Source of the DNA: Alphaproteobacteria bacterium
GTDB taxonomy: Bacteria > Pseudomonadota > Alphaproteobacteria > Rs-D84
Assembly: GCA_015062525.1 (NCBI GenBank)
Contig: SUUM01000001.1
Location: forward strand, 62,001-126,000
DNA: 64,000 bases
Reading direction: 5' to 3'
Shown here: positions 1-64,000 of the stretch, piece after piece
How the letters are laid out: every line of letters begins with the position of its first letter
How positions within the stretch are numbered: the stretch's first letter is position 1
Program-made: the position numbers and the translations under genes
Notes under the pieces: generated by a model
Seen by the model: only the letters and a program-made list of their open reading frames with translations
Databases searched by the model: none
Told to the model about the DNA's origin: nothing

Positions 1-40
1 AAGCAGCAATAAAACCGTATAAAAATCCAAATTTTTTCAT
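1..40 (-). CDS. N-terminal end of a secreted or membrane protein (cut by window edge)
   Basis: The first 13 codons read MKKFGFLYGFIAA on the minus strand: a Lys-Lys start followed by a hydrophobic run, which is the beginning of a signal peptide or membrane anchor. A strong ribosome-binding site (AAGGGAGA, plus-strand 47-54) lies 6 bases before the ATG. The product cannot be identified from so little. It is not rpoA, which would be expected after rpsK but does not begin this way. Confidence 0.55.
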   Translation of the reverse strand, partial: MKKFGFLYGFIAA

Positions 41-64
41 AAAGAATCTCCCTTAAAGCCTACC

Positions 65-88
65 GAATCTAAACGACCGTTTGGATTC
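65..88. promoter_or_regulatory. inverted repeat upstream of the edge gene (possible operator)
   Basis: GAATCtAAACG and CGTTTgGATTC form an 11-bp inverted repeat with one mismatch around a 2-bp centre. It lies 25 bp upstream of the start codon at 40. A second perfect pair, CCAAAC/GTTTGG, is at 188-203. The short spacer suits an operator better than a hairpin; no regulator can be named. The rest of 89-227 is AT-rich and shows no gene. Confidence 0.35.
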
Positions 89-227
89 AGCAAATTTTCC
101 TATTCTGATTATTTATTATTTTATCATATTTTCAGCGTTATTCCAAGAATATTTTATTTCCCATTTTATATCATTTTTGTGCCGAAACCAAACAACCGTT
201 TGGGCTGGGCGATTACAAGAAAGATTG

Positions 228-258
228 CCCATAAACAAATCCCGCCAAATGGCGGGAT
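228..258 (-). terminator. intrinsic terminator after rpsK
   Basis: On the minus strand AATCCCGCC-ATTT-GGCGGGATT is followed by a T-rich tract. It lies 7 bp past the rpsK stop, so it marks the end of the ribosomal superoperon. Confidence 0.85.
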
Positions 259-264
259 TCTTTA

Positions 265-648
265 TTACACGCGACGTACCTTCTTTGGACGACACCCATT
301 GTGTGGGATACGTGTAGTATCGGTAATGGACTGCACAACTAGACCGGCATTCGCCAATCCACGTACAGCAGATTCACGACCCTGACCAATACCACGCATC
401 AAAACATCAACTGTTTTCATACCCATTTCGGCGACTTTCTTACCAACTGCGTCTGCAACAATTGTTGCCGCATATGGTGTGGACTTTTTTGCGCCCTTAA
501 AATTATTTGCCCCAGCGGTTGCCCATGTCAAAACGGCGCCAGACTGGTCTGTGATTGTAATACGTGTATTGTTGTTAGTCGCAACGACATGTGCAATACC
601 ATGCGATACTTTCTTAACAACTTTTTTCTTAGCTTTTGTAACTGCCAT
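265..648 (-). CDS. rpsK: 30S ribosomal protein S11
   Basis: This 127-residue protein has the S11 hallmarks in order: an N-terminal basic tail (KAKKKVVKKV), the NNTRITITDQSGAVLTWATAG core and the C-terminal GIGQGRESAVRGL and RIPHNGCRPKKVRRV segments. It binds the 16S rRNA platform next to the decoding site. It follows rpsM but is separated from it by 163 bp holding a palindromic element. It is the last gene of the operon: a terminator follows at once and there is no rpoA-rplQ behind it, unlike most bacteria. Confidence 0.97.
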   Translation of the reverse strand: MAVTKAKKKVVKKVSHGIAHVVATNNNTRITITDQSGAVLTWATAGANNFKGAKKSTPYAATIVADAVGKKVAEMGMKTVDVLMRGIGQGRESAVRGLANAGLVVQSITDTTRIPHNGCRPKKVRRV

Positions 649-709
649 TTTATTTTAACCTTTTTTCGATGTCTTCAATTAACTATGGTGTTAATCTCTA
701 CCTTATTAA

Positions 710-817
710 AAAATTAAGATAATGTTATAAATGCGCCGTTGTTGGCGAACGAAGTGTACAAAAGCTACACGAGCGAGCCACCAACAAGCAGATATGACAT
801 TAGATTAATTTTTATTT
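710..817 (+). repeat. palindromic intergenic element, copy 1 (diverged, type B ends)
   Basis: This is a diverged member of the family described at 17547, 47132 and 49890. The left end contains TAATGTTATAAAT and the right end AGATATGACATTA, which pair through the same terminal stem as other type B copies but with a G:C pair replaced by T:A on both sides. The core reads AAGTGTACAAAAGCTAC followed by ACGAG. The variable arm (TTGTTGG...CCAACAA) is only partly paired. The right end contains the rpsM stop codon at 812-814. Confidence 0.75.
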
Positions 818-1189
818 CCCTTTTGTTGCGGAACCGGCAACCACTACACGCTTACCCTTGCGCGTGCGTGCATTTGTCTGGGTACGCTGACCACGAACCG
901 GCAAACGGTTACGATGGCGAATACCACGGTATGCCTTCAAATCCTGCAAACGTTTGATGTTCATTGTCACTTCGCGACGAACATCACCTTCTACTTTAAA
1001 GTTTTCTTCGATGTATTTCGAAATTTTAATAACATCCTCGTCTGTCAAATCTTTTGCGCGCAGACCGTCTTTTAATTTCAACGCCTTGACGATTTGTGCC
1101 GATTTTGCCGGCCCAATACCGTGAATATACTGCAACGCAATTTCAATACGTTTTTCAGTCGGAATGTTAACACCTGCTATACGTGCCAT
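812..1189 (-). CDS. rpsM: 30S ribosomal protein S13
   Basis: The 125-residue product starts [19 protein letters not shown] and ends with the basic RNA-binding tail ([20 protein letters not shown]), both diagnostic of S13 in the small-subunit head. The helix-hairpin-helix-like segment [13 protein letters not shown] is at residues 22-34. It is separated from secY by 148 bp without adk or rpmJ. Its stop codon lies inside the right end of the palindromic element at 710-817. Confidence 0.97.
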
Positions 1190-1278
1190 TTTTCTTTTTC
1201 CTTTTTATTTAACTGCGGTTCCCCCAGTCCACCAGGTTCCCCGATACCCAAACCCACAGTTTCCCATGGGCTATTTTA

Positions 1279-1313
1279 TTTTGCCGGATAATTTTATACA
1301 AAAACCGGCAAAA
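1279..1313 (-). other. hairpin between secY and rpsM
   Basis: TTTTGCCGG and CCGGCAAAA form a perfect 9-bp stem around a 17-nt AT-rich loop. No T-run follows on the minus strand, so it looks like an intercistronic hairpin and not a terminator. It occupies the place where adk or rpmJ often sits. Confidence 0.5.
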
Positions 1314-1337
1314 GTCAAATCTTGTTTTATTTCCACA

Positions 1338-2657
1338 TTAACCGCGGAAACGCCCCTTCTTTTGTGTTTTATTAATAACACCGCTGTATTGTTTCGCAAC
1401 CAAGTACGATTGAACCTGATTAGTTGTATCCAAAACAACACCCGCCACAATCAACACGCTGGTACCACCAATTGCCAAAGGCATACCCAAATGCGTATTC
1501 AGAATAATTGGCAACACACAAACCACAATCAGATACGCAACACCAATTGCCGTCGTACGCGACACAACATTATCCAGATATTTGATTGTCTGTTCACCTG
1601 GACGCACACCTGGCACATAGCCACCCGCGTTTTTCAGATTATTGCTGGTTTCTTCGGAATTGAATATAACCGCGGTCTGGAAATACGCAAAGAATGCAAT
1701 CAAAACCGTGAACAAGAATATATACGACCAGGTTCCATATGTAAAGAAACCTAAAATTGTCTGAACGGTCAAATTCTCACTTTGAACAAAACGCTGAACG
1801 AATGCAGGCAACATCATAATAGAAGATGCAAACACAGGCCCCATAACCCCCGACATATTAACCTTAATCGGCAGATATGACGCATTAGTATTCACAACAC
1901 CATTTGCCATAACCTGACGTGGGTACAGAATCTGAATACGACGCTGCGCCTGTTCAAAGAATGCAATCAATGCAACGATACCTACAACAAACGCCAGCAC
2001 CAACGCAATCATCGCAGGTGAAATCTGACCGACTGAACCCAATGATATCAACTGGGCAATACCACCCGGCACCTCGGCAATAATACCAGCAAAGATTAAC
2101 AATGATGCGCCCTGCCCGATACCACGCGCTGTAATCTGTTCAGCCAACCACATGACGAACACAGTACCACCAACCAATGCGATAATTGCGGACATTTCAA
2201 ACGCAAAGCCTGGATTAACCACCGCGGCAACACCATTAACAGGCGCCATCGCTTCCAGTCCACGAATAACCGCCCACCCCTGAACAACCGCCAACAAAAC
2301 GGCCAAATAACGGGTATATTGGTTAATTTTTACGCGTCCTGATTCACCCTCTTTACGCAATTCCCCCAAAGACTTACTTGTTGCACTTAACAATTGCAAC
2401 ACGATAGATGCCGAAATGTACGGAAAGATGTTCAATGCCAACACAGACATACGCGACAATGAACCACCACTGAACATATCAAACATACCCATCATTCCAC
2501 TATTATCACCCTGAAAAAGGTGCAAAACCGCGGATGCATTAACACCCGGCAATGGAATGAACGACCCAATACGATAAACAACCAGCGCCCCCAACGTAAA
2601 CAGAATACGCTTCTGCAAATCGCTAAGATTACCGAAAAAGCCTTTTAAGAATTTCAT
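1338..2657 (-). CDS. secY: protein translocase subunit SecY
   Basis: At 439 residues with about ten hydrophobic segments it has the usual SecY length. Signature stretches are visible: GSFIPLPGVN near the N terminus, the plug and TM2b region (MGMFDMFSGGSLSRMSVLALNIFPYISASI), GIGQGASLLIFAGI in TM5, and GGYVPGVRPGEQT in the ribosome-binding loop. It forms the inner-membrane channel for secreted and membrane proteins and docks ribosomes through the C5 loop. It lies in the spc part of the operon directly after rplO, the standard position. Confidence 0.97.
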   Translation of the reverse strand: MKFLKGFFGNLSDLQKRILFTLGALVVYRIGSFIPLPGVNASAVLHLFQGDNSGMMGMFDMFSGGSLSRMSVLALNIFPYISASIVLQLLSATSKSLGELRKEGESGRVKINQYTRYLAVLLAVVQGWAVIRGLEAMAPVNGVAAVVNPGFAFEMSAIIALVGGTVFVMWLAEQITARGIGQGASLLIFAGIIAEVPGGIAQLISLGSVGQISPAMIALVLAFVVGIVALIAFFEQAQRRIQILYPRQVMANGVVNTNASYLPIKVNMSGVMGPVFASSIMMLPAFVQRFVQSENLTVQTILGFFTYGTWSYIFLFTVLIAFFAYFQTAVIFNSEETSNNLKNAGGYVPGVRPGEQTIKYLDNVVSRTTAIGVAYLIVVCVLPIILNTHLGMPLAIGGTSVLIVAGVVLDTTNQVQSYLVAKQYSGVINKTQKKGRFRG

Positions 2658-2680
2658 GTGTATGAACTTTTAACCATTGA

Positions 2681-2707
2681 TTGGCATCTGGACACGCCAG
2701 ATGCCAA
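2681..2707 (-). other. hairpin between rplO and secY
   Basis: TTGGCATCTGG and CCAGATGCCAA form a perfect 11-bp stem with a 5-nt loop in the 66-bp gap. There is no adjacent T-run in the direction of transcription. It is a likely RNA-processing or translation-tuning hairpin, one of a set in this operon. Confidence 0.55.
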
Positions 2708-2723
2708 ATACAGATTCAGATTT

Positions 2724-3182
2724 TTAGTTATTTTTGATTGTGCCACCGGCCTTGACAATCGCTTCTTCTGCCGCTTTGGACCATTTATCCGCAACAACAT
2801 TAACAGCTGTCTTGATTTCACCCTTGGCCAAAACTTTCAAGCCATCCAATCTGCGATTGATAACCTTTGCCGCCATCAAAGAATCAATTGTGATTTCCTT
2901 GCCTGCATCAATTTTACCTGCCGCGATAAACTTTTCGATATCGCCCAGGTTAATTGTCGCATATTCCTTGGCAAAAGGATTGTTAAAGCCAAATTTTGGG
3001 AAACGACGCAAAATTGGCATCTGACCACCCTGGAAAGTCGCCTGCTTGCGTGAACCACTACGAGCTTTCTGCCCCTTATGACCACGACCAGCTGTCTTAC
3101 CAGATCCAGACCCCATACCACGACCAACGCGGGTTGCGTTCTGACGTGCACCAAAATTATCCATCAATGCATTTAATTTCAT
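2724..3182 (-). CDS. rplO: 50S ribosomal protein L15
   Basis: The 152-residue product has the Gly/Lys-rich L15 N terminus (RVGRGMGSGSGKTAGRGHKGQKAR) and the FQGGQMPILRRFPKFGF motif at about residues 50-66. It binds 23S rRNA during large-subunit assembly. It follows rpmD by 77 bp, in the normal spc order rpsE-rpmD-rplO-secY. Confidence 0.96.
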   Translation of the reverse strand: MKLNALMDNFGARQNATRVGRGMGSGSGKTAGRGHKGQKARSGSRKQATFQGGQMPILRRFPKFGFNNPFAKEYATINLGDIEKFIAAGKIDAGKEITIDSLMAAKVINRRLDGLKVLAKGEIKTAVNVVADKWSKAAEEAIVKAGGTIKNN

Positions 3183-3259
3183 TTCTTTTACTCCTATAAC
3201 TACTATGTAGTTCTTTGTCGCACGTAAACAAGTCCTGTTTTCGTACTCGGTTTATCATT

Positions 3260-3436
3260 TTATTCAACTACTTCTACCAAGTGCGAAACCTTGGCAATCA
3301 TGCCACGTACAGATTCAGAATCTGTGATTTCCTTGGTCTTGCCGATACGTCCCAGGCCCAACGCTTTCACGATTTTGACCTGTGCTTCTGGACGACCGAT
3401 TGTACTTTTAACTTGTTTTACAACTATCTTAGCCAT
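3260..3436 (-). CDS. rpmD: 50S ribosomal protein L30
   Basis: This short 58-residue reading frame starts MAKIVVKQVKSTIGRPEAQ and ends KVSHLVEVVE. The pattern of an N-terminal beta strand, a GR...ALGLGRI segment and a terminal LVEVVE is typical of bacterial L30. It sits exactly between rpsE and rplO where L30 belongs. A GGAG-like ribosome-binding site precedes the ATG. Confidence 0.93.
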   Translation of the reverse strand: MAKIVVKQVKSTIGRPEAQVKIVKALGLGRIGKTKEITDSESVRGMIAKVSHLVEVVE

Positions 3437-3463
3437 AATTCAAACTCCTATCAATTGTCCAGA

Positions 3464-4018
3464 TTATTTTGCGTCATCCGCAGTTTCTAATTTTTTACCA
3501 TCACGACCGGCAATGATTTCCGCAACTGTCTTGCCACGACGTGCAGCAACAGTTTTTGGCGAATTCATCTTGTTAAACGCCAAGAACGCAGCACGGATCA
3601 TGTTGTTTGGATTATTAGAACCCTGAGATTTAACAACAACGTCCTGTACACCCAAGCATTCAAATACCGCACGCAACGCACCACCAGCGATGATACCAGT
3701 ACCTGGAACCGCACTACGTACAACCAGTTTGCTGGCGCCATATTTTGCTGTGCTATCATGATGCAATGTACGACCTTCCTTCAGCGGTACACGAATCATT
3801 TTTGCTTTTGCCGCCTTGGTCGCCTTTTGCACCGCAGCCTGCACTTCCAACGCTTTACCTTTACCGAAACCTACGCGACCAGCTTTGTCCCCGACAACAA
3901 CCAACGCCGAGAAAGACATATTGCGACCGCCCTTTACAGTCTTAGATACGCGGTTGATAGAAACTAATTTATCAACCAAGTTATCTGTCTGCAATTTTTT
4001 ATCATCAAAACGTGCCAT
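3464..4018 (-). CDS. rpsE: 30S ribosomal protein S5
   Basis: The protein is 184 residues. It carries the S5 double-stranded-RNA-binding N-terminal domain ([23 protein letters not shown], then [17 protein letters not shown]) and the C-terminal domain with [15 protein letters not shown] and the PNNMIRA turn. S5 helps form the mRNA entrance and affects accuracy. It lies 23 bp after rplR and 27 bp before rpmD, so it is co-transcribed with them. Confidence 0.97.
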
Positions 4019-4041
4019 TATTATACTCCGTCTTATTCAAA

Positions 4042-4398
4042 TTAAATTCTTACGCCACCTGCGCGGATTGCTTCGCACAGTGCCTTAACACGACCATGAT
4101 AGCGATAACCGCCACGATCAAAATAACAATTGTCAGCAATTTTTGCCGCAACTACGCGTTCAGCAAATGCTTTGCCAACCAATTCGGCACCGGCAACATT
4201 CCACCCTTTGCCTGCGAACGCCTTTTCTTTGGACGAAGCAGCACAGATTGTATGCCCTTTGGTGTCATCAATCGCCTGGATTTCAATATGACGACCAGAA
4301 CGGAAAACTGACAAACGAATCTTGCCAGGATTTTTTCTTTTCAACGCACCACGATTTGCCAGTGTACGTCTTTCTTCTGAATTCAAATGTTTCAACAT
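4042..4398 (-). CDS. rplR: 50S ribosomal protein L18
   Basis: The start at 4398 (MLKHLNSEERR) is chosen because AAGGA lies 9 bases upstream; an ATG 24 bp earlier lacks such a site. The 118-residue product has the L18 core RLSVFRSGRHIEIQAIDDTKG, ...KAFAGKGWN... and the FDRGGYRYHGRVKALCEAIRAGG ending. L18 joins 5S rRNA to the large subunit. It sits between rplF and rpsE as usual. Confidence 0.95.
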   Translation of the reverse strand: MLKHLNSEERRTLANRGALKRKNPGKIRLSVFRSGRHIEIQAIDDTKGHTICAASSKEKAFAGKGWNVAGAELVGKAFAERVVAAKIADNCYFDRGGYRYHGRVKALCEAIRAGGVRI

Positions 4399-4421
4399 TT
4401 TCTTTTTCCTTTTTTCCGACA

Positions 4422-4435
4422 TCCGTAACAGCGGA
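4422..4435 (-). other. small hairpin between rplF and rplR (TAACAG loop)
   Basis: TCCG-TAACAG-CGGA forms a short stem. The hairpin at 6402-6415 has the same six-base loop but a CCCG/CGGG stem, so the stems differ while pairing is kept. Confidence 0.35.
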
Positions 4436-4450
4436 CATCAAAGTTAACTA

Positions 4451-5002
4451 TTATTTCTTCTTACCTTCTTTGCGACGGATTCTTTCGCCCTTATAGAAGA
4501 TACCTTTACCCTTGTATGGGTCCACCTTGCGAACTTTGTGAATCTTGTCCGCAAACTGCCCAACCAAACATTTATCCATACCCTTAACGGTAAATTCTGT
4601 TGGTGCATCACCCATTACAACGGTCAAGCCCGCTGGAATGTCCATAACAACATCATGCGAATAACCCGCAACCAACACCAACTGATTACCCTTAACAGAT
4701 GCTTTATAACCAACACCCTTCATGTACATTGGCTTTTCAAAACCTTTGGAAACACCTTCGACCGCATTACGAATATTGCGTGCCATTGTGCCCCACATTG
4801 TACGAGAAGACTTTTCATCTGCATCTTTTGGGTTAATAACAACCTGACCTTCTTCGATAACGATATCGACCAAGCCAGCATTTTTTGTATCCAATGGCAA
4901 TTTCAATTCGCCTTTTGGACCCTTAACTACCAAAGCGTTGTCCACAATCGCGACAGATACGCCTTCACTCAGTTTAACTGGATATTTTCCTGCACGTGAC
5001 AT
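4451..5002 (-). CDS. rplF: 50S ribosomal protein L6
   Basis: The 183-residue protein starts MSRAGKYPVKLSEGVSVAI and carries the two repeated L6 domains, with the signature KGVGYKASVKGNQLVLVAGYSHDV at about residues 94-117 and the C-terminal YKGKGIFYKGERIRRKEGKKK. It lies by the factor-binding region of the 50S subunit. Spacing to rpsH is 22 bp. Confidence 0.97.
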   Translation of the reverse strand: MSRAGKYPVKLSEGVSVAIVDNALVVKGPKGELKLPLDTKNAGLVDIVIEEGQVVINPKDADEKSSRTMWGTMARNIRNAVEGVSKGFEKPMYMKGVGYKASVKGNQLVLVAGYSHDVVMDIPAGLTVVMGDAPTEFTVKGMDKCLVGQFADKIHKVRKVDPYKGKGIFYKGERIRRKEGKKK

Positions 5003-5024
5003 AACTTAATCCTCGCTTTACTAA

Positions 5025-5423
5025 TTAGATAACCTTGCACAACACTTCACCACCGACATTCATCAAACGTGCCTTGTGGTCCGTCATAACACCATTCGGT
5101 GTAGAAACGATTGCAATACCCAAACCATTTAACACCTTTGGCATTTTCGCACTGCCGGAATAAACACGGCGACCTGGCTTAGATACAACTGAAATTTCTT
5201 GGATTGCACCATTTCCGCCAACATATTTCAATTCAACAACCAAATTTGAACGATGTTCATCGATTGCTTCAACGCGGAAATCAGTAATAAAACCTTCTTC
5301 TTTTAATACAGACAAAACAGCCTGACGCAGTTTGCTGTTTGGAACGACGATTGTTTCTTTACCTGCGTTCTGACCATTACGGATGCGGGTAACCATATCG
5401 CCGATTGGGTGTGATAATGACAT
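5025..5423 (-). CDS. rpsH: 30S ribosomal protein S8
   Basis: This 132-residue protein begins MSLSHPIGDMVTRIRNGQNAG and ends with STPNGVMTDHKARLMNVGGEVLCKVI, matching S8, a primary 16S rRNA-binding protein. The ...VGGNGAIQEISVVSKPGRRVYSG segment is also typical. In model bacteria S8 represses the spc operon by binding its mRNA; no copy of that site was identified here. Confidence 0.96.
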   Translation of the reverse strand: MSLSHPIGDMVTRIRNGQNAGKETIVVPNSKLRQAVLSVLKEEGFITDFRVEAIDEHRSNLVVELKYVGGNGAIQEISVVSKPGRRVYSGSAKMPKVLNGLGIAIVSTPNGVMTDHKARLMNVGGEVLCKVI

Positions 5424-5442
5424 CTTTTACTCCTTACATGTG

Positions 5443-5460
5443 TGGGGAACCAGTCCCCCA
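5443..5460 (-). other. hairpin between rpsN and rpsH
   Basis: TGGGGA and TCCCC(C)A pair around a 5-nt loop in the 87-bp spacer. It has no T-run in the direction of transcription. Confidence 0.4.
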
Positions 5461-5510
5461 ACACCGTTTTCTTCTACCAACTGCATTGTCCACAGTTGTG
5501 CTTACTTATT

Positions 5511-5813
5511 TTACCAGCTGGACTTACGTACGCCCGGCAGCTTACCTTCACTAGCCATTGTACGAACCTGCTGACGACACAGACCGAACAAGCGCGAATA
5601 ACCGCGGGAACGACCTGTTACACTGCAACGATTACGCAAACGTGTTGGGTTTGCATTACGTGGCAATTTTGCCAACTTTTTCATTGCATCAATTCTTTCT
5701 TCTGGTGTCGCATTAACAGACATTTTTGCCTTGATTGTTTCACGCTTTTTTGCATACTGCGCAACCAGCTTTTCACGTTTATGTTGTTTGTTAATTAACG
5801 CTAATTTCGCCAT
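5511..5813 (-). CDS. rpsN: 30S ribosomal protein S14 (zinc-free type)
   Basis: The 100-residue product starts [24 protein letters not shown] and ends [17 protein letters not shown]. It is the long form without the CxxC...CxxC zinc site, as in proteobacteria; the region has [24 protein letters not shown] instead. It helps assemble the 30S head. Gene order rplE-rpsN-rpsH is canonical. Confidence 0.96.
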
Positions 5814-5832
5814 CTTTTTTAACCTTTTTTAA

Positions 5833-6378
5833 TTATTTCAAAACCAATGGCAAGCCGATTTTAGTCAGCAATGCACGTGCTTCATCATCTGTTTTCGCCG
5901 TTGTTGCGATAACAATATCCATACCACGAATGGCATCGATTTTATCAACAGAAATTTCTGGGAAAATCAAATGTTCCTTGATACCGAACGCATAGTTCCC
6001 ACGACCATCAAACTTAGATTTTGACAAACCGCGAAAGTCTTTTACACGTGGCAACGCAACGGTAATCAGTTTATCCAAGAAGTCATACATTCTTTTACCA
6101 CGCAATGTAACCTTGGTACCAATTTCCTGGCCTTCACGCAGACGATATGTTGCGATAGACTTTTTCGCACGTGTCTTAATTGCCTTTTGTGCGGCAATCG
6201 CTGTCAAATCAGCAACCGCTGAATCCAGTTTCTTTTTATCAGATACTGCTTCACCAACGCCCATGTTCAAAACAATCTTTGTCAGTTTTGGAACCGCGAA
6301 CGCATTCTTATACCCAAATTCTTTAATCAATTCAGGCACAATTTCTTTTTCATAAATTTCACGCAATCTGCTTTGCAT
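5833..6378 (-). CDS. rplE: 50S ribosomal protein L5
   Basis: The 181-residue protein begins [25 protein letters not shown] and shows the L5 motifs [12 protein letters not shown] and [26 protein letters not shown], then [27 protein letters not shown]5 binds 5S rRNA and contacts P-site tRNA. It lies between rplX and rpsN. Confidence 0.97.
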
Positions 6379-6401
6379 TTCTTTTTTCCTTTTGTTGTGT
6401 C

Positions 6402-6415
6402 CCCGTAACAGCGGG
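6402..6415 (-). other. small hairpin between rplX and rplE (TAACAG loop)
   Basis: CCCG-TAACAG-CGGG has the same six-base loop as the hairpin at 4422-4435, with a different but complementary stem. It lies in a 55-bp spacer. Confidence 0.35.
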
Positions 6416-6433
6416 CAACAATTTTACCTGTTA

Positions 6434-6736
6434 TTATATCTGGGCACCAGATTTCTTTGCAACGCGAACTTTCTTGCCGTTTTCTACTTTGTATCCAACA
6501 CGTGTTGCTTTTTTGGTTTTTGGATCAACCAATGCAACGTTGGAAACATGAACCGGCGCTTCGCGGTCAATAATATGACCTGGCTGTTCCTGCGTTGGCT
6601 TGATGTGCCATTTACGACGATTTACACCTTCGACAACAACACGTTCTTCTGCTGGGCGTGCTTCCAGTACTTTACCTTTGACGCCTTTGAATTTTCCCGA
6701 AATAACTACGACTTCGTCGCCTTTTTTAATTTTCAT
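6434..6736 (-). CDS. rplX: 50S ribosomal protein L24
   Basis: The start at 6736 ([18 protein letters not shown]) is preferred over an ATG 15 bp upstream because GGAAGG then stands at proper spacing. The product is 100 residues with the KOW motif [19 protein letters not shown] at the N terminus. L24 starts 50S assembly by binding the 5' end of 23S rRNA. It lies between rplN and rplE. Confidence 0.95.
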
Positions 6737-6758
6737 TTTATGACCTTCCATCTGTTAT

Positions 6759-7133
6759 TTAGATTACTTCTGGTGCCAAAGACACGATTTTCTGAACATC
6801 GTATTTACGACGAACTTCACGGGCAATTGGCCCAAAGATACGTGTGCCAATTGGTTCAAAGTTGTTTTTGTTAATCAAAACAACCGCATTGTCGTCAAAA
6901 CGAATAATAGAACCGTCTGGACGTTTCACAGGAAACTTTGTACGAACGATAATCGCACGCTGTACTGTACCCTTTTGAACTTTACCACGTGGAATGGCTT
7001 CTTTAATAGCAACAACAATTTTGTCGCCAACTGTTGCATAACGACGATGAGAACCGCCCAAAACCTTGATGCACATTGCTTTACGTGCACCACTGTTGTC
7101 TGCAACTGTCATAACTGTTTCATTTTGAATCAT
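6759..7133 (-). CDS. rplN: 50S ribosomal protein L14
   Basis: The frame is open further upstream, but L14 always begins near MIQ.ET, and here [25 protein letters not shown] starts at 7133 behind a GGATTAAAG ribosome-binding site, giving 124 residues. The signature [20 protein letters not shown] and the [24 protein letters not shown] segment confirm the family. L14 contacts the 30S subunit in the intersubunit bridge. Confidence 0.97.
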
Positions 7134-7239
7134 AACTTTAATCCTTTTCCTGCAGGCGGGGCAATCCCCCACCGCTTTGTTATAGGTTCCGACTGTCGCC
7201 ACAAAATTCCCGAACCGACCTCAAAGAACCTGTTGATTA

Positions 7240-7509
7240 TTAGTCAACTACTTCTACTGCATCGTCTTTGGAAACACCAACGCGCCCCTTAACAACCCAA
7301 GACTTAGTCTTAGAAATTGGACGATGTTCTTCGATTGCAACGATTTCACCAATTTTATATTCATTGTTTTCATCGTGCGCTTTGTACTTTTTGTTCTGCT
7401 TAACGAACTTACCATACAGCGGATGACGGAAACGACGTTCCACCTCTACGACAACTGTTTTGTCGTTTGCTGTACTGATAACTGTCCCTTGCAGTATACG
7501 TCTTGGCAT
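7240..7509 (-). CDS. rpsQ: 30S ribosomal protein S17
   Basis: This 89-residue OB-fold protein has the S17 pattern [34 protein letters not shown] and [31 protein letters not shown]. It binds the 5' domain of 16S rRNA. It stands between rpmC and rplN; both spacers are longer than usual for this operon (147 and 106 bp). Confidence 0.96.
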
Positions 7510-7656
7510 AACTTCTATCCCTTATACTGTTTGTTTAACCCACGGATTTTACAATATTTTTCGCGCAAAATCCCCGGATTAAATCCTGGTTTCCTTGTTT
7601 CTGACCCCGTCCATATTATCTAAAAATTTAGAAATATCAACAAAAATCAGCAATTT

Positions 7657-7848
7657 TTATTTTTTTGCAGCGTTCAATTTTGTTTTAACGCGTGCAATTT
7701 CACGACGGGTCTGACGCATAACGTGTGTTTTTGGCATCTGACCTGCTGCATGCTGGAAACGCTGATTCATCTGTTCTTTTTTCAGATCAGTCAACTTGCT
7801 TTCCAATGCTTCCATCGTCAATTCTGTTTCAACTTTCTTTTCTGCCAT
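7657..7848 (-). CDS. rpmC: 50S ribosomal protein L29
   Basis: The 63-residue, mostly helical product (TMEALESKLTDLKKEQMNQRFQHAAGQ... RQTRREIARVKTKLN) matches L29, which borders the peptide exit tunnel and is part of the SRP/trigger-factor docking site. It lies between rplP and rpsQ, the standard place. Confidence 0.94.
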   Translation of the reverse strand: MAEKKVETELTMEALESKLTDLKKEQMNQRFQHAAGQMPKTHVMRQTRREIARVKTKLNAAKK

Positions 7849-7873
7849 TTCTTGCTACCTTTTTTTGCCCTGC

Positions 7874-7892
7874 CCCGGGATTAGGTCCCGGG
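7874..7892 (-). other. hairpin between rplP and rpmC
   Basis: CCCGGGA-TTAGG-TCCCGGG is a perfect 7-bp hairpin in the 55-bp spacer, with no following T-run on the minus strand. Confidence 0.45.
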
Positions 7893-7903
7893 ACTGCAAT
7901 TAA

Positions 7904-8317
7904 TTAGTTAACTTTACGTTCAACAATTTTTGTTTTCACTGGCAGTTTCGCCGCCGCCAATGCGAACGCTTCATATGCAACTTCTGGTTTTACACCATCT
8001 AATTCGAACATGATGCGACCTGGTTTTACACGGCAAATCCAGTATTCCACCGCACCTTTACCTTTACCCATACGAACTTCGGCAGGTTTCTTGGTAACAG
8101 GTACATCTGGGAAAATACGAATCCACAATTTACCCATACGACGCATATGACGTGTAATTGCACGACGCGCTGCTTCGATTTGACGCGCAGTGATACGTTC
8201 TGGTGACATAGCCTTCAACCCAAAAGAACCGAATGCTAATTCACTGCCACCTTTCGCAACGCCGTGAATACGGCCTTTGTGCTGTTTGCGAAATTTTGTT
8301 TTTTTTGGCATTAACAT
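7904..8317 (-). CDS. rplP: 50S ribosomal protein L16
   Basis: The 137-residue protein starts [19 protein letters not shown] behind an AAGGA site and carries the L16 signatures [30 protein letters not shown] and [25 protein letters not shown]16 helps position the A-site tRNA. Order rpsC-rplP-rpmC is canonical. Confidence 0.97.
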
Positions 8318-8355
8318 AATACAAATCCTTCAATTTCTAATAATTGTTTTAATTA

Positions 8356-9057
8356 TTATTTGTGCTTTCTTTCGCTTGTGCCCGCATATTCTGTTGGGCG
8401 CGCCATTTCAGAAGCCAATTTGTCTTTGTTAACAACATCACCAGTATAAATCCAAACTTTTACACCGATAACACCATATGTTGTTTTGGCCTGGATTGAC
8501 GCATAGTCAATATCCGCACGCAATGTATGCAATGGAATACGACCTTCGCGGATTTGTTCGCTACGTGCGATTTCAGCACCATTCAAGCGACCAGAACACA
8601 TAACTTTGATACCCTGGGCACCTGCTTTTTGTGCATTCTGCACAGCCTTTTTCATAGCGCGTTTAAAAGAAACACGACCTTCGATCTGCTGTGCGATGTT
8701 CTGCGCAACCAACTGCGCATTCAGGTCCGGACGGCGAACTTCGTAAATATTTACGACAACCTGGTCATTCTTAACCAGTTTTTTGATATCATTACGCAAT
8801 GTTTCGATATCAGCACCGTTCTTACCAATAATCATACCAGGACGAGAGGTATGAATAGTCACGACAACCTTTTTGGCAAAGCGTTCAATAACAACCTTGG
8901 CCAAACCGGCTTTCTTTAATTTCTTTTCGATAAACTTGCGAATTTTGACGTCTTCTGCCAACAATGCCGCATAGTCTTTCTTGCCTGCAATCCAACGTGA
9001 ATCTGTAATCTTGTTGATAAATTCACGCAATGAAATTGGTGATACTTTCTGTCCCAT
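8356..9057 (-). CDS. rpsC: 30S ribosomal protein S3
   Basis: At 233 residues it has the S3 N terminus [14 protein letters not shown], the KH domain with the GXXG loop ([20 protein letters not shown], about residues 73-92) and the C-terminal domain [39 protein letters not shown]3 lines the mRNA entry channel and has helicase-like activity with S4 and S5. Confidence 0.97.
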
Positions 9058-9148
9058 TTCTTTTTTCCTTAGACTTAGTGGGGGTGTTCTTGAAGTGTTT
9101 CCACTTTATTCAGGAATTTTCATTCCATACCACCCCACACGACTTACC

Positions 9149-9553
9149 TTATTTTGTTGTTTCTTTTTTTGCTGCTTTCTTTTTCGAAGGCGCAACCCCA
9201 GATTCCAAAACGATTGTCAAATTTGAAAATGGTTTCAGAATTGGACGTGCACTGCCACGTGGTCCCGGCATAATGCGCTTCATAGTCAAAGCCTTGCCGC
9301 ACCAAATTTCTTTGACGAACAAAGATTCAACTGGCAACTTTTTGTTGTGTTCTGCATTTGCAACCGCAGACAACAAAGTTTTCAGCACTTCACCTGCTAC
9401 ACGCTTTTTCGAAAATTTCAAGACATCAACAGCGCGTCCTACTGGCAAACCACGAACCATGTCGCATACCAGATTCAGCTTCTGATGGCTAACGCGGATC
9501 ATTTTATTGAATGCGCGTACCTGATTTTCTTTAATTCCATATCTTGCTGTCAT
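9149..9553 (-). CDS. rplV: 50S ribosomal protein L22
   Basis: The 134-residue product has the L22 core (RVSHQKLNLVCDMVRGLPVGRAVDVLKFSKKRVA) and the long tunnel hairpin ending TMKRIMPGPRGSARPILKPFSNLTIVL. It ends with a basic KKKAAKKETTK tail. L22 lines the nascent-peptide tunnel. The hairpin region ARPILKPF differs a little from the common GRA..I.KR form. Confidence 0.95.
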   Translation of the reverse strand: MTARYGIKENQVRAFNKMIRVSHQKLNLVCDMVRGLPVGRAVDVLKFSKKRVAGEVLKTLLSAVANAEHNKKLPVESLFVKEIWCGKALTMKRIMPGPRGSARPILKPFSNLTIVLESGVAPSKKKAAKKETTK

Positions 9554-9569
9554 AACTTACCACCCTATA

Positions 9570-9854
9570 TTATTTCTTACCTGCTGCGGCTTTCTTATTA
9601 GCGGCATGACCCTTAAATGTACGTGTTGGTGCAAATTCACCCAACTTATGACCAATCATATCTTCTACGATTGACACAGGGATAAATTTATTACCATTGT
9701 GTACTTCAAATGTCAAACCGACCATTGGTGGCACAATCGTGCTGCCACGGGACCAGGTTTTAATTGGTTTACGGTCATCTTTTTCAATTGCCGCTGCTGT
9801 TTTCTTTAACACAGACGGATGAACATAAGGACCTTTCCATACTGAACGAGACAT
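9570..9854 (-). CDS. rpsS: 30S ribosomal protein S19
   Basis: Two ATG codons are in tandem; the second (9854) has better spacing to GGAG. The 94-residue product, [17 protein letters not shown], then [28 protein letters not shown] and [18 protein letters not shown], is S19 of the small-subunit head. It lies between rplB and rplV. Confidence 0.96.
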
Positions 9855-9876
9855 CATTTACTCCGTTTTTTACTTA

Positions 9877-10710
9877 TTATTTCTTTTTCGCCAAATGTCT
9901 GCTGCGAATAATCATCTTAGCAGTACGTTTATTGCTACGGGTACGATATCCCTTGGCTGGAATACCTGTACGTGATACCGGTTCGTGGCCCTTAGAATGA
10001 CCATTACCACCACCCATTGGGTGATCTACTGGGTTCATTGCCATACCGCGAACAGATGGACGGATACCCAACCAACGTGCGCGACCAGCCTTACCCAAGT
10101 TGACATTGCGCTGATCTGGATTAGATACGCTGCCAACTGTTGCCAAACAATCGGAATGAACCTTGCGCAACTCACCGCTGTTCAATTTAATCTGTGCATA
10201 AACACCGTCTTTACCCATTAACTGTGCATAGCAACCCGCACTACGTGCCAACTGACCACCTGCACCTGGTTTCAATTCGATGTTATGTACGATTGTACCG
10301 ATTGGCATATTCTTCAATGGCATTGTGTTACCTGGCTTAATATCAGCATACTGTGCCGAGATAACAACATCACCCGCTTTCAAATCGCGTGGTGCCAAGA
10401 TATAAGAACGCATACCGTCTGTATATTCAATCAAAGCGATGAATGCGGTACGGTTTGGATCGTATTCCAAACGAACAACTGTCGCTGGAACATCTAATTT
10501 TTTACGTTTAAAGTCAATCAAACGATATTTACGTTTATGACCACCACCTTGGTGCATAACTGTTACATGACCAAAGTTATTACGTCCACCTTTGGACTTC
10601 AAACCAACTGTCAATGCCTTTTCTGGCGCACCACGATGCAATTCACTGCGATCAACCAAAGTCAAACCGCGTGTACCTGGTGTTGTTGGCTTATAATGTT
10701 TCAATGCCAT
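9877..10710 (-). CDS. rplB: 50S ribosomal protein L2
   Basis: The 277-residue protein starts [22 protein letters not shown] and contains the catalytic-centre loop [22 protein letters not shown] at about residues 222-243, with the conserved His near the peptidyl-transferase region. Two beta-barrel domains precede it ([22 protein letters not shown]). L2 is needed for subunit joining. Confidence 0.98.
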
Positions 10711-10786
10711 TTTTTCTTACCTTTGTTTTCTCACCCTGACACTAGCATCCTTTTATTTGGGTTCTCTGCCAGGGCGGATTATTATA

Positions 10787-11119
10787 CTATATATTTGCTG
10801 ACAAATCCAGTTTTGCATCTGCCGGCAAAGATACATATGCTTTTTTAACAGTGCGCTGTGTACCTGTGCTGCGACCACGGAAGGTTTTAACCTTACCCTT
10901 GATAACTACAACATTAACCTTGGTTGGTTTAACGCCATAGATAGCCTCTACTGCACGTGCCACATCTTCTTTGGTCGCATCAATCGCGACTTCGAACGCT
11001 ACACCGTTGCTTTCAGACAGTTTTGCTGCCTTTTCCGAGATAATCGGACGACGCAGTATATCATAAATACCAGCGGTCGCAACGATTTTTTTCTCTGCAC
11101 TTACTTTCTTTTCTGCCAT
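10787..11119 (-). CDS. rplW: 50S ribosomal protein L23
   Basis: The 110-residue product has an extra Lys-rich N-terminal stretch, then the L23 core YDILRRPIISEKAAKLSESNGVAFEVAIDATKEDVARAVEAIYGVKPTKVNVV and GRSTGTQRTVKKAYVSL. L23 forms the main docking site for trigger factor and SRP at the tunnel exit. Confidence 0.95.
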   Translation of the reverse strand: MAEKKVSAEKKIVATAGIYDILRRPIISEKAAKLSESNGVAFEVAIDATKEDVARAVEAIYGVKPTKVNVVVIKGKVKTFRGRSTGTQRTVKKAYVSLPADAKLDLSANI

Positions 11120-11145
11120 TTTGCTTACCTCAATTCTTTAATTGA

Positions 11146-11766
11146 TTACGCCAATCTTGCTTCAACCGCTTTGACTGCGTCCGCTGTCAAAACCAATTTT
11201 TCATGTTTCAAGATATCCAAAACGTTCAAGCCCATTGTTGGCAACACATCGATATTTGCGATATTTGCCGCAGATTTCTTGAAGTTTTCATCCAATTCTG
11301 TGGCCCCTACGAACAAAGCAGACGCAATTTCCAGTTTCTTCAACTGTTTTGCAAACGCGTTTGTTTTAGCCGCTGCCAATTTTTCAGAATCAATGATAAC
11401 CAGGCTGCCGTCTTTTGCCTTGGATGACAAAGCCATCTTCAAGCCCAAGGCACGGATTTTCTTTGGCAGGTCAGTTGAATGGTCGCGAACAACTGGACCA
11501 TGAACAACACCACCGCCACGCATGTGAACGTTGTATCTTTCACCCTGACGTGCATTACCTGTCTTTTTCTGCTTGAATGCTTTTTTACCACTGCCCTGTA
11601 CATCTGATACAGTTTTAACCGCATGTGTACCGGCGCGTGATTTAGCACGTTGCCATGTAACAACACGGTGCAGAATATCTGCGCGTGGTTCTAACCCAAA
11701 GATGCTGTCTGTCAGTTCAACTGAACCAACTTTCTTTCCATCGAAATTGATAATATCTAATTGCAT
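11146..11766 (-). CDS. rplD: 50S ribosomal protein L4
   Basis: At 206 residues it has the L4 basic loop (VSDVQGSGKKAFKQKKTGNARQGERYNVHMRGGGVVHGP) that reaches into the exit tunnel, and the C-terminal NVLDILKHEKLVLTADAVKAVEARL. The HMRGGGVVHGP stretch is the usual L4 signature with RGGG. In enterobacteria L4 represses the S10 operon; no leader target was recognised here. Confidence 0.96.
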   Translation of the reverse strand: MQLDIINFDGKKVGSVELTDSIFGLEPRADILHRVVTWQRAKSRAGTHAVKTVSDVQGSGKKAFKQKKTGNARQGERYNVHMRGGGVVHGPVVRDHSTDLPKKIRALGLKMALSSKAKDGSLVIIDSEKLAAAKTNAFAKQLKKLEIASALFVGATELDENFKKSAANIANIDVLPTMGLNVLDILKHEKLVLTADAVKAVEARLA

Positions 11767-11796
11767 TTTATTTACCTCACTCTTGCTGTTAACTTA

Positions 11797-12522
11797 TTAT
11801 TCCGCAACAGCTTCTGTTTCGGTTGCTGTTTCAGCTACAACTTCTGCTGCTTTCGCTGCGACTGTTGGAACTGGCAAATCTTTGTGTTCTTTCTTAATTG
11901 CGTCTGTAACCAGAACAAATGTACCATTTGCACCTGGAACTGCACCTTCAACGAAAATCAGATTTTCTGCTTCGTCTGTACCGAACACTTTCAAGTTCTG
12001 AACTGTGACAGTTTCATTACCCATCTGCCCAGCCATCTTCTTACCTTTCAATACGCGGCCTGGCCATTCACGCATACCAGTACCACCGATGGAACGATGT
12101 GCTTTCAAAACACCGTGGGTTGCTTCCTTACCGCCAAAGTTATGACGTTTCATAGCACCCTGATAGCCTTTACCTTTGCTTGTTGCTTGGACGTCAACGA
12201 ATTGACCGGCAACAAAATGAGATGCCATCAACTGTGTCCCTGCTGGGATAACACAGTCATCCGATACACGGAATTCTACAACCTTGCGATATGGCTTAAC
12301 GCCTGCTTTTTCGGCTGCAACCAACTGTGGTTTTGCTACATGTTTCGCCTTGGCTTCACGCAAACCCAAAATGTTTGCTACATAACCGTTCTTTTCCTGC
12401 GTGCGATTTCCAATGACGGCGCAATCCCCAACAGACAAAACTGTCACAGGATGTGCAACACCGGCATCATCATACAGACGCGTCATTCCAATTTTTGTTG
12501 TAATTAATCCGCTACGTTTCAT
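11797..12522 (-). CDS. rplC: 50S ribosomal protein L3
   Basis: The 241-residue protein has the L3 N terminus GLITTKIGMTRLYDDAGVAHPVTVL and the central loop GKGYQGAMKRHNFGG...THGVLKAHRSIGGTGMREWPGRVLKGKKMAGQMGNETVT, including the Gln that is methylated in many proteobacteria. It ends in an Ala/Glu/Thr-rich tail of about 25 residues that is longer than in most L3 proteins and varies in the family. Confidence 0.96.
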   Translation of the reverse strand: MKRSGLITTKIGMTRLYDDAGVAHPVTVLSVGDCAVIGNRTQEKNGYVANILGLREAKAKHVAKPQLVAAEKAGVKPYRKVVEFRVSDDCVIPAGTQLMASHFVAGQFVDVQATSKGKGYQGAMKRHNFGGKEATHGVLKAHRSIGGTGMREWPGRVLKGKKMAGQMGNETVTVQNLKVFGTDEAENLIFVEGAVPGANGTFVLVTDAIKKEHKDLPVPTVAAKAAEVVAETATETEAVAE

Positions 12523-12602
12523 TTTTTTATGCCTTTTTTTATGTCAGTAGGTTGGCCTGGGTCAGAATAATCCCGCACCAACACTAACAGATTATTTTTA
12601 TT

Positions 12603-12914
12603 TTACAATTTAATTTTTACATCAACACCCGACGCCAAATCCAACTTCATCAAGGCATCAACTGTCTGAGGGGTTGGATTAACAATATCGACAACCGCTT
12701 TATGATTGCGGATTTCGAACTGTTCACGTGATTTTTTATCAACGTGTGGTGAACGGTTGACCGTAAATTTCTGCACCAATGTTGGCAGACGAACTGGTCC
12801 AACTACATCTGCGCCTGTGCGCTTGGCAGTTTTAACAATTTCTTCGACAGATTCCATCAAGATACGATGGTCGAACGCTGTCAACTTGATACGAATTTTT
12901 GATGTTGGTACCAT
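12603..12914 (-). CDS. rpsJ: 30S ribosomal protein S10 (NusE)
   Basis: The frame is open 66 bp further upstream, but an AAGGA site 9 bases before the ATG at 12914 and the family's usual start near ...SKIRIKL support this start. The 103-residue product reads [22 protein letters not shown] and has the [25 protein letters not shown] loop. S10 also acts as NusE in antitermination. Confidence 0.96.
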
Positions 12915-12937
12915 TACCGTTTTCCTTATATTTATCT

Positions 12938-12978
12938 GGGCGGTAATCACTGACACTTTTAATTCAGTTACGCCGCCC
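12938..12978 (-). other. hairpin between tuf and rpsJ
   Basis: GGGCGG-TAA and TTA-(2 nt)-CCGCCC pair in the 76-bp spacer between tuf and rpsJ, leaving a loop of about 21 nt. It is GC-rich against an AT-rich background. It marks the junction of the str and S10 units and could be a processing or attenuation site. Confidence 0.4.
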
Positions 12979-12990
12979 AAGACTGTTTAA

Positions 12991-14178
12991 TTATTTAATG
13001 ATTTTGGATACAACACCTGCGCCAACTGTGCGACCGCCTTCACGGATAGCAAAGCGACGACCTTCGTCCATAGCAATTGGTGCAATCAACTGCACATTGA
13101 TACGAACATTGTCACCTGGCAGAACCATTTCTTTGTCTGCTGGCAAAGTGATTGTACCTGTTACGTCTGTTGTGCTGAAATAGAACTGTGGACGATAGTT
13201 GCTAAAGAACGCTGTATGACGACCACCTTCTTCTTTTGTCAAGATATAAACTTCAGCTTCGAAATCTGTATGAGGTGTGATGGAACCTGGTTTGCAGATA
13301 ATCTGACCACGTTCTACTTCTTCCTTCTTGGTACCACGCAACAACAGACCTACGTTATCACCGGCTTCACCCTGATCCAACAATTTGCGGAACATTTCAA
13401 CGCCTGTAACTGTTGTTTTCTGTGTTGGACGCAGACCAACGATTTCACATTCATCACCAACTTTGATAACACCAGATTCAACACGACCTGTAACAACCGT
13501 ACCACGACCTGTGATGCTGAACACGTCTTCGATTGGCATCAAGAATGGTTTATCAACTGGACGTTCTGGCAATGGGATATATTCGTCGCATGCTTTCAAC
13601 AAAGCATCGATTGCTTCTTTACCCAAACCATCGTTCTTTTCTTCTACTGCAGAAACAGCTGAACCACGGATGATTGGTGCATTGTCGCCATCGAAACCAT
13701 TTGCAGACAATAATTCACGGATTTCCATTTCAACCAATTCCAACAATTCTGGATCGTTTGCCAAGTCGCACTTGTTCAAGAAAACGATAATCTTGCCCAT
13801 ACCAACCTGACGAGCCAACAATACGTGTTCACGTGTCTGTGGCATTGGACCGTCTGTCGCCGCTACTACCAAGATAGCACCGTCCATCTGTGCCGCACCG
13901 GTAATCATGTTTTTAACATAGTCCGCGTGCCCTGGGCAGTCAACGTGCGCATAGTGGCGTTCTGCTGTTTCATATTCAACGTGTGCAGTGTTAATTGTAA
14001 TACCGCGCTGTTTTTCTTCTGGCGCATTGTCAATCTGGTCAACACCCTTCTGTGCATCGGCACCAACACCATAGTAGTGTACGATAGCAGCAGTCAATGT
14101 TGTTTTACCATGGTCAACGTGGCCAATTGTACCAATATTGACGTGTGGTTTGCTTCTTACATACTTTTCTTTTGCCAT
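12991..14178 (-). CDS. tuf: elongation factor Tu
   Basis: The 395-residue GTPase has GHVDHGKT at residues 19-26 (P loop), DCPGHADY (G3), NKCD (G4), and the two C-terminal barrel domains ending [23 protein letters not shown]. It brings aminoacyl-tRNA to the ribosome. It lies in the normal str order rpsL-rpsG-fusA-tuf; this is the only copy in the window. Confidence 0.98.
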
Positions 14179-14228
14179 TAGTTTTCTCCTTAGGCTTGCT
14201 TGTTAGTTTTGTTAGAACTTCTTGTTAA

Positions 14229-16310
14229 TTATTTCGTCAGCTTCTTGATTACTTCGTCAGCGACGTTTGTTGGGACTTCGTCATAGTGCGACAATTCCAT
14301 ATATGGATTTGCACGACCCTGCGACAAAGAGCGCAATGTTTTTACGTACCCAAACAAATTCGCCAATGGAACATATGCTGAAATCAACTGATTACCAAAT
14401 TGTGTTTCGATACCATTGATTTGTCCACGACGACTGTTCAAGTCCCCAATGATGTCACCGACGTATTCTTCCGGTGTATTAACCGAAAGCTTCATAATCG
14501 GTTCCAGCAATTTTGGCGACGCTTTTTTCATTGCTTCGCGGAAGCATGCGCGTGCCGCAATTTCAAAGCACAATACATTAGAGTCAACTTCATGATACTT
14601 ACCATCTACCAATGTAGCCTTGAAATCTACTGTTGGATAGCCAATCAGAACACCTGTCTGTTGCGCTATCTTCAAACCTTTTTCCACACCTGGGATATAT
14701 TCTTTTGGAATCGCACCACCAACAATCTTGTTGTCGAATTCGTATCCCTGTCCTGGTTCTAATGGTTCAAATTCAATTTTCACCTGGGCATACTGACCCG
14801 AACCACCGGACTGTTTTTTGTGTGTATATTCTTCGGTAACCGGTTTGCGGAATGTTTCACGGTATGCAATACGTGGTTCACCAACGTTAACATCAACCTT
14901 GAATTCACGCAACAAACGATCCACCAAAATTTCCAAGTGCAATTCACCAACACCAGACAAAATGGTCTGACCAGATTCTTCGTCAACAGATACGCGGAAC
15001 GAAGGATCTTCTTTGGCCAATGCCTGCAGACCCAACGACATCTTTTCAATATCTGCCTTGGTCTTTGGTTCAACTGCGATACTCATAACCGGCTCTGGCA
15101 CATGAATTGATTCCAACAGAATTGGATTCGATTCATCACACAATGTGTCCCCTGTAATTGTTTCTTTCATACCAACCAATGTGATAATATCACCAGCCGA
15201 TGCTTCTTTGATTTCTTCACGGTTATTAGAATGCATCAACAACATACGACCAACGCGTTCACGTTTATCACGGTTAGAATTATAGATATAAGAACCAGAC
15301 TGCAATTTACCCGAATAAATACGGATAAACATCAGGTTTCCTACGAATGGGTCATTAGCAACCTTAAATGCCAATGCGCTGAAAGGTTCTTTTGCATCTG
15401 GTTTGCGCGTATCGGCTGTTTCACCATCCATTTTTGTACCTGAAATCGCAGGAATATCCAATGGGCTTGGCAAATAGTCAACAATTGCATCCAACAATGG
15501 CTGAACACCCTTGTTCTTAAATGCAGTACCACACAATACCGGATTAAAATTCTGGTTAATTGTACCCTTGCGGATTAATTTTTTAATGGTCGCTGTATCA
15601 GGAACATTACCTTCCATGTACGCTTCCATAATTTCATCATCCAGTGTTACAACTTCTTCAATCAGTTTGTCGTGTAATTCCTGGGCTTTTTCTTTTAATT
15701 CTTCTGGAATTTCAACGATGTGTGGATCTTTGCCCATATCATCTTCCCAGACAATTCCGCGCATTTCCACAACGTCAACAACGCCACGGAAATCAGATTC
15801 TGCGCCAATTGGGAAATTCACAACCAGTGGATTTGCCCCCAAACGTTCACGAATCATATCAACACAACGGAAGAAATTACCACCGATACGATCCATTTTA
15901 TTAATAAAGCAAATACGTGGAACCGCATAACGGTCTGCCTGGCGCCATACTGTTTCTGTCTGAGGCTGTACGCCCGACACAGATTCAAATACAGCAACCG
16001 CACCGTCCAAGACACGTAATGAACGTTCTACTTCCATAGTAAAGTCCACGTGCCCCGGTGTATCAATCAGATTGATACGATGGTCGCGCCAAAAGCATGT
16101 TGTTGCGGCCGATGTAATTGTAATACCACGTTCTTGTTCCTGTTCCATCCAGTCCATGGTTGCGCCACCATCGTGCACTTCACCAATCTTGTATGTTTTA
16201 CCAGTATAGAACAAGATACGTTCAGATGTTGTTGTTTTACCCGCGTCAATATGGGCCATAATGCCGATATTGCGGTACATATGTAAAGGTGCGGTTTTCC
16301 CGACTGACAT
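14229..16310 (-). CDS. fusA: elongation factor G
   Basis: The 693-residue translocase has AHIDAGKT at residues 19-26, DTPGHVDF and NKMDRIGG, the domain IV sequence ([26 protein letters not shown]) and the domain V ending [21 protein letters not shown]. It moves tRNA and mRNA after peptide transfer and helps recycle ribosomes. It lies 27 bp behind rpsG. Confidence 0.98.
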
Positions 16311-16337
16311 TGTATCTTTCCTTTGCCTTTGTATTGA

Positions 16338-16814
16338 TTACCAGCGGAAGTGAGCAAACGCCTTGTTCGCTTCTGCCATTTTATGTGTATCAATTTTCTT
16401 TTTAAATGCGCCACCCTGACCATTCAAGGCATCACGCAATTCGCCAAACAGTCTGTCTTCCATGCTGCGTTCACCACGTTTACGCGCGAATCCGACCAAC
16501 CAACGCAACGCCATTGTTTGCTGACGTGCCGGTCTTACTTCGACTGGAACCTGGTATGTTGCACCACCTACGCGACGACCTTTTACTTCTACAGAAGGCT
16601 TCAATGCATCAACCGCTTCCAAGAACAAGACCAATTCATCCTTACCATCCTTGGCCAATGTTTTCAGCTTTTCCAATGCACCATAAACGATGTTTTCAGC
16701 AACTTCTTTTTTGCCGTCCCACATAACAACATTAATACACTTTGCAACAACCAAATTACCATATTTGGAATCTGGCAAGATTTCACGTTTTGTTGCAGCT
16801 TTACGTCTTGACAT
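16338..16814 (-). CDS. rpsG: 30S ribosomal protein S7
   Basis: The 158-residue product begins [36 protein letters not shown] and contains [36 protein letters not shown], the S7 signature region. S7 nucleates the 30S head and contacts E-site tRNA. It is 78 bp behind rpsL. Confidence 0.97.
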
Positions 16815-16837
16815 ATTACTTTTCCTTTTATCACTTC

Positions 16838-16879
16838 ATCTGGGATTTTCCCAGATTACTCACGCACATTACATGCGTG
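16838..16879 (-). other. two adjacent hairpins between rpsL and rpsG
   Basis: ATCTGGG-ATTTT-CCCAGAT (16838-16856) is followed by CACGCA-(7 nt)-TGCGTG (16861-16879). Both stems are perfect. Neither has a T-run on the minus strand, so they fit the set of intercistronic hairpins. Confidence 0.45.
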
Positions 16880-16892
16880 TGGTTAAACTTTA

Positions 16893-17264
16893 TTATTTCT
16901 TTGTTTTGGCACCATACAAAGAACGGCCCTGTTTACGTGCATCAACACCCTTGGTATCCAATACACCGCGGATAATATGATACTTTACACCAGGCAAGTC
17001 CTTTACACGACCACCACGAATCATAACAACACTGTGTTCCTGCAGGTTATGACCTTCGCCAGGGATATAAGCTGTTACTTCGCGGCCGTTCGCCAGTTTT
17101 ACACGGGCAACCTTACGCTGCGCCGAGTTAGGTTTTTTCGGTGTTGTCGTATAAACACGTGTGCAAACACCACGTTTCTGTGGGTTTTCCATCATGTCAG
17201 GCGCGGTACTTTTCGCCGCGACTTTTTTACGAGGCTTCCGAATCAGTTGGTTTACTGTTGGCAT
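16893..17264 (-). CDS. rpsL: 30S ribosomal protein S12
   Basis: The first gene of the superoperon encodes 123 residues starting [14 protein letters not shown], with [57 protein letters not shown]. The Lys residues known as streptomycin-resistance positions (PKKPNS and GRVKDLPG) are both Lys, the sensitive form. S12 monitors codon-anticodon fit. Confidence 0.98.
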
Positions 17265-17413
17265 TCAAAATCTCTTTGTTTTTCTACCTATTTTACTCTG
17301 CACAAAACCCGCTTATCAGACTTATTTCAACGACTTAGCCGGATTATAAATCTGTTTTCACAAGCGGTTTTTATGTATTCCTTGCTTTCCTTGTTTACAC
17401 AGAAAGCGCACTT

Positions 17414-17442
17414 ACTATAATCGCGCCCCCCTAAATTGTCAA
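17414..17442 (-). promoter_or_regulatory. strong sigma70-type promoter of the ribosomal superoperon
   Basis: On the minus strand TTGACA (17437-17442) and TATAGT (17414-17419) are separated by exactly 17 bp with a GC-rich spacer. The start site would be near 17407, leaving a leader of about 140 nt before rpsL. This is the only near-consensus promoter seen upstream of rpsL. Confidence 0.8.
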
Positions 17443-17546
17443 GGAAAATCTGGGAAAAAATCTTAAATTTCCGGCTTGAAAACCCCACAAAATCAGGATT
17501 TTAGAGCAAATACCAAAAATGACAAAAATCCAATCAGTCTACTTTT

Positions 17547-17660
17547 ATAAAAATAAAAGATAATGGTATAGATATGAGATGGGGGTGACATCGTAGTGTA
17601 CAAACGCTACATGAGATGTCGCCCCCGCCCATAGATATGCCATTAGATTTTATTTTATTA
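17547..17660 (+). repeat. palindromic intergenic element, copy 2 (type B ends)
   Basis: The left end AAAATAAAAGATAATGG (then TATAGATAT) pairs with the right end AGATATGCCATTAGATTT. The inner arm GGGGGTGACAT/ATGTCGCCCCC pairs fully, with one T.G wobble. The cap is GTAGTGT-ACAA-ACGCTAC, with an unpaired C on the left and ATGAG on the right. The last bases contain the stop codon of the upstream barrel gene (17658-17660). The rest of the 393-bp gap to rpsL holds the promoter at 17414 and nothing else recognisable. Confidence 0.85.
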
Positions 17661-18407
17661 AAAATCAATTCCAAACACAACCCCCATCGTCGCTGGACTA
17701 TGCTTGAAACTGTGCACAACATCTTTTTCCAAATAAAAGCCCAAATACTTGGTCGCATCAATATTATAATTAATTCCGCATTGCAATCTCAGCCGTTCCC
17801 CATCATAGTAATCATCAAACAAATCAAAATCAAACATCAATCCGCCAACCCAGTTCCAGCGATTATTAACAATATACTGTCCCTGAATACCGACGGTCAT
17901 CGCCCACGCATCAAATGTATCTTGTGGCAAATCATCGTTCAGATAATCCACCTGCACCACCCCTGCAACGGTCCAATTGTCTGTTATGCGTCCCATTCGC
18001 GCACCCGCCGTCCAATTATATGCAACCGTCTGTAAATTTTCACGCGTATCATAGATTTGTTTTACATCACCATAAACCTCGGCATGCAATTGATTTTCAT
18101 GCCACAAATCCCAATCAAACCCAAATTCCAAATCATTCCATGACCATTTTCCAAATTCTGGATTATCTGATGAATCATAAGACCCCGATGTCGCCACATG
18201 AATTGCAAAGGCATCCGAAATACCATACCCAAATTCATCGGCAATAACAAATCTGTCAAATTCAGAATTCGCCTGCACCGGCGTTAAAATATTATAAAAA
18301 CGCCCCTGTGCCGGATTATAAAACGGATTACCATTTATTACATTGGCGGCCCCTGCCCCACCCGACACAAACACCAGCGCACACGACAGCACAAAAATCT
18401 TTTTCAT
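17658..18407 (-). CDS. outer-membrane beta-barrel protein, unknown function
   Basis: The 249-residue product has a clear signal peptide (MKKIFVLSCALVFVSGGAGA, cleavage after AGA) and alternating aromatic strands (NWTAGARMG, WAMTVGIQGQYIV, WNWVGGLMFDF, RLRLQCGINYNI) ending in a C-terminal Phe, as expected for a BAM-folded barrel. No family can be named. It has no ordinary terminator; the palindromic element overlapping its stop may do that job. It lies upstream of the ribosomal promoter in the same direction. Confidence 0.8.
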   Translation of the reverse strand: MKKIFVLSCALVFVSGGAGAANVINGNPFYNPAQGRFYNILTPVQANSEFDRFVIADEFGYGISDAFAIHVATSGSYDSSDNPEFGKWSWNDLEFGFDWDLWHENQLHAEVYGDVKQIYDTRENLQTVAYNWTAGARMGRITDNWTVAGVVQVDYLNDDLPQDTFDAWAMTVGIQGQYIVNNRWNWVGGLMFDFDLFDDYYDGERLRLQCGINYNIDATKYLGFYLEKDVVHSFKHSPATMGVVFGIDF

Positions 18408-18477
18408 ATTTTCTCCCTTCTCTTTCGCAATCCGATTTTAAGAAATATGAAAAAATATATAAACAGGAACGAATTCA

Positions 18478-18508
18478 AAAAAAACACCCCCGAAAACCGG
18501 GGGTGTGA
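18478..18508 (-). terminator. intrinsic terminator of the second barrel gene
   Basis: CACCCCCGGTTTTCGGGGGTG followed by eight T on the minus strand. It lies 22 bp past the stop at 18530. Confidence 0.88.
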
Positions 18509-18529
18509 ACTTTTTGTTTCATAAAATCA

Positions 18530-19129
18530 TTAGAAGTTATACAAGAATCCAATCTGGAAATCGCTTGTATTTGCGACATTGGCGGAATCTGCAATCGCAC
18601 CAATACTCCAACTATCTTCTATACCCAAATCCTTGTTTTCAAAGTTATATCCCGCATACACACCCAAGAAGTTCAGGTTTGCATACAATGTAAATGATTC
18701 AGAAATGTCATATGTAATCATTGGAACAACAGACGCATTCAAAGTTGTAAAGGTTTCAGCATCAATCGCATCATCATCTGGCGACATAGTCGCAAAATCT
18801 ACACCAACAGATCCCTTTAACAACAGTTTTGCACCACCAAATTCTGCAACCTTATAACGCGCGAACGCACCAATACCATACGTATAAGTATCACCTTCCA
18901 TCGAATACATATCTTCCATATATTTGTGATCAATACCAAAATTTGCCATCACACCCAAATCCCAATCAGAATTATATTTCCAACCAAATTCTGGCGCCAC
19001 ATTGAATACCGTAGAATGTTCATTATCCGTTTTAAAGGCCGCACTGCCACCAACAAAATAATTTGTTTCCGCATATGCACCTGAAACTGTCAAAAATGCC
19101 AACAAAGAAGTTAATGCTAATTTTTTCAT
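18530..19129 (-). CDS. outer-membrane beta-barrel (porin-like) protein
   Basis: The start at 19129 is preferred over an ATG 6 bp upstream because AAGGA then has a 6-bp spacer. The 199-residue product has a signal peptide (MKKLALTSLLAFLTVSGAYA), a small barrel with eight or so amphipathic strands (NYFVGGSAAF, WDLGVMANFGI, YTYGIGAFARYKV, FQIGFLYNF) and a C-terminal Phe. It resembles the OmpA/OmpW-type small barrels in size but has no family-specific motif I recognise. Confidence 0.8.
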   Translation of the reverse strand: MKKLALTSLLAFLTVSGAYAETNYFVGGSAAFKTDNEHSTVFNVAPEFGWKYNSDWDLGVMANFGIDHKYMEDMYSMEGDTYTYGIGAFARYKVAEFGGAKLLLKGSVGVDFATMSPDDDAIDAETFTTLNASVVPMITYDISESFTLYANLNFLGVYAGYNFENKDLGIEDSWSIGAIADSANVANTSDFQIGFLYNF

Positions 19130-19299
19130 GTTCATTCCTTTCGTTTTTGTTAACCAAGACCATATTTTTCAGTCCCGTTAATACAATTTTATCAGGTATA
19201 AAATCCCACCTGCAAGCCCAAAGTTTTTTGCAAAGCAATCAAAAATATGATATTATTCAGCGCGTACGCGAATCGGATTTTAATCACATCAACAAATTC

Positions 19300-19333
19300 A
19301 AACGCCCATATTACGGGCGTTTTATTCATTTTG
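19300..19333. terminator. hairpin downstream of mltG
   Basis: AAACGCCC-(7 nt)-GGGCGTTT with T-rich sequence on the plus-strand side. It lies 55-90 bp past the mltG stop, in the gap between mltG and the barrel gene, and could work in either direction. The remaining 250 bp here are AT-rich with no gene seen. Confidence 0.55.
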
Positions 19334-19387
19334 TTATAATTCGTTATAAATTTTAATAATTATCGAAAATAACAGACTGACGGTTTT

Positions 19388-20407
19388 CTAATTTTTATTT
19401 TTTAATTTTTTTATCGCGCGCCAGTCATTATGATTTTTCATATGCGTTTCATAGTCTTTTGAAAACTTATGTCCACCCTGCCCGTCTGCAACAAAGAACA
19501 GATAATTCGTATCGGCGGGTTTTAACACCGCACGAATCGCCCCTTGGCCCACATTCGCAATTGGTGCCGGCGGCAGTCCCTTGTTTCTATATGTATTGTA
19601 CGGACTGTCTATTTTCAAATGCCCACGCAACAACGGCGCCCCTTGCATATCGCCCAAACCATCGGTCAAAGCATAAACCACCGTGGGGTCCGCCTGCAAA
19701 CGCATACCGCGGTTAAGACGGTTCAAATACACACTGGCGACAATTGGCATTTCACGCACCTGGGGTGTTTCCTTTTGAACAATAGACGCTAATGTAATAA
19801 CATCATTCCAATCACGCAACGGTTTTGGCAATCGCCGATTCGTTTTTTTCCAGGTTTCCTCTATCTGCACCATTTTTTTACGTGCCAGGTCCAACAACGC
19901 CAACCGATTCGTTCCACGCGCCACGGTATACGTATCGGGAAAAATATCACCATCATGCAAATCGCACACCGGTGCATTATTTCCCGCCCTGCATTCCACC
20001 GCGCCGGTTAAAGCCGAAGACTGCAATAATAAATCTTTAATTTGTTTTACGGTTAATCCCTCGGGTATAACGATTGTAGTGGATGCGACGCGACCATTTG
20101 CGAACATGTCTGCAATTTTCCATGCACTTGCACCAACGGGAATATCATATTGTCCGGTTTGAATTTTCCCGCCATTCAAACGCACAGACATTTTGAACAC
20201 TTGTTCTGCATCTATTAAATTTTGTTTCATCAACCGCGTTGCGACCCCCGACACAGTGTCGCCCGCCACAATATCAAACACCACCGGTTTTGACACCGTT
20301 GAATGAATACCAAACATAAACAACACCACACACACCAGAATTATCACCGGTGCGACAATCATTTGAATAATAACATGTTTTGGAAAAAATTTTCTGCGCC
20401 TTGCCAT
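19388..20407 (-). CDS. mltG: endolytic murein transglycosylase MltG (YceG family)
   Basis: The 339-residue protein has one N-terminal membrane helix (about residues 11-33), a LysM-like segment (GDTVSGVATRLMKQNLI) and the YceG catalytic domain. The catalytic Glu lies in ASIVQKET, and the C-terminal signature SPYNTYRNKGLPPAPIANVG is nearly invariant in the family. MltG cuts new glycan strands at the inner membrane and limits their length. It stands alone; in many bacteria it follows pabC or fabF, but fabF here is 5 kb away. Confidence 0.95.
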   Translation of the reverse strand: MARRRKFFPKHVIIQMIVAPVIILVCVVLFMFGIHSTVSKPVVFDIVAGDTVSGVATRLMKQNLIDAEQVFKMSVRLNGGKIQTGQYDIPVGASAWKIADMFANGRVASTTIVIPEGLTVKQIKDLLLQSSALTGAVECRAGNNAPVCDLHDGDIFPDTYTVARGTNRLALLDLARKKMVQIEETWKKTNRRLPKPLRDWNDVITLASIVQKETPQVREMPIVASVYLNRLNRGMRLQADPTVVYALTDGLGDMQGAPLLRGHLKIDSPYNTYRNKGLPPAPIANVGQGAIRAVLKPADTNYLFFVADGQGGHKFSKDYETHMKNHNDWRAIKKLKNKN

Positions 20408-20580
20408 GGTCTATTTATTATTACAGACAAAGCCCCCATTTGCAAACGCAAAACCGTACGGGCGAACAACATTCATTGTTGCACAAAGCAAAACAATATC
20501 AATATATTTATTTAGCCAAAACAAAGAAATATTTAATGACAACTAACACAAACATCATAAAAATTATTCAGCAATACAAG

Positions 20581-20607
20581 GGTTGTCAATCACACCGATT
20601 GACAACC
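20581..20607 (+). promoter_or_regulatory. perfect 11-bp inverted repeat in the M16 peptidase leader
   Basis: GGTTGTCAATC-ACACC-GATTGACAACC lies 20-46 bp before the ATG and directly before the AAGGA ribosome-binding site. It could be an operator or an mRNA hairpin that protects or masks the start. The rest of the 219-bp gap is AT-rich. Confidence 0.55.
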
Positions 20608-20626
20608 AAAACAAGGAAACAATACA

Positions 20627-21892
20627 ATGCCCCAAAAAACAAATGTTCATTTTTTATCAAATGGAATTCCTGTAATCCTGCGCAACGCGCCATTTCACAC
20701 ATGTAAAATATTATTCAGCCTGCATTTCGGTGCGGGCGACGAAACCGCCCCAGAATACGGAATAACACACTTTATTGAACATTTATTGGGACAAAGCACA
20801 ACAGGCGATAAAACTTTTGGTACCCTAACAAAAAAAATTGAAATACTGGGTGGCGCTATCAGCCTGTACACAACATACAATAAAATAGGTTGCTATATCA
20901 ATATATTGCCAGAACACCTGATTGATACGATACAAATTATCGCCCCACAAATAACATCCCCCGTGTTCGACACTGAAAAAATAGAACAAGAAAAACACAT
21001 CATATTAACAGAACACAAAAGATACATCGCACAAAACTCTTGGTTCCTGTTTGCTCAGGAAAACCTGTTCAAAAACACAGGTCTGGGACACAGCATTACG
21101 GGCACCCCAGAAACAATCAAATCTTTTACATCGGAAAGCCTATCAAAATATTATCATTCGCACCTGTCCAGCGACAAATTTAACATTGTTGTTATCAGTC
21201 AAATAAATAACACAGAAAAATTGTTATCAGAACTTGAATCCACATTTGGCAATATGCCACACACACCATACAAAAGCAAATCGTGGACAACAACACCAGT
21301 AATCGCCCACGATTTCAAGCATGACATCAACAATACTAAGTTAGTCTTGGCATTTGCAGCTAAAATACCAGACACGCGCAAAGCCCAAATTGCCACAGGC
21401 CTGTTCAAAAAAATTCTGCGAGACCGTTTAATAAACGCGTTGCGTTATCAAAACGGACTGGTTTATTCCGTAAAATGCCTGACCATGGGTGTCGGCAACA
21501 CAAAGCTATACACAATTGAAACCGAGGCACAACCACACCAAATTGAAACAATCACCAAAGTGATTGCATCAGAATGCACAAACATACTAACAATACAGCC
21601 AATCACGTCCAAAGAATTACAAATCGCTAAAAATGTTATAAAATACCAAAATGCCCGCGTAATGGATTCAATAGATAAAAGTTGCGAAACATATGCGCAA
21701 TATATGAATCACTATGGTAAAGTTTATGATTTTGATATGGAAAATTTAGAATTAGAAAAAACAACCTTGTCTGACATCATAACAACAGGCCACACGATTT
21801 TGAATGCCCCCATTTCCATCATAACCCAAGGTCCCGAACAAAACGACAATATCATCAACATCTGGACCAAAAACTTTATAACACCTAAATAA
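20627..21892 (+). CDS. M16 family zinc peptidase (insulinase/PqqL-like)
   Basis: The 421-residue product has the inverted zinc motif HxxEH (HFIEHL, about residues 48-52), the third ligand Glu in EQEKHIILTEHKRY about 75 residues later, and the C-half Arg-Tyr region (LRYQNGLVYSVK) that completes the pocket. It therefore looks catalytically complete in one chain. There is no signal peptide, so it is probably cytoplasmic. Alphaproteobacterial homologs are often called mitochondrial-processing-peptidase-like; the substrate is unknown. Confidence 0.9.
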   Translation: MPQKTNVHFLSNGIPVILRNAPFHTCKILFSLHFGAGDETAPEYGITHFIEHLLGQSTTGDKTFGTLTKKIEILGGAISLYTTYNKIGCYINILPEHLIDTIQIIAPQITSPVFDTEKIEQEKHIILTEHKRYIAQNSWFLFAQENLFKNTGLGHSITGTPETIKSFTSESLSKYYHSHLSSDKFNIVVISQINNTEKLLSELESTFGNMPHTPYKSKSWTTTPVIAHDFKHDINNTKLVLAFAAKIPDTRKAQIATGLFKKILRDRLINALRYQNGLVYSVKCLTMGVGNTKLYTIETEAQPHQIETITKVIASECTNILTIQPITSKELQIAKNVIKYQNARVMDSIDKSCETYAQYMNHYGKVYDFDMENLELEKTTLSDIITTGHTILNAPISIITQGPEQNDNIINIWTKNFITPK

Positions 21893-21922
21893 TAAATCCC
21901 GCATGTGCGGGATTTATTATTT
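21893..21922. terminator. bidirectional terminator between convergent genes
   Basis: AATAAATCCCGCATGTGCGGGATTTATT followed by T-rich sequence. It separates the plus-strand M16 gene from the minus-strand acyl-CoA synthetase and overlaps the latter's final codons. Confidence 0.8.
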
Positions 21923-23599
21923 TTCATCGCCCAAACCAATTGTACTTTTAATTGGATCAACAATTGATTCTTTGGCACTGTCCAGCGTACGAATTAATGC
22001 ACGACGAATTTTACCACTGATTGTCATAGGCAGGGTATCAACAAACTCAATCACGCGTGGTGCCTTATAATGTGCTGCGCGCGATTTTGCATAGTCTTGC
22101 AACTGCCGCACCAGCGCATCTGTCTGTTGAAAATATTTATTCAGAACAATAGTTGCCTTGACCGCCTGACCACGTGCCGGATCTGGGATACCGGTCACCG
22201 CCACTTCACGCACGGCGGGATGTTCCATCAGAACCGATTCGACCTCGAACGGGCTGACACGATAACCACTGGTTTTAATCAAATCGTCATTACGTCCCAC
22301 GAACCAAAAATAACCATCTGCATCAAAATATGCCATATCGCCCGTATGATATATACCATCACGGTACACCGCATTGGTCTGTTTTTCATTTTTATGATAC
22401 CCCTGGAACAACCCCAGCGGTTTTGCATCTTTGACATTAACGCAAATTTCACCAACAACATTAGGTTCTGTTATCACACGCCCACGTTCATCTAACAATT
22501 TCACATCCCAACCTGCGGCGGGCATACCCATGGCACCAGGCTTTGGTTCAATCCATTCATTGGTAAAAATCATAACACAAGTTTCAGTCTGACCAAACCC
22601 TTCGCGCAGTTTAACGCCTGTATTATCATAAAAACGTTCATAAACCTCTGGATTTAATGCCTCGCCTGCGACATCGGCCTTTTTAAGTGATGACAAATCA
22701 TATTTGCTCATATCCGCATGAATCATCATTTTATATGCGGTCGGTGGCGCACAGAAAGATGTAATCTTATGTTCTGAAATAGCATTCAGCAAATCATGCG
22801 CGGTAAATATACGACTAAAATCGAACACGAACACAGTCGCGCCCGCCAACCATTGTCCGTACATTTTACCCCACGAACATTTTGCCCAACCCGATTCGGA
22901 CAAAGTAAAGTGAATATCACCATCACGCAACCGTTGCCAAAACACAGCGGTATTAATATGCCCCAACGGATACGTAAAATTATGCGCCACCATTTTCGGC
23001 ATATCGGTTGTACCACTTGTAAAATACACAACCATAGTATCTGTATTTTCGTTTGGCACACGTTCCAATGTCTTGGAATATTTTTCACATGCCATTTCCA
23101 CATCTGCACAATCAATCAATTGTATAGCTTCATTTCCACCAATGGCACTTTTTATTTCATTAATTATAACCCCATCATCATACGCGATAACCGCCGCCAC
23201 ATTAGCCGCATCCAAACGATATTTAATATCCTTGGTTTTCAATTGATTAGTTGACGGAATCGGAATCACCCCTAATTTATGCATTGCCATCATCAAAACC
23301 CAGTATTCCCATCTGCGACGCATAAACAATAAAACCGTATCACCTTTTTTTAAACCATGCGCCGTCAAGAAATTCGCCACCGCATTTGACCACTGTGCCA
23401 GCATTTTGAACGTAATTGATTTTTTTTCACCCGCATCATCGGTCCATAAAATTGCGACTTTGTCTGGTGTCTCGTCTGCAATCACATCCACGACATCATA
23501 CGCAAAATTAAAATTCTCAGGAATATTCGGCACCGCATTTTTGAAATAATCATCATAACTATTAAATTCACCCTGTTTCAAGAACCGCTTAAAAAACAT
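21917..23599 (-). CDS. AMP-dependent acyl-CoA synthetase (medium-chain type)
   Basis: The start at 23599 (MFFKRFLKQGEF) follows an AAGGA site; an upstream ATG lacks one. The 560-residue enzyme has the ANL-superfamily motifs: the phosphate loop YFTSGTTDMPKMV, the adenine motif GFGQTE, YHTGD, and the C-terminal catalytic Lys in ISGKIRR. The N-terminal region (YDVVDVIADETPDKVAILW) is closest to acetyl-/medium-chain acyl-CoA synthetases. It activates a carboxylic acid via an acyl-AMP; the acid is not clear from sequence. Confidence 0.92.
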   Translation of the reverse strand: MFFKRFLKQGEFNSYDDYFKNAVPNIPENFNFAYDVVDVIADETPDKVAILWTDDAGEKKSITFKMLAQWSNAVANFLTAHGLKKGDTVLLFMRRRWEYWVLMMAMHKLGVIPIPSTNQLKTKDIKYRLDAANVAAVIAYDDGVIINEIKSAIGGNEAIQLIDCADVEMACEKYSKTLERVPNENTDTMVVYFTSGTTDMPKMVAHNFTYPLGHINTAVFWQRLRDGDIHFTLSESGWAKCSWGKMYGQWLAGATVFVFDFSRIFTAHDLLNAISEHKITSFCAPPTAYKMMIHADMSKYDLSSLKKADVAGEALNPEVYERFYDNTGVKLREGFGQTETCVMIFTNEWIEPKPGAMGMPAAGWDVKLLDERGRVITEPNVVGEICVNVKDAKPLGLFQGYHKNEKQTNAVYRDGIYHTGDMAYFDADGYFWFVGRNDDLIKTSGYRVSPFEVESVLMEHPAVREVAVTGIPDPARGQAVKATIVLNKYFQQTDALVRQLQDYAKSRAAHYKAPRVIEFVDTLPMTISGKIRRALIRTLDSAKESIVDPIKSTIGLGDEK

Positions 23600-23719
23600 A
23601 TTTTTTTCCTTTTTTATGCAAAATAAATATAATGTGCGTATATGCAAAATACAAATAAAAATATAAAAAAATTACATTGATTTTTATATTAAATGGTCGC
23701 ATAATCTGCGCACGTATAT

Positions 23720-23796
<77 letters not shown>

Positions 23797-23808
23797 TAAA
23801 ATTAAAAC

Positions 23809-23832
23809 CACCTAAATGGTGGTTTTTGTTTT
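23809..23832 (+). terminator. intrinsic terminator after tRNA-Pro
   Basis: ACCACC-TAAAT-GGTGGT followed by T-rich sequence, 12 bp past the CCA end. Confidence 0.85.
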
Positions 23833-23979
23833 ATGCCCAGGGTACAAGTTTGATACATCACATTGTTATACAATGTCTGGTTCGACAAGGAGTAGATTTG
23901 ATACGCCACGCGTAATCAAATCGTCACGACTGCCCCGCAGGTCTTGTCAAGACCAAGGGAATCTTGTTACTCCGACCAT
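23833..23979 (+). ncRNA. structured unit A behind tRNA-Pro (candidate RNA)
   Basis: The unit contains the hairpin ACATTGT-TAT-ACAATGT (23860-23876), then GGTTCGACAA, a GATTTGAT/ATCAAATC stem, TGCCCCGCAG, a GGTCT/AGACC hairpin and GGGAA, and ends in TTACTCCGACCA. GGAGTA at 23889-23894 can pair with TACTCC near the end, giving a tRNA-like closing stem with a CCA end. No known RNA family is recognised. The aligned unit B follows. Confidence 0.35.
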
Positions 23980-23990
23980 AAAATTAAAAT

Positions 23991-24015
23991 CGGCCTTGCG
24001 CCGGTTTTTATTTTA
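23991..24015 (+). terminator. terminator-like hairpin between units A and B
   Basis: CGGC-CTTGC-GCCG followed by TTTTTATTTT. It takes the same place after the repeated tRNA end as the terminator at 23809 does after the real tRNA, with a different stem sequence. Confidence 0.65.
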
Positions 24016-24165
24016 TGAACGGGGTACGGGGTCGATACCCCACATTGTAAAACAATGTAAGTTCGACAATGAGTAAACGAGAACAAGCCCTGCGCCGTTC
24101 GAGTGCTAACGAATGCCCCACAGCCGGTGTAAAACACCGTGCGAGGGAACCCCAAGACGAAGACC
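24016..24165 (+). ncRNA. structured unit B (candidate RNA, paralog of unit A)
   Basis: Unit B shares the order of blocks with unit A: GGGTAC, GATAC, the hairpin ACATTGT-AAA-ACAATGT (24042-24058), GTTCGACAA, GAGTA, TGCCCC.CAG, a hairpin (CGGTGT-AAA-ACACCG) and GGGAA. Between blocks the sequences differ, but hairpins are kept with changed stems. A minus-strand reading frame runs through it, but unit A has stops in the matching frame, so coding is unlikely. Confidence 0.35.
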
Positions 24166-24176
24166 ACAAATAAACA

Positions 24177-24207
24177 AACCGCCCATTCGGGCGGTATTAT
24201 TTTTAAC
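24177..24207. terminator. bidirectional terminator behind unit B
   Basis: AAACCGCCC-ATTC-GGGCGGT with T-rich sequence on the plus strand and a TTTG run on the other. It also serves as the end of the minus-strand gene stopping at 24220. Confidence 0.75.
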
Positions 24208-24219
24208 GACAATATATCA

Positions 24220-25135
24220 TCAACGTTCTTTTGCCGCAGCCATCTCCATAATTTCTGACGGTATAGAACGTTCATCAAACACATCTAAAACCATCTGTAA
24301 ATCTTCAGGATGAGCTTTTAAGTGACCTTCCATAATTTTTACAGCTGTTTCAAACGAAACACCTTTTTCACCGTTTATTATTTGCTGAAAATACCTTGCA
24401 TTTTGACCTGACATATGTGAAATAATTTTACCAATCATATCTTTATTGACAAATTCTTGCATCTTTATATCAACAAGATTATTCTGTTGCCACAAAATCA
24501 ATAATTTTTTTATATCATTTATTTTATTTTTTTTATCTTTTGACGCAGCAGAAATCGAAGTCACTGCTGCACAAATAACCATCACTAATCCAAAATAAGC
24601 CCTTATACCCCTCAAATCCGAATTACTCAACGCAATATAAGATTCTTTCCGGAATAGATTAGCAAAATTATATGTTTCCAAAGTTGGATTCATAATATAT
24701 CTTGCAGTACCCAATGCCTTAGAACCTGTATTTTTTTCTGTTTTTTTTGCACCTTCAGAATCACTTACAGACAAAGCTACTTCAAAAAAATTAATCCCCT
24801 TGTCGTCACCATACGCATTTTTTTCAGGTCCCACATGTCCCAACAACCATATTCCATACATCACACCCAAAAATAGAAGTTGTGTATTAACAAAATTCTT
24901 TAACTCCATTTTCAAATTTTGAACCTTATCACCAAATTTTTGATAAAATTCTTCAACAACACGATTAAATTCTTGCTCCTGACGTTCCTGTTCTTTTTCA
25001 GCTTTAAGTCGTTTTTCTGCTTCAAGGAAAGCCTCACGTTCTTTTTTTGCTTTTTCCTCTGCCTTCACGCTTTGCTTGTTCTTGTTTTCGTGTATCCCGC
25101 TCTGTAACCCCAGGAAACAATTTTTTATTTGCCAT
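24220..25135 (-). pseudogene. membrane protein with N-terminal coiled coil, frameshifted at a 7-bp homopolymer
   Basis: The main frame (24220-25068) opens only with a GTG and no good ribosome-binding site. A better start (ATG at 25135, AAGGAG 7 bases upstream, MANKKLFPGVTERDTRKQEQAKR) is in another frame. The two overlap at a run of seven A (plus-strand T 25042-25048); skipping one base there joins them into one protein of about 304 residues. The product has a charged coiled coil of about 60 residues, hydrophobic segments TQLLFLGVMYGIWLLG and GLVMVICAAVTSISA, and a C-terminal helical part (YFQQIINGEKGVSFETAVKI) faintly like a helix-turn-helix. Function unknown. The shift may be a sequencing error, a true mutation, or phase variation. 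Confidence 0.6.
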
Positions 25136-25421
25136 AATATAACTCCTTACATAAAATAACCGCTCCAAGAAAAAAGCGGTCGGGAAGTTCAAAAATCATT
25201 TGTTCATTGATTCCGTGGCCTTTCAGGAATCCCTGTGTTTTATAACCAACAACCCCCCGACATAGCGTCAGGGACGATAACGGTGCAAAAAGACACCGAA
25301 ACATCATGCTTTAACGATGCTTTCGCACCGGAACAAATGGGCTTTTGACAACCCCGAACCCAATCTCTTGGACTCAGTACAAATTATATCATATAAAAGA
25401 CACAAAAAACAATAAAAAACC
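25136..25421 (-). promoter_or_regulatory. leader region of the frameshifted membrane-protein gene
   Basis: No gene is supported in these 286 bp. On the minus strand TATAAT at about 25391 could be a -10 element without a clear -35. The leader then holds hairpins: CGGTGC-GAAAGCATCG region, CGGTG...CACCG around 25266-25300, and ACCGCT...AGCGGT directly before the AAGGAG site. A 60-codon frame (25125-25307) overlaps the ATG but has no ribosome-binding site. Confidence 0.3.
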
Positions 25422-25445
25422 GCCATACGGCGGTTTTTTCTCTCT
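25422..25445 (-). terminator. intrinsic terminator after fabF
   Basis: AAACCGCCGTATGGCGGTTT followed by T-rich sequence on the minus strand, directly past the fabF stop. Confidence 0.85.
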
Positions 25446-25446
25446 T

Positions 25447-26694
25447 TTATATTTTTTTCAGCACCAACGATGCATTTGTTCCACCAAAACCAAAAGAATT
25501 GCTGATTACAACATCAACCTTGCGTTTTTTTGCAACATGTGGCACCAGGTCAAAATCCCCCACCGCATCTTCTGGGTCATCCAAGTTAATTGTTGGTGGC
25601 ACAATACCGTCGCGAATCGCCAACACACAGAATATCGCCTCGACCGCACCGGCCGCCCCCAACAAATGCCCCGTCATAGATTTTGTTGATGACATACAAA
25701 CATCTGTCCCAGCAAACAAATCCTGCACCGCCGCCAATTCACCAACATCACCCAACCCAGTTGATGTACCGTGCGCATTAACATAGTCCACATCCGATGG
25801 TTTTAATCCCGCATCCGCCAGCGCAGACATCATTGCACGTTTACCACCCTCGCCATTTGGGGCGGGCGCCGTTATATGATACGCATCAGCCGACATACCG
25901 TAACCTGCAACCTCGGCATAAATTTTTGCACCACGCGCAACGGCATGCTCGTATTCTTCCAGAACCAAGACACCGGCGCCTTCGGCCATAATAAACCCAT
26001 CACGATTTTTATCCCATGGACGCGATGCTGCCGCTGGATTATCATTACGCGTACTTAACGCTTTCATTGCCGAAAAACCAGCTAACGCAATACGACTGAC
26101 CGCACCTTCGGCACCACCACAAACCATAATATCTGCATCACCATATTGAATCATACGCGCCGCCTCGCCAATAGAATGCGCGCCGGTTGCACACGCCGTC
26201 ACCACAGAAATATTTGGCCCCTTGAATCCATATTTAATGGAAATATTTCCCGCGGCCATATTAATAATCCCCTTGGGGATAAAGAACGGACTAACGCGAC
26301 GTGGTCCACCAGTATGCAATTCAATACAGTTATCATAGATTGTATTAAAACCACCAATACCACTGCCCACAGAAACACCTATGCGGGTTTTATCACCTTC
26401 GTATGTATCCAACCCAGCATCTTTGATGGCTTCATCCGCCGCCACAATGCCATATATTTCACATTTATCCAGCTTGCGCTGTTCACGCGCGTCAACGACA
26501 CTGTCTGGATTATATTGCCCTGGTTCTGTTCCAACCTCTGGGACGCCTGCGATTTGCGATGCCAAATCTTCTACTTCAAAAGAATCGACTTTACGCACAC
26601 CTGATTTACCCGCCAATATATTTTTCCATGCATGTTCAACCCCTGTTCCAACTGGGGACACAATACCCATACCTGTAATAACAACTCTTCTCAT
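25447..26694 (-). CDS. fabF: 3-oxoacyl-ACP synthase II (KAS II)
   Basis: The start at 26694 (MRRVVITGMGIVSPVG) with AAAGGAA upstream gives 415 residues; the frame is open 87 bp further but that part is not conserved. The catalytic triad Cys-His-His is visible: VVTACATGAHSIGEA, NAHGTSTGLGD and SMTGHLLGAAG. It condenses malonyl-ACP with acyl-ACP in fatty-acid elongation. It lies 125 bp behind acpP, the usual acpP-fabF pair. Confidence 0.97.
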   Translation of the reverse strand: MRRVVITGMGIVSPVGTGVEHAWKNILAGKSGVRKVDSFEVEDLASQIAGVPEVGTEPGQYNPDSVVDAREQRKLDKCEIYGIVAADEAIKDAGLDTYEGDKTRIGVSVGSGIGGFNTIYDNCIELHTGGPRRVSPFFIPKGIINMAAGNISIKYGFKGPNISVVTACATGAHSIGEAARMIQYGDADIMVCGGAEGAVSRIALAGFSAMKALSTRNDNPAAASRPWDKNRDGFIMAEGAGVLVLEEYEHAVARGAKIYAEVAGYGMSADAYHITAPAPNGEGGKRAMMSALADAGLKPSDVDYVNAHGTSTGLGDVGELAAVQDLFAGTDVCMSSTKSMTGHLLGAAGAVEAIFCVLAIRDGIVPPTINLDDPEDAVGDFDLVPHVAKKRKVDVVISNSFGFGGTNASLVLKKI

Positions 26695-26765
26695 AACATA
26701 TATTCCTTTGGTATAACTAACATACGCCCATAATGATATACTGTTTAAGTAAAAAAAAACAATAA

Positions 26766-26800
26766 AAAAATCCGCCGACACAACTGCGCCGACGGAAAAA
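26766..26800 (-). terminator. hairpin after acpP
   Basis: On the minus strand CCGTCG...CGGCGG is followed by ATTTTTTTATTG. It lies just past the acpP stop and would allow acpP to be made in excess over fabF. Confidence 0.65.
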
Positions 26801-26819
26801 AACTTAACAAGAACAAATC

Positions 26820-27056
26820 TTAGTTTTTCTTATGTTCATCGATGTATTTAACAGCATCGCCAACTTTTTCCAATTTTGTTGCTGCATCATCTGGAATTGT
26901 GATGTCAAATTCTTTTTCAACTTCCATAACAAATTCTACAACGTCCAGGGAATCAGCACCCAAGTCATTAACAAATGTCGCAGTTTCTGTAACTTTGTCT
27001 TCTGACACGCCCAGTTTTTCAACTACGATTTTCTTTACTTTTTCAAAAGTTGTCAT
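26820..27056 (-). CDS. acpP: acyl carrier protein
   Basis: The 78-residue acidic protein has the phosphopantetheine site [20 protein letters not shown], with the modified Ser in DSL. It carries growing acyl chains for fatty-acid synthesis and supplies FabF. An AAGGAAA ribosome-binding site precedes the ATG. Confidence 0.98.
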
Positions 27057-27186
27057 TTCTTTTCCTTTGTTTTAGTTAAATTGTTTGGTCCATACCACGA
27101 CCGTCATTATATACTAAACTATCATTTTATAGAATACGTGTCAAGAAATTATAACAAACGATAACAAATACTTGACAAACACAAAA

Positions 27187-28194
27187 TTATATGCTTGGGG
27201 CGCATACATCATCCAACAACGAATTAATATTTGCACGCAAGTCCTCTTTATCAGATGCCCAAACCAAGCGACGCATCAAAAACTTATGCACATCATCCAT
27301 TGTTAAATTCGGAATACCGGCGGCCGCCACCACACGCCGCCATGCGGTACGCGGATCAATCAGGTGCATTCCACCACGCCCTGGAAACACCCAATGCCCA
27401 TCCTGGGGGAAATCCTGCAACAATACAATTGCCCTATCTGACAACGGACGCGAATTCCACATATCATGATTAAAATCTAAATCTTCCCATGCCATAGCAA
27501 AGATTTTTGACCGTGGTGCAAAGCCATAAATCTGCATCAAAAACGCACCACGCAAAATAGTATCATCAACCTGATTAATCGCGCTTATCAAGCGTTGCAA
27601 CCCCGCCTTATTCAGCGGGCGCACGCGCCGATTTTGTTTTATTTTTTCCAACCCCGCAACCGGATTAGATTTCACATACCCCATTTCCAGCGCATAATTA
27701 AAAACACTTTGCAACAGTTCCTGCATACGTGCCGCGATCGCCACCCCACGAATATTTTGCACGCACGCGCACACATCATCAGATTTTATTTCTGATATTT
27801 TTTTATCAAACAAACAACCCAGGTGCCGATTAATTGCACGCACTAATTTCATATGCGAATCTTCACCACGACGCACCTTGTTGGCCAGATATAAATCCAA
27901 AAATTGTTTGAATGAAATTTTTTTTCTGCGCACAGGCGGTTTTTTTGATGCATTTTCCAGAATATGTGGCACCGCGCTGCGTGCATCTTCTATATCAACA
28001 TCGGGATATTTACCAATTAAAATCCGCTTGTCCTTGCCACGCACACGTTTGCGCACAAAAAACGTTTTCACCCCACGACTTGTGATATACATACGCAGTC
28101 TTGGTTCTGAAATATCCTGGACAACATCAAAACCCGTGCTTGGTGCCGGCAAGTTATCCAAAATATACGTATTAAAATAAAACTGGTGTGCCAT
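27187..28194 (-). CDS. tyrosine-recombinase-like protein lacking catalytic residues
   Basis: The 335-residue product has the layout of a P4-type phage integrase: an N-terminal arm-binding domain (SRGVKTFFVRKRVRGKDKRILIGKYPDVDIEDAR, about residues 34-67), a core-binding domain and a C-terminal catalytic fold (GAFLMQIYGFAPRSKIFAMAWEDLDF). The active site is degraded: the TGxRxxE box reads GFAPRSKI, the HxLR box reads DDVHKFLMRR, and no Tyr follows it. It is unlikely to cut DNA, yet the frame is intact, so it may persist as a DNA-binding protein. No flanking att sites were found. Confidence 0.82.
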   Translation of the reverse strand: MAHQFYFNTYILDNLPAPSTGFDVVQDISEPRLRMYITSRGVKTFFVRKRVRGKDKRILIGKYPDVDIEDARSAVPHILENASKKPPVRRKKISFKQFLDLYLANKVRRGEDSHMKLVRAINRHLGCLFDKKISEIKSDDVCACVQNIRGVAIAARMQELLQSVFNYALEMGYVKSNPVAGLEKIKQNRRVRPLNKAGLQRLISAINQVDDTILRGAFLMQIYGFAPRSKIFAMAWEDLDFNHDMWNSRPLSDRAIVLLQDFPQDGHWVFPGRGGMHLIDPRTAWRRVVAAAGIPNLTMDDVHKFLMRRLVWASDKEDLRANINSLLDDVCAPSI

Positions 28195-28212
28195 CCTGGC
28201 CCTTTTTTGTTT

Positions 28213-28623
28213 TTATCTTACATTTGCAAACTTATTTGACCAATACTGCGAACAAAGCCTTTCATACTCATTGAATTTTTGCCTATTATCACAATATATA
28301 TTATTTTCTTTACGCATCATACACCAATCATTTTGACATTTTTGCTCATTACCTTTTGGTCCAAAATACAAACAACGCCTAGCAGAAAAATGACAAATAT
28401 CTTCAACAAACATTTCCATATTATCAGTCAACTGCTTACATTTAACACACGCACTACCACCCCTGATATCTTCACCTTTGTCATAATACTTTATTAAGCC
28501 AACGCCCGATTGAACCATATCTTTTTCTGCCTGATATAATGCTTTTTTCAATTTTATATACTCGCGCCAATCAACAACCAACTGAGCTATCGGTGTTTTT
28601 TTTACGTAATTAAACCATTCCAT
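28213..28623 (-). CDS. Cys-rich hypothetical protein
   Basis: The start at 28623 (MEWFNYVKKTPI) follows AAAGGA. The 136-residue product has eleven Cys, most in the second half (ACVKCKQL, DICHFSARRCLYF, KCQNDWCMM, YCDN, LCSQ), suggesting a metal-bound or disulfide-rich fold, though there is no signal peptide. I do not recognise the family. It sits 17 bp behind lepA and 18 bp before the recombinase-like gene, so all three may be co-transcribed. A smaller Cys-rich gene at 43839 has a similar look but no clear alignment. Confidence 0.6.
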   Translation of the reverse strand: MEWFNYVKKTPIAQLVVDWREYIKLKKALYQAEKDMVQSGVGLIKYYDKGEDIRGGSACVKCKQLTDNMEMFVEDICHFSARRCLYFGPKGNEQKCQNDWCMMRKENNIYCDNRQKFNEYERLCSQYWSNKFANVR

Positions 28624-28639
28624 AACCAATCCTTTTATT

Positions 28640-30433
28640 TCACGATACCTTTAACGCATTAATAAACGCACTTTGCGGAATTTCTACATTGCCGAACGAA
28701 CGCATACGCTTTTTACCCTCTTTCTGCTTTTCCAGCAACTTGCGCTTACGTGTAATATCCCCCCCATAGCATTTTGCAGTCACATCTTTGCGGTATGCTG
28801 CGATTGTCTCTCTTGCTATAATCTTGCCACCAATTGCGGCCTGTAATGGAATTTTGAATTGATGACGTGGGATTAAATCCTTTAATTTTTCCACAATCTG
28901 GCGTCCTCGTTTTTCTGCAAACGACCTATGACACATAAATGACAGCGGTTCAACATTTTCTTCGTTGACCAAGATATTAACTTTCACCAAATCAGACGCT
29001 TGATACCCATACACAACATAGTCAAACGACGCATACCCAGATGAAATAGACTTTACCCGATCATAGAAATCAAACACAATTTCCGCCAATGGCAATTGAT
29101 ACACCAACACCGCGCGATTACCAACATAAGATATGTTTTCTTGAACCCCACGACGTTCCGAACACAGGGCCATAATCCCCCCCATATATTTATCAGGCAT
29201 CATAATCGTCGCACGCACCCAAGGTTCTTCGATTGCGGCGATTCGTGTTGGCTCTGGCATATCGGCTGGATTTTCTAAATCAATCACCGACCCATCACGC
29301 ATATGAATTTTATACAGCACGCTTGGCACCGTATTAATCAGATTCAGATTAAATTCACGCGCCAAACGTTCACTAATAATTTCCATATGCAGCAACCCCA
29401 AAAACCCGCACCGCAGACCAAACCCCAACGCAGATGATTTTTCTACCGTGAACACAAAGGACGCATCATTCAACGCCAACTTTTCTGCACTTTCACGGAA
29501 TGTTGGATAATCGTCGGCCTCGACTGGAAAGAACGATGAAAACACCACCGGCACAGACGGTTTAAATCCAGGCAACATCTGCGCATTATCATACTTCGAA
29601 TCGATAATAGTGTCCCCAACCTTGCAATCATGAATTGTCTTCATACCGGTAATAATAAATCCAATTTCCCCGGTATGCAGTTTATCAACATTAACCATTT
29701 TTGGCGTAAAGTACCCAATCTTATCGACAACATATTCTGCGCCCGTTGCCATAAATTTAATTTTTTGACCGCGGGACAACGTGCCATCAACCACACGTAC
29801 TAAAACCACCACGCCCAAATAAGAATCGTACCAAGAATCAACCAACAGCGCACGCGTCGGTGCATTTTCATCCCCATGTGGTGCGGGCAATTTATTAACA
29901 ATTTCTTCCAGCAATTCCGGCACACCATCGCCGGTTTTACCCGACACAGCCAATGCATCCCCTGCATCCAACCCAATCACATCTGCAATTTGTTCACGCG
30001 TACCCTCTACATCACTGGACGGCAAATCAATCTTGTTCAATACGGGCAACATTTCCAAATCATTATCCAATGCCAAATATGCATTTGCCAATGTCTGGGC
30101 CTGAACCCCCTGGGTTGCATCCACCAAAACCAACGCCCCTTCACACGCCGCCAACGACCGCGACACCTCGTATGAAAAGTCCACATGCCCCGGCGTATCC
30201 ATCAGGTTTAATTGATACACCTCGCCATTTTTCGCCGTATAATTCAAACGCACGGTCTGGGCCTTGATTGTAATTCCGCGTTCACGTTCAATATCCATAG
30301 AATCCAGCACTTGTGCCTTCATCTCGCGCGATTGCAGACCACCTGTAAATTCAATCAATCGATCTGACAAAGTCGATTTACCATGATCAATATGTGCAAC
30401 GATTGAAAAATTCCGGATATTAGATTGCTTCAT
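28640..30433 (-). CDS. lepA: elongation factor 4 (LepA)
   Basis: The 597-residue GTPase has AHIDHGKS at residues 13-20, [16 protein letters not shown], the EF-G-like domains III and V and the LepA-specific C-terminal domain ([34 protein letters not shown]). It binds ribosomes to back-translocate or assist 30S assembly under stress. It is followed by the IVP-type unit on its 5' side: the start codon is only 10 bp from the heptamer array. Confidence 0.97.
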
Positions 30434-30440
30434 GTTATTA

Positions 30441-30480
30441 CCAGTGGTTAGTGATTAGTGCAAGTGTTCAGTGAATGAAT
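30441..30480 (-). repeat. 7-nt-period array at the 3' side of the four-helix-bundle gene
   Basis: Plus-strand units AGTGGTT, AGTGATT, AGTGCA, AGTGTTC, AGTGAAT recur every seven bases (one unit is a base short). The array runs into the coding region and encodes the last residues (HSLNTCTNH) and the stop. It is inverted relative to the array at 30822. Confidence 0.8.
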
Positions 30481-30822
30481 CAATCCAGATAACATCCGCG
30501 ACACTTCCGCTATATCTTTAAGTATTTTTTCTGCCTTGTTTTTTTCTACAAACCCCAAAGCAAACGCTAAATCTATCTGCGTTTCCAGCTCTGCGGCAGA
30601 CCCTTTTGCCACATATACAAAACGCACATATTCCTTGGTTGTTCCCCGCGCGGCCCCTTCTGCCAAATTGGAACAAATTGACACAGCAGCCCTGCGCATT
30701 TGTGAAACCAACCCAAACTGCTCATTCTGTGGAAAGCAAGCCGTCGCCTTATATACATCAACGGCCAGATTAAACCCGCATTTATATACTGTTAAATCCT
30801 TAACCGATTTCATGTATTCCAT
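30448..30822 (-). CDS. four-helix-bundle protein (S23 / 23S rRNA intervening-sequence type)
   Basis: The 124-residue product ([74 protein letters not shown]) matches the S23/IVP family, which is found inside 23S rRNA intervening sequences and as scattered single genes; Avd of diversity-generating retroelements has the same fold. The ATG at 30822 is itself part of a heptamer (AGTGATGG). The gene lies between lepA and rbfA, breaks no gene, and is framed by inverted heptamer arrays, so it behaves like a small mobile unit. Its biochemical role is unknown. Confidence 0.92.
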
Positions 30823-30856
30823 CACTAGCCACTAACAACTTACACTAACCACTAAA
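30822..30856 (-). repeat. 7-nt-period array at the 5' side of the four-helix-bundle gene
   Basis: On the minus strand the array reads TTAGTGG, TTAGTGT, AAGTTGT, TAGTGGC, TAGTGAT, then the gene's ATG. It is the inverted partner of 30441-30480. Confidence 0.8.
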
Positions 30857-30923
30857 TTGCCCTATGCGGCAATGATATACCAGTATTCCCGCATTCGCAA
30901 GGTGAATTTTTGCACAAAAACAA

Positions 30924-31274
30924 TTATTTCAAATTATTCAGCAATTCATCGATACGCGCGGCACGTTCCATTGTATCATCATATTGAAATTTAATATCAG
31001 GCACATATTTCTGATTCATGCGCGCGGCTAATTCAAACCGCACCATGCGCGTAATCGCGTCCAACCGCGCCTGCACCGCCGCCACATCCGGATTGCGTGT
31101 ATAGAAATACAACCGCACGAATTGCAATCCCCCATGGGAATCTGCCCCCACCAACGACACCCCGGAAATCAGCGCATCATCACCATAATTATCGCGCAGA
31201 ATTTCCGCCACCAGTGTTTGCACCTTACTTGCGACCCGTTCACCCCGATTTGAATTAAATTGTTTTTTTGGCAT
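30924..31274 (-). CDS. rbfA: ribosome-binding factor A
   Basis: From MPKKQFNSNRGERVASKVQTLVAEILRDNYGDD the product has 116 residues and the KH-like RbfA fold, with VSLVGADSHGGLQFVRLYFYTRNPDVAAVQARLD and MVRFELAARMNQKYVPDIKFQYDDTMERAARIDELLN. It matures the 5' end of 16S rRNA in the 30S subunit. The usual partners infB, truB and nusA are not adjacent. The alternative start at 31301 lacks a ribosome-binding site too. Confidence 0.93.
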   Translation of the reverse strand: MPKKQFNSNRGERVASKVQTLVAEILRDNYGDDALISGVSLVGADSHGGLQFVRLYFYTRNPDVAAVQARLDAITRMVRFELAARMNQKYVPDIKFQYDDTMERAARIDELLNNLK

Positions 31275-31355
31275 GTATATTGTCTTTTTTTGTGTTATCA
31301 TTGCTAAGATATAAGATATAAAAACACAATCAAGTAAATTTTTGTGGGGGCATAC

Positions 31356-31931
31356 ATGAAATTTTCAGAATACATATTGGCAAAATCAGAATCACGCGCC
31401 TATTCATGGGTTGTATTTTTACTGACCATATGTGAATCCATATTTCTTTTCATCCCGCCCGAGGTTTTTATGACCCCACCCATCATCGCGAACAAGAAGC
31501 GCGCCCTTCCAATCACGGTTGCGGCGGCGCTGGGTTCAATTGTTGGTGGCATATTGGCATACATGATTGGCATGTGGCTGTACGATTCGGTTGGCATTTG
31601 GCTGATTGAAACATTTTCGAATCCAGAATTAATCGAATCCACGGTCAAACCAATGTTTAGCAAATATGGCATTTGGATAATTGTACTTACCGCGGTCACC
31701 CCGATACCGTATAAATTGCTTGCGATATGGCTGGGGTTTATCGGCTATCCATTATGGATATTTATTGCAGTATCCGCAATATTCCGCACGGGCCGCTTTG
31801 CAATTGTGGGTTCCCTGCTCTATTTATTCCAGGAACGCGCAAACGCGATTGTCAAGAAATACTTCTGGCCATTAACAATCGGGGCAATCATCGCTGCCGG
31901 CCTGGGCATATGCCTGGTAAGTCTATTTTAA
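31356..31931 (+). CDS. VTT/DedA-superfamily membrane protein (YqaA type)
   Basis: The start at 31356 (MKFSEYILAKSES) gives 191 residues; a GTGGGGGC stretch stands in for the ribosome-binding site. Four to five hydrophobic segments and the pattern ESIFLFIPPEVFMTPPIIANKKRALPITVAAALGSIVGGILAYMIGMWLYDSVG plus TAVTPIPYKLLAIWLGF match the short YqaA/SNARE-associated group. Members of the superfamily are linked to phospholipid scrambling or transport. It is transcribed away from rbfA. Confidence 0.88.
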   Translation: MKFSEYILAKSESRAYSWVVFLLTICESIFLFIPPEVFMTPPIIANKKRALPITVAAALGSIVGGILAYMIGMWLYDSVGIWLIETFSNPELIESTVKPMFSKYGIWIIVLTAVTPIPYKLLAIWLGFIGYPLWIFIAVSAIFRTGRFAIVGSLLYLFQERANAIVKKYFWPLTIGAIIAAGLGICLVSLF

Positions 31932-31977
31932 TCCCCTTCGCCCCGCGGGATTTTTTTCAAAGCACATATTACTCAGA

Positions 31978-32450
31978 TAAATAAAAGTTTAGCAAAAATA
32001 TTAATTTTTAGAAATTAAACACCATTACCTGCCCCCGTCGGGCCCCGAAAAATTCAGATGAATTTTTTGGGTGACTTTGTGGGGCGGGACAGTTTTACTT
32101 GACCCGCCATGCGGGGCTTTAGTAAAACTTGGGTGGGGGCAAATATGACAAAACATCGCATACGATAACATCAGAACAGAATACATAGAATCCCAGGGCT
32201 ATAAACTAATCCGTATTCCCAATACATATTTGACCCGCACAGGAATAGATGAAGTTGTTCATACTTTGCACAGGTGCATACAAGACAATCTGGATGTGCA
32301 TAATTATTTTGTGTCTCGATATAACTAACACCCCCCACCCCGGAATTCCAACGCCAATAAATTGTCGGGAATTCCGCCCGCCCCACACACGGGGGGCAGG
32401 TAATGGTGCTTAATTTCTAAAAATTAATATCTCTGTTAAACTTTTATTTA
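31978..32450. mobile_element. 473-bp element with about 60-bp terminal inverted repeats and a DUF559 remnant
   Basis: Left end 31978-32038 and right end 32389-32450 are inverted copies over about 60 bp with a handful of mismatches (shared blocks TAAATAAAAGTTTA, ATATTAATTTTTAGAAATTA, CACCATTACCTGCCCCC). Inside are further inverted pairs: AGTTTTACT/AGTAAAACT and CGGAATTCC/GGAATTCCG. No transposase is present, so it would be non-autonomous. It fills most of the 600-bp gap between the VTT gene and the secreted-protein cluster. Confidence 0.75.
32149..32328 (+). pseudogene. C-terminal fragment of a DUF559 (Vsr-like endonuclease fold) protein
   Basis: An open stretch of 59 codons without a start reads ...DNIRTEYIESQGYKLIRIPNTYL...VVHTLHRCIQDN. 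The block RTEYIESQGYKLIRI.N matches the C-terminal signature of DUF559 proteins (R..yLe..Gy.viRf.N). The N-terminal half, with the catalytic Asp, is missing, and a TGA closes the frame upstream. It lies inside the inverted-repeat element. Confidence 0.7.
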
Positions 32451-32469
32451 GCGCAGTATTATTTATTCA

Positions 32470-32505
32470 TTAACTGCACTCTGCACTCTGAACTCTGAAC
32501 ACTAA
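32470..32505 (-). repeat. 7-nt-period array (GCACTCT type)
   Basis: GCACTCT, GCACTCT, GAACTCT, GAACACT follow one another exactly, directly before the terminator at 32506. It has its own heptamer consensus, different from the AGTGGTT arrays, but the same position next to a terminator. Confidence 0.75.
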
Positions 32506-32534
32506 AAATCCCCGCCATTCGGCGGGGATTTTAT
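32506..32534 (-). terminator. intrinsic terminator of the secreted-protein gene
   Basis: AAATCCCCGCC-GAAT-GGCGGGGATTTTTA on the minus strand, overlapping the stop at 32534. Confidence 0.88.
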
Positions 32535-33124
32535 TATTCAACCCAAATAGTTGCATACGTTGTTGACGTCGCCGAGCCAGATGGAATCACACCTATCTTA
32601 CCCAAGCCCGCAATAGTTGGTGTTGCCACAGGAATTGTCGCTGTTGTCGGGCTTGTTGCATTTGCACCGAACGTTGCTATTGCTGTATTCGTAGCACCAT
32701 TTTGAATGGTCAAAATGGCTGTTCCAACCGTGGGCAATGTTGCCCCCCGATCAACAGTCAACCTACCTTCCTTGGCGGAAATATCTGTAACCAGTGTCCC
32801 CGTACCAGATTCCGTAACCGCCACAGGCACAACATTACCAGCCGCATCTGTAATCAAAAACATATTAGCCTTACCAGACCCCAGCTCAACACTAACTTTC
32901 TGCGCTGCGGCACTTGCTGCACTATTCGCACTGGCCTGCGCATTTGCCGCCGCAGTCGCCGCCGCATTTGCCGCCTGCCCCGCAGAATTCGCCAACTGCG
33001 CAACATAAGACGCCCCTGCAAGTCCCGTCACCGATGTATCTGCATTTGAATAAGCGGCCCACGCAGCATCGACCGCAAACAAAGCACACACAGACACAGC
33101 AAAACTAAACCTTTTATAGAACAT
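32534..33124 (-). CDS. secreted Ala-rich repeat protein, paralog cluster member 1
   Basis: The start at 33124 (MFYKRFSFAVSVCALFAVDAAWA) follows GGGGGTC and gives a signal peptide. The mature 170-odd residues begin with an Ala-rich heptad-like helix (ANSAGQAANAAATAAANAQASANSAASAAA), then a Thr/Ala/Gly-rich beta part ending TTYATIWVE. The GASYVAQLANS block recalls the YVD motif of the neighbours. It looks like a fibrous surface protein; no known family is recognised. Unlike the next genes it lacks the C-terminal Cys pair. Confidence 0.65.
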   Translation of the reverse strand: MFYKRFSFAVSVCALFAVDAAWAAYSNADTSVTGLAGASYVAQLANSAGQAANAAATAAANAQASANSAASAAAQKVSVELGSGKANMFLITDAAGNVVPVAVTESGTGTLVTDISAKEGRLTVDRGATLPTVGTAILTIQNGATNTAIATFGANATSPTTATIPVATPTIAGLGKIGVIPSGSATSTTYATIWVE

Positions 33125-33202
33125 GACCCCCACCATTTTTTTAAACTCTCTCACTCTTACATCACATTATATCACAACATTACCCCATAAACAAATTTAA
33201 TT

Positions 33203-33238
33203 ACAAAAAAAAGTCTGATACAAATTCTTGTATCAGAC
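33203..33238 (-). terminator. intrinsic terminator of cluster member 2
   Basis: GTCTGATACAA-GAAT-TTGTATCAGAC followed by eight T on the minus strand; perfect 11-bp stem. Confidence 0.92.
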
Positions 33239-33265
33239 CCAACATAGTATATATATTTATGCTTA

Positions 33266-34372
33266 TTATTCTCTCACAACTTCCCAAGCATATTTTCCAG
33301 CCTTATAGGTCAATGCACATTTTTCTTCTGCACACTCTGGATCCTTTGGCATTGCAGTAAACATATCTACCCAAGCACCATCGTTATTTGTAACATAAAA
33401 GTTATCCCCAGATTCACCCATTGGCGCCGCTACCTGTTTGTCAGCCAAAGCAGTCTTAATCGCATATTGTGTCACCGTACCATCGACATCATCACCCGTA
33501 ACGTTGTTGTGCAATTTGAGCACTCCCGGAGCAGTTGAACTTGCCCCAGTCCCCTTAATAGTCAGCTTACCATCCTGACCCTGCTCAATTGCAACACCAT
33601 TGGACGCAGTGATATTTTCATTAACCACCAATTTATCTTGCTTCCCAGCCAACTCAGTTTTTGTCGCATAGGTTGTCGTAATTACATTACCACTTCCGTC
33701 CTTAGTCGCTTGCGCCGCAAGACCACCATAACTGGTTATCGGGGTTACAACCCCACCTGCACTCACATAAACAGGAGTCTTCACATCACCAACAGCTTCC
33801 CCAGTCGTTGTCAACCTTACCGCCGTGGACGCATTTTGCTTCTCATTCAACGCAGTCTGCAATCCACTAACCTTATTTATCGACAATGTCGGGATATCAG
33901 ATGCAGTCAAAGAAGAACTTCCCGTCACCAACCCCTTCGCATCATACGTAATTTTGGTCCCAGTTCCAGCTTGAATTGCATTATTTGCAACAACCGCCGC
34001 ATTTGCCTTAGTCAAAGCACTATCCGCAGTTGTCTGCGCTGTCGCCGCATTTGTTTTTGCTGTATTCGCAGTAGTCTGCGCTGTCGCCGCATTCGCTTTT
34101 GCTGTATCCGCAGTAGACTGCGCTGTCGCCGCATTTGTTTTTGCTGTATTCGCAGCAGTCTGCGCCGCCGCAGCTTCGGTTGCAACCTCTTTAATAGCGG
34201 CAACAACTGTTGTCGCGTCCGTCCCCATATTGTCCGAATTTACCGTACCAATGGTTGATGCATCTTGTTTACCCGCAAGTCCATTAGTTACATAGTCAAC
34301 CGACGCGATATCCGCATTTGCGGCGGTTGCGATTAACAAAGCACCCAAAGAAACAGTTAGTATTTTTTTTAT
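33266..34372 (-). CDS. secreted repeat protein, cluster member 2, probable ATA start codon
   Basis: In-frame translation from an ATA at 34372 gives KKILTVSLGALLIATAANA, a complete signal peptide, after the same GGAAGGGAA ribosome-binding site and 9-bp interval that precede the ATG of its paralog at 35445. The first ordinary start is a TTG inside the signal peptide. The mature part has YVTNGLAGKQD, an Ala/Thr heptad-rich coiled coil (TANTAKTNAATAQSTADTAKANA, about four repeats), a beta-rich region and the C-terminal block CAEEKCALTYKAGKYAWEVV. Total 368 residues. Probably a trimeric or fibrous surface protein; function unknown. Confidence 0.7.
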   Translation of the reverse strand: MKKILTVSLGALLIATAANADIASVDYVTNGLAGKQDASTIGTVNSDNMGTDATTVVAAIKEVATEAAAAQTAANTAKTNAATAQSTADTAKANAATAQTTANTAKTNAATAQTTADSALTKANAAVVANNAIQAGTGTKITYDAKGLVTGSSSLTASDIPTLSINKVSGLQTALNEKQNASTAVRLTTTGEAVGDVKTPVYVSAGGVVTPITSYGGLAAQATKDGSGNVITTTYATKTELAGKQDKLVVNENITASNGVAIEQGQDGKLTIKGTGASSTAPGVLKLHNNVTGDDVDGTVTQYAIKTALADKQVAAPMGESGDNFYVTNNDGAWVDMFTAMPKDPECAEEKCALTYKAGKYAWEVVRE

Positions 34373-34481
34373 AATTTCCCTTCCTTTATCTTAAGATAAT
34401 TTAATTATACCCAAAAAAACGAATCGACGCAAGGGCTTTTTTCCAATTTCAACAATTTTTTTACTGTTAACACACACGTAT

Positions 34482-34512
34482 AAAAAAAACGCAGACTTCT
34501 CTGCGTTTTTTT
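34482..34512 (-). terminator. intrinsic terminator of cluster member 3
   Basis: ACGCAGA-GAAG-TCTGCGT followed by eight T on the minus strand. Confidence 0.9.
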
Positions 34513-34515
34513 TAA

Positions 34516-35445
34516 TCATCTTGCGATAACTTCCCATTCATACCCCACTGTACCATCAGCACGTACCCCAAATGTCAGAACACATTTACTACTTTCATCA
34601 CTGCACGCCTCCAAAGGTGCTGCGATAATCTTACCAGTTTCATCGGTAACCATGACCTTGTGTCCATTTTCCTCACCCTGGTCCACATTAAGCTTAGCAT
34701 TAACCACCGTATGCACAGCCTTGGCACTGGGGTATTGGGTGGCTGTTGAACTTGCATTAACTGTTTGTGTCATATTAGATGTTGTTTCAACACCATCCAG
34801 GCTGGGAATTTCACTACGCAACACCATCAAAGCCCTAACTATATCCTCGGCTGATGCGGGAATTCGCCCCTCGATACCGGTGAACGAATCCAGATCCCTG
34901 ATTGTATCGCCATCCGTATTTGCATAAATAATATCCGTCCAACGTTGTTGTGTGGCCTGAATTTTACCATTCACCTGATCCAATCTTGAAATATACGCAT
35001 GTCCGATTTCCAACCCCTCGGTCGGTCCAGTTCCGGCCGTGGTATAATCCAAAGCATCAAATTTACCCCACACTGCCTCGGCGCTGGGGTACTGAACTTC
35101 TGTTGAATTTTCATCAATCGTCTGGGTTTTATTTGACTTATCTTCTTTATTGTTCAACGGAACAATCGCGGTATCATAAACCGCCTTGGCACTGGGGTAC
35201 TTGACGGCTGTTGAATTTTCATCAATCGTCTGGGTTTTATTAGAAAGTAATTCAAACGCATCAAAACCAGAAAACAATTCATTAATCGCGGCAACCAAAC
35301 TGGTTTTATCCGACGTATCTAACCGCGACAACGAACCAGCAATCGAATCAACATAGCCCTTTGATGCAACGGCACGAACCTCTGCTGCATTGGCCGCACA
35401 TACCGCCATACCGCCCATAAATAATCCAAGTGCGATTCGTTTCAT
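34516..35445 (-). CDS. secreted repeat protein, cluster member 3
   Basis: The 309-residue product has a signal peptide (MKRIALGLFMGGMAVCAANAAE), the N-terminal motif VASKGYVDSIAGSLSRLD shared with member 4, and three copies of a unit of about 23 residues of the form NKTQTIDENSTAVKYPSAKAV. The YPSAKAV repeat resembles stem repeats of phage tail proteins. It ends with CSDESSKCVLTFG...VGYEWEVIAR, the C-terminal Cys-pair block. A GGAAGGGAA ribosome-binding site precedes the ATG. The surface role is inferred from export signal and repeats. Confidence 0.75.
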   Translation of the reverse strand: MKRIALGLFMGGMAVCAANAAEVRAVASKGYVDSIAGSLSRLDTSDKTSLVAAINELFSGFDAFELLSNKTQTIDENSTAVKYPSAKAVYDTAIVPLNNKEDKSNKTQTIDENSTEVQYPSAEAVWGKFDALDYTTAGTGPTEGLEIGHAYISRLDQVNGKIQATQQRWTDIIYANTDGDTIRDLDSFTGIEGRIPASAEDIVRALMVLRSEIPSLDGVETTSNMTQTVNASSTATQYPSAKAVHTVVNAKLNVDQGEENGHKVMVTDETGKIIAAPLEACSDESSKCVLTFGVRADGTVGYEWEVIAR

Positions 35446-35496
35446 ATGTTCCCTTCCTTTTTCAACTTACTACAGTTATAGAAAAAAAAAGAAAAT

Positions 35497-35790
35497 ATGT
35501 CCAGCACAAAAACAAAAAATCAAGTACAAAAATTAAAATATTTTTATTTGCAATCCTGTTTTCGAATCGCTATTGAATACACCAATCACAAAAAACGACC
35601 AAAAACAATAAACGAAAGCAACCAAGAACCACAAAAAAAAGCAACAAAACCCCAAGGTCCCAAAACAAAATTACACATACATTCAATTATACATCCGAAT
35701 CGATATTAAGTACACCGACCACAATAACAAAAATAAAAACCCAAGAATCAAAAACAAAAGAATCAAAAACAAAAGAACTAAAAAATAAAA
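35497..35790. other. A-rich intergenic stretch with diverged direct repeats
   Basis: The plus strand is strongly A-rich and T-poor and holds no supported gene. Two copies of a roughly 30-bp sequence (CGAATCGCTATTGAATACAC at about 35555 and CGAATCGATATTAAGTACAC at about 35697) lie some 142 bp apart, and AATCAAAAACAAAAGAATCA-type short repeats fill 35745-35775. It looks like decayed tandemly duplicated DNA. Confidence 0.45.
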
Positions 35791-35850
35791 AAGACCGTGA
35801 TAATTCCACGAACATATGTTCACACCGGAATCATCAACAGTCTTTTTTTA
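35791..35850 (-). terminator. long hairpin terminator of cluster member 4
   Basis: On the minus strand AAGACTGTTGATGATTCC pairs imperfectly with GGAATTATCACGGTCTT around an inner GAACATATGTTC palindrome, and TTTTTTATTTTTT follows. Confidence 0.82.
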
Positions 35851-35861
35851 TCTAACCGGTT

Positions 35862-37031
35862 TTACTGTGGCTGAACAAAAACTTGGTCTGGCAATGACTG
35901 AGTCTGAGCTGCCGTACCATCAATAATTGTACCATCAACAGGTTTTGTTAAAATGGTCCATGCCAATTCACCATATTGACTGGTCAACACGCAAACAACC
36001 CCTTCTCCCGAACAAAGTGTTGGCATAGCTGGAAACGTCGTATTGATTTTACCATCTGCATCAATTGTGATATTATTACCATTTTTATACGTCGTAGTGA
36101 TTTCACCAGAATCAGGATCAATGTTAATAAAATCACCTGCCGTAAGTTTATTCTGCTTTCCACCCAACGCGGTGAACACAGCCTTGGTTGTTGGCGCTGT
36201 ATCATTATGCGTACCCGTATCCGCATTAACTTCCTGATCGAAGTCCTTTCCCTCTGCGACAACCTTACCATCTGTTTGCGTTACCTTGTTAAAGAAACCT
36301 GTAGATTGTGTATACGTACCATCTTCAATATCCCCCTGTACATTAGTTGGAATAGCACTACGCACACCTTCAATCGCTTCATGCACAGCCTTGGTTGTTG
36401 GCGCTGTATTATTATGCGTACCCGTGGTCGCATTAACTTCCTGATCGAAATCCGTTGTCCCTGCGGTAACCGCACCACCAGTTTGTGTTACACTGCTGAT
36501 AAAACCAATATTAGTTGAGACATCCTGCCCATCAGTAAATGCATTCTGCTTTGAAGTTGCATATCCTTCAAAGGTATCAACCAAAGCTTCTGTAATACCA
36601 GAATTAACAGCCGCCATTTGATCATCATCTAACTTATCCTGCTTTTTATCCCACGCTTCATACACAGCCTTGGTTGTTGGCGCAGTATTTGTATGCGTAC
36701 TCGTATCCAGACTAACCTCCGTATCAAACAATCTTTCCTCTGCAGAGACCTTACCATCTGTTTGCTTTACTTCGTAAAAGAAACCTTCATTTGTTGTATA
36801 CGTACCATCTGCAATTTCCCCCTGTACACTAGTTGGAATAGCCCTCTTCACTTCATTAATAGCGCCAACCAAATCACTTTTAACTGTCGTGCCCAATTCA
36901 CTCAATTTACCAGCAATAGAGTCAACATACCCCTTGGACGCAACGGCAACCGGCGCAGCATTAGCCTCGGCAACCGCACCCATCAAGATTGCAGCCGCAA
37001 ATCCCGAAAACATAATATTTTTTACTTTCAT
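35862..37031 (-). CDS. secreted repeat protein, cluster member 4
   Basis: The start at 37031 (MKVKNIMFSGFAAAILMGAVAEANA) follows GGAAGG; the open upstream part is not conserved. The 389-residue product has VASKGYVDSIAGKLSELG, three repeats of a roughly 100-residue unit containing GTHNNTAPTTKAV (variants THTNTAPTTKAV, THNDTAPTTKAV) with KQNKL or KQDKL linkers, and the C-terminal block CSGEGVVCVLTSQYGELAWTIL followed by a short tail. It shares N- and C-terminal blocks with members 2 and 3, so they arose by duplication with different central repeats. Confidence 0.75.
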   Translation of the reverse strand: MKVKNIMFSGFAAAILMGAVAEANAAPVAVASKGYVDSIAGKLSELGTTVKSDLVGAINEVKRAIPTSVQGEIADGTYTTNEGFFYEVKQTDGKVSAEERLFDTEVSLDTSTHTNTAPTTKAVYEAWDKKQDKLDDDQMAAVNSGITEALVDTFEGYATSKQNAFTDGQDVSTNIGFISSVTQTGGAVTAGTTDFDQEVNATTGTHNNTAPTTKAVHEAIEGVRSAIPTNVQGDIEDGTYTQSTGFFNKVTQTDGKVVAEGKDFDQEVNADTGTHNDTAPTTKAVFTALGGKQNKLTAGDFINIDPDSGEITTTYKNGNNITIDADGKINTTFPAMPTLCSGEGVVCVLTSQYGELAWTILTKPVDGTIIDGTAAQTQSLPDQVFVQPQ

Positions 37032-37206
37032 TTTTTTCCTTCCTTTCTTTCGTTTTGTTTTGTTTTGTTTTTCTGTATTACACAGGGTTATTCTAGATCT
37101 CTCCAACTTATTCTAAACTTTTCAATCTTCTCCTATTAATCCAACTTGTACAAATAATATCATATTTTCAAAATTCGCACAAGCACATTTTTTCATTTTA
37201 TTCAAA

Positions 37207-39327
37207 TTAATTTAACGACATTGTTGTACTGGGCACCACCGCATCCAGCGTTAAATCCAACGGTTTAAAATCCCCACCAATAATTTCAATTGGCGCATAA
37301 CTGACGTTTCCGGCATTATCAAAATTAACCACATAACTGCCCTGAGTCGCCGCCGAACGCAACACACCATCCAAATCAAAATTTTCCAATGTTTCACTAA
37401 TGGCATTTAACTCATCGGTAACCGCCTTTTGCGTCATGGCACCGTCTTCGCTTTCCCCCGTTGTACCATATAATTTAGTCACACCTGCGGTTTGTGCATT
37501 ACCCAAATCATATGTTGTACCCGTCGCGCTGATTACGCCACCTTCAATGGTGATGTTTTCACCCGCTTCATACGTTGTACCCGTCGCGCTGATTACATTA
37601 TTTTCAATTTTAATATTTTCACCCGCCGTATATGTCGTATCTGTATCCGTCGCACTGATTACGCCATTTTCAATCGTAACATTGTCACCGGCTGAATACG
37701 TGGCACTGATTTCACCATTTTCAATTGCGATATTGTCACCAGCTGTATACGTTGTATCCGTCGCACTGATTACATTATTTTCAATTTTAATATTTTCACC
37801 CGCCGTATATGTCGTATCTGTATCCGTCGCGCTGATTACACCATTTTCAATTGTAACATTGTCACCGGCTGAATACGTCGTATCCGTCGCACTGATTACA
37901 CCATTTTCAATTGCGATATTGTCACCCGCCGTATATGTCGTATCTGTATCCGTCGCACTAATTACGCCATTTTCAATTGTAACATTGTCACCGGCTGTAT
38001 ACGTCGTATCCGTCGCACTGATTACGCCGCCTTCGGAAATACTAACATTTTCACCCGCCGTGTAATCTTTTATCATATCCTTGGTCGCAAACTTGGCGTC
38101 TGCCTCGGCCTTGGTATAATAATTTGTTAATTCAGCCTGACCTGCGTTAATCCTATCAATCGCATCCTGCAATTCAGATTTTGCATCCGCCAATTCCTGT
38201 TTTGTCGCCAGACCTTCAATCGCCACATCAATCTGGTTTTCAACATCACTTGATGTAACAAAGCCCTCGATTGCATTCTCTACAGCTTCCAATCTTGCCT
38301 GCAAATCCGTAATTGCTTGGCCCATTGCTGAATCCGCACCCTGCAAAGCCACAATTGCTTCGTTCAAGCCCGCAATCGCCGCATCAACATAGGCCTTATT
38401 AACATCCGGCTGTTCAATTGCCGCAATCGCATTCTGCAACGCCACATCCGCAGCTTCCAGATTTGACTTAATGGCATCCACATATTCCTTGTTAACCAGC
38501 CCTTCGGTCGATGGGGTTGAATTTTTCAACTCATTAATCGCCGCCTGCAAGCCCGCATCCACCGCTTTTAATTCTTCAACCTTGGCATTCAAATCATCGG
38601 CAGTAATCATACCACCCTGCAAAGCCTCAATCGCCGCATTCATGGACACATCAGCCGATTCCAACGCATCCACCGCGCTTTGCAATTCTGACAAATCAGC
38701 AGATGTCAACAAACCATCTAAATCAGATTTTTTTGCATACTCGGACAAATCCGGAATAACAATCTCGTTAATTCTATCCTCTAAATCGCTCAGGCTTTCT
38801 TCGGACGCAAAATAATCATTCAAATCAATTTCTTCGGGCACACCATCCTGTACAATGGTCAAAATCCCATTTTCAAATTCAACTGTCGGATACTCGCCAG
38901 TCAATGAAGCAATTTCTTCCTTTAACCCTTCTACATCAACAACCAAATCATCCACAGTTTTTTTCAGGTCACTTATACTCGACTGTCCAGGATTAATAGT
39001 ACCAGACGAAGACCCCGCACCACCCGGCAGCGCAACACCACCCAGATACTTACCAATTGACAAACGTGGCGCCGCAGCAGTACGCGTAGATGACACTTTC
39101 GACGACGCTGTCGATTTAGCAGCGGTCGTACGCAACGAGCCCGCACGCACAGACCCAACCGTTCCGGTCGTTGGCTTTGCCCCGGCCGTCGCCGCACTAG
39201 AAGCACTAGAATAGGTCCCTGCCCCACCCAGCGAACGCACCGCAGACGCACCGAATGATGGCAACGCAATCACCGTGCCCAACACACAAATTATTGATAA
39301 TGTTGAAATTTTTAATTCTGTTTTCAT
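37207..39327 (-). CDS. secreted coiled-coil and beta-repeat fibre protein, cluster member 5
   Basis: The 706-residue product has a signal sequence (MKTELKISTLSIICVLGTVIALPSFGA), an Ala/Ser/Thr-rich stretch, a long coiled-coil region (about residues 115-420, with NKEYVDAIKSNL and NKAYVDAAIAGL) and about ten short repeats of the form TYTAGDNVTIENGVISATD (about residues 423-625), then a C-terminal domain starting YDLGNAQTAGVTKLYG. The architecture is like a phage tail fibre or trimeric adhesin stalk, but there is no YadA-type anchor. It lacks the Cys-pair block. No terminator was found behind it. Confidence 0.72.
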   Translation of the reverse strand: MKTELKISTLSIICVLGTVIALPSFGASAVRSLGGAGTYSSASSAATAGAKPTTGTVGSVRAGSLRTTAAKSTASSKVSSTRTAAAPRLSIGKYLGGVALPGGAGSSSGTINPGQSSISDLKKTVDDLVVDVEGLKEEIASLTGEYPTVEFENGILTIVQDGVPEEIDLNDYFASEESLSDLEDRINEIVIPDLSEYAKKSDLDGLLTSADLSELQSAVDALESADVSMNAAIEALQGGMITADDLNAKVEELKAVDAGLQAAINELKNSTPSTEGLVNKEYVDAIKSNLEAADVALQNAIAAIEQPDVNKAYVDAAIAGLNEAIVALQGADSAMGQAITDLQARLEAVENAIEGFVTSSDVENQIDVAIEGLATKQELADAKSELQDAIDRINAGQAELTNYYTKAEADAKFATKDMIKDYTAGENVSISEGGVISATDTTYTAGDNVTIENGVISATDTDTTYTAGDNIAIENGVISATDTTYSAGDNVTIENGVISATDTDTTYTAGENIKIENNVISATDTTYTAGDNIAIENGEISATYSAGDNVTIENGVISATDTDTTYTAGENIKIENNVISATGTTYEAGENITIEGGVISATGTTYDLGNAQTAGVTKLYGTTGESEDGAMTQKAVTDELNAISETLENFDLDGVLRSAATQGSYVVNFDNAGNVSYAPIEIIGGDFKPLDLTLDAVVPSTTMSLN
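37491..38066 (-). repeat. in-gene tandem DNA repeats encoding the beta repeats
   Basis: Units of 54-66 bp with the recurring blocks GCACTGATTAC and CCATTTTCAAT(T) alternate through 37491-38066. Near-identical neighbours make copy-number change by slippage or recombination likely. Confidence 0.8.
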
Positions 39328-39407
39328 AAACCCTCAACTCCACTATTCTAAAGTTTATCACATTTTGCGAATCGGAACAACAACCTTTTTCCTAAAAAAT
39401 CATTTTT

Positions 39408-40334
39408 TTAGAATTCATACCGCAATCCAACCGATACAGAATTATCTAAAATCAAACCAATCTCATTCTTAAAGTGGGTTCCCGAAACATCTACACCACC
39501 AATATAGGTACCTTGTGCAAACACACGCTCTTGTTCTGTCCCATCAAACATCGCCAGGCGATAACGAAAATCCAGCACCAAATTATGCTCCAATTTATAT
39601 GTCCACCCCGCCATTAACGCACCCATCAACGAAAGACTATATTTGCTACGTTCACCACCTACAAACATCATAGTATCCAGCACGGTTTTTGGCAACGCCG
39701 CCCCCACACCTGCACCAATATACAAGCCATTTGCAAAATCACGATAAACATTGGCAATTAAATACGGTACCGTCAGCTCAAAATTATAACCTTGGTCGTT
39801 ATCCTCAAAGCTCCCAATCAGCCCAGCCTCAAATTCTCCGCGCCAAAAATCACCAATTGTACGTCCAAGAAAAACACCGCCACCAAAAACAGCCTCTGCA
39901 AAACTTTCCTTATCATCATCAACACCAATATCTGGCTTTGTGCTGTATTCATTATCCCAACTCAACAAACTCAGACCTAAACGTCCCCCTACATACCAAC
40001 TCATTTCAGCCTGGCTTTTATCAGCCTTTGGCTCTGCACATGAACCACAACGACCTGAATTACACCCTGTTTTAACCTTATCGGCACAATTCTTTATCGT
40101 CACACATGAACCACAACAACCTGAATTACACCCTGTTTTAACCTTATCGGCACAATTCTTTATCGTCACACATGAACCACAACAACCTGAATTACACCCT
40201 GTTTTAGCCTTGTCCGTATAATCATAGACAACCTTATAAGCACCATTTGAAGTACGATACAAATAACCAGGGGTCGCATTCGCCGCAGCTGTCACCATCA
40301 CACCCAAACACACTACAGACATTATTTTATTCAT
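39408..40334 (-). CDS. outer-membrane barrel with an N-terminal Cys-rich tandem repeat
   Basis: The start at 40334 (MNKIMSVVCLGVMVTAAANA) follows GGAGG. The 308-residue product has a signal peptide, about 80 residues made of 22-residue repeats (two full copies plus a third variant) each with CNSGCCGSC and, in two, CVTIKNCA, then a barrel of about 200 residues with many YxG-type strands ending in a C-terminal Phe (VGLRYEF). The barrel resembles OmpA-like/opacity-type porins. The Cys clusters could bind metal or crosslink outside the cell. Function unknown. Confidence 0.75.
   Translation of the reverse strand: MNKIMSVVCLGVMVTAAANATPGYLYRTSNGAYKVVYDYTDKAKTGCNSGCCGSCVTIKNCADKVKTGCNSGCCGSCVTIKNCADKVKTGCNSGRCGSCAEPKADKSQAEMSWYVGGRLGLSLLSWDNEYSTKPDIGVDDDKESFAEAVFGGGVFLGRTIGDFWRGEFEAGLIGSFEDNDQGYNFELTVPYLIANVYRDFANGLYIGAGVGAALPKTVLDTMMFVGGERSKYSLSLMGALMAGWTYKLEHNLVLDFRYRLAMFDGTEQERVFAQGTYIGGVDVSGTHFKNEIGLILDNSVSVGLRYEF
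40037..40214 (-). repeat. 66-bp tandem repeat encoding the Cys-rich units
   Basis: CACATGAACC starts at 40037, 40103 and 40169, exactly 66 bp apart; copies are nearly identical (for example CAACGACC versus CAACAACC). About 2.7 copies are present. Confidence 0.9.
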
Positions 40335-40404
40335 GATATTTATCCTCCACTTTTTCCCATAGTGTATCACAAAAGCTAACTTTTCCCAAACAAAAAAACA
40401 GTTA

Positions 40405-40434
40405 TTGACATCATTCTGGGAAATCTGCTAATTT
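40405..40434 (+). promoter_or_regulatory. promoter upstream of pal
   Basis: TTGACA (40405) and TAATTT (40429) lie 18 bp apart, 34 bp before the pal ATG, and the leader carries AAGGA. Confidence 0.55.
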
Positions 40435-40467
40435 GCCTGGGCAGACAATACAAGAAAGGATTAAGAA

Positions 40468-40863
40468 ATGAAAAAATATTTCTTTATTTTTATGGCCGCA
40501 TCCATTTCAGCATGTACACACGTTCCATCAACAATCGATGGGAACCAGGTTTTTTTCTCGTTTGATTCCGCTAAAATTTCCGACGAAGCGCGCGACACAC
40601 TGGAATCCCAGGCACTATATATGAAGAAACACCCAGATACCAACATCGTCATAGAAGGCCACTGTGACGAACGCGGTTCGACCGAATACAACCTGGCACT
40701 GGGCGCACAACGCGCAAACAATGCAGCACATGTCATTATACAAGACGGCATCGAACCAGAACGCATCAAAACGATATCCTATGGCAAGGAAAAACCAATC
40801 TATACTGGCACCGGCGAAAAAGTTTGGTCTAAAAACCGAAATGCCACAACCCGTATAAAATAA
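40468..40863 (+). CDS. pal: peptidoglycan-associated lipoprotein Pal
   Basis: The 131-residue product has a lipoprotein signal ending SISAC (Cys16) and an OmpA-like domain with VFFSFDSAKISDEARDTLESQA, NIVIEGHCDERGSTEYNLALGAQRA and the C-terminal RNATTRI. The Asp and Arg that grip diaminopimelate are in the EGHCDERG and ALGAQRA blocks. The linker between lipid anchor and domain is only about 10 residues, shorter than usual. Pal tethers the outer membrane to murein as part of Tol-Pal; tolB is 3.8 kb away on the other strand. Confidence 0.95.
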   Translation: MKKYFFIFMAASISACTHVPSTIDGNQVFFSFDSAKISDEARDTLESQALYMKKHPDTNIVIEGHCDERGSTEYNLALGAQRANNAAHVIIQDGIEPERIKTISYGKEKPIYTGTGEKVWSKNRNATTRIK

Positions 40864-40895
40864 TAAAAATCCCGCCCAGCGGGATTTTTATTTGA
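40864..40895 (+). terminator. intrinsic terminator after pal
   Basis: AAAATCCCGCCCAGCGGGATTTT with TATTTG following; it ends the pal transcript before ftsE. Confidence 0.85.
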
Positions 40896-40926
40896 CGATA
40901 TATTTTTTTTCTATTATATTTTAAGC

Positions 40927-41724
40927 ATGGAAGAAAAGACAGCAATCTCGTTTGCAAATGTGGCGGCACGCTATGATGGGACGCCCGAAATATTAACTGA
41001 TGTTTCTTTTAATATCAGTAACGGTGCATTTTATTTTCTATCGGGCGCATCCGGCGCGGGCAAAACAACCTTGTTGCGCCTTATATATCAATTACACAAA
41101 CCTTCACGCGGTCAAATCAAACTGTTCGGCCACATAACAAATGATATGACACGCGACGAAATCACACACATTCGCCAGAAAATGGCAATTGTATTTCAAT
41201 CTTATTCGCTGTTATCTCACCTGTCGGTGTTTGATAATGTTGCCCTGCCCCTGCGCGTACGTGGCGTGGCCGAGGGCAAGATAAAAAAACTGGTGTCCAA
41301 GGTTTTGGATTGGGTTGGCCTGGGCAAGTATGCAGATGCGGCCCCTATGTCATTGTCCGGCGGGCAACAGCAACGTGTATCTGTCGCCCGCGCAATTATT
41401 GTCCAGCCATCTATCCTGCTGGCGGACGAACCGACGGGAAACCTGGACGATGAAAACGCATCACGTCTAATGGAACTGTTTATCCAGATGAACAAAATGT
41501 TTGGCACAACCATCATCCTTGCAACACACAATAAAAAGTTAATGGAAACATACAAATTCCCGGTTATACACGTTGAAAACCAACGCGTCAGTTTTACCGG
41601 CAAATCGGCACCTGTCACGCCACGCAAAACCGAAACAGAAACAAAACGCATATGGCGGGGGCCAAAACCACAAACTTATTTCACAGAACTGTCCAAACAA
41701 TTTGACGATATCGGGAACGCATAA
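40927..41724 (+). CDS. ftsE: cell-division ABC ATPase FtsE
   Basis: The 265-residue ATPase has Walker A GASGAGKTT (about residues 38-46), the Q loop FQSYSLLSHLSVFDNVALPL, signature LSGGQQQR, Walker B LLADEPTGNLD and the switch His in ATHNKK. A C-terminal extension of about 40 residues (TPRKTETETKRIWRGPKPQTYFTEL) goes beyond the usual FtsE length. With FtsX it regulates septal murein hydrolases. ftsX follows after 3 bp. Confidence 0.93.
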   Translation: MEEKTAISFANVAARYDGTPEILTDVSFNISNGAFYFLSGASGAGKTTLLRLIYQLHKPSRGQIKLFGHITNDMTRDEITHIRQKMAIVFQSYSLLSHLSVFDNVALPLRVRGVAEGKIKKLVSKVLDWVGLGKYADAAPMSLSGGQQQRVSVARAIIVQPSILLADEPTGNLDDENASRLMELFIQMNKMFGTTIILATHNKKLMETYKFPVIHVENQRVSFTGKSAPVTPRKTETETKRIWRGPKPQTYFTELSKQFDDIGNA

Positions 41725-41727
41725 AAG

Positions 41728-42564
41728 ATGAAGAAACCAACTGTATTTTCACTAGTCCGCGAACAATCTGTGTTTATGACTGCAATCATGTCGTTGTTGA
41801 CATTTCTAGCTGTACTTGCCCTGGGAATCGCGCTGTCTATTGGGACGGGTGTTATGCGTTGGAATTCCCAATGGGAATTATTCGCCACGGTCCAGGTTGT
41901 AAATCCTGATTACATTGACAAGACAAAAAAAATCATTACCGATAACACAGATAAAATCAAAACACTAAATGAAATCAGCACCGAACAAATGACTGATTTG
42001 ATGTCACCTTGGATTTCTGGGGGCGGTGTGTTGAAAAACTATCTGCCAAAGATGTGGGAAATCGAATTCAAAAACGCAGACGACATGAAAATCATTGGCG
42101 AACAAATTTCCAAAAACGCCCGTTTTTTAACACATGCATCCGCCCTTAAATCATCAACCGGCGCGGGATGGAAAATGATTCTGATGTCGTCCTTCATATT
42201 GATTTTAACCCTGGGGGCAATTGGTATATGCATTTCATACATCGCGCGCAACACAGCAATGTTGCACCGTCGTGAATTAGAAATCTTGAACCAGATTGGC
42301 GCATCAGACAACTTTGTCGCCCGCCAAATGCAAACGATTGTTGCAAAAATCAGCGCAACCGCCACCACAATTGGCTTCATTGTCGCTACGCCTGTATTAT
42401 TACTGATTATATCTACCGCACACAGCACGCGCGTTGGATTAATGGCGATGTTAGGACTGTCGGGCGCGGGCTGGTTCATATTATTCCTGTTACCGGTGGC
42501 GATTGTTATATTTTCAATTTGGACAACACGCCGCACCACAATTAAAATATTACAAAACACCTAA
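41728..42564 (+). CDS. ftsX: cell-division protein FtsX
   Basis: The 278-residue protein has four hydrophobic segments (about residues 12-35, 148-170, 200-230, 240-262) and a periplasmic loop between the first two, the FtsX/MacB-type permease plan. HRRELEILNQIGASDNFVARQMQ is the typical cytoplasmic coupling segment. It lies directly after ftsE and 3 bp before the DUF218 gene. Confidence 0.92.
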   Translation: MKKPTVFSLVREQSVFMTAIMSLLTFLAVLALGIALSIGTGVMRWNSQWELFATVQVVNPDYIDKTKKIITDNTDKIKTLNEISTEQMTDLMSPWISGGGVLKNYLPKMWEIEFKNADDMKIIGEQISKNARFLTHASALKSSTGAGWKMILMSSFILILTLGAIGICISYIARNTAMLHRRELEILNQIGASDNFVARQMQTIVAKISATATTIGFIVATPVLLLIISTAHSTRVGLMAMLGLSGAGWFILFLLPVAIVIFSIWTTRRTTIKILQNT

Positions 42565-42567
42565 CAC

Positions 42568-43080
42568 ATGCGAAAAATACTAACACCATCTTTTGTAATA
42601 TTCGCCTGTTTTATTCTGGGTGGCATGATTTTCAAATCAGTTGCCCCAATCCAATGCGGAACAATCTATCCAAACGACAGCATTTTTGTCTTAACCGGCG
42701 ACGAACGCAGAATTCCATTTGCGATGCGCAAAATGCGTGAATTTCCAACGGCAGACCTTTACATTATCGGTGCCGGCGCCCAGGGCAAAATTGATATTGC
42801 GCGCCCCGTCATGATTGAATCCAGATCAAAATCCACATATCAAAATGCCCTTGCCATACGTGAAATCGCAATGGCACGCAACCTGAAACGCGTTGTCATA
42901 ATTACAACCGAAGACCATATAAACCGCGCCACATACCTGATAAAAAATGAATTACCAATGGTAAACGTTGTCGCATGCCCCGCCACTTTAACCGGAATGC
43001 CCCCCACAAAAAGACTTGAAAGATGGGCAACAGAATATATAAAATACATCGCAACTATGTTCGGCATCAAAGAAAGTTAA
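42568..43080 (+). CDS. DUF218 (YdcF/SanA-like) membrane protein
   Basis: The 170-residue product has one N-terminal membrane helix and the DUF218 motifs SIFVLTGDERRIPFAM, ADLYIIGAG, IESRSKSTYQNA and VIITTEDHINRA. Family members are linked to envelope integrity and murein or lipid-carrier metabolism. The order ftsE-ftsX-DUF218-plsC is conserved in alphaproteobacteria, which supports a shared envelope role. Confidence 0.88.
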   Translation: MRKILTPSFVIFACFILGGMIFKSVAPIQCGTIYPNDSIFVLTGDERRIPFAMRKMREFPTADLYIIGAGAQGKIDIARPVMIESRSKSTYQNALAIREIAMARNLKRVVIITTEDHINRATYLIKNELPMVNVVACPATLTGMPPTKRLERWATEYIKYIATMFGIKES

Positions 43081-43100
43081 TATAATCAAAAGGGAAAGCC

Positions 43101-43808
43101 ATGTTCAGAACAATATTATTCAAAATCATACTGGGGATTTATTTTACATTATGGGCGCCATTTTTGTTGTTGGGTTTAACATCCAGTAAATTGTCCCGCA
43201 AACTGGTAAATATAGACGCAGCGGGTGTTCTGGTGGTGGCACGCCTAATTGCAGGTATCAAGTACAAGGTACACTATCCATCTGAATCCGAAAACGGTAT
43301 TCCAAACCTGCCGAACGGCAACAAACGCCTGGACGGCAAATCAATTATCGCCGCCAAACACATGTCTATTTTAGAAATTGCCGTTATTTCCCAGGTCGTC
43401 CCCAACACATTTTTTATCCTAAAACGCGAATTGCTATGGATACCGATTTATGGCTGGGCTTTTTGGCGTGCGGGCATGATTGGCGTCAATCGCGCACGCG
43501 GCAAAACAAATATGAAACAATTGGCAACCGCGGTTGAAAAACGTGTTTTAAACGGTTCCACCCTGGTTATATTCCCCGAAGGTACACGTGCAAAACCCGG
43601 CGAACACATCCCATTAAAACGCGGTCTGTTGTTATTGGCACATACATTAAAACTGCCTATTTTACCAGTTGGCACGGACGCGGGACTATATTGGCCAAAG
43701 CACGGCCGTATGCACCCGGGCACAGCAAACGTATGGTTTGAACCATTATTACCATGCAACGCATCGCTGGAGGAAATATCTGATGCCATCAACCGCCACA
43801 GCGCATAA
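43101..43808 (+). CDS. plsC: 1-acyl-sn-glycerol-3-phosphate acyltransferase
   Basis: The 235-residue protein has an N-terminal hydrophobic segment and the acyltransferase blocks KHMSILE (motif I, HX4E where the classic form is HX4D), GVNRARGKTNM (motif II), FPEGTRAKPGE (motif III) and LPILPVGTDAG (motif IV). It adds the second acyl chain to make phosphatidic acid. It closes the ftsE operon and is followed by a terminator. Confidence 0.92.
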   Translation: MFRTILFKIILGIYFTLWAPFLLLGLTSSKLSRKLVNIDAAGVLVVARLIAGIKYKVHYPSESENGIPNLPNGNKRLDGKSIIAAKHMSILEIAVISQVVPNTFFILKRELLWIPIYGWAFWRAGMIGVNRARGKTNMKQLATAVEKRVLNGSTLVIFPEGTRAKPGEHIPLKRGLLLLAHTLKLPILPVGTDAGLYWPKHGRMHPGTANVWFEPLLPCNASLEEISDAINRHSA

Positions 43809-43810
43809 AA

Positions 43811-43845
43811 GATAAAAAAACGCCATTTCGGCGTTTTTTTATCTT
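43811..43845. terminator. bidirectional terminator after plsC
   Basis: AAAAACGCC-ATTTC-GGCGTTTTTTT between the convergent plsC and the minus-strand gene ending at 43839. Confidence 0.88.
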
Positions 43846-44108
43846 TTTCTTTTATAATTTTCACACAAACATTTCATTCTAGTATCAAGTAACCGCTTTG
43901 CTGCTTCAGGACTATCACAATGCACTTCCTGTTTTTTTCCATTCTCGTCTATATAATTTCTTATAACCTTATCGTTAATAACTGGAAAAAAAGCATACTC
44001 GGAATCATACACGAAATATTCAGTATATTTAATACCCAGTCTACACCCATTTTCACACCCTTTACATTTCCGAATAAAAACTGTTTTATAAAAATCTTCA
44101 ATTGGCAT
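43839..44108 (-). CDS. small Cys-containing hypothetical protein
   Basis: The start at 44108 (MPIEDFYKTVFIRKC) follows a GGGGGTG site. The 89-residue product has CKGCENGC near the N terminus and CLC near the C terminus, which could bind a metal, and no signal peptide. The family is not recognised. The ORF ends next to plsC's terminator and nothing nearby suggests a role. Confidence 0.55.
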   Translation of the reverse strand: MPIEDFYKTVFIRKCKGCENGCRLGIKYTEYFVYDSEYAFFPVINDKVIRNYIDENGKKQEVHCDSPEAAKRLLDTRMKCLCENYKRKR

Positions 44109-44199
44109 TTCACCCCCCTTTTTAATTACTTCACGACGAAGAATAGCAAAAAAACAAACCAATCCAACAAAAAATCGACAAAGAAATTAATAGCACAAC

Positions 44200-44610
44200 T
44201 TATTTGCACCACGGCGCACGTTTTCCGCCACTATACGGGCGCGCCAACCCAGAATCAATCATAACCCGCCCAACATCACGCCCATCGGGCAAAATCACAT
44301 TGGCATTTATTCGCCCCAAATATTTATCATCCTTGATGTTTTCCAGTTCTACAACCGTGCCACGCGGTATCAACACCCCAAGCAAATCACGTGCATTTTG
44401 TGCCATAACCTTTTCCGCCATGCATTTACCATTCATTTCGGGTGTATCAACGTTAATCAAACGAACACGCACAGTAATTTCAACATCCGCATCCAATTTA
44501 ACACCCGCTGAAAAAGTATCCCCGTCAAAAATATAATCAACCACCGCCGGCACCGCATTTGCCACCCCAGACACAAACATACATATAATAAAAATTAATA
44601 ATTTCCTCAT
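44200..44610 (-). CDS. secreted thermonuclease (SNase-like)
   Basis: The start at 44610 (MRKLLIFIICMFVSGVANA) gives a signal peptide. The 136-residue product has the SNase catalytic residues: FDGDTF, VRLINVDTPE (Arg, Asp, Thr, Glu) and DKYLGR (Arg), followed by GLARPYSGGKRAPWC. It should be a calcium-dependent nuclease acting in the periplasm or outside. It runs in the same direction as the 43839 gene, 91 bp upstream of it. Confidence 0.9.
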   Translation of the reverse strand: MRKLLIFIICMFVSGVANAVPAVVDYIFDGDTFSAGVKLDADVEITVRVRLINVDTPEMNGKCMAEKVMAQNARDLLGVLIPRGTVVELENIKDDKYLGRINANVILPDGRDVGRVMIDSGLARPYSGGKRAPWCK

Positions 44611-44611
44611 T

Positions 44612-44640
44612 ATATACTCTTTGCTCATTGTTATTTGCTC
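44612..44640. repeat. 7-nt-period array (TTGCTCA type)
   Basis: TTGCTCA, TTGTTAT, TTGCTCT and TTAATAA follow at seven-base steps between the nuclease start and the tolB terminator. A related array is at 46056-46091 on the other side of tolB. Confidence 0.5.
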
Positions 44641-44643
44641 TTT

Positions 44644-44672
44644 AATAAAATCCCGCCTGGCGGGATTTTATT
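44644..44672 (-). terminator. intrinsic terminator after tolB
   Basis: AAAATCCCGCC-A-GGCGGGATTTTATT on the minus strand, just past the tolB stop. Confidence 0.88.
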
Positions 44673-44673
44673 T

Positions 44674-45990
44674 TTACGGCAACCGTGGCGACCACGTTGG
44701 CTCCAGTCCATTTACCCCATCTGGCAATTCAATATCATAGATATTTTGTCCCGTTATATCCACGCTGCGAATATGACTAATACGTTCAATGCCGTCAATT
44801 GCCTTTTCCGTTTCATAGTACACTATGCGACGGGACCCCGGCGCCCAAGATGGTGCCTCCATAAACCAGCCACCCGCCAAAATCTTTTCATTACGACCAC
44901 GTGAATCCATAACCCCAACATAGAACGTATCATCAGCAATCTTGGTGAACGCAATAAACTGACCATCTGGCGACCACGCAGGCGTCGCATACCGCCCCGC
45001 CCCATACGTCAAACGTTCAACCGCCCCTGTTTCCAGGTCCAGCACATGAATTTGTTGACGTCCCGAACGATCGGAATTAAACGCTATTTTCTTGCCATCT
45101 GGCGAATAAGACGGACTGGTGTTAATTGAATTACCAAACGTCAACTGACGTAATTCTTTGGTTTCAATATTATATTCATATATATGTGTAATACCCTTTT
45201 TAACCAACGATATTGCCACCCGCGTGCCATCAGGCGAAAAACGTGGTGCAAAATTCATTCCGCCAAACTGTCCCAAACGACGCTGTTCCCCTGTATCCAA
45301 ATCCAAAGTCCAAACCATTGGGTCATCATTATAATAAGACAAGAACACAATCGACTGCATATTCGGCGAAAAATGTGGTGACATAACAAAACTGTCTGCA
45401 TCCGACAAATACCGCATACCATATCCATCTTGATCCACAATCGCCATACGCTTTGTACGATCGTGCACAGGTCCAGTTTCGGCAATAAATACAATCTGGG
45501 TATCAAAATATCCAATTTCACCGGTCAGGCGTTCATAAATCGCATCCGCCATAATATGTGCCAAACGTCGTACAGACCCGCGCGATGCAACCAAGGACTG
45601 CGCTTCTATCTGTTCACGCCCACTAACATCCCAGACAAAAAATTCCAATCTATATTGATTATCAGATTCCGCCGATAATTTTGCCTGAACCAAAACCTGG
45701 GTTTTTATTGCCGCCCAGGACTGAAAATTCGGCATTTCATGCATTTTTACATACTCAGGAAATGCATCATGATTTACAATTCGAAACAACCCGGTACGTT
45801 TCAGGTCCGCTTCCACAACCTCACGTATCATGGCTGCATCCTTGGAACGCACATCACCCAAGACATCAAATTTTTGCACAGCAATCGAAATAGGATTTGC
45901 CGCCCCCGCAACAATATCAACCTTTAACTCGGCACGTGCAGGCAAAGCCAAAAACACACCCAAAGCAAACACAAGTAATTTTTTTAACAT
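44674..45990 (-). CDS. tolB: Tol-Pal system protein TolB
   Basis: The start at 45990 (MLKKLLVFALGVFLALPARAELKVD) follows AAGGAAGG and gives a signal peptide; 438 residues. The N-terminal TolB domain (ANPISIAVQKFDVLG..., FRIVNHDAFPEY) is followed by a six-bladed propeller with WD40-like repeats (FSPDGTRVAISLVK, YSPDGKKIAFNSDRSG, WSPDGQFIAFTK). It is the periplasmic partner of Pal and TolA in outer-membrane constriction. tolQRA are not in the window. Confidence 0.96.
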   Translation of the reverse strand: MLKKLLVFALGVFLALPARAELKVDIVAGAANPISIAVQKFDVLGDVRSKDAAMIREVVEADLKRTGLFRIVNHDAFPEYVKMHEMPNFQSWAAIKTQVLVQAKLSAESDNQYRLEFFVWDVSGREQIEAQSLVASRGSVRRLAHIMADAIYERLTGEIGYFDTQIVFIAETGPVHDRTKRMAIVDQDGYGMRYLSDADSFVMSPHFSPNMQSIVFLSYYNDDPMVWTLDLDTGEQRRLGQFGGMNFAPRFSPDGTRVAISLVKKGITHIYEYNIETKELRQLTFGNSINTSPSYSPDGKKIAFNSDRSGRQQIHVLDLETGAVERLTYGAGRYATPAWSPDGQFIAFTKIADDTFYVGVMDSRGRNEKILAGGWFMEAPSWAPGSRRIVYYETEKAIDGIERISHIRSVDITGQNIYDIELPDGVNGLEPTWSPRLP

Positions 45991-46055
45991 ACAAAGACCT
46001 TCCTTAAAAAACATATACGTCAATTTTATATGCAGAATATTCAAAAATCAAACCC

Positions 46056-46091
46056 TATTTGCTAATTGCTCTGTGCGCATTGCGCGTTGAT
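46056..46091. repeat. 7-nt-period array (TTGCTAA/TTGCGCG type)
   Basis: TTGCTAA, TTGCTCT, GTGCGCA, TTGCGCG, TTGATTT follow at seven-base steps, about 65 bp upstream of the tolB start. Degenerate, but the TGC at the same phase in four successive units is clear. Confidence 0.5.
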
Positions 46092-46150
46092 TTACACCCG
46101 CCCACACACCCCACAATACACCAGTAATCACAAGTGTAAATATATTTGTA

Positions 46151-46178
46151 TTGACAATTGTATTTACATTGGTATAGT
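46151..46178 (+). promoter_or_regulatory. promoter of the antitoxin-like gene
   Basis: TTGACA (46151-46156) and TATAGT (46173-46178) with a 16-bp spacer, 46 bp before the ATG. Imperfect inverted TGTATTTACA-type repeats overlap it and could be the site of self-repression by a ribbon-helix-helix protein. Confidence 0.65.
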
Positions 46179-46223
46179 GCATTGTAATGACCGTGGTATT
46201 GCGGTCTGTATAGAGGATTGTCC

Positions 46224-46448
46224 ATGCCAAACGTTATGCAACAATTGTTCATTATGAACATTGAAACACTGTTAAAAGAATACGCCGCATACAAGGCGTT
46301 TAACAAATCAGACTGCGTTATTAATATGCGCATTCCGCGCCCTATTTTGGACAAGATTAAAGAACTGGCTGACGCACAACACGTCCCCTATCAATCATTG
46401 ATATCATCGGTTCTGTTTTCCCTGGCAAACATCGAAGATGGAAAATAA
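46224..46448 (+). CDS. orphan CopG/BrnA-like antitoxin or small DNA-binding protein
   Basis: The start at 46224 (MPNVMQQLF) follows GAGGA. The 74-residue product ends with VINMRIPRPILDKIKELADAQHVPYQSLISSVLFSLA, the pattern of BrnA/CopG-type antitoxins (a strand MRIP followed by two helices with YQSLI). There is no toxin gene on either side: 46449-46644 has no supported reading frame. It may be a solitary regulator or the relic of a toxin-antitoxin pair. Confidence 0.75.
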   Translation: MPNVMQQLFIMNIETLLKEYAAYKAFNKSDCVINMRIPRPILDKIKELADAQHVPYQSLISSVLFSLANIEDGK

Positions 46449-46644
46449 CACTAAACACACGAACAAATGCCCTGCGGCAGACAGTCACACAATTCACACC
46501 AACAAATAAAATATCACAACATACGCCCCGAACAAGACATATTTCAAACACCCATATCCCGGGCGCAATCCGAACCATCCCGCACCGAACGCGATTTCAT
46601 ATTAAAATACAGCAACGAAAAAATCAGATAAATTACACAATAAT

Positions 46645-46672
46645 AAAAACCCCGCATTACGCGGGATTTTTA
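46645..46672 (-). terminator. intrinsic terminator of the VirB2-like gene
   Basis: AAATCCCGCGTAATGCGGGGTTTTTATT on the minus strand, next to the stop at 46673. Confidence 0.85.
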
Positions 46673-47038
46673 TTAATTACCAAAAAATTCTGGCACACAG
46701 CCCATAGACCCACCTTCACCTGTCATGGTCATAAAGATACTTAACACCGTACCGATACCAAACAACAGGATGAATCCAATCAACATTGGAATACCCTTGT
46801 TTTTCACTTCATCGGTTGGATTAATCGCCTTACCACCAGAAATATAGCCCCATGCCCAACCGGCAATCGTGATACCCGCACCAACAAACGCCAAAGTCTG
46901 AATAATTTCAAAAATATCACTAAACTTTTCCGCCAACATGCACAATGCATCATCTGCGCCACTTGCCGCCATGGACGAAGACACAGACGCCATTACACCA
47001 ACAATTGCAAAATTCAATCTTTTCATCAGTTTTTTCAT
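46673..47038 (-). CDS. TrbC/VirB2-type pilin-like protein
   Basis: The start at 47038 (MKKLMKRLNFAIVGVMASVSSSMAA) follows AGGGG and gives a signal peptide. The mature part has two hydrophobic helices (IFEIIQTLAFVGAGITIAGWAWGYISGG and NKGIPMLIGFILLFGIGTVLSIFM) joined by a short polar loop, the plan of VirB2/TrbC conjugative pilins, plus two Cys (ALCML and MGCVP) that could form a disulfide. No other type IV secretion gene is in the window, so either the rest lies elsewhere or this is a stand-alone membrane protein. Confidence 0.75.
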   Translation of the reverse strand: MKKLMKRLNFAIVGVMASVSSSMAASGADDALCMLAEKFSDIFEIIQTLAFVGAGITIAGWAWGYISGGKAINPTDEVKNKGIPMLIGFILLFGIGTVLSIFMTMTGEGGSMGCVPEFFGN

Positions 47039-47131
47039 ATAAAACCCCTTTTTCCTTTTCCACAATTATATCACAACAAACCCCACATTTCAAACAATAT
47101 AAATAAAATGATTTACTACATTACCCGGCAA

Positions 47132-47238
47132 AAAATTAAATAGAATGATTTAGATAAAAACAAATCGGGTATCGTAGTGTACAGACGCTACATGAGATAC
47201 CCGATTTGTTTTTAGATGAATTATTATATTTAATTTTT
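47132..47238 (+). repeat. palindromic intergenic element, copy 3 (type A ends)
   Basis: Left end AAATAGAATGATTTAGAT pairs with right end AGATGAATTATTATATTT. The arm CAAATCGGGTAT/ATACCCGATTTG is a perfect 12-bp stem. The cap is GTAGTGT-ACAG-ACGCTAC with a single C on the left and ATGAG on the right. The right end touches the efp stop codon (47238-47240). Confidence 0.88.
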
Positions 47239-47807
47239 TATTTTGCCCGTTCGACGTATTCCAACGTTTCAGTATTCACAACAATCTTTTCACCCTGTTC
47301 GATAAACAGCGGAACCTGAACACGAACACCATTGTCCAAGATGGCGGGCTTGCCACCACTGGATGATACGGTCTGCCCCTTTAACGCAGGTTCAGTTTCT
47401 TCGACAACTGCAATTACCGTTTTTGGCAAAGAAATGGAAACGGGCTGCCCCTCGACAAAGTTTGCCTTGACCACCATTTCCGGTGCAAGGAATTTCATAG
47501 CCTCGCCCAGTGAATCCACCGGCATTGTGAACTGTTCATAATCCGACAAATTCATAAAGAACGCATCTGTTCCATCGGCATACAGATACTGACAATCAAA
47601 ATCTTCGACCATCAGTTTTTCAACCTTATCTTCGGCGCGCCAACGGTCGCCCCCCTTGTTGCCCGAATCAATATCGCGCAGGTCGGCCTGAACAAACGCA
47701 CCACCCTTGCCTGGTTTAACCTTGGTAATGGATGTAACTGAATAACGTTTTCCGTTATGAGAAATCACCCAACCCACACGCATATCATTTGCAATATAAG
47801 ATGCCAT
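47238..47807 (-). CDS. efp: elongation factor P
   Basis: The 189-residue product has the three OB-like domains of EF-P. The loop VKPGKGGAF at about residues 30-38 carries the Lys that is modified in many proteobacteria. It relieves ribosome stalling at polyproline. No ordinary terminator follows; the palindromic element starts at the stop. Confidence 0.95.
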   Translation of the reverse strand: MASYIANDMRVGWVISHNGKRYSVTSITKVKPGKGGAFVQADLRDIDSGNKGGDRWRAEDKVEKLMVEDFDCQYLYADGTDAFFMNLSDYEQFTMPVDSLGEAMKFLAPEMVVKANFVEGQPVSISLPKTVIAVVEETEPALKGQTVSSSGGKPAILDNGVRVQVPLFIEQGEKIVVNTETLEYVERAK

Positions 47808-47867
47808 TTTATACCCCTTTTAATTAATTGATTTGATTATAAAAATTTCCCACACAAACGCAAGCCA

Positions 47868-48410
47868 TTATTGCATTTCGCGTTTACGGGCCCAATATCG
47901 ATCAATACTGTCCATAATTAATTTATCCGCCGTTGCACGATCCGCCCAACCCATCACCTTGGACCACTTGTTAGGTTGCAAATCCTTGTAATGCTGAAAA
48001 AAATATTCTATTTTCGACCGCAGAATTTCCGGCAACTGTTCAACAAATTCTGTCTTTTCATAATATGGGTCAATTTTATCACGTGGCACACAGATAATTT
48101 TTTCATCACCGCCCGCCTGATCTTCCATCAACAATGCGCCGATTGGACGAACCTCAATCAACACACCTGGGCGCAATGGCGCATTACATACAACCACACA
48201 ATCCAATGGGTCGCCATCATCACCCAACGTTCCCGGAAAATAACCATAGTTTGCTGGATACGCCATCGGCGCATGTAAAATACGATCAACCTTTAACAGA
48301 CCGGTTTCCTTGTCAATTTCATATTTCACATGCCCATCTTCAGGGATTTCAATAATTGCATTCATTTTTTTTGGTGGCATCTCCCCAGCTGCCATTTGTT
48401 CCAACGTCAT
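47868..48410 (-). CDS. ppa: inorganic pyrophosphatase (family I)
   Basis: The 180-residue protein has the PPase signature DDGDPLDCVVV with the catalytic Asp residues, preceded by YPANYGYFPGTLG, and QAGGDEKIICVP. It hydrolyses pyrophosphate in the cytoplasm and so drives nucleic-acid and acyl-CoA synthesis forward. It lies 60 bp before efp in the same direction. Confidence 0.96.
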   Translation of the reverse strand: MTLEQMAAGEMPPKKMNAIIEIPEDGHVKYEIDKETGLLKVDRILHAPMAYPANYGYFPGTLGDDGDPLDCVVVCNAPLRPGVLIEVRPIGALLMEDQAGGDEKIICVPRDKIDPYYEKTEFVEQLPEILRSKIEYFFQHYKDLQPNKWSKVMGWADRATADKLIMDSIDRYWARKREMQ

Positions 48411-48492
48411 AAATAACCTCTTTAATATTAGTTGACAAATAATATCATAAAAAAAAGCAATTGCAATTTATTAAGGCAAATAAAAGTTTATC

Positions 48493-48594
48493 TTAGTGAT
48501 AAGTGGTCAGTGTAAGTGGTAAGTGATGGCACTATAATGTGCGGCATTCGCCGCACACATCCACTAACCACTAGACACTTGCACTAACCACTAA
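48493..48594. repeat. empty inverted 7-nt-period repeat unit with a central hairpin
   Basis: Left array 48493-48529 (AGTGATA, AGTGGTC, AGTGTA, AGTGGTA, AGTGATG) and right array 48561-48594 (CACTAAC, CACTAGA, CACTTG, CACTAAC, CACTAA) are inverted copies. Between them is only TGTGCGGC-ATTC-GCCGCACA (48538-48557). The unit has the same frame as the four-helix-bundle locus at 30441-30856, without the gene. Confidence 0.85.
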
Positions 48595-48619
48595 AAAATC
48601 CCCGTTCCCGGGGATTTTT
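48595..48619 (-). terminator. intrinsic terminator after dnaN
   Basis: AAATCCCCGGGAACGGGGATTTTTT on the minus strand, directly joined to the heptamer array. Confidence 0.85.
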
Positions 48620-48625
48620 CATTTC

Positions 48626-49744
48626 CTACATGCGCATTGGCATTAACACATACAACGCATCCGTATCTTTGTCCACGGAATTGATTTTCGTAGGCGCTAA
48701 TGGGTCCTGCATTTCCATCTGGAATTTTTCGCCTTCGACCTGACCGGCAACATCCAGCAAGAATTTCACATTAAACACAACCGTGAATGATGCATCACCA
48801 TTGTATTCAATATCTAATTCCTGGGTTGCGGTACCGGCATCTGGACTGGACGCATTGATAACCAACTTATTCATGCTGAATGTCAACTGAACAGATTTTG
48901 TTTTATCAACACTTGCAACCGAAACCAAGTCAACCGCATTAATAAACTGCTTTCTGTCCAAAATTGCGATTTTGTCATTTCCCTTTGGAATTACAACGCG
49001 ATAATTTGGATATTGCGCATCAACCAGTTTGCTGGTTAATGTTGCAGAACCAACCGTAAAGCGCGCCTTGGTATCAGACAATTCAACCAAAACATCATCA
49101 ACATTGGCGTCTTCCAGCAACTTAGATAATTCACCAATTACACGACGTGGCAAAATAACCGACGGCATTTCCGCGCTGCCCGCGGGGGCCGGCATTGCAC
49201 ACAACGCCATACGTTGCGCGTCCGTTGCAACGGCGGTTAATTTCTTTTCATCGCCTTCGTCTGCAATATGGAAATAGATACCCCCCAAATGATAACGAAC
49301 ATCATCTGTTGGAATTGCAAATTTAGTTTGATTAATCAGATGTGCTAAATCACCCGTTGTCATCTGGAATTTTGTTGTCAGATTGCTGCCCGCCATGGCT
49401 GGGAAATTTTCCGCCGGCAATGTCGGCAAACGGAACACCGCACGACCACTGGACACAACCAGCTGGTCGCCAGACTGTTTGAATGAAATTTCCGCATCAT
49501 CTGGCAACTTGCGCACAATATCATACAACATTTGAACTGGAACGGTTATCTTGCCCCCCAGTGTAATATCGGCGGCAACATGTTCAACCAATTCTAAATC
49601 CACATTTGTCGCAGACAGAATTAAATCATCTGCGGCTTCGATCTTAACATTCATCAAAATCGGCAATGTTGCGCGCTTTTCCACAATCGACTGCATATGC
49701 CCCAGCGCACGTATCAAAACCTGACGAAACACTGAAAATTCCAT
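48626..49744 (-). CDS. dnaN: DNA polymerase III sliding clamp (beta subunit)
   Basis: The 372-residue product has the three clamp domains, starting MEFSVFRQVLIRALGHMQSIVEKRATLPILMNV, with GIYFHIAD.. and LTAVATDAQRMA in the middle and the C-terminal VLMPMRM. It makes the replisome processive. dnaA and recF are not beside it; it stands between ppa and the diadenylate cyclase, separated from the latter by three palindromic elements. Confidence 0.95.
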   Translation of the reverse strand: MEFSVFRQVLIRALGHMQSIVEKRATLPILMNVKIEAADDLILSATNVDLELVEHVAADITLGGKITVPVQMLYDIVRKLPDDAEISFKQSGDQLVVSSGRAVFRLPTLPAENFPAMAGSNLTTKFQMTTGDLAHLINQTKFAIPTDDVRYHLGGIYFHIADEGDEKKLTAVATDAQRMALCAMPAPAGSAEMPSVILPRRVIGELSKLLEDANVDDVLVELSDTKARFTVGSATLTSKLVDAQYPNYRVVIPKGNDKIAILDRKQFINAVDLVSVASVDKTKSVQLTFSMNKLVINASSPDAGTATQELDIEYNGDASFTVVFNVKFLLDVAGQVEGEKFQMEMQDPLAPTKINSVDKDTDALYVLMPMRM

Positions 49745-49889
49745 TATAATACTCCTGTTTCCTTATATGTATTTGTGTACCCTACACTCTTTTGTCCTAA
49801 GCATACCAAAAAACCCCGATTCGGTGCAAGACCAAAAGAACACCCCAAAAAGATAAAATCGTACCCCATACTCCTAGCAGCGGGGCAGA

Positions 49890-49992
49890 AATAAATTAGA
49901 ATGATTTAGATAAAACCAAATCGGGCATCGTAGTGTACAGACGCTACATGAGATGCCCGATTTGATTTTAGATGAATTATTATAATTTATTG
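49890..49992 (+). repeat. palindromic intergenic element, copy 4 (type A ends)
   Basis: It is nearly the same as copy 3: AAATTAGAATGATTTAGAT with AGATGAATTATTATAATTT, arm CAAATCGGGCAT/ATGCCCGATTTG. The one arm difference from copy 3 (T:A versus C:G in the fourth pair from the core) is compensated on both sides. First of three tandem copies filling the dnaN-cdaA gap. Confidence 0.88.
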
Positions 49993-50100
49993 TAAATAAA
50001 AGATAATGGTATAGATGTGCGCAGTGCCGTCCCCGTAGTGTACATATCGCTACATGTGGGGGCGGCACCGCACACAGATATGCCATTAGATTTTATGAAA
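49993..50100 (+). repeat. palindromic intergenic element, copy 5 (type B ends)
   Basis: Ends AAATAAAAGATAATGGTAT and ATATGCCATTAGATTTTAT. Arm GTGCG...GCCGTCCCC/GGGGGCGGC...CGCAC is GC-rich and pairs with a T.G wobble. Core GTAGTG-(7 nt)-CGCTAC with ATGTG in place of ATGAG. Confidence 0.88.
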
Positions 50101-50200
50101 TAAATTAGAATGATTAAGATACGCACGAACCCGCAACCGTAGTGTACAAATCGCTACATGAGGTTGCGGGTTCGTTCGTAGATTGATTATTATAATTTAT
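50098..50200 (+). repeat. palindromic intergenic element, copy 6 (type A ends)
   Basis: Ends AAATTAGAATGATTAAGAT and AGATTGATTATTATAATTT. Arm ACGAACCCGCAAC/GTTGCGGGTTCGT is perfectly paired and unrelated in sequence to copies 3-5. Core GTAGTG-TACAAAT-CGCTAC, left C, right ATGAG. The right end contains the stop codon of cdaA (50197-50199). Confidence 0.9.
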
Positions 50201-50955
50201 TTATACAAGACTTTTTCCAATTTGGCGCGTAACTTCTTGATATCCTCATACTTGGTAATCTTGCCACGTTCTGCGATGGAAATATCGCCACTTTCTTCGG
50301 ACACGACCAAGACAACGGCACTTGAAACCTCGCTTAGCCCCAGGGCGGCACGATGACGCGTACCATATTTCCAATTCAAATTATTCTGTGACAATGGCAA
50401 AATTCCACCCGCGTATGCAATACGATTATTTTCAATAATAACCGCCCCGTCATGTAATGGCGTTTTATTAAAGAAAATAGTCAGCAACAATTCGCTACTG
50501 ATTTTTGCATCAATCGCAATACCCTTTTTATCAATCGCACTTTCGTCCAAACCGGTCGGAAAAACAATCAAGGCACCCGTATGCTTGCCAGACATATATT
50601 CAACGGCGCTAACAATCGCATCCAAAGATTTCGTATCCTGTTTGCGATTTGCGCCCGCCTTTAACATACGACGCAACCCCTGAACATTACCCATCAATGC
50701 CATAAACTTACGCAATTCGGGCTGAAAAACAACAATCAAACTTAACGACAAGAACAAAGCCGTGTAATGCAAAAATGTCGCCAGCAAATTTAAATGTACC
50801 AACGGCAAGATAAAACTTAGCACCCAAAGCCCTGCCAACCCCAGTAACCCACGCACCAACTTTTCAGACTGGGTATTTTGAATAAAACTGCGATAGAACA
50901 TATACATTAATATCGCGATAATTAAAATTTGCACCAAACCAATCCAATCGAACAT
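50197..50955 (-). CDS. cdaA: diadenylate cyclase (CdaA/DacA type)
   Basis: The 252-residue product has three N-terminal membrane helices (within residues 5-85) and a DisA_N catalytic domain with both motifs, PLHDGAVII (DGA) and GTRHRAALG (RHR), about 30 residues apart. It should make cyclic di-AMP from ATP at the inner membrane. The usual Firmicutes partners (ybbR/cdaR, glmM) are not next to it; the asmA gene is 19 bp upstream. C-di-AMP synthesis is uncommon among alphaproteobacteria. Confidence 0.93.
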   Translation of the reverse strand: MFDWIGLVQILIIAILMYMFYRSFIQNTQSEKLVRGLLGLAGLWVLSFILPLVHLNLLATFLHYTALFLSLSLIVVFQPELRKFMALMGNVQGLRRMLKAGANRKQDTKSLDAIVSAVEYMSGKHTGALIVFPTGLDESAIDKKGIAIDAKISSELLLTIFFNKTPLHDGAVIIENNRIAYAGGILPLSQNNLNWKYGTRHRAALGLSEVSSAVVLVVSEESGDISIAERGKITKYEDIKKLRAKLEKVLYK

Positions 50956-50974
50956 ATTTTTTCTCCTTTAATTT

Positions 50975-53044
50975 TTATTTTGTTCCAAAAACCGAATCAA
51001 CCAAATCTTCCATTGGTGTTCGCATCCATGCTGGGTCATCACGATACAGCGGTGCGCCACGTTCCATTGCCGTCTCGCACGGACTTCCATCCGCTAACCA
51101 GTTTTCCAACAAGTCCCCCGCAACCAAACCAATGCCTGCACCGGCGACCAATCCAATTCCGCCCGTAAACGGTGCCAACAACAATCCCAACCCGGTGGCA
51201 GACGCAACCTTACCCGCAACTGCGGCACCACTGATACGCGCCACTGGTTCGGACAAATTTCCAGTTAACTCAATCGAATTCACAACATTCCCAGTCAAGG
51301 ACAATTTCAATCCACGAACTGGCACAGTCGTCAATGCTAATTTCATTTCTTCATCGCCCAAATCCAGCATACCTGCCAAACGAACGTTAATCGCATTTGT
51401 TTCAATCGCCACACCATTTTGTGTTTCTATCAACCCATCACGCAAATTAACATTAACCGCGACACATGAAATTGTAATCTGATTGTGCTTCTTTTCCGAA
51501 CTAAACAAATCTTGGACACTATGCCGCAGGGATGTTAAAAAATCAGTCCCATACATATACGAAACCAGCGCAGAATGTGCATACCCCGGCGCCACCGAAT
51601 ACACATAAACAGGCCCCGTTATAGTCTGCATAACCTGGGACAAATTTTCCCCATTTGCCCGCACATAAAATTCAAAATTCATCGGCAAATCTGACAAGAA
51701 ATTAGTCTTATGCACCGCACGCAATATTTCACCAACATAAATCTGTTTCCCGATTGCCGCCGCCTGTAATGTAATACGTCCATTCTGTTCTAAATCCGCA
51801 TCAATACCCATTTTTATATTTCCCTGGGCAACACCAGTATCAATATCGATTCTTGCCCGATTATCACGCAATGAAACAGCCAAATCTAAATCATCCAAAT
51901 CGAAATCTCGATACATTTCCAACTTGCCCAGATGCACACGCACATTGAACGTGCGCCCATACAAATATTTTCCAAACAGCGGAATATCTTTGAACACATT
52001 TAATTTGCGATTTTCGCGACCACCCGTCCTTGCATAAAGTTCCGGGAACAAATCCACTAAATCAACATTTGGTGAATCTATATTCGCATTCAGCACACCA
52101 CCCGCTTCACTCCAATCCCAATCACCAGAAACAGTAAATTCCGTATTATTCACACGCACGACCGATTTTCGCAACGTTATCTTTTTCCAATCAAAACCAC
52201 CTGCAACATTCAATCGCAACGACGGCACATCGCGCAAATCCAACCCAAATATTTCGCCAATCAAAGATGGTTCTGGAACATCTCCCTTAATAATAAAATC
52301 AATGGGGGCTTTGCTGGTCCCTTCCAACGCAACATTCGCAATCAATGCATCACCACCTGTGGACAAAGCGACCTGAACCGGATAAACTTTACGTTCTGCA
52401 TTATATTCCCCCAATTGCACAATAAACGGCAACACATCTTTATCCGCCTTAACCCAGCCCGAATATTCACGTCCCGCCTTGTGCAACATCAAACGAATAT
52501 GAAAGCCCGCCAACGAATACTTTTCACCTAAAATATTTGCACTCAGATTTTTAATCTCTACTCCACCAAGTCCCACATCCTTGAACGGGTATTTATCAGG
52601 CACCGAATTTTCAATCTTTGGCTCGTCCGTTTTTTTTGCCAATGACGCCACAGAATACTGACCCGTGGCATTTTTCTCTATATTAATTTCTGCATCGTAC
52701 ACCTTGACATTTTGGATAGTAGGTCTGTCCCGAAACAACGATATTAAATTCAAACGAACATCAATTTTATCGGCACTAAATGCATATTTATTTTTTGCCC
52801 AAGATTCATTTGCGATACGCACCTGGTTCAATTCAACATGTGGTCGCAACGAAAACTTCCAAGAAACAGCCCCATCAATTTCAACCGGCAACCCTGTCGC
52901 ATCGCGCAAAATAGACAGCAAATTCCCCCGCAAAGATTCCAGATTTATCTGACTTAACGCCACAACAATTGCTACCACCAACCCTATGACGAACAACCCC
53001 AGGATTCTAACAATCGGAAAAAAAATACTTTTTCTTACCTTCAT
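50975..53044 (-). CDS. AsmA-family protein
   Basis: The 689-residue product has one N-terminal membrane helix (about residues 9-31) and a long periplasmic beta-rich AsmA body (LSILRDATGLPVEIDGAVSWKFSLRPHVELNQVRIANESW at the start; MLDLGDEEMKLALTTVPVRG near the C terminus), with the hydrophobic Gly-rich segment GLGLLLAPFTGGIGLVAGAGIGLVAG just after it. AsmA-like proteins bridge the envelope and move phospholipids to the outer membrane. It overlaps the pseudouridine synthase gene by 4 bp, so the two are translationally coupled. Confidence 0.9.
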   Translation of the reverse strand: MKVRKSIFFPIVRILGLFVIGLVVAIVVALSQINLESLRGNLLSILRDATGLPVEIDGAVSWKFSLRPHVELNQVRIANESWAKNKYAFSADKIDVRLNLISLFRDRPTIQNVKVYDAEINIEKNATGQYSVASLAKKTDEPKIENSVPDKYPFKDVGLGGVEIKNLSANILGEKYSLAGFHIRLMLHKAGREYSGWVKADKDVLPFIVQLGEYNAERKVYPVQVALSTGGDALIANVALEGTSKAPIDFIIKGDVPEPSLIGEIFGLDLRDVPSLRLNVAGGFDWKKITLRKSVVRVNNTEFTVSGDWDWSEAGGVLNANIDSPNVDLVDLFPELYARTGGRENRKLNVFKDIPLFGKYLYGRTFNVRVHLGKLEMYRDFDLDDLDLAVSLRDNRARIDIDTGVAQGNIKMGIDADLEQNGRITLQAAAIGKQIYVGEILRAVHKTNFLSDLPMNFEFYVRANGENLSQVMQTITGPVYVYSVAPGYAHSALVSYMYGTDFLTSLRHSVQDLFSSEKKHNQITISCVAVNVNLRDGLIETQNGVAIETNAINVRLAGMLDLGDEEMKLALTTVPVRGLKLSLTGNVVNSIELTGNLSEPVARISGAAVAGKVASATGLGLLLAPFTGGIGLVAGAGIGLVAGDLLENWLADGSPCETAMERGAPLYRDDPAWMRTPMEDLVDSVFGTK

Positions 53045-54012
53045 GGCAACTTAAATTCCAAGAATCGCATCACAGGCACCATAAATTCTGGTACCGCGGC
53101 ACGTAAAGTTATCATTCGTCCCGTCGCCGGGTGCTGGAATGTTAACTTATATGCAAATAAAAACAAGTTGTTTGTTTTCAGCACACTTTCCAACGGCCCA
53201 TCAACCATACAACGTCCACCGTACAGGCTATCGCCAACAATTGGCGCGTTTAACGAAAACGCACTGTGCAGACGCAATTGATGTGTACGCCCGGTTTTCG
53301 GCGAAAATCGCACCCAGGACACACAACCCGCCGCATTTGACAACACATCGTATTCTGTAATTGCACGCTGTGGACGCGGTCCTGTTCCATTATTCAGGCG
53401 TGTGGGATTATCAAACACCTGCCCCTTTAACATAAAATTATCAATCACCCCATGCGCCGGCTTAACATCGCCATTTAATAGTGCCAAATATTCCTTGTGC
53501 GCAGTTTTATTTTGAAATTGTGCACTCAGATTCTGTGCCGCCCGCTGATTTTTTGCTACAACCAAGATTCCACTGGTTTCTCGGTCCAATCGATGCACCA
53601 GCGCAATTTTATCATACGGAAACAAAGCTGCCGCCATTTTATCAATTGACTTTCTGATACCGGTTCCACCCTGCACCGCAAGACCGGCGGGCTTATTAAA
53701 TACGACAACATCCGCATCGTTGTGAATAATACACTTGCGCAATTCCTCTAAATCAGTCAAAGAAAAATGCTCGCCACTTTCTGTTTTTTTATGTCCCACA
53801 ATCGCATAGCCGGCAATGGTTGGTGGCACGCGTACCGCATCCCCTTCGCGCAGAATTTCGGTTCCCCTTACCCGCTTGGAATTAACACGAATTTGTCCCC
53901 CCCGGCACAACTTATAAAATTCCCGCTGGGGCATTGACGGAAATTGCCGCAAGAACCAGCGCAACAAACGCGTTCCATCTTCTACCTTGGAAACTGTAAT
54001 AAAATCTGCCAT
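53041..54012 (-). CDS. 23S rRNA pseudouridine synthase (RluC/RluD family)
   Basis: The start at 54012 (MADFITVSKVEDGTRLLRWFLRQF) follows GTGGGGGC and gives 323 residues. An S4 RNA-binding domain (about residues 14-75, KLCRGGQIRVNSKRVRG) precedes the catalytic domain with HRLDRETSGILV, where the Asp is catalytic. Length and layout fit RluC more than RluD, but the target uridines cannot be told from sequence. Confidence 0.92.
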   Translation of the reverse strand: MADFITVSKVEDGTRLLRWFLRQFPSMPQREFYKLCRGGQIRVNSKRVRGTEILREGDAVRVPPTIAGYAIVGHKKTESGEHFSLTDLEELRKCIIHNDADVVVFNKPAGLAVQGGTGIRKSIDKMAAALFPYDKIALVHRLDRETSGILVVAKNQRAAQNLSAQFQNKTAHKEYLALLNGDVKPAHGVIDNFMLKGQVFDNPTRLNNGTGPRPQRAITEYDVLSNAAGCVSWVRFSPKTGRTHQLRLHSAFSLNAPIVGDSLYGGRCMVDGPLESVLKTNNLFLFAYKLTFQHPATGRMITLRAAVPEFMVPVMRFLEFKLP

Positions 54013-54042
54013 CTGCGCCCCCACTTGGCATAAATTCACAAA

Positions 54043-54507
54043 TTACTCACCATAAACTATCTGAACAGAATTAGTTCCATTTGTCCCATCACACGAACCT
54101 GTTGCACCGCCCTGTTTGCCACCCGACAACTGATACCCAACCGAATCGGACCATGCCTTGGCAACCAAAGATTCGCATTCACTCTGTCCCAAACCATCAA
54201 TGCCGACAATAAACTGACGCGGATTTGACGGATCAACCGACAATGTGTAATTTCCACCATATGGATTTTTATTACTCATACCAATTGCGCCAAAAATCGT
54301 GGTTCCATTCATATTTGAAAAATCATCATATTCGCCGTGAATGTTGCGTACCATAGTCACCATTTGCACAACCTGGTCATTAACGCTTGTTAACTTCTGC
54401 GTACGCATTGCTGTCGAAATCATACCAATTGCCCCAACGGTGATAACACCCATAATCGCCAACACGCCCAACATTTCAATCATAGAACGACCGGATTCTT
54501 GATTCAT
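54043..54507 (-). CDS. type IV prepilin-like protein
   Basis: The 154-residue product has a short leader ending in Gly and the prepilin motif GRSMIEMLGVLAIMGVITVGAIGMI, with Glu at position +5 of the mature protein if cut after Gly6. The globular part has a Cys pair (SECESL ... GSCDGT), which suggests a C-terminal disulfide loop as in PilS-type pilins. A secretin fragment at the window end would be a possible partner of the same pilus or type II-like machine. Confidence 0.85.
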   Translation of the reverse strand: MNQESGRSMIEMLGVLAIMGVITVGAIGMISTAMRTQKLTSVNDQVVQMVTMVRNIHGEYDDFSNMNGTTIFGAIGMSNKNPYGGNYTLSVDPSNPRQFIVGIDGLGQSECESLVAKAWSDSVGYQLSGGKQGGATGSCDGTNGTNSVQIVYGE

Positions 54508-54558
54508 TGAAAAACCTCTTATTTGCTATTTAACAATTAATATTCTATCATAAAGATT

Positions 54559-55977
54559 ATGAATATTCAATTTTCTGATTTAATTGAAAACGCGCCCCAC
54601 GCCCCCGGCGTGTATAAAATGTATGACGCGGAAAACAATCTGCTATACGTGGGCAAGGCCAAGAACCTGTCCAACCGCCTGCACCAGTACCTGGACATAT
54701 CAAAACTTGAATTACATAAACAGGTTATGCGCACATTGGTTGCGCGTGTTGATTGGGAAACCGTTCCAACCGAATCAGACGCCCTGATTCGCGAACAAGA
54801 ATTAATTAAAACGCAAAAGCCAAAATATAACATTATGCTGACCGACGGGAAAATGTACCCAATGTTGGCATTAACATCGGGCGACTTTCCACGTCTGTTA
54901 AAATTCCGCGGAAAAATTTCCCAGCGTCGCGATGTCTTTGGCCCATATCCGTCTGTATCGGCATTAAACGAAACGATAAAAACGATTCAACGCGTATGCC
55001 AAATCCGTACATGTACCGACACACAAATGCGCAATCGCACGCGTCCATGTTTATTACATCAAATCGGACGTTGCAACGCACCATGCACAAACCCCGACAA
55101 ACAAAAATACGCAGAAAACGTGCGTACAGCGCGAAAAATCCTGACTGGGGACAGCGAACCAATTATCGCAGACCTGACCCAACAGATGCGCGAACATTCC
55201 GCAAACATGGACTTTGAAAACGCCGCCATTATTCGCGACAAAATTGCCGCACTAACACACACATCAAATCGTGGAAAACGCCAAAACAATGCGCATAGCG
55301 CGATTTTAGACTGGGACAAAAATGTATCAGAATTGGAAAAATGGCTGGGCATAAAAATAGAACTGGCGGGTGTATTTGATAATTCACACCTGTTTGGCAA
55401 ACAGCCCGTCGGCGCCATGATAACATTTGGACACAACGGTTTTGAAAAATCCGGCTATCGTCATTTCAAATTAATTGACAAATCGCGCGCAGGCAATGAC
55501 ATTGCCATGATGTCTGAATTTGTTCACCGCGCGGTCGAACGTGGTCCAAAACTAAGTCTAATAATTGTTGATGGTGGCATGGCTCAATGGAACATAGCCA
55601 ACCGCGCATCTGGTGGCATACCGGTCTTTGGCGTGACCAAGGGCGCGGTTCGCGACGGCGACGAACACTTTATATTGCCCGACGGCACAATATATCGCGA
55701 CCTGCCCAAGGATTCGCCCCTGTTTTTAATGTTGCGCGCCGTCCGCGACGAAGCACACCGTTTTGTAATCACATACCACCGCAACGTACGCGCGAAACAG
55801 TTAACCGCGTCCGTCCTGGATGAAATCGACGGCATTGGTCCGACACGCAAACGTGCACTTTTACAACACTTTGGCTCTGTCCGTGCGATTATGGACGCCG
55901 ATATAAATGCCCTGGGGCATGTCCCCGGACTTGGGAAAAATGCCGCAGAAAAAATATATGCCCATTTTCATCAATAA
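54559..55977 (+). CDS. uvrC: excinuclease subunit C, compact form
   Basis: The 472-residue product has a GIY-YIG nuclease domain (GVYKMYDAENNLLYVGKAKNL...), a Cys cluster (CQIRTC, CLLHQIGRCNAPC), a UVR segment (ANMDFENAAIIRDKIAAL, about residues 213-230), the RNase H-like nuclease (FDNSHLFGKQPVGAMITFG with catalytic Asp, IIVDGGMAQ, DEAHRFVITYHR) and terminal HhH repeats (LDEIDGIGPTRKRALLQHFGS). It is about 130 residues shorter than typical UvrC: the segment between the UVR domain and the FD.SH motif is only about 35 residues. All catalytic residues remain. Confidence 0.93.
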   Translation: MNIQFSDLIENAPHAPGVYKMYDAENNLLYVGKAKNLSNRLHQYLDISKLELHKQVMRTLVARVDWETVPTESDALIREQELIKTQKPKYNIMLTDGKMYPMLALTSGDFPRLLKFRGKISQRRDVFGPYPSVSALNETIKTIQRVCQIRTCTDTQMRNRTRPCLLHQIGRCNAPCTNPDKQKYAENVRTARKILTGDSEPIIADLTQQMREHSANMDFENAAIIRDKIAALTHTSNRGKRQNNAHSAILDWDKNVSELEKWLGIKIELAGVFDNSHLFGKQPVGAMITFGHNGFEKSGYRHFKLIDKSRAGNDIAMMSEFVHRAVERGPKLSLIIVDGGMAQWNIANRASGGIPVFGVTKGAVRDGDEHFILPDGTIYRDLPKDSPLFLMLRAVRDEAHRFVITYHRNVRAKQLTASVLDEIDGIGPTRKRALLQHFGSVRAIMDADINALGHVPGLGKNAAEKIYAHFHQ

Positions 55978-56026
55978 GTGATATAATATGCTTATTCATA
56001 TATTTATTAACCAAAGGAGAAACTAT

Positions 56027-56626
56027 ATGAAATTCTTTGTTAACTTTTTATCAGCATTCCGCATCGCCGCATCGTTTGCGATTATACCAACATTAATGTT
56101 CCAGATGTTTTGGACGACATTTATCTTGTACGTCCTTGCGGCTGTGTCCGATTGGTTTGATGGATACCTGGCGCGTAAATACAACGCATGCACCAAGATT
56201 GGTGGTGTAATGGATCACATCGGCGATAAATTGCTGGTTGTGAACACATTGATAATGCTGTCTATTATGATGCCGGTATGGTTTGTTGTTGTCCCTGTTA
56301 TATTAATGATTGTGCGTGAACTGTACATTTCTGGCCTGCGTGAATTTCTGGGCACCCAGAAAATCGAAATGCCGGTACCCAAGGCACGCTTTTCCATGGG
56401 CAAAATCAAAACCACATTGCAAATGATTTCAATTGCGGCATTCTTATTAATCTTTGCGATTGGCACATTAATCACACCTGCATCTGACAGTCGCACATTA
56501 ATGTACCTGATTTATATATTGCCACAAGTTGGCATTTGGGGCTTGTGGTTATCATTGGTTGCGTCCGTCTGGTCTGCGACCCAGTACACAAAAACCTTCC
56601 TGGGGCACCTGAAAAAGATGAAGTAA
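56027..56626 (+). CDS. pgsA: CDP-diacylglycerol-glycerol-3-phosphate phosphatidyltransferase
   Basis: The start at 56027 (MKFFVNFLSAFRIAASF) follows AAGGAG and gives 199 residues. It has the CDP-alcohol phosphotransferase motif SDWFDGYLARKYNACTKIGGVMDHIGDK with all three Asp ligands and several membrane helices. It makes phosphatidylglycerophosphate in the inner membrane. It follows uvrC, a pairing seen widely in bacteria. Confidence 0.93.
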   Translation: MKFFVNFLSAFRIAASFAIIPTLMFQMFWTTFILYVLAAVSDWFDGYLARKYNACTKIGGVMDHIGDKLLVVNTLIMLSIMMPVWFVVVPVILMIVRELYISGLREFLGTQKIEMPVPKARFSMGKIKTTLQMISIAAFLLIFAIGTLITPASDSRTLMYLIYILPQVGIWGLWLSLVASVWSATQYTKTFLGHLKKMK

Positions 56627-56644
56627 AAAAACACGCTATACGCA

Positions 56645-56673
56645 TAAAAACCGGCATTTTGCCGGTTTTTTTA
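56645..56673. terminator. bidirectional terminator between pgsA and the helicase gene
   Basis: AAAACCGGC-ATTTT-GCCGGTTTTTTTAATT between convergent genes. Confidence 0.88.
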
Positions 56674-58725
56674 ATTCAACAACCTCACAAACTCGCGCGC
56701 TACCTTTTTTATCCCCTTTTCCTTGAATGCAATAGTCAGTATCGCACCAGCATCTTCTATAACAACGCCAGCTCCCAACTCATCGTGGGCAACTAATTTA
56801 CCTAGCATGGAAATTTGTTTTTGAATTTTTGGCTTTTGTGACACACGGTTATAATTATACGTCGGCGCATATGCGCGTGGGGCACCGCCCTGAAAATCTA
56901 AATAGCGATTGTCCATTTCAGTAATAAAACGACTGGGCGAATTGTATGTACGCGTACCAAATACAAATCGTGTCATGGCATTTGATATAACACAACGACG
57001 GCGGGCACGCGTGATTGCGACATAGGCAAGACGACGTTCTTCTTCGATGGCGCCTTCGTTGATTGCCTTGTCATTGGGGAAAATACCTTCTTCCCAGGCT
57101 GGCAGGAATACCGTATCAAACTCCAGCCCCTTGGCCGCATGGATTGTCATTATGCTGACAGTATTAGCATTTTGCGGCGTATCGTTTGTATCGTTATCAT
57201 CGGTCATCATTAATGCCGCCTGTTCCAAGAATTCAGGCAAACTGTCATACTTAGAAATAACAGACGTTAATAATTCACGAATGTTTGCCATTCTGTCGGG
57301 TGCGTCCGAATCTTTGGACTCGGTCCACATTTTCATGTACCCCGTGCGTTCCAATAATATTTTCGCCGCATCACGTGGCGGCATGGATGCCCATTCAAAA
57401 TCAAATGCAGACAAAAACTCATCCGCCGCCGCACGCAGTTTCGGCGACAATTTCGCATTGTGCAACGCCCCCATTAATGTTCCGCCCATTGCGCGTAAAT
57501 TCACGATTGCCTTGTCTCCAAAACCACGACGTGGTTTTGCAATAACACGCAGAAAGGACATATCATCAAACGGATATACCAATAATCGCAAATACGCAAT
57601 AACATCACGAATTTCCATGCGGTCATAGAATTTCGTCGCACCAATTAATTTATATGGAATTGCGCGTTGTGCAAATTCTTCTTCGAATATGCGGGACAGA
57701 CTGCCCGCGCGAATCAGCAGAGCAAATTTGGTAAAATCCGTCGCCGCATCACGTTCAATTGCATCGGCGATTATGCGCGCCTCGTCCCGGTCAGTTGGCA
57801 GGGTTAAAACATACACCTGTTCACCAGTCGAATCTGATTTTTCTGGACGCAATTCTTTGCCCAGGCGACCACGATTGTGGCGTATAAGCGAATTGGCCGC
57901 GTTCAGGATGTTTGATGTACTGCGATAATTTGTTTCAAGACGAATTATCTGGGCGTTTGGAAATGTTTTTTCAAAATTCAAAATATGTTTAATTTCCGCG
58001 CCACGCCATGAATAAATAGACTGGTCATCATCACCAACACAACATATGTTTGGACATTCAATACCACGTGTTAGAAAAACTAAAAATTCCATTTGGGCGT
58101 TGTTGGTGTCTTGGAATTCATCAACCAGAATATATTTGAACTGGTTCTGATAGCGCAATAAAATATCTGGGTTTTTATCAAACAATTCCAGCACTCGCAA
58201 AATTATATCACCAAAATCAACCGCATTCAGACGCGCCAGTTCCGCATTATATGCATTAAATAATTTGTCGGTGTTTTTTAGTGCTATTAACCCCCGATCC
58301 TTAATCGCGGAAAATTCTTCGACATAGTCGCCGGGTGTTTTGGTTGATGTTGTCAGTAATGATTTGATGACGTTTTTTTGATCGTCTTCGCCATAAATAA
58401 TAAAGTCGCGACGCAATCCCGCACGTTCCGCATTGGCACGCAATATTCGCAAACATATCGAGTGAAACGTTCCACACCAGATGTCGCCCGCATACCACGC
58501 ACCATCAGAAAATGATTCCAGGCGTTTTTTCATTTCGTTCGCCGCCTTGTTCGTGAATGTCAGGGCCAAAACATTCCACGGCATGGCCAGATGATTATTC
58601 AGAATATATGCGATGCGTGTTGTTAAAACGCGTGTTTTACCAGTTCCCGCCCCAGATAATACCAACAGGGGGCCCGCAGTTGTTTCAACCGCCAAGCGTT
58701 GTTCATTGTTAAGATTTTCTAGCAT
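56671..58725 (-). CDS. uvrD: UvrD/PcrA-type superfamily I DNA helicase
   Basis: From MLENLNNEQRLAVETTAGPLLVLSGAGTGKTRVL the product has 684 residues with the SF1A motifs: Walker A GAGTGKT, TFTNKAANEMK (Ia), VDEFQDTN (II), GDDDQSIYSWRGA (III), LETNYRST (IV), TIHAAKGLEFDTVFLP (V) and VAITRARRR (VI). A C-terminal Tudor-like segment (VAHDELGAGVVIEDAGAILTIAF) follows. It unwinds DNA in repair and replication restart. PcrA and UvrD cannot be told apart by motif alone. Confidence 0.93.
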   Translation of the reverse strand: MLENLNNEQRLAVETTAGPLLVLSGAGTGKTRVLTTRIAYILNNHLAMPWNVLALTFTNKAANEMKKRLESFSDGAWYAGDIWCGTFHSICLRILRANAERAGLRRDFIIYGEDDQKNVIKSLLTTSTKTPGDYVEEFSAIKDRGLIALKNTDKLFNAYNAELARLNAVDFGDIILRVLELFDKNPDILLRYQNQFKYILVDEFQDTNNAQMEFLVFLTRGIECPNICCVGDDDQSIYSWRGAEIKHILNFEKTFPNAQIIRLETNYRSTSNILNAANSLIRHNRGRLGKELRPEKSDSTGEQVYVLTLPTDRDEARIIADAIERDAATDFTKFALLIRAGSLSRIFEEEFAQRAIPYKLIGATKFYDRMEIRDVIAYLRLLVYPFDDMSFLRVIAKPRRGFGDKAIVNLRAMGGTLMGALHNAKLSPKLRAAADEFLSAFDFEWASMPPRDAAKILLERTGYMKMWTESKDSDAPDRMANIRELLTSVISKYDSLPEFLEQAALMMTDDNDTNDTPQNANTVSIMTIHAAKGLEFDTVFLPAWEEGIFPNDKAINEGAIEEERRLAYVAITRARRRCVISNAMTRFVFGTRTYNSPSRFITEMDNRYLDFQGGAPRAYAPTYNYNRVSQKPKIQKQISMLGKLVAHDELGAGVVIEDAGAILTIAFKEKGIKKVAREFVRLLN

Positions 58726-58783
58726 TGATTCCACCATTTCATTATAATACCAAGGTAAATTATTATCAAGGGTTGGGATTTAA

Positions 58784-59461
58784 ATGAAACGTGTTATTTG
58801 CTTTGACATTGAAACGACTGGGTTTGAATATATGCGTGGCGACCGCGTGATTGAAATTGGGGCCGTCGAAGTAATTGATGGTAAAATAACCGACAACAGT
58901 TTTCATGAATATATTAATCCCGAAGGCAAGATTATTCCGCCTGATACATATATGGTTCACAAAATTTCAAATGCATTTTTGGAAGATAAACCAAAAATGG
59001 CCGAGGTTGCACCACGCTTCTTGGAATTTATCGGCGACAGTCCGATTGTCGCACATAATGGATTGGACTTTGACTTTCCATTTGTAAATTTTGAATTGAA
59101 CAAATTGGGGCTGCGCCCGATTCCGCGCGAACAGATGATGGACACACTGGTTATCGCACGAAATCGCGTGTTTGGACCGAAAAGCTATACGCTGGATACG
59201 TTGGCAAAATGGTATGGAATTTCGCTGACGGCGCGTGCGGATGCACACGGGGCGTTAATCGACTCGGAAATTCTGGCCAAAGTTTATCTGGAACTGGAAA
59301 ATACCGCACCGGCACCAGACGTGTCGGAAATAATTGCCAAACAGCATGCAGCCATGTTGGCACACCCCAAGGCGGGGGGTGATTTCCCATATCGAAAATT
59401 CGCACCCAAACCAGAAGAACTTGAAAACCACAACGCTTTTATGGAAAAAATCAACAAATAA
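58784..59461 (+). CDS. dnaQ: DnaQ-like 3'-5' exonuclease (DNA polymerase III epsilon)
   Basis: The 225-residue product has the DEDDh motifs: FDIETTGFE (ExoI), HNGLDFDFPF (ExoII) and DAHGALIDSEILAKVY (ExoIII, His and Asp). The length and the C-terminal tail after residue 180, where epsilon binds the alpha subunit, fit the replicative proofreader. It is divergent from the helicase gene with 58 bp between the starts. Confidence 0.92.
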   Translation: MKRVICFDIETTGFEYMRGDRVIEIGAVEVIDGKITDNSFHEYINPEGKIIPPDTYMVHKISNAFLEDKPKMAEVAPRFLEFIGDSPIVAHNGLDFDFPFVNFELNKLGLRPIPREQMMDTLVIARNRVFGPKSYTLDTLAKWYGISLTARADAHGALIDSEILAKVYLELENTAPAPDVSEIIAKQHAAMLAHPKAGGDFPYRKFAPKPEELENHNAFMEKINK

Positions 59462-59505
59462 ATCACCCCAGGAACAACTCCAAAATAATCACATCAATAA
59501 AATAA

Positions 59506-59532
59506 AACCCCGCCATCGGCGGGATTTTATCA
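59506..59532. terminator. terminator between dnaQ and dnaJ
   Basis: CCCGCC-ATC-GGCGGG flanked by A- and T-rich runs between convergent genes. Confidence 0.82.
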
Positions 59533-59533
59533 T

Positions 59534-60661
59534 TCAGAACCAACCTTTTTTATCAGTCTTGGTTCCGGCAAATTCATTTAATAATTTTTTCTGTTTCTCT
59601 GACAATTTTGTTGGAATTTTAATCGCAACATCTATGTACAAATCACCATATGTGCCCGTGCGACGTGCCGACGGCATACCATGCCCACGCACACGCAGTT
59701 TTTCACCAACCTGGGTACCGGCCGGCACCTTGACTGACAATTTTTTATCGTCAATGGTTTCAACCTCAATCTCGCCCCCCAGCGCAAGTGTCGCAAACGG
59801 CACATCCACACGCATTATTAAATCATTACCATGTCGCTCAAAACGTTTATCTGGACGAATACGAACATCCAAATAAAAATCACCCGCCGGCGCACCATTT
59901 GCACCTGCTTCGCCCTGGCCCGCCAGGCGCAGGCGCGCCCCATCTTCAATACCGGCCGGAATCTTAACCTCTAATGTGCGCTGTTTATGTTCGGTACCCG
60001 TGCCATTACACATCGAACACTTCTTATCAATCTTGCGCCCCAAACCATTACATTCTGGACATGGCGCCTCCATTGCAAAGAATCCCTGGCGCGTTTGAAT
60101 AAAGCCGCTGCCCCCGCAACGCGGACATGCCGGCGCAGGTTTGCCATCGGCGGTGCCAAAACCGTGGCACTTTTCACATTCTACATTACTGGAAAACTTT
60201 ACCGTATGTGTTTTACCGAAATAGGCATCCTTCAGGTCAATCACCACTTCATCCAACAAATCACGTCCACCACGTTGTGGCGCACCGCGTTGTGGTCCAC
60301 CCCCAAAGTCGCCAAAGCCGAATCCACGCATAGCCTCGCGCAGAATATCTTCCATTCCGGCGCCACCACCCATATTAAAATGGAACGCCCCATCACCAAA
60401 TGGATTACCACCGAATCCCGCGCCCGACGCATTACCACCTGCAAACGCCGCATCACCAAATCGGTCGTATGCTGCGCGCTTTTGCGGATCTTTCAGAATA
60501 TCAAATGCATTATTGACTTCTTTGAATTTTTCTTCGGCATCTTTGTTATCCGGATTTCTGTCCGGGTGATATTTCATCACCAGTTTATGATAAGCCTTTT
60601 TAATATCGGCATCAGACGCATCGCGTGCGACGCCCAAAACTTCGTACGGGTTTTTATTCAT
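59534..60661 (-). CDS. dnaJ: chaperone DnaJ
   Basis: The 375-residue type I Hsp40 has the J domain with HPD ([24 protein letters not shown]), a Gly/Phe linker, four zinc CxxCxGxG repeats ([32 protein letters not shown]) and the C-terminal substrate domain. It loads clients on DnaK. dnaK is not in the window. Confidence 0.97.
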
Positions 60662-60795
60662 TTTATATGTCCATATAATTATTCGTTATCAAATATATAG
60701 ACCGCCCCATCAAAAATTCAACCCCAAAATATGATTTAGGTTGAAATTCTTTGGGCTTGCACAAAATTCAAAAATGTTTTAATAATACAAGTATT

Positions 60796-62775
60796 ATGAT
60801 AGAAAAAAACACACAATCTTATGACGCGTCCGACATTCAGGTACTCGAAGGCCTTGAACCCGTCCGCCTGCGTCCCGGCATGTATATTGGCGGTACCGAT
60901 GAAAAGGCGTGGCACCACCTGCCGATTGAAATTATGGACAATTCTATTGACGAAGCCGTCGCCGGCTTTGCCAAGAAAATTACAGTAAATTTAATTGATT
61001 CTAAAACAATTGAAATTACCGACGACGGTCGTGGCATACCGGTGGACGAACATCCAAAATATCCTGGCAAATCCGCACTAGAGGTTATATTAACAACCCT
61101 GCATTCGGGCGGTAAGTTTAATAATAATGTTTATAAGACCAGTGGTGGTCTGCATGGTGTTGGGTCGGCTGTTGTAAATGCACTGTCATCTGAAATGATT
61201 GTTGATATCGCGCGCGACGGCTATAATTGGCACCAAACATTTTCCCGTGGTCTGACCACATCACCAATGACACGTGGCGAACCGACCAACAAACATGGAA
61301 CAAAAATCCGCTTTACCATTGACGACGAAATATTTGGCGCGTCCGCTGTATTCAGACCCGTAAAAATCTATCGTATGGCCCGGGCCAAGGCTTTCCTGTC
61401 CCGTGGTGTAAAAATAGAATGGCATTGCAACCCAGAATTATTGACCGATGACATGAACATCCCGGCCACAACAACGTTCTTTTATCCAAATGGTGTGGCG
61501 GATTTCCTGGCGGAAAAGACGGACAATAAACCACGCATTTTGCCACGTATTTTCAGCGGCTCTGTTGATTTTCCAGATGATAATGGCCGTGTTGAATGGG
61601 CACTTACATTTTTAACCGACGAAAATGGTGCGGCATCTGATGATGGTTTCTTTTCATCGTACTGCAACACGATTGCAACAACCGATGGTGGCACACACGA
61701 AACGGGCTTTAAATCCGCCATTACCAAGGGGATTAAGGCATACGGGGAAAAGGTTAACAACAAAGCCGCCGCTTCAATTATCGGCGAAGATGTTTTTGAT
61801 TCTGTCGCGGCAATTGTATCTGTTTTCTATAAAACCCCACAATTCCTGGGCCAGACCAAGGAAAAACTATCTAATCCAGAAGTTACACGTTTCACCGAAA
61901 ACGCCCTGCGTGATCCATGGGAAATGTTCCTGGCGTCCGACCCAAAAACGGCGAATGCATTATTGGACTTTGTTATCAACCTGGCAAATGCACGCATAAA
62001 AACTAAACAGGTCAAAGATGTTGCCCGCAAAACACCGACCAAGCGTATCCGTATGCCGGCCAAATTGGCGGACTGTTCAAAGCATGGTATCGCCGGTACA
62101 GAACTGTTTATTGTAGAGGGGGAATCCGCGGGCGGCACCGCCAAACAGGCGCGCGATCGCGCAACCCAGGCAATTATGCCCCTGCGTGGCAAAGTTTTAA
62201 ACGTTGTATCAAATTCCGACGAACGCTTTGGCGCGAACAAGGAATTAAACGACCTGATTGACATTATTGGCGCAGGCACCGCCAAAGATTGGAACGAAGA
62301 TAAACTGCGCTATGAAAAAATCATTGTCATGACCGATGCCGACGTTGACGGCAGCCATATCGCATCATTGTTAATGGCATTCTTTTATCAATGTATGCCT
62401 CAATTAATTTATGGCGGACACCTGTACCTGTCATGTCCACCACTGTATAAATTAACATGCGGCACAGAATCAATCTATGTTGACACAGACGAAGAACTGG
62501 AAAATCTGAAATCAACAAAATACAAAAACAAACGCGTTGAAATATCCCGATTCAAAGGGTTGGGTGAAATGATGCCAAACCAGTTGCGTGAAACAACCAT
62601 GTCGCCAAAGACACGCCGGTTGATACGTGTTGACCTGCCCCCGCGCACCGAAGAAGGCGCCGAAGACACCGAAAAAACACGTACGATTGTTTCCGAACTT
62701 ATGGGCAAAAAACCAGAATTTCGATTTAAATTCATTACCGAGCATGCCCAATTTGTAAAAGATTTGTTTGTATAA
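60796..62775 (+). CDS. parE: DNA topoisomerase IV subunit B
   Basis: The ATG at 60796 (MIEKNTQSYDASDIQVLEGLEPVRLRPGMYIGG) is chosen over an upstream start because the conserved ATPase lid begins there; 659 residues. The GHKL motifs MDNSIDEAVAG, TDDGRGIPV and GGLHGVGSAVVNALS, the TOPRIM EGESAGG and DADVDGSHI, and KGLGEMMPNQLRETTM are present. The short form without the GyrB insert and the EMMP variant support ParE over GyrB. It decatenates daughter chromosomes. Confidence 0.9.
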   Translation: MIEKNTQSYDASDIQVLEGLEPVRLRPGMYIGGTDEKAWHHLPIEIMDNSIDEAVAGFAKKITVNLIDSKTIEITDDGRGIPVDEHPKYPGKSALEVILTTLHSGGKFNNNVYKTSGGLHGVGSAVVNALSSEMIVDIARDGYNWHQTFSRGLTTSPMTRGEPTNKHGTKIRFTIDDEIFGASAVFRPVKIYRMARAKAFLSRGVKIEWHCNPELLTDDMNIPATTTFFYPNGVADFLAEKTDNKPRILPRIFSGSVDFPDDNGRVEWALTFLTDENGAASDDGFFSSYCNTIATTDGGTHETGFKSAITKGIKAYGEKVNNKAAASIIGEDVFDSVAAIVSVFYKTPQFLGQTKEKLSNPEVTRFTENALRDPWEMFLASDPKTANALLDFVINLANARIKTKQVKDVARKTPTKRIRMPAKLADCSKHGIAGTELFIVEGESAGGTAKQARDRATQAIMPLRGKVLNVVSNSDERFGANKELNDLIDIIGAGTAKDWNEDKLRYEKIIVMTDADVDGSHIASLLMAFFYQCMPQLIYGGHLYLSCPPLYKLTCGTESIYVDTDEELENLKSTKYKNKRVEISRFKGLGEMMPNQLRETTMSPKTRRLIRVDLPPRTEEGAEDTEKTRTIVSELMGKKPEFRFKFITEHAQFVKDLFV

Positions 62776-62784
62776 ACCAAGACA

Positions 62785-62809
62785 CCGGGGATTTTCCCCG
62801 ATGTTTTTT
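62785..62809 (+). terminator. intrinsic terminator after parE
   Basis: CGGGG-ATTTT-CCCCG followed by ATGTTTTTT. Confidence 0.85.
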
Positions 62810-62813
62810 ACTA

Positions 62814-62841
62814 TTGACAATTTATATTTTTGTGCTATATT
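62814..62841 (+). promoter_or_regulatory. promoter of the 62868 gene
   Basis: TTGACA (62814-62819) and TATATT (62836-62841), spacer 16 bp, 26 bp before the ATG; AAAGGAG is the ribosome-binding site. Confidence 0.7.
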
Positions 62842-62867
62842 ATATCCAGACATAAAAGGAGCATTAA

Positions 62868-63380
62868 ATGCATTTATTTGGCAAAAAGAAAACTCAACCT
62901 GTTGCAACACCAATCGTCGCAACAACATCGATTCCAGAAAATCATGTTTCTAAAAAGAAAAAGAACACATACACCATCACTTTTTCCACTTTTTTTGATG
63001 CGACGCTGTTTTCTATGTGCAAAAACACACCGCTGGGCGTGGTAAGCCTTAACGGCCAACAAATTCAAAACAACTCGGGCTGGATTTCTTGCACAGAATT
63101 TCCGAACCCTTGCGCAACCAGAATGGCCACCATACAACACCTTTTGGCCGAAGCGTTGGGAACAAAAATCTCCACACAAATTATTGAATACCTGGACAAA
63201 GCAACGGGCAAACCCGTCGTTCAACTCTATCCAGATTCCGTTCATATTTTTGACGGCTATGAAGAAAACTATATGTCGCACCTGAACCACGCAACGCGTC
63301 GCGATTTAGAAAAACAAATCGCCCTGCGCGAACGCCTGATAAATGAATTCATAGCAAAACAAAAACAAAATCAAAAATAA
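62868..63380 (+). CDS. hypothetical protein
   Basis: The 170-residue product starts MHLFGKKKTQPVATPIVATTSIP with a basic, Thr/Pro-rich leader and no signal peptide. The middle (NTYTITFSTFFDATLFSMCKNTPLGVVSLNGQQI) looks like an alpha/beta fold; the C terminus is a charged helix (RRDLEKQIALRERLINEFIAKQK). I do not recognise the family. It has its own promoter and terminator, so it is a single-gene unit. Confidence 0.7.
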   Translation: MHLFGKKKTQPVATPIVATTSIPENHVSKKKKNTYTITFSTFFDATLFSMCKNTPLGVVSLNGQQIQNNSGWISCTEFPNPCATRMATIQHLLAEALGTKISTQIIEYLDKATGKPVVQLYPDSVHIFDGYEENYMSHLNHATRRDLEKQIALRERLINEFIAKQKQNQK

Positions 63381-63381
63381 A

Positions 63382-63412
63382 AATCCCGCCAATCGGCGGG
63401 ATTTTTATTGCA
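63382..63412 (+). terminator. intrinsic terminator of the 62868 gene
   Basis: AAAAATCCCGCC-AATC-GGCGGGATTTTTATT. Confidence 0.9.
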
Positions 63413-63455
63413 CGATATAAGTACTTATCCCACGAAGCCTTGGCGCAGTGGGATT

Positions 63456-63494
63456 CCACCACTAACCACTAGCCACTTACACTAACCACTAAAA
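63456..63494. repeat. 7-nt-period array (CACTAAC type), single side
   Basis: CACTAAC, CACTAGC, CACTTA, CACTAAC, CACTAAA follow at seven-base steps; nearly the same as the right arms at 30822-30856 and 48561-48594. No inverted partner is found within 300 bp, so it is a half unit. Confidence 0.75.
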
Positions 63495-63518
63495 AAATTC
63501 CCAAACCGGGGGATTTTT
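63491..63518. terminator. terminator-like hairpin next to the heptamer array
   Basis: TTCCC-(6 nt)-GGGGA with flanking A and T runs, fused to the array as at 48595 and 32506. Confidence 0.6.
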
Positions 63519-63552
63519 TATCTGCGTTTCCAATTCACAGAATCCATAATTA

Positions 63553-63658
63553 TATATAGAATGATTTAGATAAAATCAAATCGGGCATCGTAGTGTACAA
63601 ACGCTACATAAGATGCCTGCCCTGTCCATAGATACGCCATAGATTTTTATAAAATAAA
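63553..63658 (+). repeat. palindromic element, copy 7 (mosaic: type A left, type B right)
   Basis: The left half is type A (AGAATGATTTAGAT, arm CAAATCGGGCAT) and the right half is type B (arm ATGCCTGCCCTGTCC, then ATAGATACGCCAT). The arms pair only over GGCAT/ATGCC. The right arm's CTGTCC matches GGACAG in the left arm of copy 8, so recombination between adjacent copies is likely. Confidence 0.8.
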
Positions 63659-63718
63659 AGATAATGGTATAGATATGGACAGTGCCGTCCCCGTAGCGTA
63701 CAAACTCCTTGCCAGGCT
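63650..63718 (+). repeat. palindromic element, copy 8 (truncated type B)
   Basis: Left end AAAATAAAAGATAATGGTAT and left arm GGACAGTGCCGTCCCC, then GTAGCGTACAAA; after this the sequence leaves the family (CTCCTTGCCAGG). Confidence 0.75.
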
Positions 63719-63720
63719 TA

Positions 63721-63800
63721 AATTAAATAGAATGATTTAGATAAAAGCAAATCGGGCATCGTAGTGTACAAACGCTACATGAGATGCCATCCCCATAACC
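63721..63800 (+). repeat. palindromic element, copy 9 (type A left half, right end lost)
   Basis: AAATAGAATGATTTAGAT, arm CAAATCGGGCAT, intact core GTAGTGT-ACAA-ACGCTAC with ATGAG, then only ATGCC of the right arm before unrelated sequence. Confidence 0.8.
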
Positions 63801-63906
63801 TAAATTAAAGATGACGGTATAGATAAACGAATTGTGGGTGTCGTAGTGTACAAACGCTACATGAGACACCCACAATTCGCTTTAGATATGCCGTAAGATT
63901 TAATTT
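63801..63906 (+). repeat. palindromic element, copy 10 (intact type B)
   Basis: Left AAATTAAAGATGACGGTAT pairs with right ATATGCCGTAAGATTTAATTT; relative to copies 2 and 5 a T:A pair in the terminal stem is C:G on both sides. Arm ACGAATTGTGGGTGT/ACACCCACAATTCG is perfect. The right end contains the stop codon of the secretin gene (63900-63902). Confidence 0.9.
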
Positions 63907-64000
63907 AGCGGGGCACCCCAGTGCTGCTGAATACTCCTCTCTACATCCATTGGGCTGACCAAAACCTGTGGCGTCAGGATAACAACCAACACCTCACGTG
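63900..64000 (-). CDS. C-terminal end of a secretin (cut by window edge)
   Basis: The last 33 codons read REVLVVILTPQVLVSPMDVERS... ending GAPLN. The pattern R-E-x-x-V-x-L-T-P-x-V/I-L/V is the C-terminal border of the secretin (GspD/PilQ) domain, which forms the outer-membrane pore of type II secretion and type IV pili. Only the tail is visible, so the system cannot be named. The prepilin at 54043 could belong to it. No ordinary terminator follows; the palindromic cluster does. Confidence 0.7.
   Translation of the reverse strand, partial: REVLVVILTPQVLVSPMDVERSIQQHWGAPLN

Follow-up and report, generated by a model that had tools for sequence, protein, structure and literature searches.

The locus analysed here raises the question of what an S23 gene is doing in an ordinary spacer between rbfA and lepA, and why it is enclosed by inverted arrays of a short repeat. 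The S23 open reading frame of 23S intervening sequences (IVSs) was first described in the 1990s, and we know of no function assigned to it. The gene lies in a stretch of 64,000 nucleotides of an Alphaproteobacteria bacterium (the window), and the cassette that it forms with its arrays comprises, together with the adjoining leader, the following features:

30448 to 30813, minus strand: S23 / 23S_rRNA_IVP four-helix-bundle gene, 121 aa from the ATG at 30811-30813 (PF05635, TIGR02436, AF2, 2gsc)
30442 to 30473, plus strand: array at the S23 3' end (AGTGGTTAGTGATTAGTGCAAGTGTTCAGTG), which codes for the last residues and the stop
30823 to 30855, minus strand: array at the S23 5' end (TTAGTGGTTAGTGTAAGTTGTTAGTGGCTAGTG read on the minus strand), an inverted copy of the other arm
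30434 to 30441, minus strand: short lepA leader remnant that separates the cassette from the lepA ATG, as judged against the empty leaders of congeners

A preliminary description of this DNA had proposed a four-helix-bundle gene, and profile and structure searches bear out this identification. The encoded protein scored above the cut-off of both PF05635 (E 2.5e-37; 127.8 bits, cut-off 33.8) and TIGR02436 (3e-35; 120.7 bits, cut-off 24) in profile searches. Its AF2 monomer (pLDDT 95) consists of four helices at residues 8-24, 35-54, 59-85 and 91-119, and the fold matches of this model are headed by 2gsc (TM 0.86-0.96), include 2rld and continue with Avd. By model and 2gsc match, the protein has the four-helix bundle of the S23 family. 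2gsc is XCC0516 of Xanthomonas campestris, a homopentamer according to Lin 2006 as cited in PMC4990558. The gene ends with the stop at 30448-30450 and has, besides its start at 30811-30813, alternative starts at ATG 30820-30822 and GTG 30823-30825. The order rbfA, S23, lepA, with all three genes on the minus strand, places the cassette in an ordinary spacer, as had been described, and not inside a 23S rRNA gene. No transposase was detected in the cassette with Pfam and NCBIfam profiles, the PF05635 gene being the only one that it holds. No relative of the protein was found in phages, and 41 plasmid records, mostly cyanobacterial, contain one.

The arrays do reach into the coding ends. The left array encodes the LNTCTNH-stop terminus of S23, and the right array (AGTGATGG) overlaps the alternative start codons. 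The best ungapped inverted match between the arms (30448-30473 against 30830-30855) agrees at 21 of 26 positions, a score equalled or exceeded at 2 of 3000 geometry-matched random places in the window. The cassette is a single ORF between inverted terminal repeats, as in 23S IVSs. While the inverted arrays of the preliminary description are present, their period is not a uniform 7 nt but mixes spacings of 7 and 6 (TTAGTGG TTAGTG TAAGTGG TTAGTG), and for this reason tandem-repeat programs detect them only partly.

Judged against the empty leaders of congeners, the cassette sits within the lepA 5' leader. Among the congeners whose leader was read, only G031 shares it with the window genome, and the other lepA leaders are short and carry no insertion. 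Most congeners examined have an empty site, and the position of S23 upstream of lepA is thus not fixed among congeners. From this presence and absence we infer that the cassette was inserted at lepA; the empty leaders are too diverged to define a target-site duplication. The insertion is old enough to be common to two species. The window and G031 copies of S23 differ by a dN of 0.09 and a dS of 0.98, and the resulting dN/dS of 0.09 indicates that the protein is under purifying selection; values of 0.03-0.12 were obtained for most close S23 pairs. An S23 gene was found in 6 of 34 further congeners, five of the six lying at other loci with arrays of AAAGT(T/A/G)C, ACAGA(G/T)A or CTCGTTA and not of TTAGTGG. 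Array heptamers and sites both differ between congeners. The window also holds, some 0.4 kb past the end of lepA, a tyrosine-recombinase-like gene (27187-28194, minus strand; Arm-DNA-bind_3 and Phage_int_M), possibly an integrase remnant, which is preceded by a 138-aa ORF (28213-28629) with no Pfam match.

A survey of S23 loci across bacteria extended the association between gene and arrays. A first scan, with three S23 proteins as queries, yielded 80 loci, spread over more than 20 phyla and candidate phyla, and inverted 7-nt arrays were present at the ends of nearly all of them, with a different heptamer each time. Because these loci had been chosen by similarity to the window protein, the test was redone on evenly drawn genomes with the Pfam profile alone. 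S23 was detected in 15 of 289 genomes of the Alphaproteobacteria sample, where arrays flank 14 of 16 further S23 genes and the two exceptions are weak matches, and in 56 of 397 genomes of the phylum sample, where arrays flank most strong matches; the sampled genomes include metagenome-assembled ones, and some of the S23 absences may be gaps. The collection finally comprised 226 loci from 147 genomes, 221 of them with both flanks. An array or inverted pair stands at the gene ends of 96% of these 221 loci, and several of the approximately 4% without arrays are weak PF05635 matches; these and the following percentages are descriptive only, because loci of close kinship do not provide independent data. 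At 88% of the 221 loci one side, and at 72% both sides, reached a lag-7 self-match of 13/21 or more. A lag-7 self-match of at least 15/21 was found in 61.7% of 447 S23 flanks as against 0.7% of shuffles; in the same flanks the share at lag 14 was 48.8%, and all other lags from 4 to 19 gave 0.2-6%. Among the first 73 loci, 53-62% have the lag-7 period, compared with 2.8% of the 2506 segments taken from the same DNA as controls. The inverted-arm score was at least 16 at 72% of the 221 loci and at 1.75% when arms were paired across loci. The shuffles, the other lags and the control segments exclude chance repeats as the cause. The compact cassette with its own ends that had been proposed for the window is thus upheld and proves wider than supposed, since strong S23 genes elsewhere, including copies within 23S rRNA, carry arrays too. 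Clostridial (Ruminococcus) loci L102-L104, around 2850-3620, have inverted flanking repeats with units of about 17-18 and 26 nt, not heptamers.

Each cassette has a heptamer of its own. Heptamer similarity is 0.72 between the two arms of one gene. It falls to 0.453 when an arm is compared with the opposite arm of a second S23 gene from the same genome, and is 0.455 when the second gene comes from another genome. An acidobacterial genome with 17 S23 matches has array types that include TAGGGTG, GAGGTTA, GAAGTCT and GGATGAG. A repeat-rich genome or a one-heptamer-per-host effect is ruled out, since the heptamer differs between S23 genes that share a genome. Heptamer and protein diverge together. 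Heptamer profiles match in 100% of pairs above 80% protein identity, 71% at 70-80%, 47% at 60-70%, 13% at 50-60% and 2-6% below 50% (Mantel test of heptamer against S23 protein, 0 of 2000 permutations). This correlation has the pattern that would be expected if a protein and the sequence it recognises changed in concert, although shared descent alone could yield it. Among protein columns considered as setting the heptamer, only that of window Y62 passed the permutation limit, with A54 next, and this signal is too weak for a claim.

Arrays of the window type are also dispersed without the gene. The 0.99-Mb assembly contains one S23 gene, and TTAGTGRTTAGTG, with at most one mismatch, has 103 matches in it versus 6 for the reversed pattern. 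By our own count, TTAGTGG-type arrays occupy about 50 separate places of the genome, many of which hold an inverted pair of roughly 100 bp with no gene in it. Solo elements of type A consist of an inverted array pair of about 95-102 bp around a conserved core (ATGGCACTATAATGTGCGGCATTCGCCGCACACATCC) and hold no gene, while those of type B are single arrays beside a terminator. One of each lies in the window:

48494 to 48594, no strand assigned: type A solo element, inverted arrays round a core of about 35 bp that recurs at several other places of the genome
63458 to 63492, minus strand: type B solo single array with a TTAGTGG-type heptamer, adjoining a terminator

The solo elements are short and gene-less, have terminal inverted repeats and occur in many copies, as is characteristic of MITEs. 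Their ends are the same as those of the S23 cassette, which would be the putatively autonomous member. In 14 aligned congeners the place orthologous to 48494-48594 showed no array element, and a target-site duplication is not readable there because the spacers are too diverged. Congeners without an S23 gene contain solo arrays as well, of TTAGTGG in G007, G008, G030 and G033 and of AAAGTTC in G012 and G020. Arrays therefore persist, or move, without S23, and those of the S23-less congeners may be remnants left after loss of the gene. Of 58 congeners, 4 contain ACAGA(T/G)A arrays, and these include the two genomes that carry the cognate S23. Two identical S23 copies on one chromosome (L056 and L057) were considered as a case of recent transposition; the 6354 bases retrieved for each are the same throughout, which makes the pair uninformative.

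Other repeats were noted in the window. A short array (CTGCACT CTGCACT CTGAACT CTGAACA) at 32474-32500, directly before a terminator, resembles the AGTGCAG/AGTTCAG arrays of another S23 type in congeners, and two heptamer types may therefore occur in the genome. Repeated blocks with 'cgtagtgtacaaacgctacatgagat' extend across a few hundred bases at 63540-63860; similar text was found in congeners beside the orthologue of window 48600-49400, and the blocks probably represent another dispersed repeat family. Tandem repeats of about 60 and 177 bp at 37510-38025 are possibly repetitive coding sequence.

Two further groups of loci connect the cassettes to elements that have been described before. 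Three S23 genes lie inside 23S rRNA (L157 and L159 by Rfam, L326 by conserved motifs) and have heptamer arrays of the same kind, and we take the rRNA around them to be the helix-45 region. The IVS of Coxiella lies in the helix-45 region (PMC4990558). In three genomes that appear to be Xanthomonad-like, an S23 gene is located between apparent accB and accC with GGGA(A/T)TC arrays on its flanks. Array matches to GGGA(A/T)TC number 290, 225 and 19 in these genomes, 0 for the reversed control, and 0 to 1 in six other genomes. One of these accB-accC-type S23 proteins shares 60% identity with XCC0516 of X. campestris. GGGAATC is the heptamer published for Xanthomonas, and X. campestris has 70 convergently oriented pairs of it (PMC4692102). 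One array (G580:C1:326879-327564) has nearly 100 perfect GGGAATC units, compared with the usual 4-5.

Taken as a whole, the pattern suggests a type of selfish cassette that has not been described before. In our preferred reading, to which we assign a probability of roughly 55%, S23 and its inverted arrays are one genetic element, in which S23 recognises its own heptamer and which spreads via host functions with S23 binding the ends. Median array length is 31 nt upstream and 32 nt downstream, mostly 4-5 repeats. A pentameric S23 ring would recognise 4-5 repeats (about 31 nt) of its heptamer at each end as DNA, with one subunit per heptamer, 4x7+3 = 31 nt allowing five contacts, and it would hold the two cassette ends together in a synapsis. 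Neither a transposase nor a nuclease is recognisable in S23, and DNA movement would therefore depend on the host; replication or repair by the host would propagate the cassette and its gene-less derivatives, with S23 as the end-binding factor and the gene-less, MITE-like copies served in trans. In codirectional spacers S23 is in sense orientation in 133 cases versus 18 (133/151), a bias that suggests read-through expression or an RNA step. S23 is probably expressed by read-through from the host gene ahead, because the cassette mostly lies in sense orientation behind such a gene. The classical S23 IVS of 23S rRNA would be a cassette that landed in a tolerated rRNA helix. A broader proposal is more tentative, and we rate it somewhat short of an even chance: S23/IVP proteins may be the sequence-specific recognition proteins of widespread selfish cassettes without a transposase, most bacterial heptanucleotide repeats their gene-less offspring, and the S23-coding 23S IVS one landing site. 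One pattern joins two questions, the function of S23 and the excess of heptanucleotide repeats, and scattered heptamers could be explained by it. Since a candidate binding sequence can be read off beside each S23 gene, both questions are directly testable, and a family of small proteins with many readable heptamer specificities would be a natural protein-repeat code.

An element whose arms are needed as RNA is an alternative that we regard as rather unlikely. In one form, a long stem would be cut by RNase III, as in 23S IVSs, and the insertion rendered harmless in the transcript. The terminal stem of the Coxiella IVS, 28 bp long and cut by RNase III (PMC4990558), agrees with this form, as do the three S23 genes within 23S rRNA and the RNA of the window cassette, which folds well (z -4). 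In a TRAP-like form, the S23 ring would wrap the array of its own mRNA as an autoregulator, and the pentamer and the array of about 31 nt (4x7+3, five contacts spaced 7 nt) would fit this; the homologue Avd works in a ribonucleoprotein, and the 133:18 orientation bias is also as expected for a function in RNA. The arms match at 85% in register versus 68% when slid by one unit and therefore resemble each other beyond the unit consensus, as an RNA stem would also give. However, mismatches between the arms comprise 171 G.U and 200 A.C, and because G.U is not favoured over A.C, unlike in conserved RNA stems, RNA pairing does not appear to be the conserved feature. An autoregulator, moreover, needs one arm and no inverted second arm.

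The preferred selfish cassette has also to be weighed against a host regulatory network, in which a domesticated S23 would regulate by binding DNA or RNA and the arrays would be its operators, spread by regulatory selection. Strong purifying selection on S23 suits such a role, as does the position of solo arrays in spacers and near terminators, and the TAACTGA repeats of Maribeggiatoa lie directly upstream of start codons (PMC4679880). We nevertheless think it improbable, given the patchy presence of S23 (15/289 alphaproteobacterial genomes), the many S23 genes with different heptamers that one genome can hold, and the differences in array heptamers and sites between congeners. That heptamers simply expand easily, with S23 cassettes sitting in or carrying them unrecognised, accommodates the copy number of 3 to more than 12 and the over-representation of heptameric repeats in many genomes, for which polymerase slippage has been proposed (PMC4679880, PMC4692102), but slippage alone gives no same-heptamer inverted ends, per-gene heptamers or narrow array length and would require S23 insertions that began without arrays and acquired unrelated repeats at either end afterwards, which makes it highly improbable.

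Several known systems share part of this design. Avd, the pentameric DGR accessory protein (PDB 4dwl, 8ub7), has the same fold as the window protein, but the two are 14% identical, the window protein scores under the cut-off of the bAvd profile (23.8 bits, cut-off 40) and of the NCBIfam Avd profile (31 bits, cut-off 80), and no reverse transcriptase is present among the S23 neighbours rbfA and lepA. TRAP is a ring protein that binds regularly spaced triplets in single-stranded RNA. It is comparable in its ring form, in which the number of subunits could correspond to repeats at regular spacing, and differs in its unrelated fold, its single-stranded RNA target, the lack of an inverted second array and in not being a cassette. 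In REP/BIME and RAYT systems, one gene is flanked by inverted short repeats of which the genome holds many gene-less copies. RAYT (PMC2817692), however, is a tyrosine transposase, which the window cassette with its single PF05635 gene does not encode; S23 lacks a transposase motif, and the repeats around it are arrays of heptamers. Our search of the open-access literature (subscription journals being outside its scope) found no prior report linking S23 to heptamer arrays. Bacterial heptanucleotide repeats, such as GGGAATC in Xanthomonas and GGGGA(T/C)T in Nostoc (PMC4692102), TAACTGA in Maribeggiatoa (PMC4679880) and the three tandem heptanucleotides of Calothrix as cited there, resemble the solo arrays in being 7-nt tandem units scattered in spacers, and the convergent pairs of X. 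campestris resemble the solo pairs. PMC4692102 and PMC4679880 make no mention of S23 or a four-helix-bundle gene and propose slippage, G-quadruplexes or translation control. The 23S IVSs of Coxiella, Leptospira and Brucella (PMC4990558) have a protein of the same family and, like the S23 cassette, hold a single ORF between terminal inverted repeats and are sporadically distributed; they have long been suspected to be mobile. They were described inside 23S rRNA and, in PMC4990558, not as heptamer arrays, whereas the present cassettes occupy ordinary spacers, have element-specific heptamers and are accompanied by gene-less derivatives.

Follow-up and report, generated by a model that had tools for sequence, protein, structure and literature searches.

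Palindromic elements with a fixed cap and freely changing paired arms behind gene ends in gut Alphaproteobacteria

A hairpin element of about 106 bp, with a fixed tip and matched arms that are free to change, recurs behind gene ends in the candidate genus "Ca. Enterousia" and its relatives, which are small gut bacteria, and at some of these ends it stands where other genomes carry a terminator. The family could be an undescribed repeat, widely spread, exchanging with terminators and locked to one strand. We rate as about an even chance the explanation that the elements are mobile palindromes that supplant intrinsic terminators and whose arms are kept paired by fold-back copying. Of the ten copies in the window analysed here, a 64-kb (64,000-nucleotide) stretch of one genome, seven are complete, two are halves and one is a chimera, as found by cmsearch with model R1 (16 elements, the copy at 47132 among its rows), with the halves recognised from the sequence. 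All ten places listed in the initial annotation proved to be real, on the basis of plus-strand R1 matches and sequence reading, and the cap pattern occurs eight times in the window compared with no occurrence in 100 dinucleotide shuffles.

All copies in the window lie on the plus strand, and the genes named here (by NCBIfam, where a name was given) lie on the minus strand. A divergent full element with the cap GAAGTG...GCTACACGAG (709..813, R1 E-value 1.1e-10) adjoins the stop of rpsM (uS13; 812-1189), one with a type B outer stem (17550..17656, E 4e-22) adjoins the stop of a gene to which NCBIfam gave no name (17658-18407), and one with a type A outer stem (47132..47237, E 2.9e-26, itself a model row) adjoins the stop of efp (47238-47807). 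A tandem of three full elements follows, comprising a first of type A (49888..49993, E 2.2e-24), a middle one of type B (49996..50096, E 4.1e-17) and another of type A (50097..50203, E 2.7e-23) that overlaps the stop of a cdaA-like gene (50197-50955). The last group begins with a chimera whose left arm and cap are of type A and whose right half is of type B (63554..63650, E 1.2e-8 and sequence reading). It continues with a type B left half that, on sequence reading, breaks off in the cap loop and is followed by a CTCCTTGCC spacer (63651..63704), and with a type A left half carrying the cap and the first bases of the right arm (63720..63789), identified by its cap match and giving a partial, cap-only cmsearch match to R1 (63755-63788). 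The group ends with a full element (63801..63907, E 9.2e-22) that adjoins the stop of a minus-strand gene at the end of the window.

The layout first read from the sequence is borne out by a gapless 16-row alignment, in which 94.8% of cells are paired at the 46 pair positions (columns i and 107-i in the long helix). The arms covary: both partners have changed in 129 cells, compared with 14-36 when partners were slid by 1-3 columns; covariation was assessed by these pair counts and slid-partner controls, and the 16-row alignment gives the cleaner count because a larger one of 150 rows is fitted to the model and contains reverse-strand echoes of the same palindromes. Terminal inverted repeats are present as a paired outer stem of about 20 bp. 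Several non-canonical parts are fixed: the outer stem has G.T wobbles, AGAT faces AGAT to give a tandem G.A mismatch, and the cap reads G[A/T]A-GTGTAn..n'TACAT-GA. As to the cap stem, its universal form is probably TGTAn/n'TACA and not only the GTAGTG/CGCTAC described initially, a comparison that outside the genus rests on 104 of 153 cap matches.

The arms were initially said to share no sequence, which does not hold, as the copies at 47132, 49888, 63554 and 63720 have AAATCGGG(C/T)ATC in common. In a larger sample the arms join up into one network whose steps are one-sided or paired, and stem sequence is not conserved: the 116 arm haplotypes of 169 elements include 103 different left arms (13 nt). 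Elements with fewer than 8 of the first 13 arm positions paired had been dropped before the tree was built, which reduced 181 to 169. At one locus, the arms of close species can differ completely. Copies with unpaired arms, which the initial annotation held would speak against the family, do exist (63554, L122, L026, L048, L018, L133 and L175), but all are chimeras or truncated array members; in the six L loci the right arm is mismatched to the last of the left arms. At L184 and L047 the cap is inverted within paired arms.

One reading of this covariation is that the plus strand gives rise to a structured non-coding RNA, antisense to the gene end, whose pairing is kept by compensatory selection. 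The strength of the covariation favours this reading, as do the fixed G.U and G.A features, the recurrence of the cap in the class together with a covarying pair, and the better folding of the plus strand in 143 of 145 elements, with RNA and DNA parameters alike. We nevertheless consider it unlikely: among 83 haplotypes without an inner loop (23 of 106 have one and were left out), 938 of 996 arm cells are Watson-Crick, and G.T (17) is no commoner than A.C (20). The G.T share is thus below 2%, compared with 8.7% (100/1145 cells) in tRNAs of the examined loci, where A.C was 0, a value to be read with the caution that ARAGORN may not bracket A.C. Paired transversions are also too numerous for two-step change, the arms of close species at the same locus can be entirely unalike, and no consistent -35 is visible by eye upstream of the left ends. 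These ends bear TATAAT-like hexamers (TAGAAT, GATAAT); an own promoter, considered as the main reading, was dropped for want of a constant -35 when the aligned upstream regions were inspected by eye.

The transition shares were taken from a minimum spanning tree of the 116 arm haplotypes. On edges of ≤3, transitions make up 13 of 21 paired and 39 of 60 single changes, where two independent hits would give a paired share of 0.87 (p 0.003) and copying 0.65 (p 0.82); the transition share of paired changes thus agrees with that of single mutations and not with that of two independent hits. On longer edges the share falls below both predictions (44/83 at ≤6, p 0.04 for copying; 53/111 at ≤8, p 8e-5), for which saturation is our guess. 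Other observations count against fold-back. Imperfect states on the shortest edges show a slight wobble excess (G.T 20, A.C 13), which reverses over 18 arm positions (G.T 33 vs A.C 58). Paired and single changes stand at 13:37 in same-locus pairs and at 49:124 in different-locus pairs, which is no difference (p 0.86), and in pairs of vertically inherited look between the window's own genome and the related genome G052 the changes are, by eye, mostly one-sided. The causes listed at the outset, namely compensatory change, arm replacement or templated palindrome formation, were aptly chosen, and the data favour templated copying with replacement over stepwise, RNA-style compensation. The placement behind stops, the swap with terminators, the fixed orientation and the occurrence in other members of the class went beyond the initial annotation.

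Within the genus and its relatives, elements sit directly at the stop of a gene that runs antisense to them, and 262 of 265 lie on the C-rich strand of their locus, a count that includes truncated array members and several elements per locus, with skew taken from the surrounding 3-8 kb. Between convergent genes the same strand lock was found in 126/128 elements and 23/24 loci. Of the distinct EF-P gene ends (n = 45), 37 have an element with no terminator nearby (within 110 nt), and the 8 without an element all have a hairpin terminator; the calls were made by script for 30 + 7 ends and by eye for the remaining 8 rows (7 + 1), and the set combines loci chosen for having elements with 30 chosen for EF-P alone, 22 of which have an element. 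Between the window's own genome and G052, 7 orthologous ends judged by eye to be truly empty comprise 5 with a clear terminator, 1 with a GC hairpin but no A/T tracts and 1 with none. This exchange, together with the many elements between convergent genes, would also fit non-mobile terminators of the ordinary bidirectional kind whose common cap results from gene conversion. We regard that as highly improbable, because only 43/140 elements have a U-run (5 T in 6) next to the stem in one direction or the other, the outer motifs are fixed and a strand lock is unexpected of a bidirectional terminator. The elements of G052 are confined to one chromosome arm; across all genomes, 25 of 249 mapped elements fall on the other long contig of G052.

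Presence and absence at orthologous ends and the existence of arrays point to mobility. Copy number ranges from none to 24 model matches per genome, echoes included, arrays are nested and half elements occur, all of which would equally suit a classical MITE- or REP-like element served by a transposase in trans, its arm variety reflecting many mobilised subfamilies. We find this unlikely. Prokaryotic MITEs are fixed sequence families, and a fixed MITE gives no network of paired one-base changes. Furthermore, Y1 transposase (PF01797) was found in 0 of 30 relatives, not all of which bear elements, and in 1 of 17 further element-bearing genomes (G189), hence in 1/47 overall, and reverse transcriptase is absent from 9 of 13 element-rich genomes, G052 included. 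RAYT/Y1 and reverse transcriptase were accordingly rejected as mobilisers, being missing from most genomes searched. Tyrosine recombinases are present in 19/19 genomes, element-rich and element-free alike, IntI not being distinguished from the others. The searches, which covered PF01797, PF00078 and PF00589, yielded no mobilising enzyme, and this counts against the explanation that we prefer, that of mobile palindromes with fold-back copying.

The family is real and widely spread. Outside the genus, the cap AGTGTAn...n'TACATGAG has 153 exact matches in 27 genomes, with at least 4 each in 11 genomes, compared with 8 matches to the reversed pattern in all 385 genomes, and it recurs across the class with a covarying pair. 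The single matches at L303, L304 and L311 lie inside long reading frames with unpaired arms and may be due to chance. Among 93 distant elements, a set without weak folds (above -18 kcal/mol), the plus strand folds better in 85 with RNA parameters; only 42 adjoin an antisense stop, compared with about 23% of random non-coding positions, which counts against the proposed explanation. In agreement with the initial view that no named family has this layout, neither the window, the elements nor 18 distant loci gave an Rfam match at gathering score, the best sub-threshold match over elements being MIR8562 (36.6 bits vs a gathering score of 211). The exact cap pattern had no match in viral contigs, one element as query had none in plasmids and the triple array had none in phages, and a literature search of open-licence papers did not find the family.

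Under the explanation by mobile palindromes and fold-back copying, the palindrome would replace the terminator behind a gene, chiefly one read along the direction of the replication fork, and the C-rich strand, antisense to the gene, would fold as a long hairpin. A putative factor of the host or the element probably recognises the fixed non-canonical parts, which would account for their constancy. During copying, the nascent strand may fold back at the cap so that one arm templates the other, as in quasi-palindrome template switching; the arms would thereby stay paired without a fixed sequence, and a mutation in one arm would turn into a paired change. Copying between loci may enter at C-rich or A/T-rich microhomology and exit at the shared cap, giving half elements, arrays and left/right chimeras. 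The chimeras and the two inverted caps fit fold-back copying, but on its own fold-back would remove both the bulge and the fixed G.A, and selection on those parts would be needed in addition. If the G-rich strand is the leading strand, the well-folding strand is the nascent lagging one, in conflict with the leading-strand preference of template switching in E. coli described in PMC7202029, PMC6357072 and PMC8794818. As a more tentative extension, the family may be a widespread mobile element for which structure rather than sequence is inherited, swapping with terminators on one chromosome strand; its arms would be rewritten from each other at every fork copying, so that copies could diverge without limit yet stay recognisable to a putative single-strand hairpin enzyme.

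Paired stem changes are taken as the signature of a selected RNA structure. In this large natural family covariation is strong, yet the wobble and transition biases expected of stepwise compensation in RNA are missing. Whether template switching can give rise to covariation, a point raised in PMC8794818, could be tested cleanly on this family.

The elements share with intrinsic terminators the place behind the stop, a GC-rich stem and A/T-rich flanks; unlike terminators, they are 106 bp long, their cap and internal mismatches are fixed and a U-run occurs in a minority. Integron attC sites, like these elements, are folded single strands with a variable paired region at gene 3' ends in a fixed orientation; in attC the conserved boxes lie at the base while the tip varies, whereas the tip of these elements is conserved. 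The sequence of REP stems is conserved, whereas in this family the stem varies, the cap is conserved and a Y1 transposase was found in 1 of the 47 genomes searched. The likeness to REP/RAYT systems lies in short intergenic palindromes in many copies, some directly behind genes (PMC12306157). Prokaryotic MITEs are described in PMC10969869 as AT-rich, hairpin-forming, clustered and inserted into one another, and SPRITE of pneumococcus as terminator-like; AT-rich hairpins and nested clusters are shared by our elements with SPRITE and the Rickettsia palindromic elements. The latter sit in frame inside genes according to the same text, whereas elements in this genus lie behind stops. Similar in process is quasi-palindrome template switching, for which PMC8794818, PMC7202029 and PMC6357072 describe strand bias, inversion of the loop and the templating of one arm by its partner, all of which would have counterparts here; as described there it is a mutation process in reporters and rRNA stems, whereas here it is possibly the main route of change for a multi-copy family.

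The ten palindromic copies proposed by the initial annotation are all present in the window, as confirmed by sequence reading and by search with the covariance model, which was built from 16 elements. A full copy is a palindrome of ~106 bp comprising, inward, an A/T-rich outer stem (~20 bp), AGAT facing AGAT (a tandem G.A mismatch), an arm (mostly 18–19 nt up to the cap) and the cap; past the cap come a bulge of four bases (ATGA), the second arm, AGAT and the outer stem. The arms pair with covariation: in a gapless alignment of 16 equal-length copies, 30 of 46 pairs are changed on both sides, a signal destroyed by sliding partners. The genome containing the window has 21 model matches on the forward (+) strand (14 on contig C4, 6 on C9 and 1 on C15), and its 12 minus-strand matches all coincide with + places, being echoes of the palindromes.

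For 103 of the 112 full elements in the first set, the nearest right-hand gene is antisense to the element, with its stop 29–55 nt from the cap (about the element's right end) in 92 of these 103. The left-hand gene runs in either direction (54/53). Window genes ending at elements are rpsM, one unnamed gene, efp (elongation factor P, EF-P) and a cdaA-like gene. The last (50197–50955, −), a CdaA-type diadenylate cyclase in an alphaproteobacterium (NCBIfam TIGR00159, E 1.4e-64), directly adjoins the triple element array.

Elements exchange with terminators at efp and a few other gene ends. The 45 distinct efp gene ends were divided by script into 30 with an element only, 7 with a terminator only and 8 lacking both. 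Visual inspection of these 8 showed a variant-cap element in 7 and a terminator-like hairpin in one (L204). Element and terminator are thus mutually exclusive there, 37 to 8. Among loci fetched for EF-P alone, 22 of 30 have the element. Locus L183 lacks the usual efp element and has one of opposite orientation farther left, beyond a terminator. Comparison with the relative G052 gave 11 orthologous gene ends empty by script, of which 7 were truly empty by eye, 3 had variant elements and 1 was ambiguous. The 7 empty ends comprise five with a clear intrinsic terminator (the ortholog for one of these being only 64% identical), one with a GC hairpin without A/T tracts and one with neither. A second intergenic repeat, CCACTAACCACTAG..CACTTACACTAACCACTAA (family D19; 30822–30880, 48561–48619 and 63459–63517), stands immediately before terminator hairpins in two of three copies. 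Between 34000 and 40234 lie reading frames made up of tandem repeats, from 21 to 66 bp long and above (families D1, D3, D8, D9 and D12).

Orientation is almost invariant, with all 14 elements of C4 on the + strand and, across many genomes, the C-rich strand of the locus carrying the element in 262 of 265. In the nearly complete, three-contig G052, all 18 caps are + and lie in the strongly negative GC-skew arm (its C2, 0–240 kb, and C3), and its 489-kb C1 has none. This chromosome has two strong GC-skew stretches of opposite sign and a long near-zero stretch, with elements confined to one strong-skew stretch. The strand lock could be a by-product of gene direction, but it holds between convergent genes (126/128 elements, 23/24 loci). 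The leading strand is probably the G-rich one, in agreement with most genes in the skewed arms lying on it. In 143 of 145 elements the + strand folds more stably than the complementary strand, whether RNA or DNA parameters are used, since it is there that the fixed mismatches read G.A and G.T; folding energy does not discriminate between RNA and single-stranded DNA.

Stepwise RNA compensation would make G.U common, A.C rare and paired transitions far more frequent than paired transversions. The arms contain 17 G.T and 20 A.C among 996 cells, and in the arm network (a minimum spanning tree of arm haplotypes) 14 of the 25 edges of length two consist of one paired change. Among paired changes, the transition share (9/14 on edges up to two, 13/21 up to three) is similar to that of single changes (31/45 and 39/60); two independent hits predict 0.91 and 0.87 (p = 0.007 and 0.003). 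This share is the outcome that copying of one arm from the other would give. Longer edges have a share lower than either model predicts (44/83 and 53/111), and saturation is suspected. Same-locus and other element pairs showed no difference in arm changes. Arrays, with half elements at the left and a single full element at the gene, reflect a second process besides arm-to-arm change: in several, a left arm is mismatched with the right arm after it, and this right arm pairs with another array member in L122, L026, L048 and L133, with no fitting partner seen in the array for L018 and L175. In one clade (L162, L166, L167 and L171), array members end inside the cap loop, close to GTGTA(C), and lack the CCCCTTGC spacer, which makes the loop look like a breakpoint.

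The exact cap pattern occurs in at least 109 stretches of public genomes and had no match in viral contigs. The 80 matches listed are in MAGs titled Alphaproteobacteria, proteobacterium, Rickettsiales, Ca. Enterousia and, once, bacterium, many of them from ruminant guts. Model matches were found in 89 of 142 genomes and 7 of 20 genera of the order (up to 24 per genome, echoes counted) and in 6 of 289 genomes of the class sample, four of them outside the order. The cap common to the loci of these four led to a search for AGTGTAn(4-9)TACATGAG, which matched 29 of 385 genomes, with 171 matches by the sum of listed counts. Genomes outside the genus account for 153 of these; there are 27 such genomes, and 11 have at least four matches each. 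The reversed control pattern gave 8 in all 385. Among 73 distinct outside-genus caps from the matches listed, the next pair (C-G, T-A or G-C) is Watson-Crick in 95%, where base frequencies alone would give 41%. The universal cap stem is therefore probably TGTAn/n'TACA; in the genus, many caps no longer have the last pair and have acquired GTAG/CTAC. The element plan recurs in many distant copies with unrelated arms and stems. By simple count, only 21 of 50 pair at 8 or more of the first 10 arm positions, which means that some either have looser arms or match by chance. Of 93 elements in distant genomes, 42 abut an antisense stop, against ~23% of random non-coding positions, with no enrichment at sense stops (10/93 against ~15%).

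The best single account of these sequence patterns is a putative mobile palindrome that would be recognised by a putative factor through its folded C-rich strand, would take over the terminator's place behind a gene and would have its arms renewed through fold-back copying. None of 30 relatives has a Y1 transposase, nor do 16 of 17 further genomes, and of 13 element-rich genomes 9 have no reverse transcriptase. PMC8794818 regards loop inversion plus compensatory change as the strongest support for template switching and notes a leading-strand bias in E. coli. Here, two elements (L184 and L047) have an inverted cap between paired arms, but without accompanying compensatory change, and relative to the bias described in that paper the element strand would be the opposite one. 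No Rfam entry matched over the elements at gathering score, and no description of the family was found in the open-licence literature searched. Small intergenic palindromes are a known kind; to our knowledge, what is new is the conserved tip with free arms, as well as the strand lock and the way elements exchange with terminators.
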